DNA of 45,517 nucleotides from positions 1 to 45,517 of the forward strand of contig JBFMHE010000026.1 of the NCBI GenBank assembly GCA_040752355.1, written 5' to 3'. This DNA comes from Nitrospirota bacterium. Its GTDB lineage: Bacteria; Nitrospirota; Thermodesulfovibrionia; Thermodesulfovibrionales; Dissulfurispiraceae. Positions within the stretch are counted from its first letter, which is position 1. The number at the start of each line of letters is the position of its first letter. This document shows positions 1 through 45,517 of the stretch, in pieces. Below the pieces are notes generated by a model. It was not told the DNA's origin. It was given only the letters and a program-made list of their open reading frames with translations, and made no database searches. The position numbers and the translations under genes are program-made.

Positions 1-125
1 TGCCGTGCCATGATAATGTCCCTTCCTGCCATCGCTGCCTCCTTACTTAAAAAGAAGCAGTTTAGCACCTCCTCAATAGGACATTTCTAAATTGGCAACT
101 GAGGACATTATCATTTTGGCGTTAC
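1..125. mobile_element. Possible insertion-sequence end (IS21-like repeats)
   Basis: A 12-base sequence ATGATAATGTCC at 10-21 recurs as its exact reverse complement at 103-114. Two direct copies of a roughly 20-base unit, both starting AGGACATT and ending TTGGC, sit at about 79-95 and 102-120. Repeated short terminal motifs of this kind are typical of IS21-family ends, but no transposase is visible because the window begins here. The family assignment is from memory of such ends and is tentative. Confidence 0.35.
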
Positions 126-413
126 ACATAAAAGTAACCGCCGTCTGAACGGAGGTCGGGCAGCGCCCCCCGCCGCTGTATCTCGGGATAGGGAGGCGCC
201 GTGGCGGATAAGGGATGGGGAAGGTATATGTTTCACTTTCAGCAACGGAAGTATACTAAGTCCGAACAACGGCGATGCCGTTCCTCGCTTCGTGCCCTCC
301 GCGGGGGGGGACCAGCATCGGGTGCGTTTGACATCCCTGCGGAACCGTCTAAAATCTGAAGTAAGGAGAGGTAACGTTTATACACGTCTCGCTGCGACAA
401 AGGGAGGTGCCGT
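126..413 (+). other. Non-coding leader region upstream of the PfpI gene
   Basis: I see no convincing coding sequence here. The segment is GC-rich around 150-220 with possible pairing (GGCGCC elements), and it ends in a good ribosome binding site, GGGAGGT at about 402-408, eight bases before the ATG at 414. No riboswitch core could be recognised. The promoter of the following gene is presumably in this stretch but was not pinpointed. Confidence 0.3.
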
Positions 414-983
414 ATGCCTGAGAAGACCTTGGAGGGAACGAAGGTCGCCATTCTGGTGACCGATTATTTCGAGCAGGTAGAGTTGACGGAGCCGAAGAAG
501 GCGCTCGAGGAGGCAGGCGCCACGACCAGGGTCGTCGCGCCGAAGCCGGGGATGATCACCGCGTTCAAACACGACACCAAAGGGGACACCTTCACGGTGG
601 ATCTGACCCTCGACGAGGCGGACCCCGACGACTTCGATGCAGTGCTCCTGCCCGGCGGGGCGCTGAACGCCGACTCGCTGCGCATGGAGATGAAGGCCCG
701 GGAGTTCGTCAAGAGAATCGATGAGGAAGATAAGCCGATTGCGGTGATCTGCCACGGGCCGTGGCTCCTGATCTCCGCCGGACTGGTGAGCGGGAGGACA
801 CTGACCAGCTACTATACGATCCAGGACGATATCCGCAATGCCGGGGGCCACTGGCTGAACATGGAGGCCGTCTATGACGGGAATTGGCTGAGCAGCCGGA
901 GCCCGAAGGACCTGCCGGTCTTCAACCAGACCATGATCGCGCTTTTCGCCGAATACAAGGAAGCCATGGAGCCCGTGACCTGA
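414..983 (+). CDS. PfpI/DJ-1 family protein (protease I / deglycase type)
   Basis: This 189-residue protein has the full length of PfpI-type DJ-1 superfamily members (glutamine-amidotransferase-like fold). The nucleophile elbow is visible as AVICHGPW with Cys113 followed by His114, and a conserved acidic site lies at FEQVEL (residues 19-24). Relatives are described as intracellular cysteine peptidases or as deglycases that repair glyoxal-modified proteins and nucleotides; which activity applies cannot be told from sequence. The start is set by a GGGAGGT ribosome binding site. It is transcribed alone and converges on the iorA gene across a long palindromic terminator. Confidence 0.88.
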   Translation: MPEKTLEGTKVAILVTDYFEQVELTEPKKALEEAGATTRVVAPKPGMITAFKHDTKGDTFTVDLTLDEADPDDFDAVLLPGGALNADSLRMEMKAREFVKRIDEEDKPIAVICHGPWLLISAGLVSGRTLTSYYTIQDDIRNAGGHWLNMEAVYDGNWLSSRSPKDLPVFNQTMIALFAEYKEAMEPVT

Positions 984-1009
984 GCCGGACCGAAGGAGCC
1001 CTCCGTGCA

Positions 1010-1053
1010 AAGAGAAAGGTCCTGCGCCGCATGCGGCGCAGGACCTTTCTCTT
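1010..1053. terminator. Perfect 44-base palindrome, bidirectional terminator
   Basis: The arms 1010-1031 and 1032-1053 are exact reverse complements of 22 bases. They have A-rich outer parts and a GC-rich centre, so either strand forms a strong hairpin ending in a pyrimidine/T-rich arm. It lies exactly between two convergent stop codons (983 and 1074), as expected for a shared factor-independent terminator. Confidence 0.8.
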
Positions 1054-1073
1054 CCCGGTACGGGTACGCTGCG

Positions 1074-2657
1074 TTACTTCTTCTTTACGTTCAATATGCA
1101 GGGGCTGCAGGAGATGATGACATTGACGCCCTCGGCATCGAGCTTCTCGCGGATAATCGCGGTATTCTCCTCGACCTTGTAGGGATTCAGCGTCGTTACC
1201 GACCTCGCGCCGCTCGCCCTGCAGAGCTCTTCGAGATTGACCTTGCCGCCCTCCTCGCCCTTTGCCGTGATCCCGGTGAGCGGGGTGGGCTGGTGGCCGG
1301 TCATGGCGGTGGAGGCGTTGTCCATGATGATGACGAGGATATCCGCCTTGTTGTAAACGGCGGTGATCAGCGCCGGGATGCCGGTGTGCATGAAGGTCGA
1401 ATCGCCGATGACGGCAGCGACCCTCTTGACCCCCTGGCTCGCTATGCCCGCTGCCTTGCTGATGCTCGCGCCCATGCAGAGACAGGTGTCGAGGGCCGAG
1501 AGCGGCGGCGCAGCGCCGAGGGTGTAGCAGCCGATGTCGCCTGCGGTGAAGGCCGGCTTCGCATCGATGAGCGACTTGTAGAACTCCCGGTGCGGGCAGC
1601 CGGGGCACATCACCGGGGGCCTGACCGGCAGGGGCGCAGCAGCAGTCACCGCTGTCTTCGGAGAGCCGCCGTTGCCGTTCCAGCCCGGCACGTAGTTCGC
1701 CATGGCATCGGGCCCGAGCTCGCCCTCGGCCGGAAGCTCCCCGGAAACCTTTCCCTTCACGTTCGATGAGTACTTTCTCGCGATCTCTTCGACGAAGGGA
1801 TACCCTTCCTCGAGCACCCAGACCTCATTGAGGCCGCTCACGAACTCTTCGATGAGTCTCTCCCCGAAAGGATAGCCTGCTATCTTGAGGACATCGTAGT
1901 CGTCGCCGTACTCTTTTGCATAGGTGTAGGCGATGCCGCAGGCGATGATGCCTTTCTTTTTTCCGGTCCTCGATGCCCTGTTCAGCCCCGCGTCTTCCAT
2001 CCACTTCCTCAGCTCCGCCTGTTTGCGGTTCAGCTCCTTGTGGCACCTGATGACATTCGAGGGGACCGCGAGCATCTTCGCCGGGTTTTTTTCGAGGGAG
2101 AGCGGATTCTCGGGGCGTATGTCGCCGATCTCGACCGGGGCGAGGGCGTGGGAGAGCCTCGTCAGGGTCCTGAGCATGACCGGGAGCTCGATCTTCTCGG
2201 AGAGCTCGAAGGCGCGGAGCATCATCTCCTTCGCCTCCTGCGCATCGGACGGCTCGAAGCAGGGGATCTTGGCGAACGCGGCAAAGAACCGCGAGTCCTG
2301 CTCGTTCTGCGACGAGTAGGCGCCCGGATCGTCGGCGACGACGAGGACGAGCCCGCCTTTGACGCCGAGATACGCGGCGGTCATGAGCGGGTCTGCCGCC
2401 ACATTCAGGCCGACATGCTTCATGGAGCAGATCACGCGCCGGCCGGTATAGGAGACGCCGACCGCGACCTCGAGGGCGACTTTTTCATTGACCGCCCACT
2501 GGGCCGGTCCCGAAAAGTTCTTCGCCAGGTATTCGAGGATATCCGTCGACGGCGTGCCGGGATAGCTCACCGCCATAGAAATCCCGGCTTCGATGGCGCC
2601 TCTTCCGATCGCCTCGTTGCCGGACATCAACATTCTCTTCAGTGCTGTCTGTGCCAT
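1074..2657 (-). CDS. iorA: Indolepyruvate:ferredoxin oxidoreductase alpha subunit-like, lacking ferredoxin domain
   Basis: A 527-residue thiamine-diphosphate enzyme. The N-terminal pyruvate-ferredoxin-oxidoreductase-type domain begins near GNEAIGRGAIEAG and YPGTPSTD. The C-terminal TPP-binding domain has CPGCPHREFY, GDIGCYTLG and a GDS...N stretch (VIGDSTFMHTG through MDNASTAMTG). IorA oxidatively decarboxylates aryl pyruvates to aryl-acetyl-CoA with ferredoxin, or runs in reverse. The start at 2657 is preferred because GAGAGAGG precedes it; the upstream in-frame extension reads through an intergenic repeat. Unlike the classical roughly 600-residue IorA, it stops right after a CSPC motif and has no C-terminal 4Fe-4S cluster motifs. 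No iorB is adjacent. It is the last gene of the aromatic run pheA-hisC-aroF. Confidence 0.85.
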   Translation of the reverse strand: MAQTALKRMLMSGNEAIGRGAIEAGISMAVSYPGTPSTDILEYLAKNFSGPAQWAVNEKVALEVAVGVSYTGRRVICSMKHVGLNVAADPLMTAAYLGVKGGLVLVVADDPGAYSSQNEQDSRFFAAFAKIPCFEPSDAQEAKEMMLRAFELSEKIELPVMLRTLTRLSHALAPVEIGDIRPENPLSLEKNPAKMLAVPSNVIRCHKELNRKQAELRKWMEDAGLNRASRTGKKKGIIACGIAYTYAKEYGDDYDVLKIAGYPFGERLIEEFVSGLNEVWVLEEGYPFVEEIARKYSSNVKGKVSGELPAEGELGPDAMANYVPGWNGNGGSPKTAVTAAAPLPVRPPVMCPGCPHREFYKSLIDAKPAFTAGDIGCYTLGAAPPLSALDTCLCMGASISKAAGIASQGVKRVAAVIGDSTFMHTGIPALITAVYNKADILVIIMDNASTAMTGHQPTPLTGITAKGEEGGKVNLEELCRASGARSVTTLNPYKVEENTAIIREKLDAEGVNVIISCSPCILNVKKK

Positions 2658-2678
2658 ACGTACCTCTCTCTCATATAA

Positions 2679-2803
2679 GCCATCAGCCATCAGCTATCGG
2701 CCGCCAGCCATTAGTAGCCATCAGCTCTCAGCAATCAGCCTTCAGCTGGGGTGTACTCCTGCTCCTCGCAAGAAGTTTTCTTTTGCTGACAGCTGAGAGC
2801 TTG
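2679..2803. repeat. AGCCATCAGC-type dispersed repeat with inverted end
   Basis: Several degenerate copies of a ten-base unit around CAGCCATCAGCT run from 2679 to 2748. An inverted counterpart, GCTGACAGCTGAGAGCT, lies at about 2785-2801 and can pair with AGCTCTCAGC near 2731-2740. The same repeat style occurs at 26332-26465. It fills the gap between aroF and iorA. It is probably a small dispersed intergenic repeat that could fold in RNA; no coding function is seen. Confidence 0.6.
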
Positions 2804-2806
2804 TTG

Positions 2807-3832
2807 TTACATCTCCCTTCCCACCGCCAGCGCGACCGGCTTCAGCTCGTTCATGAGCCCGGCAAAGTAATCGGGCTTCAACGACTGCTCGCCGTCGGAG
2901 AAGGCCTCCTCGGGATTGGTATGCACCTCGATGATCAGCGCATCGGCTCCTGCGGCCACCGCGGCCTTCGCCATCGGTGCGACGAGGTCCCACTTGCCCA
3001 CGCCGTGGCTCGGATCGACCACAATGGGCAGATGGGTCATCTGCTTCAGGAGCGGCACGGCGCTCAGGTCGAGGGTGTTCCTCGTCGCGGTCTCGAAGGT
3101 CCTGATGCCCCGCTCGCAGAGGAGCACCCGGTGGTTGCCGCGGGACATGATGTACTCGGCCGACATGAGCCATTCCTTTATCGTCGAGGAGAGGCCGCGT
3201 TTCAGGAGCACGGGCTTGTCCACCGAGCCCACCTCGAGGAGCAGCCTGAAGTTCTGCATATTGCGGGCGCCGATCTGGATGATATCGGTATACTTCATGA
3301 TCACCTCGATATCGCGGGGGTCCATGATCTCGGTGACCACCGGCAGCCCGGTCCTTTCGCGTGCGGCGGCGAGGTATTTGAGCCCCTCTTCCCCGAGGCC
3401 CTGGAAGGAGTAGGGTGAGGTGCGCGGCTTGAAGGCGCCGCCTCTCAGGAAGGTGGCCCCTGCATCTCTCACCTTTTCCGCGATAGTCGTAAGGATCGTT
3501 GCGTTCTCGACGGCGCAGGGGCCGGCGATCACCTGGATCTTCCTGCCGCCGATGGTGACGCCCCGGACCTCTATTTCCGTGTTCTCTTTTTTGAACTCGC
3601 GGCTCGCGAGCTTGTAGGGCTTGACGATCCTGACGACGTTCTCGACGCCGGTCATCGCCCGTATGCCGTCTTCCTCCTCCTCGGTCACCTTCGAGGTATC
3701 GCCGATGACCCCGATGATCGTCCGCTCGGTCCCGGTCGAGACGTGCGCCTTGAGCCCTTTGCTCTCGAGCTTCTTCAGGATATGCCTGACATTCTCTTCC
3801 GCCGTGTCAGGTCTCAATACGATGATGTCCAT
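2807..3832 (-). CDS. aroF: 3-deoxy-7-phosphoheptulonate (DAHP) synthase
   Basis: This enzyme condenses phosphoenolpyruvate with erythrose 4-phosphate, the first step of the shikimate pathway. The 341 residues match the type I-beta form: an N-terminal ferredoxin-like (ACT-like) regulatory domain at about residues 1-70 (begins [15 protein letters not shown]), then the barrel. GPCAVEN and the substrate loop [17 protein letters not shown] are both present, and the PSHGVGK phosphate-binding region is near the end. A GGGAGGAG ribosome binding site fixes the start. It sits between hisC upstream and iorA downstream in the same direction, separated from each by repeat-filled gaps. The N-terminal domain suggests feedback inhibition by tyrosine or phenylalanine, as in Thermotoga, which is inference. 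Confidence 0.95.
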
Positions 3833-3851
3833 GACTCCTCCCCTCTCTTCG

Positions 3852-3980
3852 TACAGCGTTATAGCGTCTATCGCGTTATAGCGTACAGCGTAAAAGGATG
3901 AACTCCTTAACGCTATAAACGCTGTACGCCATAGACGCGATAAACGCTATAACGCGACAAACGCGATAAACGCTATAACG
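3852..3980. repeat. CGTTATAGCG repeat cluster invading the hisC 3' end
   Basis: Units of CGTTATAGCG or its complement CGCTATAACG recur at least five times, with companion words GCGTACAGCGT and GTCTATCGCG. The left half (3852-3891) is roughly complementary to the right half (3909-3957), giving a long imperfect hairpin around GGATGAACTCC. The right side runs into hisC, so the repeat encodes that protein's last residues. Confidence 0.65.
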
Positions 3981-5068
3981 GTCTTCAGTGCTTCGATAAA
4001 GCGCTCGTTTTCTTCCGGACGGCCGATCGTCACCCGTATCTCGTGCGGGCCCATGGGCCGCACGATCACCCCTTTCCGGAGCAGCGCCTCGTAGAGCGCC
4101 TTGGCGTCTCGCCCGAGCGGCAGATAAATAAAGTTCGTCTCGGTCGGGACATAAGGAATCCCGAGACCGCCGAGCTCTCTGTAGAGATACTGCTTTCCCT
4201 GCTCGTTGACTTCGACCGATCTCTTCAGGTGCTCGCTGTCGCCGAGAGCGTGCAGCGCCGCGAGCTGCGCCGGGGTGCTCGTGTTGAAGGGCTCCCTGAT
4301 CCTGTTCAGCTCGTTGAGCACTTCCGCCTTTGCGATGCCGTAGCCGATGCGCAATCCCGCAAGGCCGTACGCCTTGGAGAAGGTCCGGAGGAGCAGAATG
4401 TCCCTGCCGTCGGCATAGTAGCTCAGGGTGTCGGGATAATCGGGGTCCTGGACGTATTCGAAATACGCTTCGTCCACCACGACGAGCACGCCATCGGGAA
4501 TTCTCTTCATGAACTGTTCGAATTCGTCCTTCCTGTTGCTCGTCCCGGTGGGGTTGTTCGGATTGGCGACGAACACCATCCTGGTCCTGCCGGTGACGGC
4601 ATCGGCCATCTTCAGGAGATCATGGCGGTAGTCGCTCGTGAGCGGCACCTGGACGGCCTTGCCGCCGACCGACTGCACCGCGAGGAAGTAGACGATGAAG
4701 GAGGGGCGCGCCATGACCGCCTCGTCCCCGGGGCCCATGAAGGTCCGCACCGCGACATCGAGCAGCTCGTTCGAGCCGTTGCCGAGGATGAGGTTATCGG
4801 GGCCGACCGTTACGCCGCCCTTCGAGAGCTTCCCGGAGAGGGCGCTCTTCAGGTAGTACCCGCCGCCCTCAGGATAGCGGTGCAGGTCGTTGCCCTTCGC
4901 CAGATAGGCGGTAAGCGCCTCCACCGCTTTGGGCGAGGGGCCGAGGGGGTTCTCGTTCGAGGCGAGCTTTACCGAATTCTTTATCCCGAGCTCACGTTCG
5001 AGCTCGGCGATCGGCTTGCCCGGCACATAGGGCTGAATGGCGGAAACGTACTCCAGGGACTTGATCAT
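3947..5068 (-). CDS. hisC: Histidinol-phosphate aminotransferase (may also serve aromatic amino acids)
   Basis: A 373-residue class I/II PLP-dependent aminotransferase. Visible hallmarks are SNENPLGPS near residue 38, NPNNPTGT near 170, DEAYFEY near 200 and the PLP lysine Lys232 in RTFSKAYGLAGLRIGYG. Family members convert imidazole-acetol phosphate to histidinol phosphate, and several also transaminate phenylpyruvate or hydroxyphenylpyruvate. Its position directly between pheA and aroF favours an aromatic role here (inference). The start lies seven bases after the pheA stop, with GAGAGGTGA as ribosome binding site. The final residues (after ALKTV: IAFIAFVAL) are encoded by an intergenic repeat and probably extend the normal C-terminus. 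Confidence 0.9.
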   Translation of the reverse strand: MIKSLEYVSAIQPYVPGKPIAELERELGIKNSVKLASNENPLGPSPKAVEALTAYLAKGNDLHRYPEGGGYYLKSALSGKLSKGGVTVGPDNLILGNGSNELLDVAVRTFMGPGDEAVMARPSFIVYFLAVQSVGGKAVQVPLTSDYRHDLLKMADAVTGRTRMVFVANPNNPTGTSNRKDEFEQFMKRIPDGVLVVVDEAYFEYVQDPDYPDTLSYYADGRDILLLRTFSKAYGLAGLRIGYGIAKAEVLNELNRIREPFNTSTPAQLAALHALGDSEHLKRSVEVNEQGKQYLYRELGGLGIPYVPTETNFIYLPLGRDAKALYEALLRKGVIVRPMGPHEIRVTIGRPEENERFIEALKTVIAFIAFVAL

Positions 5069-5074
5069 GCTGCT

Positions 5075-6175
5075 TCACCTCTCCACGTTATGACCGACGG
5101 GATAGGAACCGAGATGCTTCAGATAGAGGCAGTGCTCCTTCACCTCATCGATCGCTTTTTGCACCTTTTTATCTTCCACATGCCCCGCCATATCGATGAA
5201 GAATATGTACTCCCAGGCCTTGCGCTTCGACGGGCGGGACTCTATCTTCGAGAGATTGATGCTCTCTTTTTTGAACGGGAGCAGAATCTCGTAGAGCGCA
5301 CCCGGCTTGTCTTTTACCGACAGGAGAATAGAGGTCTTGTCCGCCCCGCTCCTTCCCGGAAAGTTTTTGCCGATCACGAGAAAGCGGGTGAAGTTGTTCT
5401 TCCGGTCCTCTATGTGGCGCTCGATGAATTTCAGGTCGTAGAGCCGGGCCGCCATTTCGCTCGCAATAGCGGCAGCGTCCTCCTCACGCGAGGCGATCTC
5501 CGCGGCCTTCGCCGTGCTCGTCGCTTCGTAGACGGGAACGCTGGCCATATTGGCTTCGAGCCACAGCTTGCACTGCGAGGTCGCCTGGGGGTGAGAGTAT
5601 ATCCGCTTTACCTTGCGTATATCGCCGCTCTGCGAAAGGAGGTTGTGCGAGATCTCGAGCATCACCTCGGCGGATATCTTGAGATCGTAATCCATGAAGA
5701 GATCGAGCGTCGAGCTGACGACTCCCTCATTGGAGTTTTCTATCGGCACCAGCCCGTAATCAGCCGTGCCCCCTTCGACGGCATCGAAGACTGCCTTGAT
5801 GCCGCTCACCGGGATGTAGTGCGCGGAAAGCCCGAAGTGGCGGAGGGCGGCGAGATTGGTGAAGGTGCCCTCAGGGCCGAGATAGGCGATCTTGAGCGGC
5901 TGCTCGAGGGAGAGGGAGGCCGACATGATCTCCCTGAAGATCACCTTGATCGCATCGTTGGGAAAGGGACCTTTGTTGAGAGCCGTGATGCGGTCGATGA
6001 CCGCCTTCTCCCGCTCCGGGGAGTGGAACTTGAGGTTGGCCTGCCGTTTTATTGCAGCGATATCGATAGCCAGGCGGGCGCGCTTGTTCAGGAGCGCGAG
6101 GATCTTCTCGTCGACCTTGTCTATCTCTTCCCGCTGCTTATCGAGGTTTGAAGGGGTAGAACCGGTTTTGCCCAT
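5075..6175 (-). CDS. pheA: Bifunctional chorismate mutase / prephenate dehydratase (P-protein)
   Basis: It converts chorismate to prephenate and then phenylpyruvate for phenylalanine synthesis. From the start at 6175 (MGKTGSTPS) it is 366 residues, the usual P-protein size. An AroQ chorismate mutase helix bundle covers about 10-90 (REEIDKVDEKILALLNKRA). The dehydratase domain follows (GPEGTFTNLAALRHFG, VPIENSNEGVV), and then a C-terminal ACT domain with the phenylalanine-binding ESRPS motif. An in-frame extension up to 6292 would read into a transposon-like inverted repeat and is not believed. No strong ribosome binding site is seen. It overlaps nothing and leads the hisC-aroF-iorA group; feedback inhibition by phenylalanine is expected from the ACT domain. 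Confidence 0.93.
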   Translation of the reverse strand: MGKTGSTPSNLDKQREEIDKVDEKILALLNKRARLAIDIAAIKRQANLKFHSPEREKAVIDRITALNKGPFPNDAIKVIFREIMSASLSLEQPLKIAYLGPEGTFTNLAALRHFGLSAHYIPVSGIKAVFDAVEGGTADYGLVPIENSNEGVVSSTLDLFMDYDLKISAEVMLEISHNLLSQSGDIRKVKRIYSHPQATSQCKLWLEANMASVPVYEATSTAKAAEIASREEDAAAIASEMAARLYDLKFIERHIEDRKNNFTRFLVIGKNFPGRSGADKTSILLSVKDKPGALYEILLPFKKESINLSKIESRPSKRKAWEYIFFIDMAGHVEDKKVQKAIDEVKEHCLYLKHLGSYPVGHNVER

Positions 6176-6260
6176 AGTCACTAATATTACAGGAACAATT
6201 TCCCTTTTTGCAATGACGGGCACCGGAAAGAAGTCCTTCGTCAGAGTATCAGCGTGTGTC

Positions 6261-6429
6261 AGGGGAAGGAGGGTAAGATTCGAACCTTTCAAAGCGATGA
6301 GATTCCATCATTGGCTGTGAAGGTTTATTGCTAACGATGCAGAAGTGGTTTCCCAGTAAGGCTATAGACGTGGTCTGTTGATACTTTAAGGTATCGCTGG
6401 AAAGGTTCGAATCTTACCCCCCTTCCCCT
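6261..6429. mobile_element. 169-base MITE-like element with 30-base terminal inverted repeats
   Basis: The ends 6261-6290 and 6400-6429 are inverted copies of 30 bases differing at one position. Each contains the palindromic core TTCGAA, and weaker complementarity continues inward (AAGCGAT against ATCGCT). The inside has no coding capacity. The element separates the pyk stop (6460) from pheA and could act as a hairpin terminator or carry a promoter. The TTCGAA core resembles a tRNA T-loop, but the flanking arms do not form a T-stem. Confidence 0.7.
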
Positions 6430-6459
6430 CCGCTCTAGCCAAGCTCCGGCGCTCTGCGA

Positions 6460-7872
6460 TCATAGCACCCGGTAGAGGCGGATGATGTTCGGTTTGCCGA
6501 GGAAGGGGGAGCTTGCGACGAAGACGATGCCGTCGCCTTTCTTCACCACGCCCTCCCGGATCAGGGACTTCTCGACATCGGTCATGAAGTCGGCGTCGAG
6601 GACCTTCATGTCCTTGCGGCGGATCAGCCTGCCGGTGACGCCCCAGTAAAGGGGCATCTGTTTCCAGACGCTCTCTTCGGGCGTATACGCGATGACCGGC
6701 ACCTTGGGGCGGAGCTTCGCGATGAGGCGGGCGGTGAATCCCTTGTTGGTGAAGACGACGATCGCCTTTGCGCCCACGTCTTCGGCGGCATTGCAGGCGC
6801 CGTCGGCAATCGCCTCGGTGAAGCGGCTGCCGAGGCGGTAGGACGACTGGATCTTATGGGAGAGCCGCTCTTCGGTGTATCGTATGATCGTATCCATCAT
6901 CGTCACCGCTTCGACGGGATAGCTGCCCGATGCCGTCTCGGCCGAAAGCATCAGGGCATCGGTCCCGTCGAGCACCGCGTTCGCCACATCCGACGCCTCG
7001 GCGCGCGTCGGCCGCGTGTGCTGCGTCATCGACTCGAGCATCTGGGTGGCGGTGATCACCAGCTTCCCCTTCCTGTTCGCCAGATCGATGAGCATCTTCT
7101 GGATGATCGGCACCTCCTCCGTCGGCATTTCCACGCCGAGGTCCCCGCGCGCCACCATGATGCCGTCGGCGCTCTCGACGATCTCTTCGATGTTGCTGAG
7201 CGCCTCGGGCCGTTCGATCTTCGCGATGAGCGACGGCAGCGCCACGCCCTTTCTCCGCGCCCACTTTTTCACGATCTCTATGTCCTCGGCGGTCCTGACA
7301 AAGGAGATGGCGACATAATCGGCGCCCAGCCCGATGCCGAAGTCGAGGTCCTTCCGGTCTTTTTCGGTGAAGGTCTTGAGCGTGAGCGCCGAGGCGGGCA
7401 GGTTGACGCCCTTTTTCGATCTGAGGACCCCCCCCTCGATGACCCGCGCCCGGAGCATCTTCGGCGTCGTGCCGGTGACGAGGAGCTTGATGAGCCCGTC
7501 ATCGAGGAGGACCGTCTCCCCTGCCCTCACATCTTTGAGCAGCGCCGGATAGGAGATGAAGAGCTTTTCCGGGGTGCTCACGTCCCTTCCGGGATAGAGA
7601 GAGAGCGCTGCGCCCTCCGCGAGGACAACCCCGTCGTTCTCGACCGCACCGACCCGGATCTTTATGCCCTGGAGGTCCTGGAGGAGCGCCACCATCTTCC
7701 CCTGCCTCAGGGCCTCCTGCCGTACGAGGGCAGCCGCTTCGCCGTGCACGATATGATCGCCGTGGGAGAAGTTGAGTCGGGCGACATTCATGCCGCTCTT
7801 GATGAGGGCGCCGATGGTCTTCCTGGTGCGCGATGCCGGCCCGATGGTACAGACGATTTTCGCTCTTCTCAT
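6460..7872 (-). CDS. pyk: Pyruvate kinase
   Basis: A 470-residue pyruvate kinase, transferring phosphate from PEP to ADP in the last step of glycolysis. The N-terminus KIVCTIGPASRTRKTI and RLNFSHGDH carry substrate and nucleotide contacts. IAKIERPEAL holds the catalytic lysine and metal-binding glutamate, followed by VARGDLGVEMP and TATQMLESM. The C-terminal allosteric domain (roughly residue 350 on) is complete. ACGAGGAGC precedes the ATG. It lies 64 bases downstream of nadB on the same strand and is probably co-transcribed with it. Confidence 0.96.
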   Translation of the reverse strand: MRRAKIVCTIGPASRTRKTIGALIKSGMNVARLNFSHGDHIVHGEAAALVRQEALRQGKMVALLQDLQGIKIRVGAVENDGVVLAEGAALSLYPGRDVSTPEKLFISYPALLKDVRAGETVLLDDGLIKLLVTGTTPKMLRARVIEGGVLRSKKGVNLPASALTLKTFTEKDRKDLDFGIGLGADYVAISFVRTAEDIEIVKKWARRKGVALPSLIAKIERPEALSNIEEIVESADGIMVARGDLGVEMPTEEVPIIQKMLIDLANRKGKLVITATQMLESMTQHTRPTRAEASDVANAVLDGTDALMLSAETASGSYPVEAVTMMDTIIRYTEERLSHKIQSSYRLGSRFTEAIADGACNAAEDVGAKAIVVFTNKGFTARLIAKLRPKVPVIAYTPEESVWKQMPLYWGVTGRLIRRKDMKVLDADFMTDVEKSLIREGVVKKGDGIVFVASSPFLGKPNIIRLYRVL

Positions 7873-7936
7873 AGATGCTCCTCGTGCTACGCACTGGTTA
7901 TGGTGGTGTCGTGCACGACCGCTGCAGCGGCCGTCT

Positions 7937-9532
7937 TCAGGCCGGGGCGCTCTTTACGAACGCCGCATGACCCGCCGCAGGGCGGACGAGCGTTACGTGG
8001 CGCTGCCAGTCCTCGCCTCTGCCGGGAAAATCGGAGCGGTAATGGGCGCCAACGCTCCCTTTCCGGGCCAGGGCGGCCTCGGTGATGAGGAGGGCGGCGG
8101 TGACCATGTTCTTGAGCTCCAGACCCCCTCTCGTGAAAAAATCGAGGTCGAGGATGAACTGCCACGAGCGCAGATGCTCCAGCGCATCGCCCAGTGACTC
8201 GCCGCACCGGATGATCCCGACCCGCTCCCACATGACCCGGCGCAGCGCGGCCCGTATCTCTTCGAGCGCGGAGGCATCCACATTCCGTGGTGGAGACGGC
8301 GGATGAGAAAAGGCCCTGGCCGCTTTGCTTCCGCTCTCCCGCGCTTCCGCGCTGTATCGCGCTGCTGCACTGCCGGCTCGGCAGCCGTAGACCAGCCCCT
8401 CCAGGAGGCTGTTGCTGGCGAGCCTGTTGGCGCCGTGGACGCCGGTGCAGGCGACCTCTCCGGCTGCATAAAGGCCGGGGATGGTCGTCGCTCCGTCGAG
8501 GTCCGTCTTGACGCCGCCGATCATATAATGGGCAGCCGGCGAGACCGGAACGAGGTCCCTCGTGATATCCACATCGTACTTGAGACAGGTGGCGTAGATC
8601 CGGGGGAATCGATTCTTTATGAATTCCGGGTCCCGGTGGGTGAGATCCAGGAAGACGTTGCTGCCCCCGGTCCTGATCATCTCCGAGACAATGGCGCGGG
8701 AAACGACATCACGGGGAGCGAGCTCGGCGCAGGGATGGTAGCTCTGCATGAACGGCTCTTTATGGATGTTTCTCAGGACGGCCCCTTCGCCTCTCATCGC
8801 CTCGCTCAGGAGGAACTGGGGCGCCGACGGTGCGAAGAGCGCCGTGGGGTGGAACTGAACGAACTCCATATCCTCCAGGGCTGCGCCCGCCCGGTAGGCG
8901 ATGCCGATGCCGTCGCCGGTCGCCACGGCAGGATTCGTCGTCCGCGAAAAGATCTGGCCGGCGCCGCCGGTGGCGAGAATCGTCGCCGTTGCGATCACCG
9001 CAACGACGCCGTCGTTCGTGAGGACAGTAGCGCCGCTGCATCGCCCGTCCTCGATAAGGAGGTCGATCGCCATCGAGAAGGGCAGGCGCTCTACGGAAGC
9101 GAAGGTCTTTATCGTGGTGATCAGGACCCGCTCCAGCTCCCGGCCCGTGGAGTCTCCCTGCGCATGGAGAATCCTTTTGCGGGAATGGGCGGCCTCCATG
9201 GTGAACGAGAGCTTCGCTCCCTCGCGGTCGAACTCCGCGCCCCAGTCGATCAGCTCGGCGATACGGTGCGGCCCCTCCTCTACAAGTACTCTTACCGCGT
9301 CCTCCCTGCAGAGGCCGTCCCCGGCCTTGATCGTATCCTCGAAGTGGATGCCCACTTTATCCTCGTCGCTCAGCGCAACGGCGACCCCGCCCTGCGCATA
9401 CTCCGTGCTGCTCTCGGTCGGCATATCCTTGGTAACGACCACCACGCGTCCGTGGGGTGCGAGCTCTATCGCGGCCCTCAGCCCCGCGACGCCGCTGCCG
9501 ATGACGAGAAAATCGGCGGTTATGCTCTGCAT
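7937..9532 (-). CDS. nadB: L-aspartate oxidase
   Basis: A 531-residue flavoprotein that oxidises aspartate to iminoaspartate, the first step of de novo NAD synthesis. FAD-binding Rossmann motif VIGSGVAGLRAAIEL is at the N-terminus. STEYAQGGVAVAL, the FQFHPTAL-type loop, HYMIGGVKTDLDGATTIPGLYAAGE and the HGANRLASNSLLE segment are all typical of NadB rather than succinate dehydrogenase. The helical C-terminal domain follows. Its start overlaps the stop region of the upstream acetolactate-synthase-like gene by 13 bases, implying translational coupling. nadA and nadC are not in the window. Under anaerobic conditions fumarate or quinone would be the electron acceptor (family knowledge). Confidence 0.95.
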   Translation of the reverse strand: MQSITADFLVIGSGVAGLRAAIELAPHGRVVVVTKDMPTESSTEYAQGGVAVALSDEDKVGIHFEDTIKAGDGLCREDAVRVLVEEGPHRIAELIDWGAEFDREGAKLSFTMEAAHSRKRILHAQGDSTGRELERVLITTIKTFASVERLPFSMAIDLLIEDGRCSGATVLTNDGVVAVIATATILATGGAGQIFSRTTNPAVATGDGIGIAYRAGAALEDMEFVQFHPTALFAPSAPQFLLSEAMRGEGAVLRNIHKEPFMQSYHPCAELAPRDVVSRAIVSEMIRTGGSNVFLDLTHRDPEFIKNRFPRIYATCLKYDVDITRDLVPVSPAAHYMIGGVKTDLDGATTIPGLYAAGEVACTGVHGANRLASNSLLEGLVYGCRAGSAAARYSAEARESGSKAARAFSHPPSPPRNVDASALEEIRAALRRVMWERVGIIRCGESLGDALEHLRSWQFILDLDFFTRGGLELKNMVTAALLITEAALARKGSVGAHYRSDFPGRGEDWQRHVTLVRPAAGHAAFVKSAPA

Positions 9533-11148
9533 ACGATATGCCCCAGTTTTTCGGTCAGCCGCATATTGACGCTGTAATCGACACGGCAGTCGATGAGGGC
9601 CGGCGCGTCCTGGGCCAGCGCTTCGCGGAGTGTGCCGGGGAGCTCATCGCTCTTTTCGACCCGGTAGGCCCTGCACCCGAAGGCTTCGCCGAGCTTCACG
9701 AAGTCGGGATTGCCTACCTTAACGCAGAACGAACGCCGGTACCGTGTCAGCTCCTTCCACTGGATGAGTCCGTAACAGTTGTCGTTGAAGATGACGGTGA
9801 CGAACGGAACGCCCAGCCGCACCGCTGTCTCGAGGTCCGCAGCGGACATCATGAACCCCCCGTCGCCGACCGCGGCGACGACCTTTCTCTCGGGATAGGC
9901 GAGCTTCGCGGCAATTGCAGAGGGCAGGGCGAACCCCATGGAAGCGAAGCCGTTCGAGATCAGCACGGTATTCGGCGCATAGGCGGGATAGGAACGGCCG
10001 ATCCATATCTTATGCGCTCCCACGTCGCTGACGAGGATATCCTCTCGATCAAGGGCGCGCCTGATGTCGAGGACGACCTGGAGCGGGCTCACGCCTGCTT
10101 CCGTCCGGTACAGGGCAGGGTCGCCGGCATCCGCCTCGATATCCTTTTTCAGCCGCATGAAATAGCCGGGGTCCTTTTCGACCCCGAGCTCTTCGGTGAG
10201 CCTCTGGAGCGTTGTGCGTATATCGCCGACCAGCTCGAGCGCATTGTAGGAGGCATCCACCTCCGCCGGGCCGGTATCGATGTGCAGTATGGGTTTGTCC
10301 GGCTCCCAGTACTTGGGGCTGAACTCGACCGGATCGTAGCCGACGGCGATGATGAGGTCGGCGCGGTCGAGGCCGCACTGGACGTAATCCCTCGACTGGA
10401 GCCCTATCGTCGATACGAAGAGCGGGTCGTCCGCAGGCACGGCGCCCATGCCCATGAAGGTGTTGATGACAGCGATGCCGGCTTTCTGCGCAAAGCGGAG
10501 CAGCTCAGCGGACGCCTTGTTCCGGATGACCCCGTTCCCGGCGAGGATGAGGGGCATGCGGGCGTTCCGGATCATCTCGAGGCCCCGGGTGATCGCCCCG
10601 GGAGCGGGAACGGGGTACACGACGGGAGCAACGGTGAGAGGAGCGCCCTCTGCCGGGGCCTCGGCGATATCCTCGGGCAGCTCGAGGTGTACCGGGCCCT
10701 GCTTTTCGAGCATCGCTACCTTGAAGGCCTTCCGCGTCACTTCAGGGATGACCTGGGGAGAGAGTATCCGCGCATTCCACTTTGTTATGGGCTTGAGCAG
10801 GGAGACGACGTCGATATACTGGTGCGACTCCTTATGCGCCCTCGCTCCCGACGCCTGGGCAGTGATGGCGAGGAGGGGGGAGAAGTCGAGCAGGGCGTCG
10901 GCGATGCCGGTGACGAGGTTCGTCGCGCCGGGGCCGAGCGTCGAGAAGCAGACGCCGGGAGCGCCGGTGAGCCGGCCCCAGGCGTTCGCCATGAACGATG
11001 CCCCGCGCTCGTCCCGGGCGACCACCACCTCGATCCCCGATGCTTCGAGGGCATCGAGAAGGGCAAGGTTCTCCTCGCCCGGGAGGCCGAAGGCGTAGCG
11101 CACCCCCTCACGGTCGAGACATCGTGTGAGCAACTCGGCGCCGTTCAT
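9520..11148 (-). CDS. Acetolactate synthase large-subunit-like TPP enzyme
   Basis: A 542-residue thiamine-diphosphate enzyme of the acetolactate synthase/pyruvate oxidase family. The TPP-activating glutamate lies in FGLPGEENLALLDAL (about residue 25), the central domain starts around residue 190, and the C-terminal TPP-binding GDGGFMMSAADLET...NDNCYG motif is intact. LGPGATNLVTGIADA is characteristic of the ALS group. The sequence looks closer to AlsS-type stand-alone enzymes than to biosynthetic IlvB, and no ilvN regulatory subunit is adjacent; substrate pyruvate is therefore likely but unproven. It heads the operon-like run followed by nadB and pyk. The gene begins beside a palindrome that ends the cytochrome transcript upstream. 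Confidence 0.82.
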   Translation of the reverse strand: MNGAELLTRCLDREGVRYAFGLPGEENLALLDALEASGIEVVVARDERGASFMANAWGRLTGAPGVCFSTLGPGATNLVTGIADALLDFSPLLAITAQASGARAHKESHQYIDVVSLLKPITKWNARILSPQVIPEVTRKAFKVAMLEKQGPVHLELPEDIAEAPAEGAPLTVAPVVYPVPAPGAITRGLEMIRNARMPLILAGNGVIRNKASAELLRFAQKAGIAVINTFMGMGAVPADDPLFVSTIGLQSRDYVQCGLDRADLIIAVGYDPVEFSPKYWEPDKPILHIDTGPAEVDASYNALELVGDIRTTLQRLTEELGVEKDPGYFMRLKKDIEADAGDPALYRTEAGVSPLQVVLDIRRALDREDILVSDVGAHKIWIGRSYPAYAPNTVLISNGFASMGFALPSAIAAKLAYPERKVVAAVGDGGFMMSAADLETAVRLGVPFVTVIFNDNCYGLIQWKELTRYRRSFCVKVGNPDFVKLGEAFGCRAYRVEKSDELPGTLREALAQDAPALIDCRVDYSVNMRLTEKLGHIVCRA

Positions 11149-11170
11149 GTATCAGCAATTGTAGCATATA

Positions 11171-11190
11171 TTGCCGCATGCATGCGGCAA
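11171..11190 (-). terminator. 20-base perfect palindrome after the triheme cytochrome gene
   Basis: TTGCCGCATGCATGCGGCAA is self-complementary and lies 18 bases past the stop of the minus-strand cytochrome gene ending at 11208. It is followed on that strand by a moderately T-rich run. It may end that transcript before the acetolactate-synthase-like gene begins at 11148. Confidence 0.5.
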
Positions 11191-11207
11191 CGCGATGCGC
11201 ATCAGGA

Positions 11208-11528
11208 CTACATCTTATGGCAGCGGCGGCAGTCCTTGGCCGTGTTGGAGGCGAAGGCCCGTTTGCCGTCATGGCACTCGCCGCAGTATTTCCCCTCGAT
11301 GAGCTCCCTCATCTTCATATCGGCATGGTCCTTTTTCATCATGAAAGGTTTGGGGTGACAGTCGGTGCACTTCAACCCCTGCTGTGCATGCGCGGCGCCG
11401 TCGAAGACGACGGTGCTGATGCCGCACTTCCACTCCAGGACCCGCCCCGTGGGTACGGCGACGGCGCTCGAGAGGAGCGCGGCAATACCGCAGAGTGTTG
11501 ATGCGACCGTAACGAGTGTCGGCCTCAT
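11208..11528 (-). CDS. Triheme c7-type periplasmic cytochrome
   Basis: A 106-residue exported cytochrome with three CXXCH motifs (CTDCH, CGECH, CRRCH), all in the second half. A hydrophobic signal peptide covers about residues 1-24. The VVFDGAAHA...LKCTDCHPKPF pattern and the closing CRRCHKM match small c7-like triheme cytochromes of metal-reducing and Nitrospirota bacteria, which shuttle electrons in the periplasm. A TATAAT lies about 35 bases upstream of the start. The gene stands alone, divergent from the OsmC gene. Confidence 0.85.
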   Translation of the reverse strand: MRPTLVTVASTLCGIAALLSSAVAVPTGRVLEWKCGISTVVFDGAAHAQQGLKCTDCHPKPFMMKKDHADMKMRELIEGKYCGECHDGKRAFASNTAKDCRRCHKM

Positions 11529-11711
11529 GGGATGCTCCCTTCGGGTAAATGGCTGCTCTGTGCTTATTATAATCAGTTTTTCGGGGAGAGGGAAGGGTTT
11601 GACTCGGCTGGGGGGGATTCACTACAATCCTAAGATAACTGCGGCCTAAGGCTATCGTTGGCCGAGATGTCCGTAGCGCCGGAATACGACCGAGAGGAGG
11701 AGCATGAGCGC

Positions 11712-12206
11712 ATGAGCGATAAGGAGCGGGAGACGCTGGAGGCATCGCTGAAGGATTACAAAGGGAAGATCAACCCCGCAGTGAAAGGCACGCTCACCTG
11801 GGACAGGGAGCTGATCTTCACGGGAAGGACCAATGAGGGGTACGAGATAGAGTTCGATGCCCATGTCCAGTGGGGATGCAAGCCGACGGACGCGCTGCTC
11901 CTCAGCCTTGCGGGCTGCATGGGAATCGATGTGGTGATGTTTCTCCAGAAGATGCGCGCGGAGCTCGCCCATTTCAAGCTCGAGATCATCGGCGAGCGGA
12001 ACCCCACGCCCCCGCAATATTTCACCTCCGTCGAAATGGTCCTCCACATAGCGGGCAAGGGTCTCGACCCCAAGAAGATCGACCGCGCCGTAGCGCTCTC
12101 CCACGAGAAGTACTGTTCGGTCTACAACTCCCTCAGGAAGGACATGGAGGTGAAGGTCCGTTATATTCTCGAAGAGCGGGAGCCGAAGAAGGAGATCAGC
12201 GACTAA
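11712..12206 (+). CDS. OsmC/Ohr family protein
   Basis: About 164 residues in the OsmC fold. The two redox cysteines expected of the family are visible in LAGCMGIDVV and EKYCSVYNSL. OsmC/Ohr proteins reduce organic hydroperoxides with thiol or lipoyl donors; this subgroup is not specific enough to name a substrate. The ATG at 11712 (MSDKERE) is chosen because AGGAGGAG ends about nine bases upstream; an in-frame ATG at 11658 would add 18 residues. mqnB follows after three bases, so the two are probably co-translated. Confidence 0.85.
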   Translation: MSDKERETLEASLKDYKGKINPAVKGTLTWDRELIFTGRTNEGYEIEFDAHVQWGCKPTDALLLSLAGCMGIDVVMFLQKMRAELAHFKLEIIGERNPTPPQYFTSVEMVLHIAGKGLDPKKIDRAVALSHEKYCSVYNSLRKDMEVKVRYILEEREPKKEISD

Positions 12207-12209
12207 GCG

Positions 12210-12902
12210 ATGATCGGCATCGTCATCTCTACGGAGCTCGAAGCGGCGGTTCTCCTGGAACACCTCGCCGGGGAGCAGCGCCGCCCGCTGCAGAGCAAGG
12301 ATTTTCATACCGGCCTCCTCAAGGGAGCGGCGGAGACGGTGCTCTGTATCTGCGGCGTAGGGAAAGCCAATGCGGCCCACGGCACGACGATGCTTATCGA
12401 GCACTTCAGACCACGGATCGTCTACTCCCTCGGTGTCGCCGGCGCCTATCCGTCGGCGGGGCTGGGGGTCGGCGATATCGCCGTTGCGGAAAGAGAGGTG
12501 TACGGCGATGAGGGAGTAGTGCTCGGGGAGAGCTTCTGCACGATGGAGCGGATCGGCTTGCCGCTCGTCTCGAAGGGAGACCGCGTCTACTACAACGAGC
12601 TCCCGATGACCGTACCTCCCGCGCTGGAAGGCTTTTCGCCGCGGGGCACCTTCATCACCGTCTCGTCCTGCTCGGGAACCCTGGACCGCGGCAGGATGCT
12701 CGAGCGGTACTTCAACGGGATCTGCGAGACCATGGAGGGAGCAGCCGTTGCCCACATTTGCACCCTCGCCGGCGTGCCCGCAGCCGGAATACGGGGGATA
12801 AGCAACATCATCGAGGACCGTTCGGGGCAGCCGCTCCGGAAGAGCGATATCATCACGGCAGCGGAAACAGTGCAGCGGTTCTTCCTGGAGCGGGTCATCT
12901 GA
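12210..12902 (+). CDS. mqnB: Futalosine hydrolase
   Basis: A 230-residue nucleoside-phosphorylase-fold hydrolase that removes the base from futalosine in the alternative menaquinone pathway. Supporting features are the N-terminal GIVISTELEA, the GVGKANAAHGT loop, YSLGVAGAYPSAGLGVGDI and the acidic METMEGAA-like ribose-binding segment (CETMEGAAVAHI). The C-terminal GISNIIEDR is typical of the subfamily. mqnC and mqnE are present further along the window, supporting the call over MTA/SAH nucleosidase. It starts three bases after the OsmC stop, and the kinase gene on the other strand abuts its stop. Confidence 0.88.
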   Translation: MIGIVISTELEAAVLLEHLAGEQRRPLQSKDFHTGLLKGAAETVLCICGVGKANAAHGTTMLIEHFRPRIVYSLGVAGAYPSAGLGVGDIAVAEREVYGDEGVVLGESFCTMERIGLPLVSKGDRVYYNELPMTVPPALEGFSPRGTFITVSSCSGTLDRGRMLERYFNGICETMEGAAVAHICTLAGVPAAGIRGISNIIEDRSGQPLRKSDIITAAETVQRFFLERVI

Positions 12903-15161
12903 TCATGCGTCCAGCATCTCCCTGATCTTCCTCAGAAGCGTTGCCGAGATGACGGGCTTCGAAATAAACGCCGATCCCTTCTCCGCCAGCCCCGTCCGGT
13001 CGATGATGTCGGCGGTGTAGCCGCTCATGAAGAGCACCTTCGTGAGGGGGCGCTCTTTCCTGATCGACTCGTACGCCTCCTTGCCGTTGCGCTTCGGCAT
13101 GATGACATCGAGGAGAACGAGGCCGATCCTCTCCTTGTTTTCGGAGAAGAGGTTCACGGCATCCTCGCCGTCTACGGCATCGAGCACCGTGTATCCTGCC
13201 CCGGTAAGAATGTCCCTGATCAATCCCCGCACGATGTCGTCATCTTCTGCTACGAGGATCGTTTCGTTCCCTCCGCAGGGAGCGGACGTCTCCGCCGACG
13301 GGACCTCACCGCACCGCATCGCGGCAAACGGAAGATAGATCCTGAACGTGGTCCCCTTGTGCGGCTCGCTGTAGACATTGATATACCCGCCGTGCTGCTT
13401 GACGATGCCGTAGGCCGTGGCGAGGCCAAGACCGGTCCCCTTGCCCACCTCCTTCGTGGTGAAGAAAGGCTCGAAGATGCGCTGCCGCGTCCCCTCGTCC
13501 ATGCCGGCGCCGGTATCCGACACCGCGATGAGAACATACGTCCCGGGCCTCATGTAGGAGGGGCTCCCTCCCGGGGGCGCGCCGGCCTCCACGAGCGAGG
13601 TCTCGATCGTGAGGGTACCCCCTCCGGGCATGGCGTCCCGGGCATTGGTGGCGAGATTCATGAGCACCTGCTCGATCTGGCCCGAATCCGCCATGACGGT
13701 CGGTCCTCCTTCGGGCAGGAGCGTCCTGAGCTCGATATCCTCGCCGATGATGCGCGAGAGGAGCTGCTCGACCTTGCGGATCGTGGCGTTGATATCGACC
13801 AGGCGGGGATTGATCTCCTGCTTCCTGCTGAAGGCGAGGAGACTCTGCACGAGATTGGCGGCCCGTTCCGATGAGGCGAGTATCTGGTCCACGTACGATT
13901 TGAGGTCGCTCTCCTCGTGCAGTCTCATCTGGAGGATATAGCCGCAGGCGGTGATCGCGGTGAGGATATTGTTGAAATCGTGGGCGATGCCGCCGGCGAG
14001 GAGCCCGACGGTCTCCATCTTCTGCGACTGGAGGAACTGCTCTTCGAGCTTGGCCTTCTCCTCCTCCGTGCGCTTGTGCTCGGTCACCTGCATCTCGAGC
14101 GCCTCTGCCATGTGATCGAGCGATCGGGCGAGCTCGCCCATCTCGCCCTTCTCGTGGGCTATGCCGGTTCGCGCGCTCAGATCGCCGGTGCTCAGCCGCT
14201 GCGCCGCACGTATCAGGGGCGTTATCCGTCGCATGATGAAGAGGTCGCTGCCTATCCAGCCGACGATAACGGTCAGGAAGGCGATAAGACCGAGGAGCCC
14301 GAGGTTCCGTTTGAGTGCGTGATCGGCCTTTGCGAAGGCGATCTCCGACGGAATCCCGACGAAGATGTAGGCGTTCTGCTCCCCCGCTCCGTTAAGGAGA
14401 GGACTGAAGGAGTAGAGGCGTTGTACGCCATCAAGCCCGGCGGCCTCGATCGTGCCTTCTCTGCGGTGGGCAAGGATCGCTTTGACCAGAGGTGCCTCTG
14501 CTGCAGGCCTGCCGACCCATTCTTTCGGTCCGGGGTGGCGGGCCAGGACTACTCCGTTACCGTCGATAGCGGTGATCGTAGAGCCCTCGGGCAGCTGCGC
14601 CTGCGCAACAAGCCCTCCGAGCCACTCCATATTCAGTGTTGCCAGGACGACCCCGGTCACGCGCTCCTCGCGCGTGAGTATCGGGTATGCGAGGACGAGC
14701 ACCGGCTTGCCGGTGATCCGCCCGATATGGAAACTGCCGAAAGCCGACGACCGGGTCTCGACAGCGGCGGCAAACCAGGGGCGGTCGGCGGCGCTCACCG
14801 GCCCGCGCAGGGGGACGGCGCTGCAGAAGACATCCCCGTTCTTGGAGGCTGCCGCCAGATTGGCATAATAGGGATGGCGTTTCAGCAGCTCTTTGAACAG
14901 ATCGCTGCACGGCGCCGCGTTGTGGGAGCGCACCTCAGGGACATGCGCGAGGGTTACGAGGAGCTGCTGTGTTGTTTCGATGAGCGACACCTGGTTCCGT
15001 GCAGCGAGACGCACGGTCCGGAGCGCCTCTCTCTTGGCGTCTTCGGCTGCATACCGGCGCTGTTCGATTCCCGCGTAGATGACGAGGGCAAAAGCCGGAA
15101 GAACCGCGATAACAATGAGCAGCATCGCCCTGCTGCGGAGATGTGAAAACGAGAGCTGCAC
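12903..15161 (-). CDS. Membrane hybrid histidine kinase (Cache-type sensor, HAMP, HisKA, HATPase, receiver)
   Basis: 752 residues. A first membrane helix at about 12-32 and a second at about 285-310 bracket a periplasmic sensor domain of Cache type. HAMP follows, then a short coiled coil near 355-385. The HisKA box is [14 protein letters not shown] with the phospho-accepting histidine. The ATPase has [33 protein letters not shown]-terminal receiver carries EDDD, the phospho-acceptor aspartate in LLDVIMP and the lysine in SKPV. The start is a GTG. It is convergent with mqnB, and no response regulator is adjacent; the signal and partner are unknown. The distant sigma-54 regulator at 38605 is one possible partner, which is speculation. 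Confidence 0.92.
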
Positions 15162-15272
15162 TCTATACGTTCCCCCCGGTGTCCCGCTCTTCTGCCGCTC
15201 TTCCTCAGCTCAAGGGCAGCGGGAGCAGGGTCACCGTTGCATTATACGTTAACCCCCGGACGGCTCCGCGCA

Positions 15273-15860
15273 TCAGGCGGGATGCTCGCTCCGGTAAACA
15301 GCCATCACCTCTTCCCGGGTAACGACCGCCTCGACCACCCGGTAGCCCGCCCGGACATCCTTTACGCTCTCGAGCACCGCCTCGCAGCCGCCTTCCTGCC
15401 GGTCGACGAGCGCGATGACCTTGACGACCTCGAGCCCTGCCTCCCGCGCCCGGGAGATCGCCTCGATAGTCGATTTGCCCGTGGTGATGACGTCGTCGAC
15501 GATGACCACCTTGTCCCCGGCTTTCACGTTCCCTTCGATCCACTGCATGGTCCCGTGGCTCTTCGCCGTCTTCCTGACGACAAAGGCTTCGACAGGCCTG
15601 TTCTTGAGGTGCGAGGTGTACGCGACGGCATCGGCGATCGGGTCGGCGCCGAGCGTAAGGCCGCCGATGCCCCGGACCGGGAGCTCTTTGATCATATCGA
15701 ATATGATACTGCCGATGAGATACATTCCCTCGGGATGGAGGGTCACAGCCTTGCAGTTGAAGTAATAGTTACTTACGCGCCCCGAGACGAGCTTGAAGAC
15801 GGGCTCGTCGCTGTATTTGAACGCCTTCTCGTAAATCAGACGTATCAATCGCTCTTTCAT
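15273..15860 (-). CDS. pyrE: Orotate phosphoribosyltransferase
   Basis: About 195 residues. It joins orotate to PRPP to make OMP in pyrimidine synthesis. The PRPP-binding motif is VVIVDDVITTGKSTIEA near the middle, and the N-terminal FKLVSGRVSNYYFNCKAVTLHPEG is characteristic. The start at 15860 (MKERLIRL) is preferred over an upstream ATG at 15899, because an extended -10 box ends two bases before that ATG and transcription would begin inside it. The product is soluble. It is transcribed alone; the kinase gene ends on the same side. Confidence 0.93.
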   Translation of the reverse strand: MKERLIRLIYEKAFKYSDEPVFKLVSGRVSNYYFNCKAVTLHPEGMYLIGSIIFDMIKELPVRGIGGLTLGADPIADAVAYTSHLKNRPVEAFVVRKTAKSHGTMQWIEGNVKAGDKVVIVDDVITTGKSTIEAISRAREAGLEVVKVIALVDRQEGGCEAVLESVKDVRAGYRVVEAVVTREEVMAVYRSEHPA

Positions 15861-15901
15861 AACGCTTGCGCTACCCGGCCTTTCCTTGGAAGTGAACATC
15901 T

Positions 15902-15910
15902 ATTATAGCA
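15902..15910 (-). promoter_or_regulatory. Extended -10 promoter element of pyrE
   Basis: On the minus strand the sequence reads TGCTATAAT, a perfect -10 hexamer with the TGN extension. It ends just before an ATG at 15899, placing the transcript start near 15895 and leaving roughly 35 bases of leader before the pyrE ATG at 15860. No clear -35 box is seen. Confidence 0.55.
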
Positions 15911-15976
15911 GATGAACGCAGTCGGCTGGCGCGAAGGGAGCGGGGCAGGCCATCCCCGCCCCCTCCCACGCATATC

Positions 15977-16172
15977 TTAGAGCTTCTAACAAAATGGAAG
16001 AACTTAGAGTCAGGCGAGGCATAGTATATGAGCGGCATGGGCAGCCCAGGCGAAGCCAGGACGGCGGAGCGGGCTGTCCTAGCCTCGGAGCAAGGCGTGG
16101 ATGCCTTGCGAGAATGAGCGAATGTACTGTGCCTTGTCTGACTCTCTTCGCTCATTCTGTTAGACTCTCTTA
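15977..16172. mobile_element. MITE-like inverted-repeat element, copy 1
   Basis: The left 48 bases (starting TTAGAGCTTCTAACAAAATG) and the right 48 bases (reverse complement starting TAAGAGAGTCTAACAGAATG) are imperfect inverted repeats. Both continue to GTC..GA..GAGGCA or AAGGCA and then AGTA. The element is about 196 bases and non-coding. It matches the element at 17434-17622 along its whole length in opposite orientation. Its right end supplies the stop codon of the lipoprotein gene. Confidence 0.7.
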
Positions 16173-16604
16173 ATATCTCCGCTCGAACTTTTCCCCTTCG
16201 CAGACCTCTTTTACCGTGTCCTTGACGAGGCGGTCGTTCTCCCAGGTCCGCTCGCGCACCTTTCTGCACTTCGTCTGCTCGTCGGGGCGGTAGTAGTCGC
16301 TCACCGGCTCGGCACGGTACTTGCCGCGGCCGTCTTCGGTCCTGTACTCGACGGGCTTGCCGCTCTGGTAGGCTTCGCGGGAGCCGCGGACCGAGATGTC
16401 GGCGATCGTCGCCCCGGCCAGTGCGCCGAGCCCGGCGCCGATGACGCCGCCGCGCCAGGGGTTTTTGCTGTCGAGGAGCGCGCCGGCGATGCCGCCGATG
16501 AGACCGCCTGCTGCGCCGCCTTCGTAGTGATGTGTGGCACAGGCATTGAGGACAAGGACCACAAGGGTTGCTGCTATCAGGGCACTCTTCTTCAGTGAGA
16601 CCAT
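16170..16604 (-). CDS. Glycine-zipper (2TM) outer-membrane lipoprotein-like protein
   Basis: About 144 residues from the ATG at 16604, which follows an AGGAGGT ribosome binding site. A lipoprotein signal with lipobox-like LVLNAC places Cys21 or so at the mature N-terminus. Then comes a glycine-zipper region GGAAGGLIGGIAGALLD...GGVIGAGLGALAGATI, seen in SlyB/OsmB-like envelope proteins that span or cap membranes. The C-terminal third is charged with two cysteines (TKCRKVRE and KEVCEGEKFERRY). The precise function is unknown. It is divergent from the HAD gene, and its stop codon lies inside the MITE-like repeat. Confidence 0.8.
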   Translation of the reverse strand: MVSLKKSALIAATLVVLVLNACATHHYEGGAAGGLIGGIAGALLDSKNPWRGGVIGAGLGALAGATIADISVRGSREAYQSGKPVEYRTEDGRGKYRAEPVSDYYRPDEQTKCRKVRERTWENDRLVKDTVKEVCEGEKFERRY

Positions 16605-16747
16605 CGATACCTCCTCTGCTTCTGGAAAACTTGGACAGTATTTTACCAAGATGAAATTCTTTCGTGCAAATTAAGATTGGTTAATGGAGGAAGCGCCCGT
16701 GGCAGGTGATGTTGACTCGGCGCGTAGAGAGTGATTATGGTATAAGG

Positions 16748-17437
16748 ATGAAGTTGCTTCTCTTCGATATCGACGGCACGATCATGGATTCCGGGGGCGC
16801 GGGAGTGCGTTCGCTCGATCATGCCTTCAGTGAGGTCTTCTCGATCGATGACGCCTTCAGGGATATCAGCATGGCGGGCAAGACGGACCTCCAGATTATA
16901 AAGGAAGGCCTCGTACAGCACGGCTTTCCCGCGGGCAACGGCCTGGTGCCTGCGGTGATGGAGGCCTATCTGCGTCGGCTCAGGATCGAAATAGGAAACG
17001 GCCGCAAGCACCTCAAGCCGGGAGTCAGGGAGGCCCTTTCACTGCTGCACGGGAGAGCGGACGACTGCGTACTCGGGCTCCTCACCGGCAATGTCGAGCA
17101 GGGCGCCCGTATCAAGCTCGGATCATTCGCCTTGAACGGCTACTTCCCGGCAGGGGCATTCGGCGATGATGACGAGGACCGGAACAGGCTGCTTCCCATA
17201 GCGCGGAGGAGATTCGAAGAGCTCTACGGAAAGGCCTTTGATTTCGGTGAGTGCGTGATTATCGGCGATACGCCGAGGGACGTCTACTGCGCCAAACCCT
17301 ACGGCGCGTCCTGCATCGCCGTCGCTACGGGCCCTTACAGGGCCGATGCCCTTGTGCGGGCAGGGGCGGATGTCGTCTTCGAGGACCTCTCCGATACGCA
17401 GGCCTTTTTGCGGGCGCTCTCGATTAGGGGCTCTTAG
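16748..17437 (+). CDS. HAD-superfamily phosphatase (phosphoglycolate phosphatase-like)
   Basis: About 229 residues. Motif I is LFDIDGTIMDSGGAG at the N-terminus (catalytic DxD), motif II is LGLLTGN, and motif IV is CVIGDTPRDVYCAKPYGA, with the alpha-helical cap in between (about 20-95). This architecture is the phosphoglycolate phosphatase/beta-phosphoglucomutase-like group; the true substrate cannot be named. The ATG at 16748 begins immediately before the HAD motif, though no well-spaced ribosome binding site is visible and an in-frame start at 16706 is possible. The stop codon TAG at 17435 falls in the outer bases of the second MITE-like repeat. Confidence 0.82.
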   Translation: MKLLLFDIDGTIMDSGGAGVRSLDHAFSEVFSIDDAFRDISMAGKTDLQIIKEGLVQHGFPAGNGLVPAVMEAYLRRLRIEIGNGRKHLKPGVREALSLLHGRADDCVLGLLTGNVEQGARIKLGSFALNGYFPAGAFGDDDEDRNRLLPIARRRFEELYGKAFDFGECVIIGDTPRDVYCAKPYGASCIAVATGPYRADALVRAGADVVFEDLSDTQAFLRALSIRGS

Positions 17438-17622
17438 AGCGTCTAACAGAATGAGCAGAGGGAGTTGGACGAGGCACAGTATGTTCGTCTCATTCTCGGT
17501 CGATACGACCTCCGAGGTACCAGCTCGCTTCGTCATCCGTGACTTCGCTTCAGGCTGCTAAAACCGCTCACCTACTATGCCTCATCCGACTCCACACTCT
17601 TTCATTTCGTTAGAGGCTCTTA
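17434..17622. mobile_element. MITE-like inverted-repeat element, copy 2
   Basis: About 189 bases with terminal inverted repeats of about 45 bases (TTAGAGCGTCTAACAGAATG at the left; TAAGAGCCTCTAACGAAATG reading inward from the right). It lies exactly between two convergent genes, and both of their stop codons (17435 and 17620) are inside the repeat ends. GGCTCTTAG occurs at both borders. Relative to copy 1 it is inverted and diverged to roughly two thirds identity by eye in the middle. Confidence 0.7.
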
Positions 17623-18018
17623 GTTTGCGTTGTTTGGGACGATGTCGTTGATCGCTTCGCGCACGATCGCCCTGACGTTGCCGTCCTCGTCGTTTTCGGC
17701 AGCGCGGAGGAAGGGCAGGGCATCCGGGTGCCCGATGATATCGAGGAGATTGGCCCCGTCGCCGCGCACCGTAGGATTTCCGTCATTGAGGAGCCCCGCG
17801 ATTTCGGGGATGAGCCGGACGAGGGGCTCGGGTCTCTTCTTCGCCAGCTCCTCGACCAGGGCCGTTCCGCCGAGCCGCACCCTGAGCCGCTCATCCCGGA
17901 TCATATCGATGATGAAGGGATAGAGCGCCTCGTCATGGGTGAACATATCGACGATGTTCTCGAGAAACCCTTTCTCCATGTAATCGAGGAGCATAGCCCT
18001 CAGCTCGCTATTGTTCAT
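17620..18018 (-). CDS. Small HEAT-repeat protein
   Basis: 132 residues, all-helical in appearance, with repeated units of about 30 residues such as DERLRVRLGGTALVEELAKK, DGNPTVRGDGANLLDIIG and DEDGNVRAIVREAINDIV. These are HEAT/PBS-lyase-type repeats that usually mediate protein-protein contacts. No signal peptide or catalytic residues are seen. It begins 57 bases after the thioredoxin-reductase-like gene stop on the same strand and is probably co-transcribed with it. The last codon and stop are donated by the MITE-like repeat, so the C-terminus may have been altered by that insertion. Confidence 0.75.
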   Translation of the reverse strand: MNNSELRAMLLDYMEKGFLENIVDMFTHDEALYPFIIDMIRDERLRVRLGGTALVEELAKKRPEPLVRLIPEIAGLLNDGNPTVRGDGANLLDIIGHPDALPFLRAAENDEDGNVRAIVREAINDIVPNNAN

Positions 18019-18075
18019 TCTATTCGGCCTATTCCGCTCCGGCTCTCCGGTGCCCCGCGTCCCCGGCGCATCTCT

Positions 18076-19020
18076 TTAACCGTGCCAGTCGTATTTCCGC
18101 CGCTTCCTGTTGAAGACATGCTTCTCTGCCGAGAGCGCCGCGATGCATCCCTGTGCTGCGGCAATAACGACCTGCCGCACCTCCGTGCAGGTGACATCGC
18201 CGGCGCTGAAGACACCGGGGAGGGAGGTCTCGGCCATTTTAGTGGTGGCGAGGCATTCCTCCTCAGAGACTTCGATCGAACCCTGGAGGAAGTCGATGAT
18301 CGGTTTGCTGCCGTGGAGGTAGACGAAGACGCCGTCCAGCGCGAGCGTGCTCTCCGTGCCCTGCACATCACGCATCCGTATGCGCTCGACGAGCTCGGCT
18401 CCCTCGATAGCGGTCACCGTACGGCCAGTGATCATGGTGAGATTCTTTATCTGCAGAGTCGGGTTGTCGTCAGCTGCTTTAAGCTTCTGCGAGGGCGCGA
18501 TGAGGTAGACCGTCTCCGCGAACCGCGTCAGGAGCCCCGCCTCTTTCACCGCCTCCTCCGAGTCGCCGAGGACACAGACCGTCCTGCCGCGATAAAACGC
18601 CGCGTCGCAGATGGCGCAGTAGCTCACCCCGCGGCCGAGAAACTCCGCCTCGCCCTTGATCGTCGCTTTCCTTCCCATGGAGCCGGTGGCGATGATGACG
18701 GTCTTCCCCTGGTAGGTCTTATCCATGGTGAAGACCTCTTTCACCTCCCCCTCCAGAGAGACACCGATGACCTGCGCCTCGACATACTCGGCGCCGAACC
18801 CGGTCGCCTGGGTGCGGAAGATATCGAGCAGCTCTCTGCCCGAGACGGGCTTCGCGAGCCCCGGGTAGTTCTCTATCAGGCTCGCATAGGCGAGGGCGCC
18901 GGCAGTCGGCGATTTATCGAGGACCACCACCTTCATCTTCGCCCGGGCCGCATACTGGGCTGCGCTGAGACCGGCGGGCCCGCCGCCGATGATGACGACA
19001 TCGTATAATGAATCGGACAT
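18076..19020 (-). CDS. Thioredoxin-reductase-like flavoprotein with altered cofactor site
   Basis: 314 residues with the low-molecular-weight thioredoxin reductase layout. The FAD motif VVIIGGGPAGLSAAQYAAR is at the N-terminus, the redox pair Cys135-Cys138 is in YCAICDAAFY, a second nucleotide-binding motif GDSEEAVKEA is at about 152, and the FAD-binding SAGDVTCTEVRQ is near the C-terminus. The usual HRRxxxR segment that binds the 2'-phosphate of NADPH is replaced by IAPSQKLKAAD after VYL. NADPH use is therefore doubtful; NADH or ferredoxin are alternatives. CAGGAGGG precedes the ATG. The adjacent HEAT protein gene follows it. No thioredoxin gene is next to it. Confidence 0.85.
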   Translation of the reverse strand: MSDSLYDVVIIGGGPAGLSAAQYAARAKMKVVVLDKSPTAGALAYASLIENYPGLAKPVSGRELLDIFRTQATGFGAEYVEAQVIGVSLEGEVKEVFTMDKTYQGKTVIIATGSMGRKATIKGEAEFLGRGVSYCAICDAAFYRGRTVCVLGDSEEAVKEAGLLTRFAETVYLIAPSQKLKAADDNPTLQIKNLTMITGRTVTAIEGAELVERIRMRDVQGTESTLALDGVFVYLHGSKPIIDFLQGSIEVSEEECLATTKMAETSLPGVFSAGDVTCTEVRQVVIAAAQGCIAALSAEKHVFNRKRRKYDWHG

Positions 19021-19105
19021 ACACCCTCCTGGCGCAAAAAGGTAAGAAGACGGTTAGCTCTATTATAGCGTATGTCTTTGGGTTGTGTATGCGGGGTGAG
19101 CAGAT

Positions 19106-20167
19106 TCAGAAGGTCTTGAGGACGGTATAGTACGTATCCCGCTGCGCTGCCCTGAAGCCGGCGCTCTTTATCGCGGTGATGATATCGTCCTTCGAGACGC
19201 GGTAGCTCACGCCGGCGGCTCTCACGACATTCTCCTCGATCATGGTCGAGCCGAAGTCATTGGCGCCGAAACGGAGGGAGACCTGGGCGAGCTTCAATCC
19301 CTGTGTCACCCACGAGGCCTGGATATTGGCGATAGTGTCGAGATAGAGCCGCGACAGCGCAAGCACTCTCAGGTAATCGACTGCAGTGGCGGGCTTGATT
19401 GCCGGCTGCTGCCTGCTGGCTGCTGTTTGCTTGCTTAACTCAGTATTCCCCGGCTGGAACGACCATGGGATAAAGGCGGTGAAGCCGCCGGTCCTGTCCT
19501 GGAGGCTCCGTATCGCCTCGAGGTGTTCGATGATGTCTTCGGGCTCTTCAACGCTCCCGAACATCATGGTTGCGGTGGTCCGCATGCCGATGCGGTGCGC
19601 CTCTTCCATCACCCTCAGCCACTGGGATGATTTGATCTTCCTGGGGCTCAGTATCTCCCGCACCCTGTCCGAGAGCATCTCCGCTCCGCCGCCGGGGATG
19701 GAATCGAGGCCTGCCTGATTGAGCGTCACCAGCGTCTCTTTGACGGTAAGATGGTGCTTTTCCGCCAGGTAGGTGACCTCGGGAGGAGAAAACCCGTGGA
19801 CGTTTATCGTATAACGACTCTTGATAGCTTTCAGCAGGTCGAGATAATAGTCGAGCCCGAGGTCGGGATGGAGCCCGCCCTGGAGCAGTATCTGCGTGCC
19901 GCCGAGCGAGACGGTCTCGTCGATCTTCCTGAATATCTCATCATGCGAGAGGATGTACGCATCGGCGCTGCCGGCCTCGCGATAAAAGGCGCAGAAGGTG
20001 CATTTATTGATACAGACATTGGTGTAATTGATATTCCGGTCGACAATGAACGTGACGGTACCTTCGGGATGCACTTCCTTTCTGATGGCGTCAGCCTGTT
20101 CGCCGAGCTCGAGGAGATCGGCGTTTTGCAACAGATCCAGTGCGGTAGCTTTACTGATTCTGGTCAC
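19106..20167 (-). CDS. mqnC: Cyclic dehypoxanthine futalosine synthase (radical SAM)
   Basis: 353 residues. MqnC cyclises dehypoxanthine futalosine in menaquinone synthesis using a 4Fe-4S cluster and SAM. The cluster cysteines are Cys52, Cys56 and Cys59 in NVCINKCTFCAFYR; VDRNINYTN, GGTQILLQGGLHPDLGLDYY and SIPGGGAEMLSDRVRE are diagnostic. The start is a GTG one base after the stop of the RelE-like toxin gene, so translation is likely coupled to it, and the protein appears a few residues short at its N-terminus compared with usual MqnC. Between GNTEL and DYLRV there is an unusually long Gln/Ala-rich linker encoded by a CTGCTG-like stretch (about 19400-19435). Confidence 0.93.
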   Translation of the reverse strand: MTRISKATALDLLQNADLLELGEQADAIRKEVHPEGTVTFIVDRNINYTNVCINKCTFCAFYREAGSADAYILSHDEIFRKIDETVSLGGTQILLQGGLHPDLGLDYYLDLLKAIKSRYTINVHGFSPPEVTYLAEKHHLTVKETLVTLNQAGLDSIPGGGAEMLSDRVREILSPRKIKSSQWLRVMEEAHRIGMRTTATMMFGSVEEPEDIIEHLEAIRSLQDRTGGFTAFIPWSFQPGNTELSKQTAASRQQPAIKPATAVDYLRVLALSRLYLDTIANIQASWVTQGLKLAQVSLRFGANDFGSTMIEENVVRAAGVSYRVSKDDIITAIKSAGFRAAQRDTYYTVLKTF

Positions 20168-20168
20168 T

Positions 20169-20471
20169 CTATGACAATCGCCTTCGTAAGATCTCGTAGA
20201 AATTCTCTCTTTTCCCGATCATCACAACATGGACGACTCTTGCAGTTTCATCAATGAAATAAGCTATTCTGTAATCCACGTTGCTTTTCCTGAAGTGATA
20301 GCTGAAAACCCCTTCAAGGTCGCCGTATAATTTCTCACCTGAATAAGGGGCGTTGAGAATTTTATCCAGGTGGATGTTGTATACGTCTCTTGTGACAGGC
20401 TTGTCCAGCCGTTTTACGTCGCTCTTGACCCTGGGGTGATAGGCGTCTTTATACGGCATCCCTGAATACAT
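20169..20471 (-). CDS. RelE/ParE-superfamily toxin
   Basis: About 100 residues (96 if translation starts at the inner ATG at 20459). The pattern YHPRVKSDVKRLDKPV near the N-terminus, YGDLEGVFSYHFRKSNVDYRIAYFID in the middle and VVHVVMIGKRENFYEIL at the end matches RelE/StbE-like toxins, which inhibit translation by mRNA cleavage. It overlaps the upstream antitoxin gene by 11-23 bases, the normal arrangement of a type II module. The downstream gene mqnC begins one base after its stop. Whether it is active is not known. Confidence 0.85.
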   Translation of the reverse strand: MYSGMPYKDAYHPRVKSDVKRLDKPVTRDVYNIHLDKILNAPYSGEKLYGDLEGVFSYHFRKSNVDYRIAYFIDETARVVHVVMIGKRENFYEILRRRLS

Positions 20472-20646
20472 CCTCTCGCGTCAGGGACTTTACTTTCTTC
20501 GTTTTTATATCCTTGACCCGCTTTGCCATCTCCTTCGCCTCACCTGATAGCAAAAGAAGCAGCATCTCTCTATCGGTTTTGTTGAGCTTTTTTATGGACT
20601 GGGCGATATCTTCAACCTTTAATTCAACCATTACTCCGACACTCAT
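20449..20646 (-). CDS. Antitoxin-like small protein
   Basis: 65 residues, mostly helical and rich in Lys/Glu (VELKVEDIAQSIKKLNKTDRE, then KEMAKRVKDIKTKKVKSLTREDVF). Its position directly before and overlapping the RelE-like toxin gene identifies it as the likely antitoxin; the family could not be named with certainty. Its ATG overlaps the stop of the preceding small reading frame in an ATGA arrangement, so all three are probably translated together. Confidence 0.75.
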   Translation of the reverse strand: MSVGVMVELKVEDIAQSIKKLNKTDREMLLLLLSGEAKEMAKRVKDIKTKKVKSLTREDVFRDAV

Positions 20647-20827
20647 TGTACCCTCCTTCGCCTGAACGACCTTCCCTTGTCTTTTACCCTGCTTTCGGCG
20701 ATGTCGATTACATCCTCACGGTACTTCTTTTCCTTCAAGATCTCCGTCAGAAAAATATCCTGCTCTTTTCCAGGCAGTGTTCTGAATGCGGTCAAAAGAC
20801 CTCTGCTGTAGCTCCCTTAGCCTTCAT
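20643..20827 (-). pseudogene. Frameshifted antitoxin-like small gene at the head of the TA operon
   Basis: An ATG at 20827 sits seven bases after a strong AGGAGG, yet the frame (MKAKGATAEVF) stops at TGA after 11 codons. The -1 frame continues LTAFRTLPGKEQ and on for about 50 codons (…DIFLTEILKEKKYREDVIDIAES…), ending in a TGA that overlaps the next ATG. One extra T in the TTTT run just before the stop would restore a 62-residue protein resembling small helical antitoxin or TA-accessory proteins. It may be a real inactivation, a sequencing error in a homopolymer, or a slippery site. Confidence 0.6.
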
Positions 20828-20850
20828 ACCCGCCTCCTGTTTACTATGAT

Positions 20851-20880
20851 ATTGTAGCCCCTCATGCCCCACTTCGGCAA
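20851..20880 (-). promoter_or_regulatory. Promoter of the toxin-antitoxin operon
   Basis: On the minus strand TTGCCG (complement of 20875-20880) is followed after 18 bases by TACAAT (complement of 20851-20856), close to the sigma-70 consensus. The first start codon of the cassette (20827) is 23 bases downstream of the -10 box. Confidence 0.5.
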
Positions 20881-21007
20881 CAGGGGACCTTTATTAGTAA
20901 CGCCAGTAACGCCCTTTTAGCAAGACATACCGCCTCAGAAGGGAGAGGGATAAACTGTAACAAGAAGTGTTTTCCTTTAAGACACGCTCTTAGTTTCTGC
21001 CGCTTGC

Positions 21008-22081
21008 TTATGAACTGCTTTCGTACACCCTAACATGCCTGTAAAACGCATCCCGCTCCACCGGGACCTTTCCGGCCTTCCTTATGAGGTGGACGAGCTC
21101 CTCCCGCGTCATCCCCTCGCCGGTCATGGCGCCCGCCATGTGGGTGATTTTCTCTTCGATGATCGTGCCGTCGATGTCGTCGGCGCCGAAGAGGAGGGCG
21201 ACCTGGGATATCTTTTCGCCGAGCATGATCCAGTACGCCTTGATATGTTCGAAATTGTCGAGCACCAGCCGGCTCACGGCGATCGTTTTGAGGTCGTCGA
21301 TGCCCGAGGAGTAGAAGCCGCCTATTGCGGTGTTCTTCGGGTGGTAGGCCAGGGGTATGAACGCCTGGAACCCTCCGGTCCGATCCTGGAGCTCCCGCAA
21401 TCTCAAAAGATGGTCCACCCGGTCCTCGATGCTCTCCAGATGGCCGTAGAGCATGGTGGCGTTGGTCTTTATCCCCGCCCGGTGCGCGGCCTCCATCACC
21501 TCGAGCCATCGCTCGCCCGATATCTTTTCGGGGCAGAGCCTGTTTCGTATCCCTTCAGCGAAGATCTCGGCGCCGCCGCCGGGCATCAGCTCGAGACCGT
21601 GCTCTCTCAGCTTGCTGAGCGTCTCTTCGATGCCGAGACCGCTGATCTTCGCCATGTAGTCGATCTCGACGGCAGTGAACGCCTTAATCGCCAGCGAGGG
21701 ATGCCCGGCCTTTATGGCTGAAAGCATATCGAGGTAGAATGCGAAAGGCCGGTCGGGATGGAGCCCTCCCACGATATGGACTTCCGTTATGGGGTGCTGT
21801 CCGGCGGACGCGTCATCGACCTTCTCGAGGATTTCATCGAGCGTCAGCTCATACGCCCCGGGTTCTCCCTTCGAGCGGCTGAAAGCGCAGAATTTGCACC
21901 GGTTGATGCATACGTTCGTAGGATTGACATGCCGGTTGGCCACGAAATAGGCGTTCGCGCCGTTGTAGTGTTCTGCAAGGCGCGCTGCGCGTCTTCCTAC
22001 TGAGAAGAGGTCGTCGCTCTTGAACAGCGCGATCGCTTCCTCTCTGGACAGCCGTGCGCCTGCTGGTGCGGTATACGACAT
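21008..22081 (-). CDS. mqnE: Aminofutalosine synthase (radical SAM)
   Basis: 357 residues from the ATG at 22081. MqnE joins 3-enolpyruvylbenzoate and SAM to give 6-amino-6-deoxyfutalosine, an early step of the futalosine menaquinone route. The 4Fe-4S motif is Cys58, Cys62 and Cys65 in NVCINRCKFCAFSR. TEVHIVGGLHPDRPFAFYLDML, IKAFTAVEIDYMAK and MPGGGAEIFAEGIRNRLCPEKISGERW are specific to MqnE rather than MqnC. An upstream TTG start would place codons over a TATAAT at 22088-22093, so the ATG is preferred. A toxin-antitoxin cassette now separates it from mqnC on the same strand. Confidence 0.94.
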   Translation of the reverse strand: MSYTAPAGARLSREEAIALFKSDDLFSVGRRAARLAEHYNGANAYFVANRHVNPTNVCINRCKFCAFSRSKGEPGAYELTLDEILEKVDDASAGQHPITEVHIVGGLHPDRPFAFYLDMLSAIKAGHPSLAIKAFTAVEIDYMAKISGLGIEETLSKLREHGLELMPGGGAEIFAEGIRNRLCPEKISGERWLEVMEAAHRAGIKTNATMLYGHLESIEDRVDHLLRLRELQDRTGGFQAFIPLAYHPKNTAIGGFYSSGIDDLKTIAVSRLVLDNFEHIKAYWIMLGEKISQVALLFGADDIDGTIIEEKITHMAGAMTGEGMTREELVHLIRKAGKVPVERDAFYRHVRVYESSS

Positions 22082-22150
22082 CCTTTCATTATAAAACAAA
22101 GCGTCCGTCCATTTCTTTCGGGCGGCGCAGCCGCGCCCCTGTTTTCCGCA

Positions 22151-22181
22151 TTGACAATTCGAAAATCGGAATTGCTATAAT
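22151..22181 (+). promoter_or_regulatory. Sigma-70-type promoter of the pentahaem cytochrome gene
   Basis: TTGACA at 22151-22156 and TATAAT at 22176-22181 are both perfect consensus hexamers with a 19-base spacer. The GTG start codon at 22217 lies 36 bases downstream, with GAGGAGGAA in between. Confidence 0.65.
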
Positions 22182-22216
22182 TAAGCCGCAGTGCATCGTT
22201 GTCTGAGGAGGAAGCC

Positions 22217-23515
22217 GTGCGCAAGGCGACAGCGGTAATGATTGGTACAGGGCTCTTGGTTATTGCCGCAGCTGTCTTCGCGCGGACGTCGGAGTATTCG
22301 CCTTCATCGACCTGTCTCAACTGTCATCCCGCTATCTTCAAGCAGCATGAGGCCTCGGAACATGAGCGGTCGTTCACCAATCCCGTTTTTCAGGCCCACT
22401 ATTTCAAGGAGCTGCTCCCGAAGGCGGCTGACGATGAAGGGCTGGCAAAGGAGGCGGACGCCTGCACCGCCTGTCATGCCCCCCTTGCCTATCTCAAACA
22501 TAAAAAGCATGTCACCTCAATCGACCAGGTTGATCCGCGCATGTCGGGCGTTACCTGCGACTTCTGCCATGTCATTTCGGGCTATCGCGGGGAACAGCCC
22601 GGAAACGGCAACTTTATTGCAGCGCCGAGCGATATAAAGCTGGGCCCCTTTGCCATCGACACGACGTGGCACCGGGCGTATTCCGAGCTCCATACGAAAA
22701 GCGAGTTTTGCGCCATCTGTCATAATGCCGTCAACCGCCACGGCCTCGAGATAAAATCCACCTTTACGGAATGGAAAGACAGCGGGTATGCGCAGCAAGG
22801 CATCCAGTGCCAGGACTGCCATATGACGGTCCTCGGATTTCTGACCGGCGGCAAGGCGGTCTACGAGTCGGGCCCGGCAGCGGTCATGATCATGAACAGC
22901 CCCGCTGAAAGAGAGAGGATTTATACGCATCGGTTCCCCGGCGCGCACTCGCACTCACAGGTCTCCGGCGCTGTCACCCTCGACATCGGGGCCGGGCACG
23001 CGACCGCAGCTCCGGGCGATGAGATTGCGATAACGGTGAGCGTCGATAACTCGCGGACAGGGCACAAGTTTCCTTCGGGGAGTGCAGACCTGCGGCTCTT
23101 GTGGATGGAGGTCACCTCGTCCGTCGACGGCAGACCGGTACCCGTTGCCGTCGTCTCAGAGGCCGGTGATGGATATGCCGTAGCGGGCAAAGGGCCTTCT
23201 GATCGGGAGATCCTCGGGGATGATGTGCCGGAAGGGAGCCGCATGTACCGGGCGGTCTTCGCCGATAAGGAGGGAGCGCAGACCCTGTCATCGTACAATG
23301 CGCTGCGTGCTGTCTTCGATAACCGCCTCGGCGCCGGTGAAGTCAGGAAAGAGACCTATCGTATAAAGCTCCCGGCGGACGGCGGCACAATGCTTTCCAT
23401 AGCCGTTTCATTGAGATACCTCCCTTATCCCAGCTCTTTTGCAAAGCGGCTCGGGACCCCGAAGCCGGAGCCTGTCGAGGTCGCTGCAGCCAGGAAAGAT
23501 ATCCCCCTCCGCTGA
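22217..23515 (+). CDS. Pentahaem c-type cytochrome (cytochrome c554-like) with C-terminal beta domain
   Basis: 432 residues from a GTG that follows GAGGAGGAA at 22205-22213. A signal peptide covers about the first 22 residues. Five CXXCH motifs follow in the N-terminal half: CLNCH, CTACH, CDFCH, CAICH and CQDCH. Spacing and surrounding sequence (SEHERSFTNPVFQ, GVTCDFCHV, HTKSEFCAICHN, GIQCQDCHM) resemble the cytochrome c554 family. The C-terminal roughly 190 residues lack haem motifs and look like beta-sandwich sequence (GDEIAITVSVDNSRTGHKFPSG). Periplasmic or surface electron transfer is likely; the acceptor is unknown. It is a single gene divergent from mqnE. Confidence 0.87.
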   Translation: MRKATAVMIGTGLLVIAAAVFARTSEYSPSSTCLNCHPAIFKQHEASEHERSFTNPVFQAHYFKELLPKAADDEGLAKEADACTACHAPLAYLKHKKHVTSIDQVDPRMSGVTCDFCHVISGYRGEQPGNGNFIAAPSDIKLGPFAIDTTWHRAYSELHTKSEFCAICHNAVNRHGLEIKSTFTEWKDSGYAQQGIQCQDCHMTVLGFLTGGKAVYESGPAAVMIMNSPAERERIYTHRFPGAHSHSQVSGAVTLDIGAGHATAAPGDEIAITVSVDNSRTGHKFPSGSADLRLLWMEVTSSVDGRPVPVAVVSEAGDGYAVAGKGPSDREILGDDVPEGSRMYRAVFADKEGAQTLSSYNALRAVFDNRLGAGEVRKETYRIKLPADGGTMLSIAVSLRYLPYPSSFAKRLGTPKPEPVEVAAARKDIPLR

Positions 23516-23568
23516 CCCGCCGCACACCCCTGTTTTGCACGCAGTTGTTAAAATGGTAAACTATAGAG

Positions 23569-26331
23569 ATGTCTGCTCGTGAATTAATCATCGAAGGCGC
23601 CAAGCAGAACAACCTCAAGAACGTCACCCTGAGGCTCCCGCATAACCAGGTCGTGGTCATCACCGGTGTCTCGGGATCGGGAAAGTCCTCTCTGGCTTTC
23701 GATACGGTCTTTGCCGAAGGACAGTGGCGGTTCATCGAATCGCTCTCGACCTATGCGCGTCTGTTCCTCGAGAAGCTCGACCGTCCCGATGTGGACGCCA
23801 TTCATAATGTCCGCCCGGCGATCGCCCTGGAGCAGAAGAATCCCGTGAAGGGCTCTCGCTCTACCGTGGGGACCCTCACCGAGCTCTACGACCTCTTCAG
23901 GGTGCTGTATTCGCGTGTCGCCACCCCCTACTGCCCCAAATGCGAAAAGGAGATCAGGAAATGGGACCCCTCGCAGATCGTCGCCGAGCTCCTCGACAAG
24001 TATCCTAATGGGAGGGCGCTGATCATCTTCGAGACGACGGAGCCGGTAGAAACCCTCAAGCAGCGGGGCTTCCACCGGGTCTGGATGAACGATGAGGCGG
24101 TCGATATGGATGAGCTCCCCGGCGAGGTTGCCGGGCCGATCGAAGTGGTCGTCGACCGGATGGTGCTCCGTGACGAGCCGCGCCTTTCGGACTCCGTCGA
24201 GCTGACCTGGCGGGAGGGCAAAGAGAACGTGAAGGTCGTGGTGCTGAAAGGCCACGACACCGAGAACAGAGAGGCGCTTACCCTTCGCTTCTCGTCGAAG
24301 AATACCTGCGACGACTGCGGGCTCTCGCTGCCCGAGCCCACGCCGATCCTCTTCTCCTTCAACCATCCGGTCTGCGCCTGCCCCGAGTGCAAGGGTTTCG
24401 GCAATATCCTCATCTACGACGAGGATCTCATTATCCCCGATACATCGCTCTCTCTCGCGAAGGGCGCCATCGATCTCTGGGAGAAGCCCGGCTACAAGTG
24501 GTGGCGGGACCAGCTGCTCAAGGGAGCGAAGAAGTCGGGCATCGATGTGAGCAGGCCCTATCGGGAGCTCTCGAAGCAGGAGCGGTCGCTCGTCTTCAAG
24601 GGCAACCAGCACTTCGAGGGCATCGACAGCTTTTTCGAAGAGATGGAGGGAAAGCGCTATAAGCTCCATGTGCGGGTCCTCCTCAGCAGATACCGGAGCC
24701 CCGTCACCTGCCCCAAGTGCGGCGGGCAGCGGCTCTGCGAGCATGCCCTGGCGTACAGGATCGAGGGCCTCGATATCGCCGAGTTGACGGCGCTTTCCGT
24801 CTCGAAGGCGCTGAAGTGGTTCGAGGATCTTGCCCTGTCGCCGATGAAAAAGGACATCGCCCGCGAGGCGCTGCGGCAGATCGTTATGAAGCTCCGCTTC
24901 CTCGAGCGGGTCGGGCTCGAGTACCTTACGCTGAACCGGCAGGCGAAGACGCTTTCCGGGGGCGAGTACCAGCGGGTCAACCTCTCGAATCAGCTCGCCT
25001 CGGCCCTCACCGGGACGCTCTATGTCCTCGACGAGCCGACGATCGGCCTCCACCCGCGCGATACGCGGCGGGTCGCCGAGATCATGCGCGAGCTCGCCTC
25101 CCTCGGCAACACCATTCTCGTGGTGGAGCACGATAAAGATATCATCTCCTCGAGCGATTGGGTGGTCGAGCTCGGGCCCCAGGGCGGACACCTCGGCGGC
25201 GAGGTCGTCTTCTCCGGCCCCATGAACAGATTCCTCAAGGCAGATACTCTGACCGCGCACTGTCTCAGGGATGACGGCTGCCACCAGACCGCGGTCCTGC
25301 GCCACAAGACGAAGGATATACGGCTGAGGCTGCATGACTATTCGCTCACGCTGTATCATGCCACGGGGAACAACCTCAGGAACGCGACGCTCAGGGTGCC
25401 CCTCGAGACCCTGACCGTGGTTTCCGGCGTTTCCGGCTCGGGAAAGAGCAGCCTCGTCGTCGAGACGTTGTACTATGCCCTGGCCCGCCATTTCCGGATG
25501 GAGCCGGAGCATCCGCTCCCCTACAAGAAGATCGAGGGAATCGAAAAGATCAAGGGCGTCCGGCTTATCGACCAGAGCCCCATCGGCAAGACGCCCCGCT
25601 CCAACCCGCTGACCTATCTCAAGGTTTTCGATCCGATCAGGAAGCTCTTCTCCCAGCAGCTCGAGGCGAAGGCGCACGGGTACTCGCCGGGGTTCTTCTC
25701 GTTCAATGTTCCGGGCGGGCGGTGCGAAGCCTGCACCGGCGAAGGCTACCAGAAGATGGAGATGTATTTCTTCGAAGACATCTTCGTCACCTGCGAGGAG
25801 TGCAAGGGCAAGCGGTACAAGGAGGAGGCCCTCAGGGTACGGTACAAGGGGAGGAACATCAGCGAAGTCCTCGATATGACCGTGGACGACGCCTTCGACT
25901 TCTTTTCCGATATCGCGGAGATCAGGACGAAGCTGGAGCTGATGAAGGATATAGGGCTCGGCTATCTGCGGCTCGGCCAGTCGGCAACGACCCTCTCCGG
26001 CGGGGAGGCGCAGCGGCTCAAGATCTGCGCGGAGCTCTCGGTTGCCCGGCCCCAGACGAGGGGCATGCTCTACATTCTTGATGAGCCCACGGTGGGCCTG
26101 CATTATAACGATGTCATGATGCTCATGCGGATCGTGAGGCAGCTCGTCGACAGCGGCAATACCGTCCTGATCATAGAGCACAATCTCGATGTGATCGAGC
26201 AGTCGGACTGGGTTATCGACCTCGGCCCCGAGGGAGGGGACCAGGGCGGGACCATCCTCTTCGAAGGCACGCCGGAAGAGCTGAAGACCGTTGGCAACTC
26301 CTATACGGGGCAGTATCTGAAGAAAAGCTGA
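23569..26331 (+). CDS. uvrA: Excinuclease ABC subunit A
   Basis: 920 residues. UvrA recognises bulky DNA lesions and loads UvrB in nucleotide excision repair. Two ABC ATPase modules are visible: Walker A GVSGSGKSS at about 33, and again at about 622 (VVSGVSGSGKSSLV). Signatures LSGGEYQR and LSGGEAQR each precede DEPT Walker B segments. Zinc-finger cysteines occur at YCPKCEK, CDDCGLS...CACPEC and GRCEACTGEGY...CEECKGKRY. The region between the first zinc knuckle and SLPEPTPILFSF corresponds to the UvrB-binding domain and seems present. The first half is more divergent from E. coli than the second, so a UvrA paralogue is possible. The start lacks a good ribosome binding site; a -10-like TAAACT lies six bases upstream, so the message may be leaderless. 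Confidence 0.88.
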   Translation: MSARELIIEGAKQNNLKNVTLRLPHNQVVVITGVSGSGKSSLAFDTVFAEGQWRFIESLSTYARLFLEKLDRPDVDAIHNVRPAIALEQKNPVKGSRSTVGTLTELYDLFRVLYSRVATPYCPKCEKEIRKWDPSQIVAELLDKYPNGRALIIFETTEPVETLKQRGFHRVWMNDEAVDMDELPGEVAGPIEVVVDRMVLRDEPRLSDSVELTWREGKENVKVVVLKGHDTENREALTLRFSSKNTCDDCGLSLPEPTPILFSFNHPVCACPECKGFGNILIYDEDLIIPDTSLSLAKGAIDLWEKPGYKWWRDQLLKGAKKSGIDVSRPYRELSKQERSLVFKGNQHFEGIDSFFEEMEGKRYKLHVRVLLSRYRSPVTCPKCGGQRLCEHALAYRIEGLDIAELTALSVSKALKWFEDLALSPMKKDIAREALRQIVMKLRFLERVGLEYLTLNRQAKTLSGGEYQRVNLSNQLASALTGTLYVLDEPTIGLHPRDTRRVAEIMRELASLGNTILVVEHDKDIISSSDWVVELGPQGGHLGGEVVFSGPMNRFLKADTLTAHCLRDDGCHQTAVLRHKTKDIRLRLHDYSLTLYHATGNNLRNATLRVPLETLTVVSGVSGSGKSSLVVETLYYALARHFRMEPEHPLPYKKIEGIEKIKGVRLIDQSPIGKTPRSNPLTYLKVFDPIRKLFSQQLEAKAHGYSPGFFSFNVPGGRCEACTGEGYQKMEMYFFEDIFVTCEECKGKRYKEEALRVRYKGRNISEVLDMTVDDAFDFFSDIAEIRTKLELMKDIGLGYLRLGQSATTLSGGEAQRLKICAELSVARPQTRGMLYILDEPTVGLHYNDVMMLMRIVRQLVDSGNTVLIIEHNLDVIEQSDWVIDLGPEGGDQGGTILFEGTPEELKTVGNSYTGQYLKKS

Positions 26332-26465
26332 TAGCTGTCAGCAATCAGCCGTCAGCCATCAGCTTTAAGGCCAAAAAACACCCCTGCCACAGTGATCGTT
26401 TTCTGTACGACGCTATTTTGATCCTTGGCTGAAAGCTGACGACTGAGAGCTGAAGGCTGTATTTT
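26332..26465. repeat. AGCCATCAGC-type dispersed repeat, second copy
   Basis: The left part (26332-26362) carries AGCTGTCAGCAATCAGCC-like units, and the right part (26430-26460) the complementary AGCTGACGACTGAGAGCTG. They flank about 65 bases of unrelated sequence. This is the same family as 2679-2803 by composition and arrangement. It fills the space between uvrA and the endonuclease V gene and may form a long-range stem. Confidence 0.55.
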
Positions 26466-26466
26466 T

Positions 26467-27117
26467 ATGCACTGGCCCCACGACATATTCGAAGCGAAGG
26501 CCCTCCAGGAAGAGCTCAGAGGACGCGTGCGCATCGTCCCCCTCGAGCATGAGCCGCGGGTGATCGCCGGCGTCGATGCCGCGTTCGCCGGTGATACAAT
26601 CATTGCAGTCGCCTGCTCTTACGAATACCCGGCGATGACGTTGATCGAGGACAGCCACGCCGTCGAGACCGTCTCGTTTCCTTACATCCCCGGCTTTCTC
26701 TCGTTCAGGGAGGGCCCCGCGTTTATCAGCGCCGTTGCCAGGCTCGGCAGCAAGCCCGATCTGCTCCTCGTCGATGGGCAGGGGATCGCCCATCCCCGCG
26801 GGCTCGGCATCGCCTCGCATATCGGCGTGCTGCTCGATATGCCGGCTATCGGCTGCGCGAAGTCGCTGCTCGTCGGCAGGTATGAGGAGCCGGATGCCAC
26901 AAAGGGGGCGCGGTCGCCTCTTTACTATAAGGGGGATGTTGTTGGAGCGGTGCTCCGGACGCGGGATACTGCCAACCCGGTGTTCGTTTCGGCGGGCCAC
27001 CGGATCGATCTCGAGAGCTCGCTGCGTATCGTGCTGGGCTGCGTCCGGAAGTACCGCATCCCCGAGCCGATACGGAGGGCGGATATGCTGTCGAAGAAGT
27101 TGAAAACAGCGCTGTAA
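26467..27117 (+). CDS. nfi: Endonuclease V (deoxyinosine 3'-endonuclease)
   Basis: 216 residues. It nicks DNA near deoxyinosine and other deaminated bases. Family signatures are AGVDAAF (catalytic aspartate, about residue 37), FPYIPGFLSFREGP near residue 77, and VDGQGIAHPRGLGIASHIGVLL near 100, followed by CAKSLLVG. It lies downstream of uvrA in the same direction, making a small DNA-repair pair separated by a repeat. The ATG follows the repeat directly, with only a weak AAGG ten bases upstream. Confidence 0.93.
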   Translation: MHWPHDIFEAKALQEELRGRVRIVPLEHEPRVIAGVDAAFAGDTIIAVACSYEYPAMTLIEDSHAVETVSFPYIPGFLSFREGPAFISAVARLGSKPDLLLVDGQGIAHPRGLGIASHIGVLLDMPAIGCAKSLLVGRYEEPDATKGARSPLYYKGDVVGAVLRTRDTANPVFVSAGHRIDLESSLRIVLGCVRKYRIPEPIRRADMLSKKLKTAL

Positions 27118-27135
27118 CTATTCCGGGAGGCTCGG

Positions 27136-28098
27136 TTACTTCGGTTTTCTCCCCGATACCAGCACCGTATCTTCGAGCATCGTCTCTTTGATCCCTTTGA
27201 ATCCGAGCTGCTTCAGCCACTGCTTCATTTCCGCTGGCGGATAGCACCGGCCTCCCGGTGTGTTCACGAGCATATTGACCGAGAAGAGAGCAGCCTGGGG
27301 AGGAGCGGTTCTGTTCCTGTCGATAAAGAACTCATGGATGGCGATGATACCGCCCGGAGTGAGCGCTTTCTTGCACTTGCTGATTATCCTCGCGCAGTCT
27401 TTTGCTGAGAAGGCATGCAGGAACTGGCTCATGAAGATGAGATCATAGCGTCCGGTGAGCGGGTCTTTAAGGATATCGCCAGAATGGAAGCCGACCGTGC
27501 TCACCCCCGACTCCTTTATTATTCCCTTTGCTATCTTTATGGTGTCGGGCAGGTCGAAGAGGGTAACGTCGATTTTCCGCCTCGCCATTTCCATAGAGTA
27601 AGTGCCGGGTCCGCCTCCCAGGTCCAGGGCCTTTCTCACTCCTTTCAGGGCAAGCGCACCGATGACGCCCGGGGCTTTGAATGCGGCGATGTTATGCATG
27701 CCCTTGATGAACGAACGGTGGTCGCGGCTCCTGCGGCTGGGCCTCCCTGTCCTGATGACGGCGTCCAGGTCGGACCACCTCTTCCAGAGGGCATCGGCAT
27801 GCCGGATGATATCGCCTTGGTAGTAAGGACTGCCCTGTACCAGAAAGCGGGAGGCCATGGAGGAGTTCAGGTAGTAGCCGGCCGCCTTCCTGAGGAGACC
27901 GAGCCCGGTGAGCGCATCGAGCAGTATCTCGAGCGCCCGCTTATCCGTCCCGGTCGTCCGGGCGAGCGCATCGGCGGTCTTCGGTGTCCTGAGGCGGTCG
28001 AAGACCCCGAGATTGTTGGCTGTGAGCAGCACGCGTGACGACCAGAACCCCCCCCACAGTTTCCGCAGCTCTTTAACGTCCTGTTCCGCTGCCGCCAT
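27136..28098 (-). CDS. SAM-dependent O-methyltransferase (family 2 type)
   Basis: 320 residues. The N-terminal helical dimerisation domain (about 1-95; ALEILLDALTGLGLLRK) is followed by a Rossmann-type methyltransferase domain with the SAM-binding loop ALDLGGGPGTYSMEMAR near residue 165 and FDLPDTIKIAK after it. GRYDLIFMSQFLHAF and ALTPGGIIAIHEFFID follow the class I order. This is the plant/bacterial O-methyltransferase family 2 (hydroxyneurosporene or CrtF-like relatives); the substrate is unknown. It is translated almost directly after the cyclophilin gene (gap of three bases), so both probably share a transcript. Confidence 0.85.
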   Translation of the reverse strand: MAAAEQDVKELRKLWGGFWSSRVLLTANNLGVFDRLRTPKTADALARTTGTDKRALEILLDALTGLGLLRKAAGYYLNSSMASRFLVQGSPYYQGDIIRHADALWKRWSDLDAVIRTGRPSRRSRDHRSFIKGMHNIAAFKAPGVIGALALKGVRKALDLGGGPGTYSMEMARRKIDVTLFDLPDTIKIAKGIIKESGVSTVGFHSGDILKDPLTGRYDLIFMSQFLHAFSAKDCARIISKCKKALTPGGIIAIHEFFIDRNRTAPPQAALFSVNMLVNTPGGRCYPPAEMKQWLKQLGFKGIKETMLEDTVLVSGRKPK

Positions 28099-28101
28099 GA
28101 C

Positions 28102-28695
28102 TTATTGCCCCACGACCTTGACGGTCATCTCGATACGCTCAGTGGGATTATCCCTGCTGTCCCGCGGCTGGCTCACGATCTTGTCCGCTGCCTCCATGCC
28201 CGACACCACTTCGCCGAAGACGGTATACTGCCGGTCGAGAAAGGGGGCGTCGGCAACGCAGATGAAGAATTGCGAGCCTGCGCTGTCGGGGTGGCCGGAC
28301 CTCGCCATCGAGAGCGTTCCCCTCTTATGCGGCTTGTTGTTGAATTCGGCCTTGACCGTGTGCCCGGGGCCGCCCATGCCGTGCTGCGACTTGTCGGCGC
28401 TCTTCGAGTTCGGATCGCCGCCCTGGATCATGAAGCCGGGGATGACGCGGTGAAAGGTGGTGCCGTCGTAGAAGCCCTTTTTGGCGAGCTCGATGAAGTT
28501 GTTCACGTGGTTGGGGGCGACATCAGGAAAAAACTTGAGCTCGATATTTCCGAACTTGGTTTCGATGATTGCTCTGGCTTCAGACATTTTCTTGATCTCC
28601 TCTTTGGTAAGTTTTTTGTTTTTCGTCTCGGCGTAGACAGAGATGCTGAGCAATAAGGTCAGAGCAAGTACAAGGGCTGCCTTTAAATAGCTCAT
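28102..28695 (-). CDS. Exported cyclophilin-type peptidyl-prolyl isomerase
   Basis: 197 residues. A signal peptide covers about 1-22 (LKAALVLALTLLLSISVYA), then a short charged linker. The compact cyclophilin domain begins IIETKFGNIELKFFPDVAPNHV. The active-site FHRVIPGFMIQGGDP and GTLSMARSGHPDSAGSQFFI are intact. It would catalyse proline isomerisation in the periplasm, helping exported proteins fold. TGGAGGC precedes the ATG. It heads a two-gene unit with the methyltransferase. Confidence 0.94.
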   Translation of the reverse strand: MSYLKAALVLALTLLLSISVYAETKNKKLTKEEIKKMSEARAIIETKFGNIELKFFPDVAPNHVNNFIELAKKGFYDGTTFHRVIPGFMIQGGDPNSKSADKSQHGMGGPGHTVKAEFNNKPHKRGTLSMARSGHPDSAGSQFFICVADAPFLDRQYTVFGEVVSGMEAADKIVSQPRDSRDNPTERIEMTVKVVGQ

Positions 28696-28923
28696 AGTGC
28701 CTCCATGTAAAAGGTATGAGAAGTATTATTGCATATCCGAGAGTCTTTCACAACCATCAAGCAACAAAGATTACTCATAAGCGTTGTGCTTCAGAGGGGC
28801 ATTACCGTCATGAGGATGAATTATCGCTCGAAGGCTGCCCACCTCTATGATCGACTGAGGCTGCATCAGTGGCTCGACGACGAGGTGAGCCCGCGCCGTA
28901 GAGCGCGCGACTCGAACGACTCG

Positions 28924-29859
28924 TTAGCCCTCAGTGCAGTGAGGTTGTCCAAACCGATAGTTCCATCCGTTTGCCAGATTATAAGGAAAGGCGCTAAGAA
29001 ACAACTCCCTCTCGCGCTGAAAACTCGTCAAAAAATTCAGCGCATTATCGGTCCCGAGTACGACGGGCGAGGTGTGCTCAGGATACAGTGCCTGAACGGG
29101 ATGCTCCTGACCAGTCCTCCAACATCCTAAATACCGGTGACACGTGGGGCATATTTCTATGGGCAGGTTATGCTTGCGGATGATGCGCGCATGCTCCTCC
29201 GCCAGGAAAATCGCATGTCCAAGCCGAATCTTCCCCGCGCAGGTCGTCAGGGGATACCGCTGCAGCCAGCGATCAATGGCCGTCAACGCGGCGGTGTTGT
29301 CGCGCTGATCTTTTTCGCTCTCCAATTCCCCCACGTGGATGGCCAATCCCAACGGGCTGTCCAGGATGATTTCAATGCACGCGGCCAGGTCGTTTCCCCG
29401 CAAGGTACGAGTTCCCGGGGGATTAACGCCGGAAATATCGATGCCGACAATACAATCGGGATACTCCAGCGCAAGTGCGATAATGTCCCGCGCGGTAGTA
29501 AGATCGTGTTTATAGCGATCGATGCTGAGTATTCCCCTGGCCTTGTCAGGGTATCGACGCAAGGCCGATACAAAAGCTTCTACATAGGGGCGAAACGACC
29601 CTTCCGAAGAAAATTCCCGGGGAGTGGTCCGGATTTCCAGATAATCAGCCGTACTTGTGGTGATCACATCTTCTGTCGCGATTTCAACCCGCTCCGGCGA
29701 CTGCACAAGACGATGAACGACCTGAAACAAGGTCAGCACATCGGCCTCGGCCAGCGCTTCGAGCGCGTGCTCGTCATGATCTGATTGAGCAAACCGCCTC
29801 ACCAGCTCCGGAGAAATGCTTCCTCCCAGATGGAGATGTAAATCACAGTATGTGCTCAT
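28924..29859 (-). CDS. Adenosine-deaminase-family amidohydrolase
   Basis: 311 residues, TIM-barrel metal-dependent deaminase. Zinc ligands are visible as DLHLHLGGS at residues 6-14, IHVGELE with the proton-donor glutamate near 195, LGHAIFL near 235 and LGTDN near 290. YLEIRTTPREF recalls the ADAL/N6-methyl-AMP deaminase branch more than classical adenosine deaminase, but the substrate is not certain. The GGTGA ribosome binding site sets the start. Base composition is visibly less GC-rich than flanking genes and a transposase lies next to it, so recent acquisition is plausible. Confidence 0.8.
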   Translation of the reverse strand: MSTYCDLHLHLGGSISPELVRRFAQSDHDEHALEALAEADVLTLFQVVHRLVQSPERVEIATEDVITTSTADYLEIRTTPREFSSEGSFRPYVEAFVSALRRYPDKARGILSIDRYKHDLTTARDIIALALEYPDCIVGIDISGVNPPGTRTLRGNDLAACIEIILDSPLGLAIHVGELESEKDQRDNTAALTAIDRWLQRYPLTTCAGKIRLGHAIFLAEEHARIIRKHNLPIEICPTCHRYLGCWRTGQEHPVQALYPEHTSPVVLGTDNALNFLTSFQRERELFLSAFPYNLANGWNYRFGQPHCTEG

Positions 29860-30091
29860 GTTTCACCAGAATCTTGATCAATCGATAATAATGCGTTCTT
29901 TCCCCTACTGAAGTCTGTCCCCTGTAGCTGCTAACGCAGGGTTCAGTGGGAGCCGGCTTTTTCGGCGAGCCCATGAAGTAATTTGTTATGGCTTTCCTTC
30001 TAATGAAACACACTCTCCAAAAGCATATTCATGAACGTATGTTTCCATACAAGCTTCTGCGGAGTTGCTAAAAGTAGACCATGCTAAAAGC

Positions 30092-31150
30092 GATTCTCAG
30101 GGACGTTGATGAATTAGTTGAGCTATTCATTGAATCATCAGTTTTGAAATAGCCGAAGTGGTGACCCCTGTTTCACGCGCCACCGTCGCCATAGGGATGC
30201 CGTATCTTTCGATCAGTTCTCTGGCTATTTTCTTCCTTACCCGGCTGACCTGTCGCCGGCGGCTCCCGTTTCTCAACTCGCTCTCCCTTACTCCCTCTTC
30301 CTCGCATACCGCCCTGATGGTTTCATCAACTTTTTCTAAAGCCGATGCCCCGCTGAACATCCTGCTTTGCCGTTGCTCCGCTTCCGCCATGATTCTTTCA
30401 ACGAAGTCTCCGCTTCCCAGTATCCGCTCATCGGATTGTTCCGCCTCCTTTCGTCTCCTCATCGAGACCACCTGGGACCAGCCCCCCTGCGACCGGATCA
30501 ATCCTCCGCCGACAAGCTCAGGCCGATTCCCCTGTCCTATGCCCGCCTCCATGAATTTTCTGTATTCTCTCTTTGCCCGGCCTTCTTTGTCCCCGAACAA
30601 ACGGAGAATATAATCCCGGTCCTGCCAACCGTGCCTGACCTTCCCTAGGATTACGGAATGTCCGCTGTATGGATACGGGTCAAGCTCTTCCAGGGTCTTT
30701 ACGGCGCCTGCGCGCACAGGGTTCAAGTGGATGTATCTGACCAGTTCAAGGAGATATGTCCCTTCCTCGCATATTATGGACTTGTACCGGTTCTGAAACA
30801 GATATCCGTGCCTATCGTGCCTTCTGTTGTAAGCGATGGCATAGCCGGTAAGCAATTTCCTCATGAATTCGGATATCCCGGCGGGTCCGCTCCGGAGCAA
30901 TATATGGACGTGATTTCTCATAAGCGCCCAGGCATAAACCGCCGTATCTGTCTTTGCCGCAAGATTCCCAAAACGCTCAATGAAATAGTCTCTGTCTCTG
31001 TCGTCAGAGACTATAGCTTTCTTTTCTATTCCCCTGCATATTACGTGGTGCAGCGTGCCGGGAAAATCGAGTCTAGCTTGTCGTGGCATGCCATATTATC
31101 CCGCAATCCATCAATCAGGTCAACTAATTCATCAACGTCCCCTGAGAATG
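30092..31150. mobile_element. RAYT/IS200-like element bounded by 30-base inverted repeats
   Basis: About 30 bases at 30092-30122 (core ACGTTGATGAATTAGTTGA) recur inverted at 31119-31150. The two copies differ by one extra G and an outer base. Between them lies a single Y1 transposase gene whose stop and start are each within about 35 bases of the repeats. The boundary repeats are palindrome-rich in the manner of REP-type substrates of these transposases. Confidence 0.7.
30127..31089 (-). CDS. REP-associated tyrosine transposase (RAYT, Y1/HUH family)
   Basis: 320 residues. The N-terminal Y1_Tnp domain includes the HUH metal site NHVHILL (His60, His62) and GYLFQNRYKSI...LVRYIHLNPVRAG, which contains the conserved tyrosine region. 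A long C-terminal extension (about 150-320) ends in a DnaA-like or homeodomain-like helix-turn-helix (RYGIPMATVARETGVTTSAIS). RAYTs nick single-stranded DNA at REP hairpins and are often single-copy domesticated genes. Flanking inverted repeats suggest it could still be mobile. The protein looks intact. Confidence 0.9.
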   Translation of the reverse strand: MPRQARLDFPGTLHHVICRGIEKKAIVSDDRDRDYFIERFGNLAAKTDTAVYAWALMRNHVHILLRSGPAGISEFMRKLLTGYAIAYNRRHDRHGYLFQNRYKSIICEEGTYLLELVRYIHLNPVRAGAVKTLEELDPYPYSGHSVILGKVRHGWQDRDYILRLFGDKEGRAKREYRKFMEAGIGQGNRPELVGGGLIRSQGGWSQVVSMRRRKEAEQSDERILGSGDFVERIMAEAEQRQSRMFSGASALEKVDETIRAVCEEEGVRESELRNGSRRRQVSRVRKKIARELIERYGIPMATVARETGVTTSAISKLMIQ

Positions 31151-31310
31151 GCGGTCGAGTCGGGGAATGACAGATATCGTTATCGATAATCTCCTTAACC
31201 TCTACTTCCTCATATCAAAACTGGGGGATGGCAAGATGAGCGCTCCTATTGCATTCCTTGAAAAAGCAGGCTATCATTTGATTAAAATGCTTATTTTTGG
31301 AGGATAAACA

Positions 31311-31646
31311 ATGATCTCCCACGAGGAAATCGCCAGGGTGGCGCATGAGCTGTACGAGAAGAGCGGCAGGGTTCCCGGCCGCGAGATCGAGAATTGGCTC
31401 GAGGCGGAGCGTATTGTGAAGGCACGGCATGGGTATGCCGAGGGAGACGGCAACGGCGGAGAAAAAAGTAGCAGCAGGGAGGCGGCAGGGCGCCGGGAGA
31501 TCGGCGGAAAGTCCAGGGCGCCCCGGGAGACGATCGCTGCTGAAAAGGCGTCGTCGAGAAAGAGAGCGGTGACCAGGACGACCGCGAAAGAGGAGCCGAA
31601 GAAAACCGCGCCCCGGAAGCCGGCCAGGACAAAGAAGGCCGAGTAG
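31311..31646 (+). CDS. DUF2934 protein with basic Lys/Ala-rich tail
   Basis: 111 residues. The first 40 (ISHEEIARVAHELYEKSGR and ENWLEAERIV) match the DUF2934 motif, a short helical domain of unknown function common in Nitrospirota and rhizobia. The remainder is low-complexity and highly basic (KSRAPRE, SSRKRAVTRTTAK, PRKPARTKKAE), resembling histone-H1-like tails that bind nucleic acid; DNA binding is inference only. GGAGGATAAACA gives a good ribosome binding site. amrS begins 25 bases later. Confidence 0.82.
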   Translation: MISHEEIARVAHELYEKSGRVPGREIENWLEAERIVKARHGYAEGDGNGGEKSSSREAAGRREIGGKSRAPRETIAAEKASSRKRAVTRTTAKEEPKKTAPRKPARTKKAE

Positions 31647-31671
31647 CGCAGAGGAGGCTGGGCAACGCGGT

Positions 31672-32691
31672 ATGTCTTCAGGTGCGGTAGAAGCGCGGCT
31701 CTGCGAGAAGATCGGCGACGGGAAAGTAAAGTGCTTTCTCTGCCCGCAGTACTGCACGATTTCTCCCGGGAAGAGGGGTATCTGCGCTGTCAGGGAAAAC
31801 AGGGAGGGCGTGCTTTACACTCTCGTCTACGGGAAGGTCATTGCCCGGAATGTCGATCCCATAGAGAAGAAGCCGCTCTTTCACTTTCTTCCCGGCTCCC
31901 TCTCCTACTCCATTGCTACCGTCGGCTGCAACTTCAGGTGCATGCATTGCCAGAACTACACCATCTCCCAGTATCCGAAAGAGCACCCCGATATCGCCGG
32001 AGAGGACATGACTCCCGAGCAGGTGGTGCGGGATGCGGAGCGCACCGGCTGCGCCAGCATCTCCTACACCTACACGGAGCCCACCATCTTCTTCGAGTTC
32101 GCCTATGACTGCGCCCGGCTCGCACACCAGAAGGGGATCAGGAACGTCTTCGTCAGCAACGGGTATACGGGGCCGGACGCGGTGCGGCTCATCGCGCCGT
32201 ATCTTGACGCGGCCAATATCGACCTGAAGGGAGACGACGCTTTTTACAAGAAGATCGTCGGGGCAAGGCTCCAGCCGGTGCTCGATACCATCAGGCTCCT
32301 GAAGGAGCTCGGTATATGGGTAGAGATCACGACCCTCCTCATCCCCGATTACAATGACTCCGATGAGTTCCTCTCCTTTGTGGCGAGCTTCATCAAGTCC
32401 ATCGATCCCGCCATGCCCTGGCATGTGAGCCAGTTCTATCCTACCTTCAAGCTCGTCGATAAGCCGCGCACGCCGCTGAGCACCCTGAAGCGGGCCCGGG
32501 AGACCGGCCTGAAGGCCGGGCTCAAATACGTCTACATGGGCAACGTCCCCGGCGACGGAGAGACGACGATATGCCCCTCCTGCGGCACGGCGGTGATCGA
32601 GCGGTTCGGCTATACGCTGAATGCGGTGCGCATGAAAGATTCCCGATGCTCACAGTGCGGCGCGCTCATCGAAGGCGTGGGAATGCCCTGA
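31672..32691 (+). CDS. amrS: AmmeMemoRadiSam system radical SAM enzyme
   Basis: 339 residues. The radical SAM cluster cysteines are Cys86, Cys90 and Cys93 in VGCNFRCMHCQNY. Extra cysteines at 21, 24, 28 and 38 (CFLCPQYC...GIC) precede them, and a C-terminal CPSCG...CSQCG pair probably binds zinc or a second cluster. The PLFHFLPGSLSYSIATVGC lead-in is characteristic of AmrS, whose partners are AmrA (AMMECR1) and AmrB (Memo); neither is in the window. The function of the system is not established. It follows the DUF2934 gene closely. Confidence 0.93.
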   Translation: MSSGAVEARLCEKIGDGKVKCFLCPQYCTISPGKRGICAVRENREGVLYTLVYGKVIARNVDPIEKKPLFHFLPGSLSYSIATVGCNFRCMHCQNYTISQYPKEHPDIAGEDMTPEQVVRDAERTGCASISYTYTEPTIFFEFAYDCARLAHQKGIRNVFVSNGYTGPDAVRLIAPYLDAANIDLKGDDAFYKKIVGARLQPVLDTIRLLKELGIWVEITTLLIPDYNDSDEFLSFVASFIKSIDPAMPWHVSQFYPTFKLVDKPRTPLSTLKRARETGLKAGLKYVYMGNVPGDGETTICPSCGTAVIERFGYTLNAVRMKDSRCSQCGALIEGVGMP

Positions 32692-32811
32692 CGGTAAATT
32701 CCAAATCTCAAATGCCAAACTCCAATTGAGGTAGACAGAATCATTTCTCTTGATCCGTGCGGTCCTTTGTGATCTGGAGCTTGGAATCGGGGATTTTTGT
32801 GCGGGGGTATT

Positions 32812-32820
32812 TGCTATAAT
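32812..32820 (+). promoter_or_regulatory. Extended -10 element directly before fumC
   Basis: TGCTATAAT is a perfect extended -10 box ending five bases before the fumC ATG at 32826. Transcription would begin at or within one or two bases of the ATG, giving a leaderless message. No good -35 box or ribosome binding site is present. Confidence 0.5.
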
Positions 32821-32825
32821 GCATT

Positions 32826-34211
32826 ATGGCTGAAGAATACCGAGTTGAGCATGACAGTATAGGCCCGGTCAAGGTGCCTGCTCATGCCTACTGGGGCGCC
32901 CAGTCGCAGCGGGCGATCGAAAACTTTTCGGTCAGCATGCCCGCCTTCCCTGAAGTGTTCATCCGCTCGGTCGCGATCATAAAGTACGCAGCCGCGGCAA
33001 CCAACGCTAGCCTCGGCCTGCTCCCCGAAGACCTGTCCGATGCCATCCTCCAGGCGTGCAGGGAGATCATCGAAGGCAAGCATAAGGAACACTTCCCGCT
33101 CGGCATCTTCCAGACAGGGAGCGGCACGTCGACGAATATGAATGTCAACGAAGTGGCAGCCACGAGGGCGAACGAGATCCTCACCGGGAAGAGAGTAACG
33201 ACCTCGCCGGTCCACCCCAACGATCATGTGAACAAGGGACAGTCTTCGAACGACGTCATTCCCTCGGCAATCCGCATGGCGGCATATCTCGAAGTAAACG
33301 ACAAGCTCCTTCCCTCGCTCGAGCACCTCCACCGGACGATCATCGGGAAACAGGAGGAGTACAGGGATGTCGTCAAGACCGGAAGGACCCACCTCATGGA
33401 CGCGGTGCCCGTCACCTTCGGCCAGGAGCTGTCGGGATGGGCCGCGCAGATACAGTTCGGCATCGAGCGGATCGAGAGCGTCTTGCCCAGGCTGGCGCAG
33501 CTCCCTCTCGGCGGCACGGCGGTCGGCACCGGGCTGAATGCGCACCCGAAGTTCGCCGAAGGCGCCATCAGTATCATCAATGAAGTGACCGGGATTCCCT
33601 TCGCGAAGGCCCGGAATAATTTCGAGGCCCAGGCCGCAATGGACGTAACCGCAGAGCTTTCGGGACAGCTCAAGACAATCGCGGCGAGTCTCATGAAGAT
33701 CGTCAATGACCTCCGGCTCATGAACAGCGGGCCGGTTGCGGGCCTCGCGGAAATACAGCTGCCCGCCCTGCAGCCGGGCTCCTCGATCATGCCGGGAAAG
33801 GTCAATCCGGTTATCCCCGAAGCAGCGCGGATGGTCTGCGCCCGGGTGATCGGCAACGATACGACCATCACCATCTCCTGCTCCCTCGGCGAGTTCGAGC
33901 TGAACACCATGCTGCCGGTGATCGGCTATACCCTGCTCGAGTCGATCGAAATGCTCTCGGTCACAATGAGGCTGCTCGCCGACAAGGCGATCGAAGGCAT
34001 GACGGTCAATGCCGATCACGGTCAGGACCTCCTCGATAAAAACCCTATCATCGCAACCTCCCTCGCCCCTCTCCTCGGCTACGAGAGGGCGGCCGAGCTG
34101 ATCGAGAAGGCCGTGAAGGAGAAGCGGAAGATCAGAGACGTTGTCCTCGCGTCGGGGCTCCTGTCCGAAAAGGAGCTCGATGCCTGCCTCGATGTGAAGA
34201 AGATGGTGTAG
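32826..34211 (+). CDS. fumC: Class II fumarate hydratase
   Basis: 461 residues. It interconverts fumarate and malate in the TCA cycle. The superfamily signature GSSIMPGKVNPV is near residue 318. GSGTSTNMNVNEV near 99, HPNDHVNKGQSSNDVIP near 130 and GRTHLMDAVPVTFGQE complete the active site. GGTAVGTGLNAHPKF and length favour fumarase over aspartase. It is homotetrameric and iron-free in known members. The gene stands alone; the intergenic sequence upstream (32692-32811) carries a weak AAATTCCAAA-like degenerate repeat. Confidence 0.9.
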   Translation: MAEEYRVEHDSIGPVKVPAHAYWGAQSQRAIENFSVSMPAFPEVFIRSVAIIKYAAAATNASLGLLPEDLSDAILQACREIIEGKHKEHFPLGIFQTGSGTSTNMNVNEVAATRANEILTGKRVTTSPVHPNDHVNKGQSSNDVIPSAIRMAAYLEVNDKLLPSLEHLHRTIIGKQEEYRDVVKTGRTHLMDAVPVTFGQELSGWAAQIQFGIERIESVLPRLAQLPLGGTAVGTGLNAHPKFAEGAISIINEVTGIPFAKARNNFEAQAAMDVTAELSGQLKTIAASLMKIVNDLRLMNSGPVAGLAEIQLPALQPGSSIMPGKVNPVIPEAARMVCARVIGNDTTITISCSLGEFELNTMLPVIGYTLLESIEMLSVTMRLLADKAIEGMTVNADHGQDLLDKNPIIATSLAPLLGYERAAELIEKAVKEKRKIRDVVLASGLLSEKELDACLDVKKMV

Positions 34212-34368
34212 GGTAAGCACGCGGGGCTGCCGGTGATCCAGCGGTGCAGATTCCGAGCGAGCTTTTTGACAGAGCGGTTGATTTTTTTGGTAATGTATCA
34301 AGCATTCTCGATTTCCGCCGATATTTACTCTGCAGGATTTTTCCTCTGTCCCGCATCTTCCGCTTTGC

Positions 34369-34398
34369 TTGACAAAAAAAAGAGCGGCTCAGTAGAAT
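34369..34398 (+). promoter_or_regulatory. Promoter of the multihaem cytochrome operon
   Basis: TTGACA at 34369-34374, an 18-base spacer and TAGAAT at 34393-34398 form a strong sigma-70-type promoter, followed by an AT-rich run. Transcription should start near 34405, about 37 bases before the first ATG. Confidence 0.65.
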
Positions 34399-34441
34399 TC
34401 TTGCATAATATATATTATTAATAGCAGGGGGCCAGACGAAA

Positions 34442-35833
34442 ATGGGCCAGACGAAAATGGGAGTGAAAGTAAGAGGCACCAAGAGCCTGGTTATGCTCCT
34501 TCTCCTCGCGTCCGCAGTCGTGGCAGGCTACTCTTCCTTCTCAACGCGGGAGGGAGAGGCGCTTGCAAGCACCCAGAGCTCCTGCGTGACCGGGCAGTGC
34601 CACAGCAAGATGGGCAAGGACAAGTTTGTCCACGGGCCCGTTGCAGTGGGCGACTGCGGGTCCTGCCACAGAGGAGAGGGCGAAAAGCACAGGGCGTCGC
34701 CGGCGAAGAACAGGTTCGGGCCGATAGTGAAGGTGGGCGAGCTTTGCTATCAGTGTCATGAGCGCGTGGACACCAAGAAGGGCGTCCATAAGCCGGTGAA
34801 AGACGGCAGCTGTACGAAGTGCCATGATCCGCACCAGTCCCCCTACAAATTCCAGCTCCGGGGAGAGGGGTCGAATCTCTGCTTCATGTGCCATGACAAG
34901 AAGCTCGCCTCGCGAAAATTCGTTCATGGTCCGGTCGCGGTGGGAGGGTGCTCGATGTGCCACAACCCCCATCAGACGGACTTCCCCAAAATGCTGGCCG
35001 CCGCCGGAAACGATGTCTGCCTCCTCTGCCATACGGACAAGATCGAAGCCTTCAAGAACAAGAAATTCACCCATAAGCCTGTTCAGGAGAAGTGCGCCAG
35101 CTGCCACGATCCCCATTCGGGCGATTATAAGTTCAACTTCGCTGCCGAGGGGTCTCAGGACCTGTGTCTCAAGTGCCACGCCGACAAGAGGGAGACGGTA
35201 GCCAAGGCCAGGGTAAAGCACGGCGGCCTGGAGACCGAAAAGAAGTGCCTCGCGTGCCATGATCCCCATGTCTCCGATTACGTCAAGCAGCTGGTAAAGC
35301 AGCCTGTCGAGACCTGCAATATGTGCCATGACCGCCCCCTCGACACCCAGGACGGCAAGATCATCAACATGAAGGAGCACCTGGCGAAAAACAAGGAGCA
35401 CCACGGCCCGATACTGCAGGGGGACTGCTCCGGGTGCCATAACACCCACGGCTCCGACAACTTCAGGATACTCAGGAAGTATTTTCCCCCCGTGTTCTAC
35501 GCCCCGTTCGACCCCAAAAACTATGACCTCTGCTTCAACTGCCACGAGAAGACGCTCGTGCTCGACCCGAAGACCACGACCCTGACCGGCTTCAGGAACG
35601 GCGACCAGAATCTCCACTTCGTGCATGTCAACAAGGCGGTCAAGGGACGCACCTGCCGGGCATGCCATGATGCGCATGCGACCAACAACCCGAAGCATAT
35701 ACGCGACACCGTCCCCTTCGGGGCATGGGGCCTGCCCGTAGGATTCCAGAAGACCGCAAACGGAGGCTCCTGCCTGCCCGGCTGCCATCAGCGATTCGAC
35801 TACAACCGAACCTCGGCGGTAAAGAACAGGTAG
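34442..35833 (+). CDS. Large multihaem c-type cytochrome (about 15 haem sites, paired CXXCH type)
   Basis: 463 residues with a signal segment at about 15-42. Thirteen standard motifs follow in order: CGSCH, CYQCH, CTKCH, CFMCH, CSMCH, CLLCH, CASCH, CLKCH, CLACH, CNMCH, CSGCH, CFNCH, CRACH. An atypical CVTGQCH (CX4CH) precedes them and a CLPGCH (CX3CH) closes the protein, so up to 15 haems. Alternating FVHGPV or FTHKPV and CxxCHxPH elements give the doubled-CXXCH repeat layout. It is exported, probably periplasmic or outer-surface. The start lies in a 15-base tandem duplication, so ATG 34442 or 34457 may be used. It leads an operon with TPR, thioredoxin-like and 8-haem genes. Confidence 0.9.
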   Translation: MGQTKMGVKVRGTKSLVMLLLLASAVVAGYSSFSTREGEALASTQSSCVTGQCHSKMGKDKFVHGPVAVGDCGSCHRGEGEKHRASPAKNRFGPIVKVGELCYQCHERVDTKKGVHKPVKDGSCTKCHDPHQSPYKFQLRGEGSNLCFMCHDKKLASRKFVHGPVAVGGCSMCHNPHQTDFPKMLAAAGNDVCLLCHTDKIEAFKNKKFTHKPVQEKCASCHDPHSGDYKFNFAAEGSQDLCLKCHADKRETVAKARVKHGGLETEKKCLACHDPHVSDYVKQLVKQPVETCNMCHDRPLDTQDGKIINMKEHLAKNKEHHGPILQGDCSGCHNTHGSDNFRILRKYFPPVFYAPFDPKNYDLCFNCHEKTLVLDPKTTTLTGFRNGDQNLHFVHVNKAVKGRTCRACHDAHATNNPKHIRDTVPFGAWGLPVGFQKTANGGSCLPGCHQRFDYNRTSAVKNR

Positions 35834-35838
35834 CGCGG

Positions 35839-36390
35839 ATGATGGACGATACGGGAACAGGCAATAAAAACGGAAAGACGAAGGGAAGCGCCTTGTTGCT
35901 GCGCGCAGGGATGCTCCTTCTCGCGGCATTTGCACTCTGCACGCCTGCCGGTGCCGAGGGGGGGAGGGAGAAGGCGGTGGCGCTGGTGAAGGAGGCGGCT
36001 GCCCTGCAGGCCGGAGGCAGTGCCGATAAAGCGTTATCGGCGGTAAGAGAGGCCCTCAAGGCGGACCCGGAGTATGCGGAGGCCCACGACCAGCTGGGGT
36101 ATCTTCTCCTCGCGCAAGGACAGGATGACGAGGCGATGAAGGCTTTCGATACGGCGCTCGGGCTGAATCCCAGAATACGCACTTCCAAGACGGGGAGAGG
36201 CCTCGTCCTTTTACGGAAAGGCGACCTGAAGGCAGCGGAGGCGACACTGAAGGAGGCCTTGCAGCTGAACCCCTATCCCTCGATGACCCACTATGCCCTC
36301 GGGCTTGTCTATGAACGGCTCAATGAGCATGAAAAGGCGATTGCCGAGTACAAAGAGGGTATACGGAAGCACAAGAGCGGCAGACGATGA
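35839..36390 (+). CDS. Exported TPR-repeat protein
   Basis: 183 residues from the ATG at 35839, just after the large cytochrome stop (35833). A signal or membrane-anchor segment is at about 17-38 (ALLLRAGMLLLAAFALC). Three to four tetratricopeptide repeats follow: GSADKALSAVREALKADPEYAEAHDQLGYLLL, then GQDDEAMKAFDTALGLNP, GDLKAAEATLKEALQLNP and HEKAIAEYKEGI. TPR proteins are scaffolds; here the operon context suggests a role in assembling or anchoring the cytochromes (inference). Its stop overlaps the next start (ATGA). Confidence 0.85.
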   Translation: MMDDTGTGNKNGKTKGSALLLRAGMLLLAAFALCTPAGAEGGREKAVALVKEAAALQAGGSADKALSAVREALKADPEYAEAHDQLGYLLLAQGQDDEAMKAFDTALGLNPRIRTSKTGRGLVLLRKGDLKAAEATLKEALQLNPYPSMTHYALGLVYERLNEHEKAIAEYKEGIRKHKSGRR

Positions 36391-37496
36391 GAGGGGACCG
36401 CATGAGAATGAAATTCGGGCTTACGGCAGCCGGTATCTTTGCCGCCCTTATCATCGCGTCGTTCAGCTGCACGGCGACAGCGCAGGCGCTGCTGCAGGTC
36501 GGGGCGGAGGCGCCCGGCTTCTCCCTCACGGACATTGACGGCAAGCCCGCCAGCCTCGCGAGCTATGGACAGAAAAAGACCGTTGTTATCGTGTTCTGGG
36601 CGACCTGGAGCGCTCATTCTGCCAAGGCCCTCAAACGCTTCGAAGAATTCTCGAGAAAATACGGAGAGCGGGGCGTCCAGGTCGTCGGCATCAATGTCGA
36701 CAACCAGACGATATCCGAGGCGGACCAGGAGAAGATAAAGAAATTCGTCAAGGAGTTGGGCATAACCTATCCCATTCTCCTCGACAGGGGACTGAATACT
36801 TTCCATACCTACGAGGTCATGGCAATCCCGTCGACTACGGTCGTGAGCAGTGGCAAGATCATGTATACCATGCCCGGGCTGCCGCTCGTAGGCACAGAGG
36901 ACATGTTCGAATACCTGCAGGTGCTGGCCGGCGATCCGCCGCGCAAGAAGACGGCGCCGCAGTACGAGCCGCTCCACGATGCAGTGGCTACCGCCGGCCT
37001 CGCCAGGGGATTCGTGAAGAAGAACCAGCGCGACATGGCGTATCCCCTCTATCAGAAGGCGATAGAGAAAGACCCCAAGTTCATGCTTCCCTACGTGGAG
37101 CTGGCAAAGCTCTACGAAATAGAAGGAAAAAATGCAGAGGCAGAAGGTATACTAAAGAAGGCGCTCTCCGTAGACCCCGAGCAGGCGGTCGTGATGGCCG
37201 AGCTGGGATATCTGCAGGCGAGGGCCGGCAGGGTCAGGGAGGCGCTCGACCTCCTGGACAAGGCGGTGAAAAAGGATTCGTATCCCCCGGCGCAGTACTA
37301 CAGGGCGTATGCGCTCGGGAAGAGCGGCCAGCTCAAGGAGGCGCTCGGCGCTTTTGACGAGGCGGCGGCGCTGAACCCGTATGACGCGGCGCTTTACCAG
37401 GTGAGGGCCGAGATTTATGAGCAGAACAAAATGGTGAAGGAAGCCGCGTCCGATTACCGGAAAGCGCTCGAGCTGATCTTGAAGATCAGGAGTTGA
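36387..37496 (+). CDS. Thioredoxin-fold (TlpA/AhpC-type) and TPR fusion lacking the CXXC
   Basis: 369 residues. After an N-terminal signal (about 1-33) comes a TlpA-like thioredoxin domain at about 38-175: APGFSLTDIDGKPASL, VVIVFWATW, GVQVVGINVDN and the cis-proline AIPSTTVV are all recognisable. The expected WCxxC active site reads Trp74-Ser75-Ala-His-Ser78, so both redox cysteines are serine. The second half (about 200-369) contains at least four TPRs ending in DYRKALELI. A redox-inactive fold used as a binding platform is the likely reading. It overlaps the TPR gene before it, and the 8-haem cytochrome gene starts about 17 bases past its stop. Confidence 0.87.
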   Translation: MRGDRMRMKFGLTAAGIFAALIIASFSCTATAQALLQVGAEAPGFSLTDIDGKPASLASYGQKKTVVIVFWATWSAHSAKALKRFEEFSRKYGERGVQVVGINVDNQTISEADQEKIKKFVKELGITYPILLDRGLNTFHTYEVMAIPSTTVVSSGKIMYTMPGLPLVGTEDMFEYLQVLAGDPPRKKTAPQYEPLHDAVATAGLARGFVKKNQRDMAYPLYQKAIEKDPKFMLPYVELAKLYEIEGKNAEAEGILKKALSVDPEQAVVMAELGYLQARAGRVREALDLLDKAVKKDSYPPAQYYRAYALGKSGQLKEALGAFDEAAALNPYDAALYQVRAEIYEQNKMVKEAASDYRKALELILKIRS

Positions 37497-37513
37497 CCCT
37501 GGCATGGTGCCCT

Positions 37514-38545
37514 ATGCACGCTATCGGAAAGAGGTCTTTGCTGAGGGCTAGCGCGGCGCTTACTGCCATGGGCGTTCTGGTTTGCTGGTCCGTCGGCGCT
37601 GAGACAGGCGGCGCCGAGGCGTCTTCTCCGCGCTTGTCTATCATCGAGCCTGCGGACAGGAGCGTTGCCGAGGGCGAGCTCACGGCGGTTTCCATAAAGG
37701 CGGACGACCTCGGCATCGATGCGATACGGATTGCCGTTAACGGAGTCGCGATGTCCCACATCCCTCTGGAGAAAGGGCGCAATTACTATTGCGCGACCGG
37801 CACGCTCAGCTTCGGTCCTAATGAGATACAGGTGAGCGCTGTCAAGGGCGGAAAGGTCGTCGAATCGGGAAAGGTAACGGTCTTTTTCCGGTCCGATCTC
37901 TCGAGGACGTACGGCGTGAGCCCTGCCGGGTTCCAGAAAAGGCCGTTCCACCGGAAAGACAGGGAAGCGGCCTGCGCGGCGTGCCACAGGATGGACGTCG
38001 CCGCCGCGGACATAAGGCCTCAGAGGCCGGAGGATTCGCTCTGCTACCAGTGCCATTCGAAAATAACGGCGGCGTACAGCAATGTCCACGGGCCTGCGGC
38101 CCGGTGGGACTGCCTTGCGTGCCATGAGAGGCAGTCGGCCCCTGCGAAGTATGAGGCGCGCACCCCTTCCCGCGACCTCTGTTTTGTCTGCCACGAGGAA
38201 AAAAGGGGTGAGTGGGCGCCGAAGAAGTACGTCCACGGGCCGACAGCGACGGGGAAATGCACGATATGTCATAGTCCCCATGCCTCGAACAACCTGTCCT
38301 GGCTCAAAAAGCCCTCGTGGGAGCTGTGTACCACCTGTCATGAAGACAGGGCCTCTGGCGCACATGTTATCGTGGGATTCGGGTCGGGCTCGCACCCGAC
38401 GCGGGGAAAGCCCGATCCCACCAGATATGGAAAAGAGCTGTCATGCGCAAGCTGTCACAATCCGCATGCCTCCGACTCGAAGTCGCTCTTCATTAACGAC
38501 CAGCAAGATCCATACAGCTTATGCAAATTCTGTCACAAGGTGTAG
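37514..38545 (+). CDS. Octahaem c-type cytochrome with N-terminal beta domain
   Basis: About 343 residues. A signal peptide (about 1-30) is followed by an Ig-like beta domain at about 40-130 (RLSIIEPADRSVAEGE, VNGVAMSHIPLEKG, GPNEIQVSAVKGGK). The C-terminal two thirds holds eight CXXCH motifs: CAACH, CYQCH, CLACH, CFVCH, CTICH, CTTCH, CASCH, CKFCH. VHGPxA-CxxCH and CHxPHAS elements are shared with the large cytochrome upstream. The ATG at 37514 is used here; a TTG at 37493 that overlaps the previous stop is an alternative and has CAGGAG beside it. Periplasmic or outer-membrane electron transfer is inferred. Confidence 0.87.
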   Translation: MHAIGKRSLLRASAALTAMGVLVCWSVGAETGGAEASSPRLSIIEPADRSVAEGELTAVSIKADDLGIDAIRIAVNGVAMSHIPLEKGRNYYCATGTLSFGPNEIQVSAVKGGKVVESGKVTVFFRSDLSRTYGVSPAGFQKRPFHRKDREAACAACHRMDVAAADIRPQRPEDSLCYQCHSKITAAYSNVHGPAARWDCLACHERQSAPAKYEARTPSRDLCFVCHEEKRGEWAPKKYVHGPTATGKCTICHSPHASNNLSWLKKPSWELCTTCHEDRASGAHVIVGFGSGSHPTRGKPDPTRYGKELSCASCHNPHASDSKSLFINDQQDPYSLCKFCHKV

Positions 38546-38604
38546 CTCATCGCCTGCGGGGGGAAGCGGTGCGGCAAGGGGGGTAATGCTCGGGAGGTTT
38601 TCAG

Positions 38605-39984
38605 GTGCAGCGGAAGATCCTTATAGTCGATGACGAGACGTTCATAGCGAAGTCGATGGAGCGTCACCTCGAGAGAGAGGGGTACGACGTCTCCACCGCC
38701 GAATCGGGCGAAGAGGGGCTCGAGATATTCAAGACGGAGCTCCCCGATATCGTGCTGCTCGACATCCAGCTGCCCGACATGAACGGCCTCGAGGTGTTCG
38801 AGGAGATCAGGCGGATGAGCAAGGACACGATCGTCATCATCATCAGCTCTCACGGCGACATAGAGACCGCGGTTTCGGCCATCAAGCTCGGCGCCTACGA
38901 CTTTGTCGAGAAGCCCTTCGATCTGAAGCGGATCTCCGTGCTCATCAAGAAAGCGACCGAGACGGTGGTGCTGAAGAGGGAGGTAAGCTCGCTGCGCGAA
39001 GAGCAGTCCGGCAAGTACAGCTTCAGCAGCATTATCGGGCAGTCGCCGGCCATGGAGGAGGTCAAGCGGCTCGCCAGGAAGATAGCCGAGAGCGATGCGA
39101 CGACGATTCTCATTCAGGGCGAAAGCGGCACGGGTAAAAACCTCCTTGCGCGCGCGATCCACTACAACAGCAGCCGGCAGTTCGAGCCCTATGTCGAGGT
39201 GACTGCAACGGCGCTTCCCGACACGCTGGTCGAGAGCGAGCTGTTCGGGTATGAAAAGGGCGCGTTTACCGATGCAAAGGTCGCAAAGAAAGGACTCTTC
39301 GAGCTTTCCGACGGGGGCACCATCTATCTCGACGAAATCGGCGACATAAAACCCTCCACCCAGTCGAAGCTGCTGAGGGTCATAGAGGAAAAGACCTTCA
39401 AGAGAGTAGGGGGCCTCAAGGACGTGCACGTCAATGTGCGGGTGATCGCCGCCACGAACAAGGACCTCGAAAGCTCGGTCAAGGACGGCTCGTTCAGGGC
39501 CGATCTCTATTACCGCCTCAAGGTGATTCCTATCGTCATCCCCCCGATGAGAGAGAGGAAGGAGGACATCATGCCGCTCGTGCTCCACCTCATCGGGCAG
39601 TTCAACAAGGAGTTCAAGAAGGCGATCAAGGGCGTCTCGCCCGAGGCCGAGCGGATACTGGTGGCCTATCCCTGGCCCGGCAATATCAGGGAGCTCAAGA
39701 ACGCCATCGAGCGCATCTGTATTCTTGAAGACGCCGAGATCATCTATCCCGAGCATATTCCCCTCGAAATCAGGGAATATATCGCAGAAGAGATCGAGGA
39801 CGGCGAGAGAGCGGTGGTCAACCTGCCCCCCCAGGGGGTCTCCCTCAGCACCGTCGAAAAGCGCCTGGTGATGCAGGCGCTCGCCATGGTCGACAACAAC
39901 CAGACGAGAGCGGCCCGGCTGCTGGGCGTGACCAGGGATGTCCTCCGCTATAAAATGCAGAAGTTCGGACTGCTTAAAAAGTGA
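38605..39984 (+). CDS. NtrC-family sigma-54-dependent response regulator
   Basis: 459 residues from a GTG with GGGAGG eight bases upstream. Receiver domain 1-120: acidic pocket VDDE, phospho-acceptor aspartate in LLDIQLPDMNG, lysine in VEKPF. The AAA+ domain is at about 140-375: Walker A GESGTGKN, the sigma-54 contact loop reads GAFTDA instead of GAFTGA, Walker B is GGTIYLDEIGD, and the arginine finger region FRADLYYRL follows. A C-terminal Fis-type helix-turn-helix closes it (NQTRAARLLGVTRDVLRYKMQK). No cognate kinase is adjacent. Its location between the cytochrome operon and the OmcS-like array makes those genes likely targets, and a sigma-54 promoter lies at 42680. Confidence 0.95.
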   Translation: MQRKILIVDDETFIAKSMERHLEREGYDVSTAESGEEGLEIFKTELPDIVLLDIQLPDMNGLEVFEEIRRMSKDTIVIIISSHGDIETAVSAIKLGAYDFVEKPFDLKRISVLIKKATETVVLKREVSSLREEQSGKYSFSSIIGQSPAMEEVKRLARKIAESDATTILIQGESGTGKNLLARAIHYNSSRQFEPYVEVTATALPDTLVESELFGYEKGAFTDAKVAKKGLFELSDGGTIYLDEIGDIKPSTQSKLLRVIEEKTFKRVGGLKDVHVNVRVIAATNKDLESSVKDGSFRADLYYRLKVIPIVIPPMRERKEDIMPLVLHLIGQFNKEFKKAIKGVSPEAERILVAYPWPGNIRELKNAIERICILEDAEIIYPEHIPLEIREYIAEEIEDGERAVVNLPPQGVSLSTVEKRLVMQALAMVDNNQTRAARLLGVTRDVLRYKMQKFGLLKK

Positions 39985-40100
39985 GGGCGTGCTTCAGCGT
40001 GAGAGGCGCCCCTTGCGCGATCGGATGACTAACCGGCGGCATATCTGGTAGTATTGAGCTGTCGGAGCTCTGTTGAGACAGGGACTGTCGGGAGATTTTC

Positions 40101-41132
40101 GTGGAGCATCGGAACGTAGTGCTGGCCATAATAGATGCAGTGATTCTCAGCGTTGTGGTCTTTCTGCTGGGGATGGCGGTCGTGTTCGCGCCGGAGGGAG
40201 GCCGGGCTGCCGTCGTCTCGAAAGAGTGCGGTGATTGCCATGTCCTCTATCCGGGGATGATGAAGGCGGAAGAGGGAAAAGCGCAGAATATCATCTGCGT
40301 AAACTGCCATGCGAGCAATAACGCCGATACCGTGAAGGTCCTGGGCGGTGTCAAGGTGCCGGTGGTGCGCAACACCGTCGAGCCGCGGATGCCGCTTGCC
40401 GGTGGCAACTTCTACCATATCGCTGCGCTGGGTGACCGGCGCGGGCACAATGTGGACGGCATCAGCCCCCGCGACGAAAAGTTCGGCGGTCTCCCTCCCG
40501 GCTACAACCGTTCCCTCGACCCCTCGCTCATAGGCTTCGTCGACAGCAAGCCGCTGACCTGCGCAGGCGCGAACGGCTGCCACGGCGACCGGAGCAAGGA
40601 CAATCCGTTCGAGGCTATCAGGGGCGCTCACCATGCAAAGGACGCCCCTCTGGACGGCAGCTCGACCGCGAAGAGTTTCCGCTATCTTAAAATCACCGGA
40701 AAGCTGAAGGGGGTCACCGGCCTGGAGGACAAGGATTGGCTGAATGTCTCCTCCACAAAGCATAACGAGTATGCGCCCTCGATGAGCCTGTTGTGCGCGG
40801 GGTGCCATGGAGACTTCCACAGCAGGGAGGCTGTCGGGCCGGCCAGCCCCTGGTTCAGGCATCCCACCGATGTCGTGCTGCCGAAGCGGGGCGAGTATGG
40901 CAGTTATAAGATGTACAGCCCCTCTGCCCCGGTCGCCAGGACATCCCTGCCGGAAGCGGTGAGCGGCCAGGTCAGCGCCGGCGACGATGTCGTCATGTGT
41001 CTTTCGTGCCATTTCGCCCACGCCGGACCCCATGAGTCGCTCCTGCGGTGGGATTATGATGCCGTTGTTTCGGGCGAAGCAACGCCCGAAGGCGGCGGAG
41101 GCTGTTTCATATGCCATGCGGGGAAATTATGA
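40101..41132 (+). CDS. OmcS-like hexahaem cytochrome, paralogue 1
   Basis: 343 residues from a GTG following GGGAG. An N-terminal membrane/signal helix covers about 8-30. Haem motifs in order: CGDCH, CVNCH, a CX5CH site CAGANGCH, CAGCH, CLSCH, CFICH. Conserved landmarks are AGGNFYHIA, GHNVDGIS, GAHHAKD, CHGDFH followed by WFRHPTD, VMCLSCHFAH, LRWDYDA and a closing CHAGK. The motif order and the RHP and CLSCHxAH elements resemble Geobacter OmcS, which polymerises into conductive filaments. It overlaps paralogue 2 by four bases (ATGA). Signal cleavage near Ala30 and export are inferred. Confidence 0.85.
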   Translation: MEHRNVVLAIIDAVILSVVVFLLGMAVVFAPEGGRAAVVSKECGDCHVLYPGMMKAEEGKAQNIICVNCHASNNADTVKVLGGVKVPVVRNTVEPRMPLAGGNFYHIAALGDRRGHNVDGISPRDEKFGGLPPGYNRSLDPSLIGFVDSKPLTCAGANGCHGDRSKDNPFEAIRGAHHAKDAPLDGSSTAKSFRYLKITGKLKGVTGLEDKDWLNVSSTKHNEYAPSMSLLCAGCHGDFHSREAVGPASPWFRHPTDVVLPKRGEYGSYKMYSPSAPVARTSLPEAVSGQVSAGDDVVMCLSCHFAHAGPHESLLRWDYDAVVSGEATPEGGGGCFICHAGKL

Positions 41133-42196
41133 GAGCGGGCGCCGGACGGATGAGAAGAGCTGTCGCTGCAGCGATGCTGGCGCTTTTCAGCGCAGTGTTC
41201 TGGGCAGCGGTCGAGTCGCCTGATGCAAGGGTTTCGGGGAAGTGCAAAGACTGCCACAGCATGCACGCGGAGTCTCCTTCTCCCCATCTCACCAAGGGAG
41301 GGTGCCTGGGATGCCACGCCATGAATCCCGAAGGCAAGCAGAACATCGTCTTTGCCGGCCGGGCCCGGATACCCCAGGTGCTTCATAACATGGAGAACGG
41401 CGACCTCGCGGGCGGCAATTTCTACTATGTCGCGGACGGCTTTGCCCCTGACTACAGCAAAGGGCACAACGTGCTCGGCATCTCCAAGCGGCAGCCCGCG
41501 CCGAGGGATGTCCCTCCCGGGTTCATGCGGAGCGTGCCGATACCGGGCGGCGTCGGGCCGCTCAGGTGGCTGCGCGAACAGCAGCTCACCTGCGCAGGCA
41601 CATGGGGCTGCCACGGCAACAGGACCATCGCCGACCCGTACAAGTCTATGCAGGGCGCCCACCACGAGGACGACAGCGTTATCGACGGCACCACGGTCGG
41701 CAGGAGCTACCGCTTCCTGTACGGGGTGCTCGGCGCGGAGCACCGCGACTGGGAGTACCTGGCCACCATCGATAACCACAACGGCTACCGGGGAGACAAA
41801 GACCATGTCTCCATGGATACCATAAGTTATTTCTGCGGCCAGTGCCACGGTGAGGTCCATCCCCATGCGCAGCTGGGCGGCGTAAACCCCCTTATCATGG
41901 CGCAGCATACGCATCTCACCGACATAGCTTTTTCAGCGGTGAAAGGAGGCTATGAGGGCTCCGAGTTCCAGGCGTACGTCGTCTATGATCTCTTTACTCC
42001 CGTGGCCTACATGAACCCCAAGGGCAACGAGAAAGTCGTCGACGCGGACAGCATCGTCATGTGCCTTTCGTGCCACCGCCCCCATGCGACTCCTTACCAG
42101 CAGATGCTCCGCTGGGACTATTCAAAGATGTTTGCCGGCTCCGGGGAATCGGTGCCGGGCTGCAAGGCCTGCCACACGGGAAAGCTGAGGCGATAG
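41129..42196 (+). CDS. OmcS-like hexahaem cytochrome, paralogue 2
   Basis: 355 residues; the ATG at 41129 overlaps the previous TGA and has GGGGA just upstream. Signal peptide about 1-32. Haem motifs: CKDCH (followed by SMH), CLGCH, the CX5CH site CAGTWGCH, CGQCH, CLSCH, CKACH. AGGNFYYVADG, KGHNVLGIS, GAHHEDDSVIDG, YRFLYGVLG and LRWDYSKM align it with its neighbours. A longer segment between the fourth and fifth haem (about 240-315) lacks the RHP element of the others. It is co-translated with paralogue 1, and the pair may form a heteromeric or duplicated unit. Confidence 0.85.
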   Translation: MRAGAGRMRRAVAAAMLALFSAVFWAAVESPDARVSGKCKDCHSMHAESPSPHLTKGGCLGCHAMNPEGKQNIVFAGRARIPQVLHNMENGDLAGGNFYYVADGFAPDYSKGHNVLGISKRQPAPRDVPPGFMRSVPIPGGVGPLRWLREQQLTCAGTWGCHGNRTIADPYKSMQGAHHEDDSVIDGTTVGRSYRFLYGVLGAEHRDWEYLATIDNHNGYRGDKDHVSMDTISYFCGQCHGEVHPHAQLGGVNPLIMAQHTHLTDIAFSAVKGGYEGSEFQAYVVYDLFTPVAYMNPKGNEKVVDADSIVMCLSCHRPHATPYQQMLRWDYSKMFAGSGESVPGCKACHTGKLRR

Positions 42197-42645
42197 ACCG
42201 GCTCACAGTCCATGGCCTGCAGCTCGTAGCTGCCTTCATAAGATCGCTGCCTCCTGTTCCTGAACATCCCCTTACCCCCCCTTAACCATTGCAGTCGTTC
42301 CTGGCAAAAGGCTCTCTCTATCCCACTGCGGAAATTCACGCAGTCTGCTGAGCGAAATAGCGCAAAATTGGGGTCGGCGAGAGGGGGCATGATAGTTTAA
42401 TTGTATAAATCAGCTTATTAAGAATAAAGATAGACATGCTCAAGTTCCTGCTGTAGGGGGGTGAGGAATGACATATAAAAACAATGCCTTGCTGCCAATA
42501 TCCGGCACTTATCGGCACTTCCGCTGCTCCGGCTCAGCTTTACCTATATTATTCAATCACATAACATATCGTGCAAGAATATGCTTGACAAAAACCATTG
42601 TATGGAATAGTTTATTAGAGGTAAGTAGATCCTTTCACCTCTGCG

Positions 42646-42675
42646 TGCCGAAAGCACTGCATTCCCCTTTCGGCA
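42646..42675 (+). promoter_or_regulatory. Inverted repeat beside the sigma-54 promoter
   Basis: TGCCGAAAG (42646-42654) and CTTTCGGCA (42667-42675) are perfect inverted nonamers with 12 bases between them, ending four bases before the sigma-54 element. It may be a protein-binding operator or a hairpin. It has no T-run, so it is not a classical terminator, and it is closer to the promoter than typical enhancer sites. Confidence 0.4.
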
Positions 42676-42679
42676 GGGC

Positions 42680-42695
42680 TGGCATAGCGATTGCA
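42680..42695 (+). promoter_or_regulatory. Sigma-54 (-24/-12) promoter
   Basis: TGGCATAGCGATTGCA matches the TGGCAYR-N4-TTGCW consensus at every defined position, with GG and GC separated by exactly ten bases. Transcription would start near 42707, giving a leader of about 120 bases before the cytochrome gene at 42830. An NtrC-type activator is encoded at 38605 in the same locus. Confidence 0.72.
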
Positions 42696-42829
42696 ATGTA
42701 GAAGGTGTGAGTGGAAACGAAGCGAGCTCAATAAGCACGGGGAGGTGAGAGGCGAACATGAGAGATAAAGAAGAAACAAAGGCAATTCTCGGATCATTAT
42801 TAATAGTAAACCCCAAAGGAGGTAGAGAC

Positions 42830-43849
42830 ATGAAGAGGACAGTAGTAACAACAATTGCAGTTGTCCTGGCCCTGATGATGGTCTACGGGCTCTCGACAAC
42901 CGGCAAGGTCGAAGCAGCGGCAGTGGGCGGCGTATGCTCGAACTGCCACACCATGCACAACAGCCAGAACGGCACAACCCCGACAGGCGGGACGGCAAAC
43001 CCGAACGCGTATCTTACCTTGAACACCTGCACAGGCTGTCACGCGGATACCTCGAGGCCGACCGCTAATATTTTCAACTCAGGGACTACCGGGGCAGGAG
43101 GGACTCTGATAGCATCCGGTACGTTTAGTGCCGCTATTGCTACTAGCGACTCTCGTAAACACAACCCCGTATACATTGAAAACGGCGCAGGCGCCACGAC
43201 CGGAATTACGGCAGATGCTACCCTGACGGCAACAGCGCCCGGCGGCACGATGGCTACCAACGTGCTTTCATGTGCAGGCACCAACGGATGCCACGGCACC
43301 AGCACCGGTATCGCGGGCAATCACCACAACGCAAGCGCCGGCTACCGCTTCCTCTATGTTGATGACTCCACGGCGGTTTTAGGCAAGGGACCTGTTGATG
43401 GATCAAACAACCAGACAAGGGAGTTGGGCGGCGCAACAACAACGAGCCATAATGTTTATAGTTCGAGCACGACTGCAGGCATCAACAAATACTGTGCAAA
43501 GTGCCACGGCAGCTTCCACGGTACTGCTAACACCGGTTCGGGTAGCCCGTTCACCAGACACCCTACCGATAATACGATCGGCTCGAATGGAACAGCAGGC
43601 TGGATAGCTTCTTACGCGCAGGATGCGGACTACCATAACACTCCTGTTGCGTTTGCCAACATAACTACAATTTCGACAAGCGCAGCTTATGATGCTGCTA
43701 CGCTTGCCAATGCACAGGTAGCATGTGTATCGTGCCATAGGGCTCATGGTTCGAATCAGCCCGATCTGCTCAGGTTTGACTACGCTGCTCAGAGCGCGGG
43801 CGGCGGCGACGTGAGCGGCTGTCTCACCTGCCACGTACGGCAGAGATAG
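42830..43849 (+). CDS. OmcS-like hexahaem cytochrome, paralogue 3 (Thr/Ser/Gly-rich)
   Basis: 339 residues; AAAGGAGGT ends about nine bases before the ATG. Signal peptide about 1-30 ending KVEAAA. Haem motifs: CSNCH (followed by TMHNSQNG), CTGCH, the CX5CH site CAGTNGCH, CAKCH (followed by GSFHG and FTRHPTD), CVSCHRAH, CLTCH. The CxxCHTMHNS start and the RHP and CHRAH elements are the closest of the set to OmcS. Between haems it is rich in Thr, Ser, Gly, Asn and Ala, as is usual for extracellular filament proteins. It has its own sigma-54 promoter and a strong terminator after it. Confidence 0.87.
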   Translation: MKRTVVTTIAVVLALMMVYGLSTTGKVEAAAVGGVCSNCHTMHNSQNGTTPTGGTANPNAYLTLNTCTGCHADTSRPTANIFNSGTTGAGGTLIASGTFSAAIATSDSRKHNPVYIENGAGATTGITADATLTATAPGGTMATNVLSCAGTNGCHGTSTGIAGNHHNASAGYRFLYVDDSTAVLGKGPVDGSNNQTRELGGATTTSHNVYSSSTTAGINKYCAKCHGSFHGTANTGSGSPFTRHPTDNTIGSNGTAGWIASYAQDADYHNTPVAFANITTISTSAAYDAATLANAQVACVSCHRAHGSNQPDLLRFDYAAQSAGGGDVSGCLTCHVRQR

Positions 43850-43873
43850 TCGAATAGGAAACAACAACACCGA

Positions 43874-43916
43874 GGCAAGGGAGCTGACCCGTTCAGCTCC
43901 CTTGCCCAGCATTTTT
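43874..43916 (+). terminator. Factor-independent terminator after paralogue 3
   Basis: Arms GGCAAGGGAGCTGA (43874-43887) and TCAGCTCCCTTGCC (43893-43906) pair perfectly around CCCGT and are followed by CAGCATTTTT. It separates paralogue 3 from paralogue 4, which begins at 43984; partial read-through is possible since no strong promoter is evident between them. Confidence 0.8.
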
Positions 43917-43983
43917 CAGAGGCCAAAGTCTCATAGGTAGTGGGTAAAAATTATAAAAACCGTGAGAAAGGAAGGGGGGCAGA

Positions 43984-45144
43984 ATGAGCACTACTACCCG
44001 CAGAATCATCACCTCTTCTATTGTATTTTCGGCAATCTTCTTTTTCGTCTTGTCTGCTCTGGAGCTGCCGCTTTCCGCAAAAGTGACCGGCCCCTGCGCC
44101 AACTGCCATACCATGCACAACAGCCAGAACGGCAGCCCCGTGGCGAGGACTGGAACAGGGACCGGGTGGAATGGATCGAATCAGCTCGCCGGCGGTACAG
44201 TGCAGACTACGCCGTTGGGCACACTATTGACAACCGACTGCGTCGGCTGCCACACATCGACCGGCAGTGCCCCTATAGTCAGTCTGGCGGGGAACGATGT
44301 TCCGATTGTCTATAATATGACAGCTCCGTCAACAACTCTCGCCGGCGGGAATTTTCATTGGGTTGCGCAGGGAGGTGCGGAGAATCACAAAAAAGGCCAT
44401 AATGTTTTTAATATAGCTCCTCAAGACCTCAACCTGAATTCTGCACCTGGAGCGAATCCGGCGGCTTGCGGCGATAGCACCTGTCATACCACTTTAGCTG
44501 TTTCCCCTGGTACTAATAACTACGATAGAGGCGGATGTCAGGGGTGCCATGTGTTTACCTACCACCATGAAAACAACAATAACACCATGAGCGGTGTTTA
44601 CCGGTATTTAAAAGGGCATGGCTCGTCGCCGACCTTTCCTCCCTTGCCATCGGCTCGCCGAAACATCACCAGCTTTCCAGATTATGTAAAAGGCATAGGA
44701 GATTCGGACTGGGAGTATACCAAATCCGCAGCCGACCACAATTTTTACAATGGGTCCAATGCAGTATATACGAGTAACGGAGCCGGCCTTACAAACCAAA
44801 AGACGGTCTCGGCATTCTGCGCAGGCTGCCACAGCGTATTCCATGATGAAATGGGGAGCGGCAGCCCGTGGTTGCGGCATCCGAGCGATAAGTTCTTGCC
44901 GCAGACAGGCGAGTATGGAGGATATAATCCTGTAACCAGTTACAGCACAGAAGCGCCGGTTGCATGGACAAATCCGGCTACACCCGCGAGGGCGGAAGCC
45001 GTAGTCATGTGCCTCTCGTGCCACAGGGCACACGGCTCTGACCAGCCCGATATGCTGAGATGGGACTACTCAGCTATGAACGCAGGCAACGGCGGCGCCG
45101 CAGCCGGCAAAGGATGCTTCACCTGCCACACCGGCAAAGACTGA
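43984..45144 (+). CDS. OmcS-like multihaem cytochrome, paralogue 4
   Basis: 386 residues; GGAAGGGGGG provides the ribosome binding site. Signal peptide about 1-33. Haem motifs: CANCH (TMHNSQNG), CVGCH, an atypical CX4CH site CGDSTCH, CQGCH, CAGCH (SVFHDEMGSGSPWLRHPSD), CLSCHRAHGSDQPDMLRWDY, CFTCH. AGGNFHWVAQGG and KGHNVFNIAPQD parallel OmcS segments. It thus has six standard motifs plus one unusual one. The mature protein is rich in Asn, Gly, Ser and Thr. The first 20 residues after haem 1 are nearly identical in layout to paralogue 3, indicating recent duplication. A strong terminator follows. Confidence 0.87.
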   Translation: MSTTTRRIITSSIVFSAIFFFVLSALELPLSAKVTGPCANCHTMHNSQNGSPVARTGTGTGWNGSNQLAGGTVQTTPLGTLLTTDCVGCHTSTGSAPIVSLAGNDVPIVYNMTAPSTTLAGGNFHWVAQGGAENHKKGHNVFNIAPQDLNLNSAPGANPAACGDSTCHTTLAVSPGTNNYDRGGCQGCHVFTYHHENNNNTMSGVYRYLKGHGSSPTFPPLPSARRNITSFPDYVKGIGDSDWEYTKSAADHNFYNGSNAVYTSNGAGLTNQKTVSAFCAGCHSVFHDEMGSGSPWLRHPSDKFLPQTGEYGGYNPVTSYSTEAPVAWTNPATPARAEAVVMCLSCHRAHGSDQPDMLRWDYSAMNAGNGGAAAGKGCFTCHTGKD

Positions 45145-45180
45145 GCGCAGCCGTTAATTAAAAGAGCAGCTTAACAGGAG

Positions 45181-45212
45181 AGGGCACTGCACAAAACGCA
45201 GTGCCCTTTTTT
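45181..45212 (+). terminator. Factor-independent terminator after paralogue 4
   Basis: AGGGCACTGC (45181-45190) pairs with GCAGTGCCCT (45198-45207) around ACAAAAC and is followed by a run of six T. It closes the cytochrome array and is the presumed insertion target of the adjoining group II intron. Confidence 0.9.
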
Positions 45213-45216
45213 ATTG

Positions 45217-45517
45217 GTGCGCCCGTCAGTGCGCACTCACTCGGCTGATGTCGCCGGAAGGCGGTGTGAGGGATGGACAGAAGTCAGCAGAGGGTATAGT
45301 AGTCCGCCTGAGGTGGACGAAGGACCGAACCTGTCATACTGCTTTAGACCGAATCTCTGACTGTATTGGGCAGATGCCTCGCAAGAGGGTCTGAAGCCGG
45401 AAGTAGCGGACGGAATCCGCAAGGTATGGCTGGGTGCTTATATTACAACAGGCGAAGAGGCAATAACAGAGCGAGCTGACAGGAACCGCCGTATGCCGAA
45501 CGGCACGTACGGTGGGG
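45217..45517 (+). mobile_element. Degenerate group II intron (IIC-like), cut by the window end
   Basis: A GTGCG-type 5' boundary (GTGCGCCCG, 45217) begins four bases after the terminator T-run. CAGAAGTCAGCAGAGGG at about 45278 and GAAGGACCGAAC at about 45321 match the domain III region of IIC introns such as that of Oceanobacillus. The last 34 or so bases, GAACCGCCGTATGC...GCACGTACGGTGG, are the domain V hairpin. No reverse transcriptase is present, and a domain I-like stretch (GTCTGAAGCCGGAAGTAGCGG, near 45391) follows rather than precedes domain III, so the copy looks rearranged. Comparison is from memory of published introns. Confidence 0.75.

Follow-up and report, generated by a model that had tools for sequence, protein, structure and literature searches.

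A tandem array of four OmcS-superfamily multihaem cytochromes in a Nitrospirota genome, with candidate wire subunits and a possible end subunit

The entry and exit of electrons at an OmcS wire, and the anchoring of such a wire to the cell, are open questions; how charges enter or leave was left open by the OmcS structure paper (PMC6584659). A stretch of 45,517 nt from a Nitrospirota bacterium (contig JBFMHE010000026.1, assembly GCA_040752355.1; the whole stretch is termed here the window) raises the related question of what four different relatives of this cytochrome do when encoded side by side. An initial annotation, made from the sequence alone, had placed four adjacent exported multihaem cytochromes at 40101-45144, and the ORFs (P1 to P4, adjoining and on the + strand), their N-terminal signal sequences (recognized by inspection) and their haem motifs (6, 6, 6 and 7) agree with that description. 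The array comprises:

40101..41132, + strand: P1, exported hexahaem OmcS-family cytochrome (5 CxxCH and 1 CX5CH), first gene of the array
41129..42196, + strand: P2, exported hexahaem OmcS-family cytochrome (5 CxxCH and 1 CX5CH), CHSMH retained
42680..42695, + strand: sigma-54 (-24/-12) promoter-like site TGGCATAGCGATTGCA, 150 nt before P3, the only match in the window
42830..43849, + strand: P3, hexahaem member of the OmcS family, type B, exported (5 CxxCH and 1 CX5CH), beginning with CSNCHTMHN and rich in Ser/Thr; candidate wire subunit
43874..43906, + strand: terminator-like hairpin of 14 pairs with a T run, 3' of P3
43984..45144, + strand: P4, seven-motif member of the OmcS family, type A, exported (6 CxxCH and 1 CX4CH); candidate wire subunit

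The ORF of P2 spans 41111-42196, with a likely start at 41129 in an ATGA overlapping the P1 stop, and that of P3 spans 42758-43849, with a likely start at 42830, after AAAGGAGG. P1-P3 are 36-40% identical to P4 and the alignment has 54 invariant columns, a homology far above chance; three further paralogues (P5-P7) elsewhere in the same genome bring its complement to seven.

Five haem sites are canonical and collinear with their counterparts among the six CxxCH motifs of OmcS. The predicted third site is an unusual CX5CH in P1-P3 and is doubled in P4 (CX4CH and CxxCH), features that the initial annotation missed. A literature search found no paper with the spelling CX5CH; passages of PMC12545173 count CXnCH motifs with n from 2 to 5. 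The landmarks once listed as common to all four proteins proved to be so only in part: P1 starts with CGDCHVLYP, without xMH; HTHLTD replaces RHP in P2; P3 has ASGTF for AGGNF, KHNPV for GHNV, LRFDY for LRWDY and CHVRQR for CHxGK; and CLSCHRAH is exact in P4 only (CLSCHFAH in P1, CLSCHRPH in P2, CVSCHRAH in P3).

The likeness to OmcS was upheld both by profile search and by comparing a template-free model of P4 with known folds. In the profile comparison that had been proposed, the family profiles had a single strong match in the PDB, OmcS of Geobacter sulfurreducens (PDB 6ef8, 6nef; E 3e-19, 7e-22 and 1.3e-23), the alignment spanning most of the chain with the haems in the same order; the next PDB match reached E 1.5e-4, in one profile only, and neither OmcE nor OmcZ, which like OmcS are cytochrome filaments of Geobacter, was among the profile-search matches. 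The P4 model matched OmcS at Z 13.9 over 271 aligned residues, and its match to OmcE was weak (Z 4.1); P3 (type B) gave a poor model, with which a fold search returned no match, and a search of a viral fold library was likewise empty. Judged by sequence, P1-P4 belong to the OmcS superfamily, a homology that we regard as firm, and P4 as modelled has the OmcS fold. Elements in common with OmcS are the CxxCHTMHN start, GHN, CHxxxH, RHP and CLSCHRAH. The array differs from it in the third haem site (CX5CH in P1-P3, CX4CH with CxxCH in the seven-haem P4), in conserved HH and HN histidines of its family that OmcS lacks, in the absence of one histidine from P1 (below) and in its NtrC/sigma-54 setting. 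P3 and P4 also have the composition of OmcS: the proportion of S+T+N+G is 44.5% in P3 and 39.0% in P4, versus 27.0% in P1 and 25.5% in P2, with 37.0% in OmcS, confirming that P3 and P4 are Thr/Ser/Asn/Gly-rich as first remarked. The same division holds by lineage, types A and B (including P4 and P3) being OmcS-like in composition and the P1 and P2 lineages not.

The P1 and P2 lineages each form one clade of the tree (SH-aLRT 100), and P1-P4 represent four old, long-separated lineages. Recent tandem duplication as the origin of the array is rejected because its members fall in these separate lineages. What most sharply sets P1 apart is the His of the CxxCHTMH start, which in OmcS we take to be the ligand donated to haem 5 of the neighbouring subunit. 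We counted residues in this column among 18 P1 orthologues, 87 aligned relatives outside the P1 lineage, and OmcS. The column holds His in OmcS, in 17/18 P2 orthologues, 40/40 type B and 29/29 type A sequences, and in 0/18 P1 orthologues; among the relatives outside the P1 lineage His occurs in 86 of 87, the exception being one P2 orthologue. In all 18 P1 orthologues the position is aromatic or valine (Y/F/V; Tyr in P1 itself), so that CxxCHxL[YFV]PG, of which P1 is the founder example, replaces CxxCHxMH, while the remaining haem-ligand His columns are kept. The His is present in P2 (CHSMH), P3 (CHTMH) and P4 (CHTMH). Since P1 lacks it, we do not class P1 as an OmcS-type wire subunit; it may serve as an adaptor or a terminal piece. 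A literature search found no P1-type lineage without the donor His.

P2 lies directly 3' of P1 in 20/20 P1-carrying genomes, all from a single taxonomic order of Nitrospirota. In 11 of these relatives P1-P2 and wire-like genes head a porin-cytochrome cluster, in which a putative outer-membrane barrel is encoded with outer and periplasmic multihaem cytochromes; the barrel call, for a protein of 760-860 aa, was made by the look of the sequence, and a Pfam search gave no match. OmcS-type arrays of recurrent layout occur in Nitrospirota, and OmcS-like arrays were already known from Desulfobacterota. Mixed types also stand side by side in many loci. No counterpart of the relatives' conduit genes was found in the genome to which the window belongs, whose array contig ends in a repeat just 3' of P4; this repeat is also present on contigs C14 and C35, of which C35 carries no conduit genes. 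The flanks of the array contain:

34442..35833, + strand: multihaem cytochrome with 13 CxxCH and Paired_CXXCH; genome G015 carries an orthologue (72%)
35725..36390, + strand: TPR protein
36387..37496, + strand: thioredoxin-fold (ResA/AhpC-TSA) and TPR protein, possibly for apocytochrome maturation
37493..38545, + strand: multihaem cytochrome with 8 motifs and Paired_CXXCH; G015 has an orthologue at the corresponding position
38605..39984, + strand: sigma-54 response regulator of NtrC type, immediately 5' of P1; G015 has an orthologue (72%) at the corresponding position
45245..45325, + strand: group II intron (D1-D4) match within the contig-end repeat, outside the system

Sites comparable to the sigma-54 site before P3 precede P6 and the P3-position genes of several relatives, and were not seen for three relatives scanned; a predicted sigma-54 promoter is usually found ahead of P3-type genes. 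A riboswitch search gave no Rfam match 5' of P3 at E up to 1, nor, at gathering cut-offs, in the loci of six relatives.

The homology, the P4 fold, the conserved gene order, the lineage-specific ligand pattern and the sigma-54 site are shown by these data; our best reading is that P3 and P4 would be wire subunits and P1 and P2 conduit-proximal adaptors. The division into likely wire subunits (P3, P4) and caps or adaptors (P1, P2) that had been suggested at the outset is retained in this qualified form, and is independently supported by the composition of each lineage, the age of the lineages, the P3-type sigma-54 promoter and the fixed loss in P1 of the aligned donor His. One haem of OmcS takes its ligand from the neighbouring subunit (PMC6584659), and OmcE similarly has inter-subunit His ligation (PMC9473688). 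P3, P4 and P5-P7 would likewise be wire-type subunits in a head-to-tail stack, in which the N-terminal CxxCHTMH of each contributes its second His to a haem of the neighbour as in OmcS. P1, having lost the donor His and kept its other haem ligands, could accept a neighbour's ligand and could not give one; it would occupy a terminal position in the wire and present its haem-1 face to the outer-membrane conduit, or to some other partner, while P2, coupled to it, would be the next subunit. Induction of the wire subunits would be separate, from the sigma-54 promoter before P3, with the NtrC-type regulator encoded 5' of the array as the probable activator. That P1-P4 are specialised members of the OmcS superfamily and make up the outer, extracellular portion of a gene cluster for electron export (or uptake) in a Nitrospirota order, with P3/P4 as wire and P1 as end subunit, carries roughly half of our confidence. 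The narrower proposal, in which P1 is a dedicated acceptor-only subunit at the conduit end, where it docks the wire on a cytochrome complex of the outer membrane and P2 forms the first link, is tentative and, we think, somewhat doubtful.

Other readings must be set beside this one. The proteins might be OmcS-fold cytochromes that do not polymerise, acting as exported monomeric or small-oligomeric surface electron carriers with every haem ligated in-chain, so that the change in P1 would alter the surroundings of haem 1 only. The family has enough conserved non-proximal His (8, or 7 in P1, for 6-7 haems) and therefore all haems could be ligated internally: without the donor, seven remain for the six haems of P1-P3 and the seven of P4. 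The role of OmcS wires is, moreover, itself disputed (e.g., PMC11077965). This reading nevertheless leaves the xMH His spare, though it is kept in 86/87 relatives outside the P1 lineage, and the nearest protein in both sequence and fold is a proven filament subunit; we give it an appreciable but minor probability.

The paralogues might instead be functionally equivalent isoforms, forming alternative wires for different conditions, with P1 and P2 making wires of their own through another interface. Seven paralogues in one genome and the adjoining of mixed types in many loci are in keeping with this, as are the several putative nanowire cytochromes per genome of syntrophic sulfate reducers (PMC10553843), but the fixed P1-P2 order, the loss of one ligand fixed in P1 only and the differing composition of P1 and P2 would go unexplained, and we consider it improbable. 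Short Pfam and NCBIfam matches to Paired_CXXCH, c7 and NrfH-like domains could suggest instead that the proteins are soluble multihaem cytochromes (NrfH/NrfB, DmsE or c7 type) unrelated to OmcS, with only haem motifs in common; these matches, however, are local and mostly under curated cut-offs, whereas the OmcS alignment extends along most of the chain, with E values of 1e-22 to 1e-23, versus 1.5e-4 for the next match. Together with the fold match of P4, this largely refutes such an origin, which we judge very improbable.

Two known systems invite comparison with the array. The oet cassette of syntrophic sulfate reducers (OmcX / OmcS-like / Apc2a; PMC10553843), like the cluster of the relatives, sets several putative nanowire cytochromes beside a porin-cytochrome conduit; it belongs to another phylum, and the window's own genome yielded no conduit. 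DA_402 from Desulfurivibrio alkaliphilus, together with its clade, as described in passages of PMC12545173, is an OmcS homologue with seven CX2-5CH motifs and a proposed role in extracellular electron transfer, and its DALI score of 14.3 compares with Z 13.9 for P4; those passages report no P1/P2-type partners, and we treat it here as a homologue. They also describe, for a close kind of homologue, an induction of >100-fold in iron respiration and modelling as a filament.

With haem ligands kept, the presumed cross-subunit ligand lost, its gene placed first and its partner always next, P1 stands out as a specific candidate for the piece that ends or anchors the wire and, if an end subunit, would offer a first genetic handle on the start, stop and attachment of cytochrome nanowires. 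A natural fusion in a relative (locus L210, 3260-5644) retains the donor His and lacks haems 5 and 6; were P1 a dedicated end subunit, this protein would be its mirror-image piece.

Four exported multihaem cytochrome genes lie next to one another on the + strand, as the initial annotation had proposed, and are designated here P1 to P4:

40101-41132, + strand: P1, six haem motifs in the mature protein
41129-42196, + strand: P2, six haem motifs; probable start at 41129, in an ATGA overlapping the P1 stop
42830-43849, + strand: P3, six haem motifs; probable start at 42830, preceded by AAAGGAGG
43984-45144, + strand: P4, seven haem motifs

The four proteins are clearly homologous to one another, and the landmarks said to unite them hold more loosely than was claimed: the xMH of the first haem motif is missing from P1 (which has CGDCHVLYP instead), RHP is missing from P2, and P3 deviates at AGGNF, GHNV, LRWDY and CHxGK. 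At haem site 3, P1-P3 carry C-x-G-x-x-x-C-H (CX5CH), which in P4 and most other members of its family subgroup (type A) is replaced by a CX2-4CH plus a CxxCH. This element (C.G...CHG) is invariant in all 42 sequences of the subgroup that includes P3 (type B) and, because of that invariance, presumably binds haem; the literature searched yielded no mention of this spacing by that name.

The proposed relationship to OmcS, the filament cytochrome of Geobacter sulfurreducens, proved sound. Profiles built from the seven paralogues of this genome, from 44 type A relatives and from 42 type B relatives each matched OmcS in the PDB (E 3e-19, 7e-22 and 1.3e-23, respectively), and besides OmcS at most one other entry reached E 0.01 or better, much more weakly. 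As single sequences, P3 gave a weak OmcS match (E 8e-4) and P4 none, so that the link depends on profiles. A template-free AlphaFold2 model of P4, of middling confidence (pLDDT 63.5, pTM 0.68), retrieved OmcS as its top Foldseek match (E 1e-4) and aligned with it over 271 residues at Z 13.9, OmcE following at Z 4.1. Given these profile and fold matches, homology of the array proteins to OmcS is nearly certain. Homologues of this kind are known: DA_402 of Desulfurivibrio alkaliphilus has seven CX2-5CH motifs, is induced more than 100-fold in iron respiration and has been modelled as a filament (PMC12545173).

A tree built from 107 sequences separates P1 and its orthologues from all the rest by a branch with an SH-aLRT support of 100, and does the same for P2 and its orthologues; P4 falls within type A, and P3 lies among other type B proteins. 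The root is unsure because the branch leading to OmcS is very long. These are old, separate lineages, which rules out recent copying as the origin of the array. Three further type B paralogues (P5-P7) occur in the same genome:

L142:2520-4785 (contig C2) and L028:8567-9724 (contig C20): three OmcS-family genes, two of them in tandem

Orthologues of P1 were found in 16 of 396 genomes sampled from the phylum, all in the same order as the window, and a P2 orthologue directly follows P1 in 20/20 genomes with a P1 neighbourhood, this one included. Types A and B adjoin in 22 of 30 sampled loci with at least two members (counted by eye), spanning Nitrospirota and Desulfobacterota. We did not find the P1 and P2 lineages or their fixed place described in the literature searched; OmcS homologues of this kind are already known.

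The inter-subunit ligand to haem 5 of OmcS is, we presume, the second His of the N-terminal CxxCHTMH (the donor His). That column contains Y (12), F (5) or V (1) and never His in 18 P1 orthologues, giving the motif CxxCHxL[YFV]PG; His occupies it in 17/18 P2 orthologues, 40/40 type B and 29/29 type A proteins, and OmcS. The remaining haem-ligand columns are the same in P1, save the CHxxFH position in three of the 18 orthologues. The xMH His is also gone from the P2 orthologue of one relative (G002, L138:10758-11792), with a shortened N-terminus (CSFCHSRNLADCVGCH). An OmcS subunit supplies 11 of its 12 haem ligands itself and takes the last, on haem 5, from its neighbour (PMC6584659). Under this rule P1 would take a neighbour's ligand and give none, as would fit an end subunit; that P1 is an end or anchor piece of an OmcS-type wire is a specific, testable suggestion, which we offer tentatively and regard as less likely than not. 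Every haem could instead be ligated within its own chain, since the conserved non-proximal His residues of the family (eight, seven in P1, versus six or seven haems) equal or exceed the number needed. The end-piece reading of P1 could have a mirror image in a 794-residue fusion from another relative (G062, L210:3260-5644, - strand), which by the same logic would give a ligand and accept none: its OmcS-like N-terminal part retains the donor His and haems 1-4, lacks haems 5 and 6, and is joined to a multihaem cytochrome related to a separate gene that, in relative G015, follows the last OmcS-like one. This single case could be an assembly artefact.

Composition agrees with the earlier description of P3 and P4 as Ser/Thr-rich: these two and P5-P7 are, like OmcS, rich in Ser/Thr and poor in charge, and the P1 and P2 lineages have less Ser/Thr and more charged residues (rank tests, p about 1e-13 and 1e-10, on related and hence non-independent sequences). 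The balance of probability favours P3 and P4 as putative wire subunits, and from homology and gene setting the array proteins likely act in extracellular electron transfer. Within the stretches retrieved, gene order in 11 relatives runs from P1, P2 and one to three OmcS-like genes through an NHL propeller, a lipoprotein, a 760-860-residue protein resembling an outer-membrane barrel, small lipoproteins, a CsgG-like protein and a PPIC isomerase to 26-haem and 16-haem cytochromes, usually followed by another OmcS-like gene. This cluster, with OmcS-like cytochromes beside a presumed barrel and multihaem cytochromes, is similar to the oet cassettes of ANME-partner sulfate reducers, in which OmcX, an OmcS-like protein and Apc2a are putative nanowires beside a conduit (PMC10553843). 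The barrel and the 26-haem cytochrome were not found in the window's genome, with a barrel profile that matches strongly in four relatives. Just after P4 the contig ends in a repeat (45200-45517) that contains a group II intron match; contig C14 ends in a copy of this repeat, and C35 in part of one. Two MtrB/PioB-type outer-membrane barrels of the same genome (L198 and L199, contig C9, 18851-24224), adjoined by c-type cytochrome matches, could serve as a replacement conduit.

A sigma-54 type site with zero mismatches lies 150 nt upstream of P3, the sole match in the window (0.88 expected by chance at up to one mismatch), and a similar site lies 56 nt upstream of P6. Similar sites precede the P3-position genes of five relatives (G015, G054, G061, G148 and G033), with a weaker one in G056; none was found for G132, G105 or G002. 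G015 has further sites before P1 and the fourth gene. Immediately upstream of P1, both the window and G015 carry an NtrC-type regulator gene, preceded in G015 by a histidine kinase gene. Away from the array, the window also encodes a separate multihaem protein with a cytochrome c554-like domain (22199-23515) and a protein with an IS200-like (Y1) transposase domain (30127-31089).
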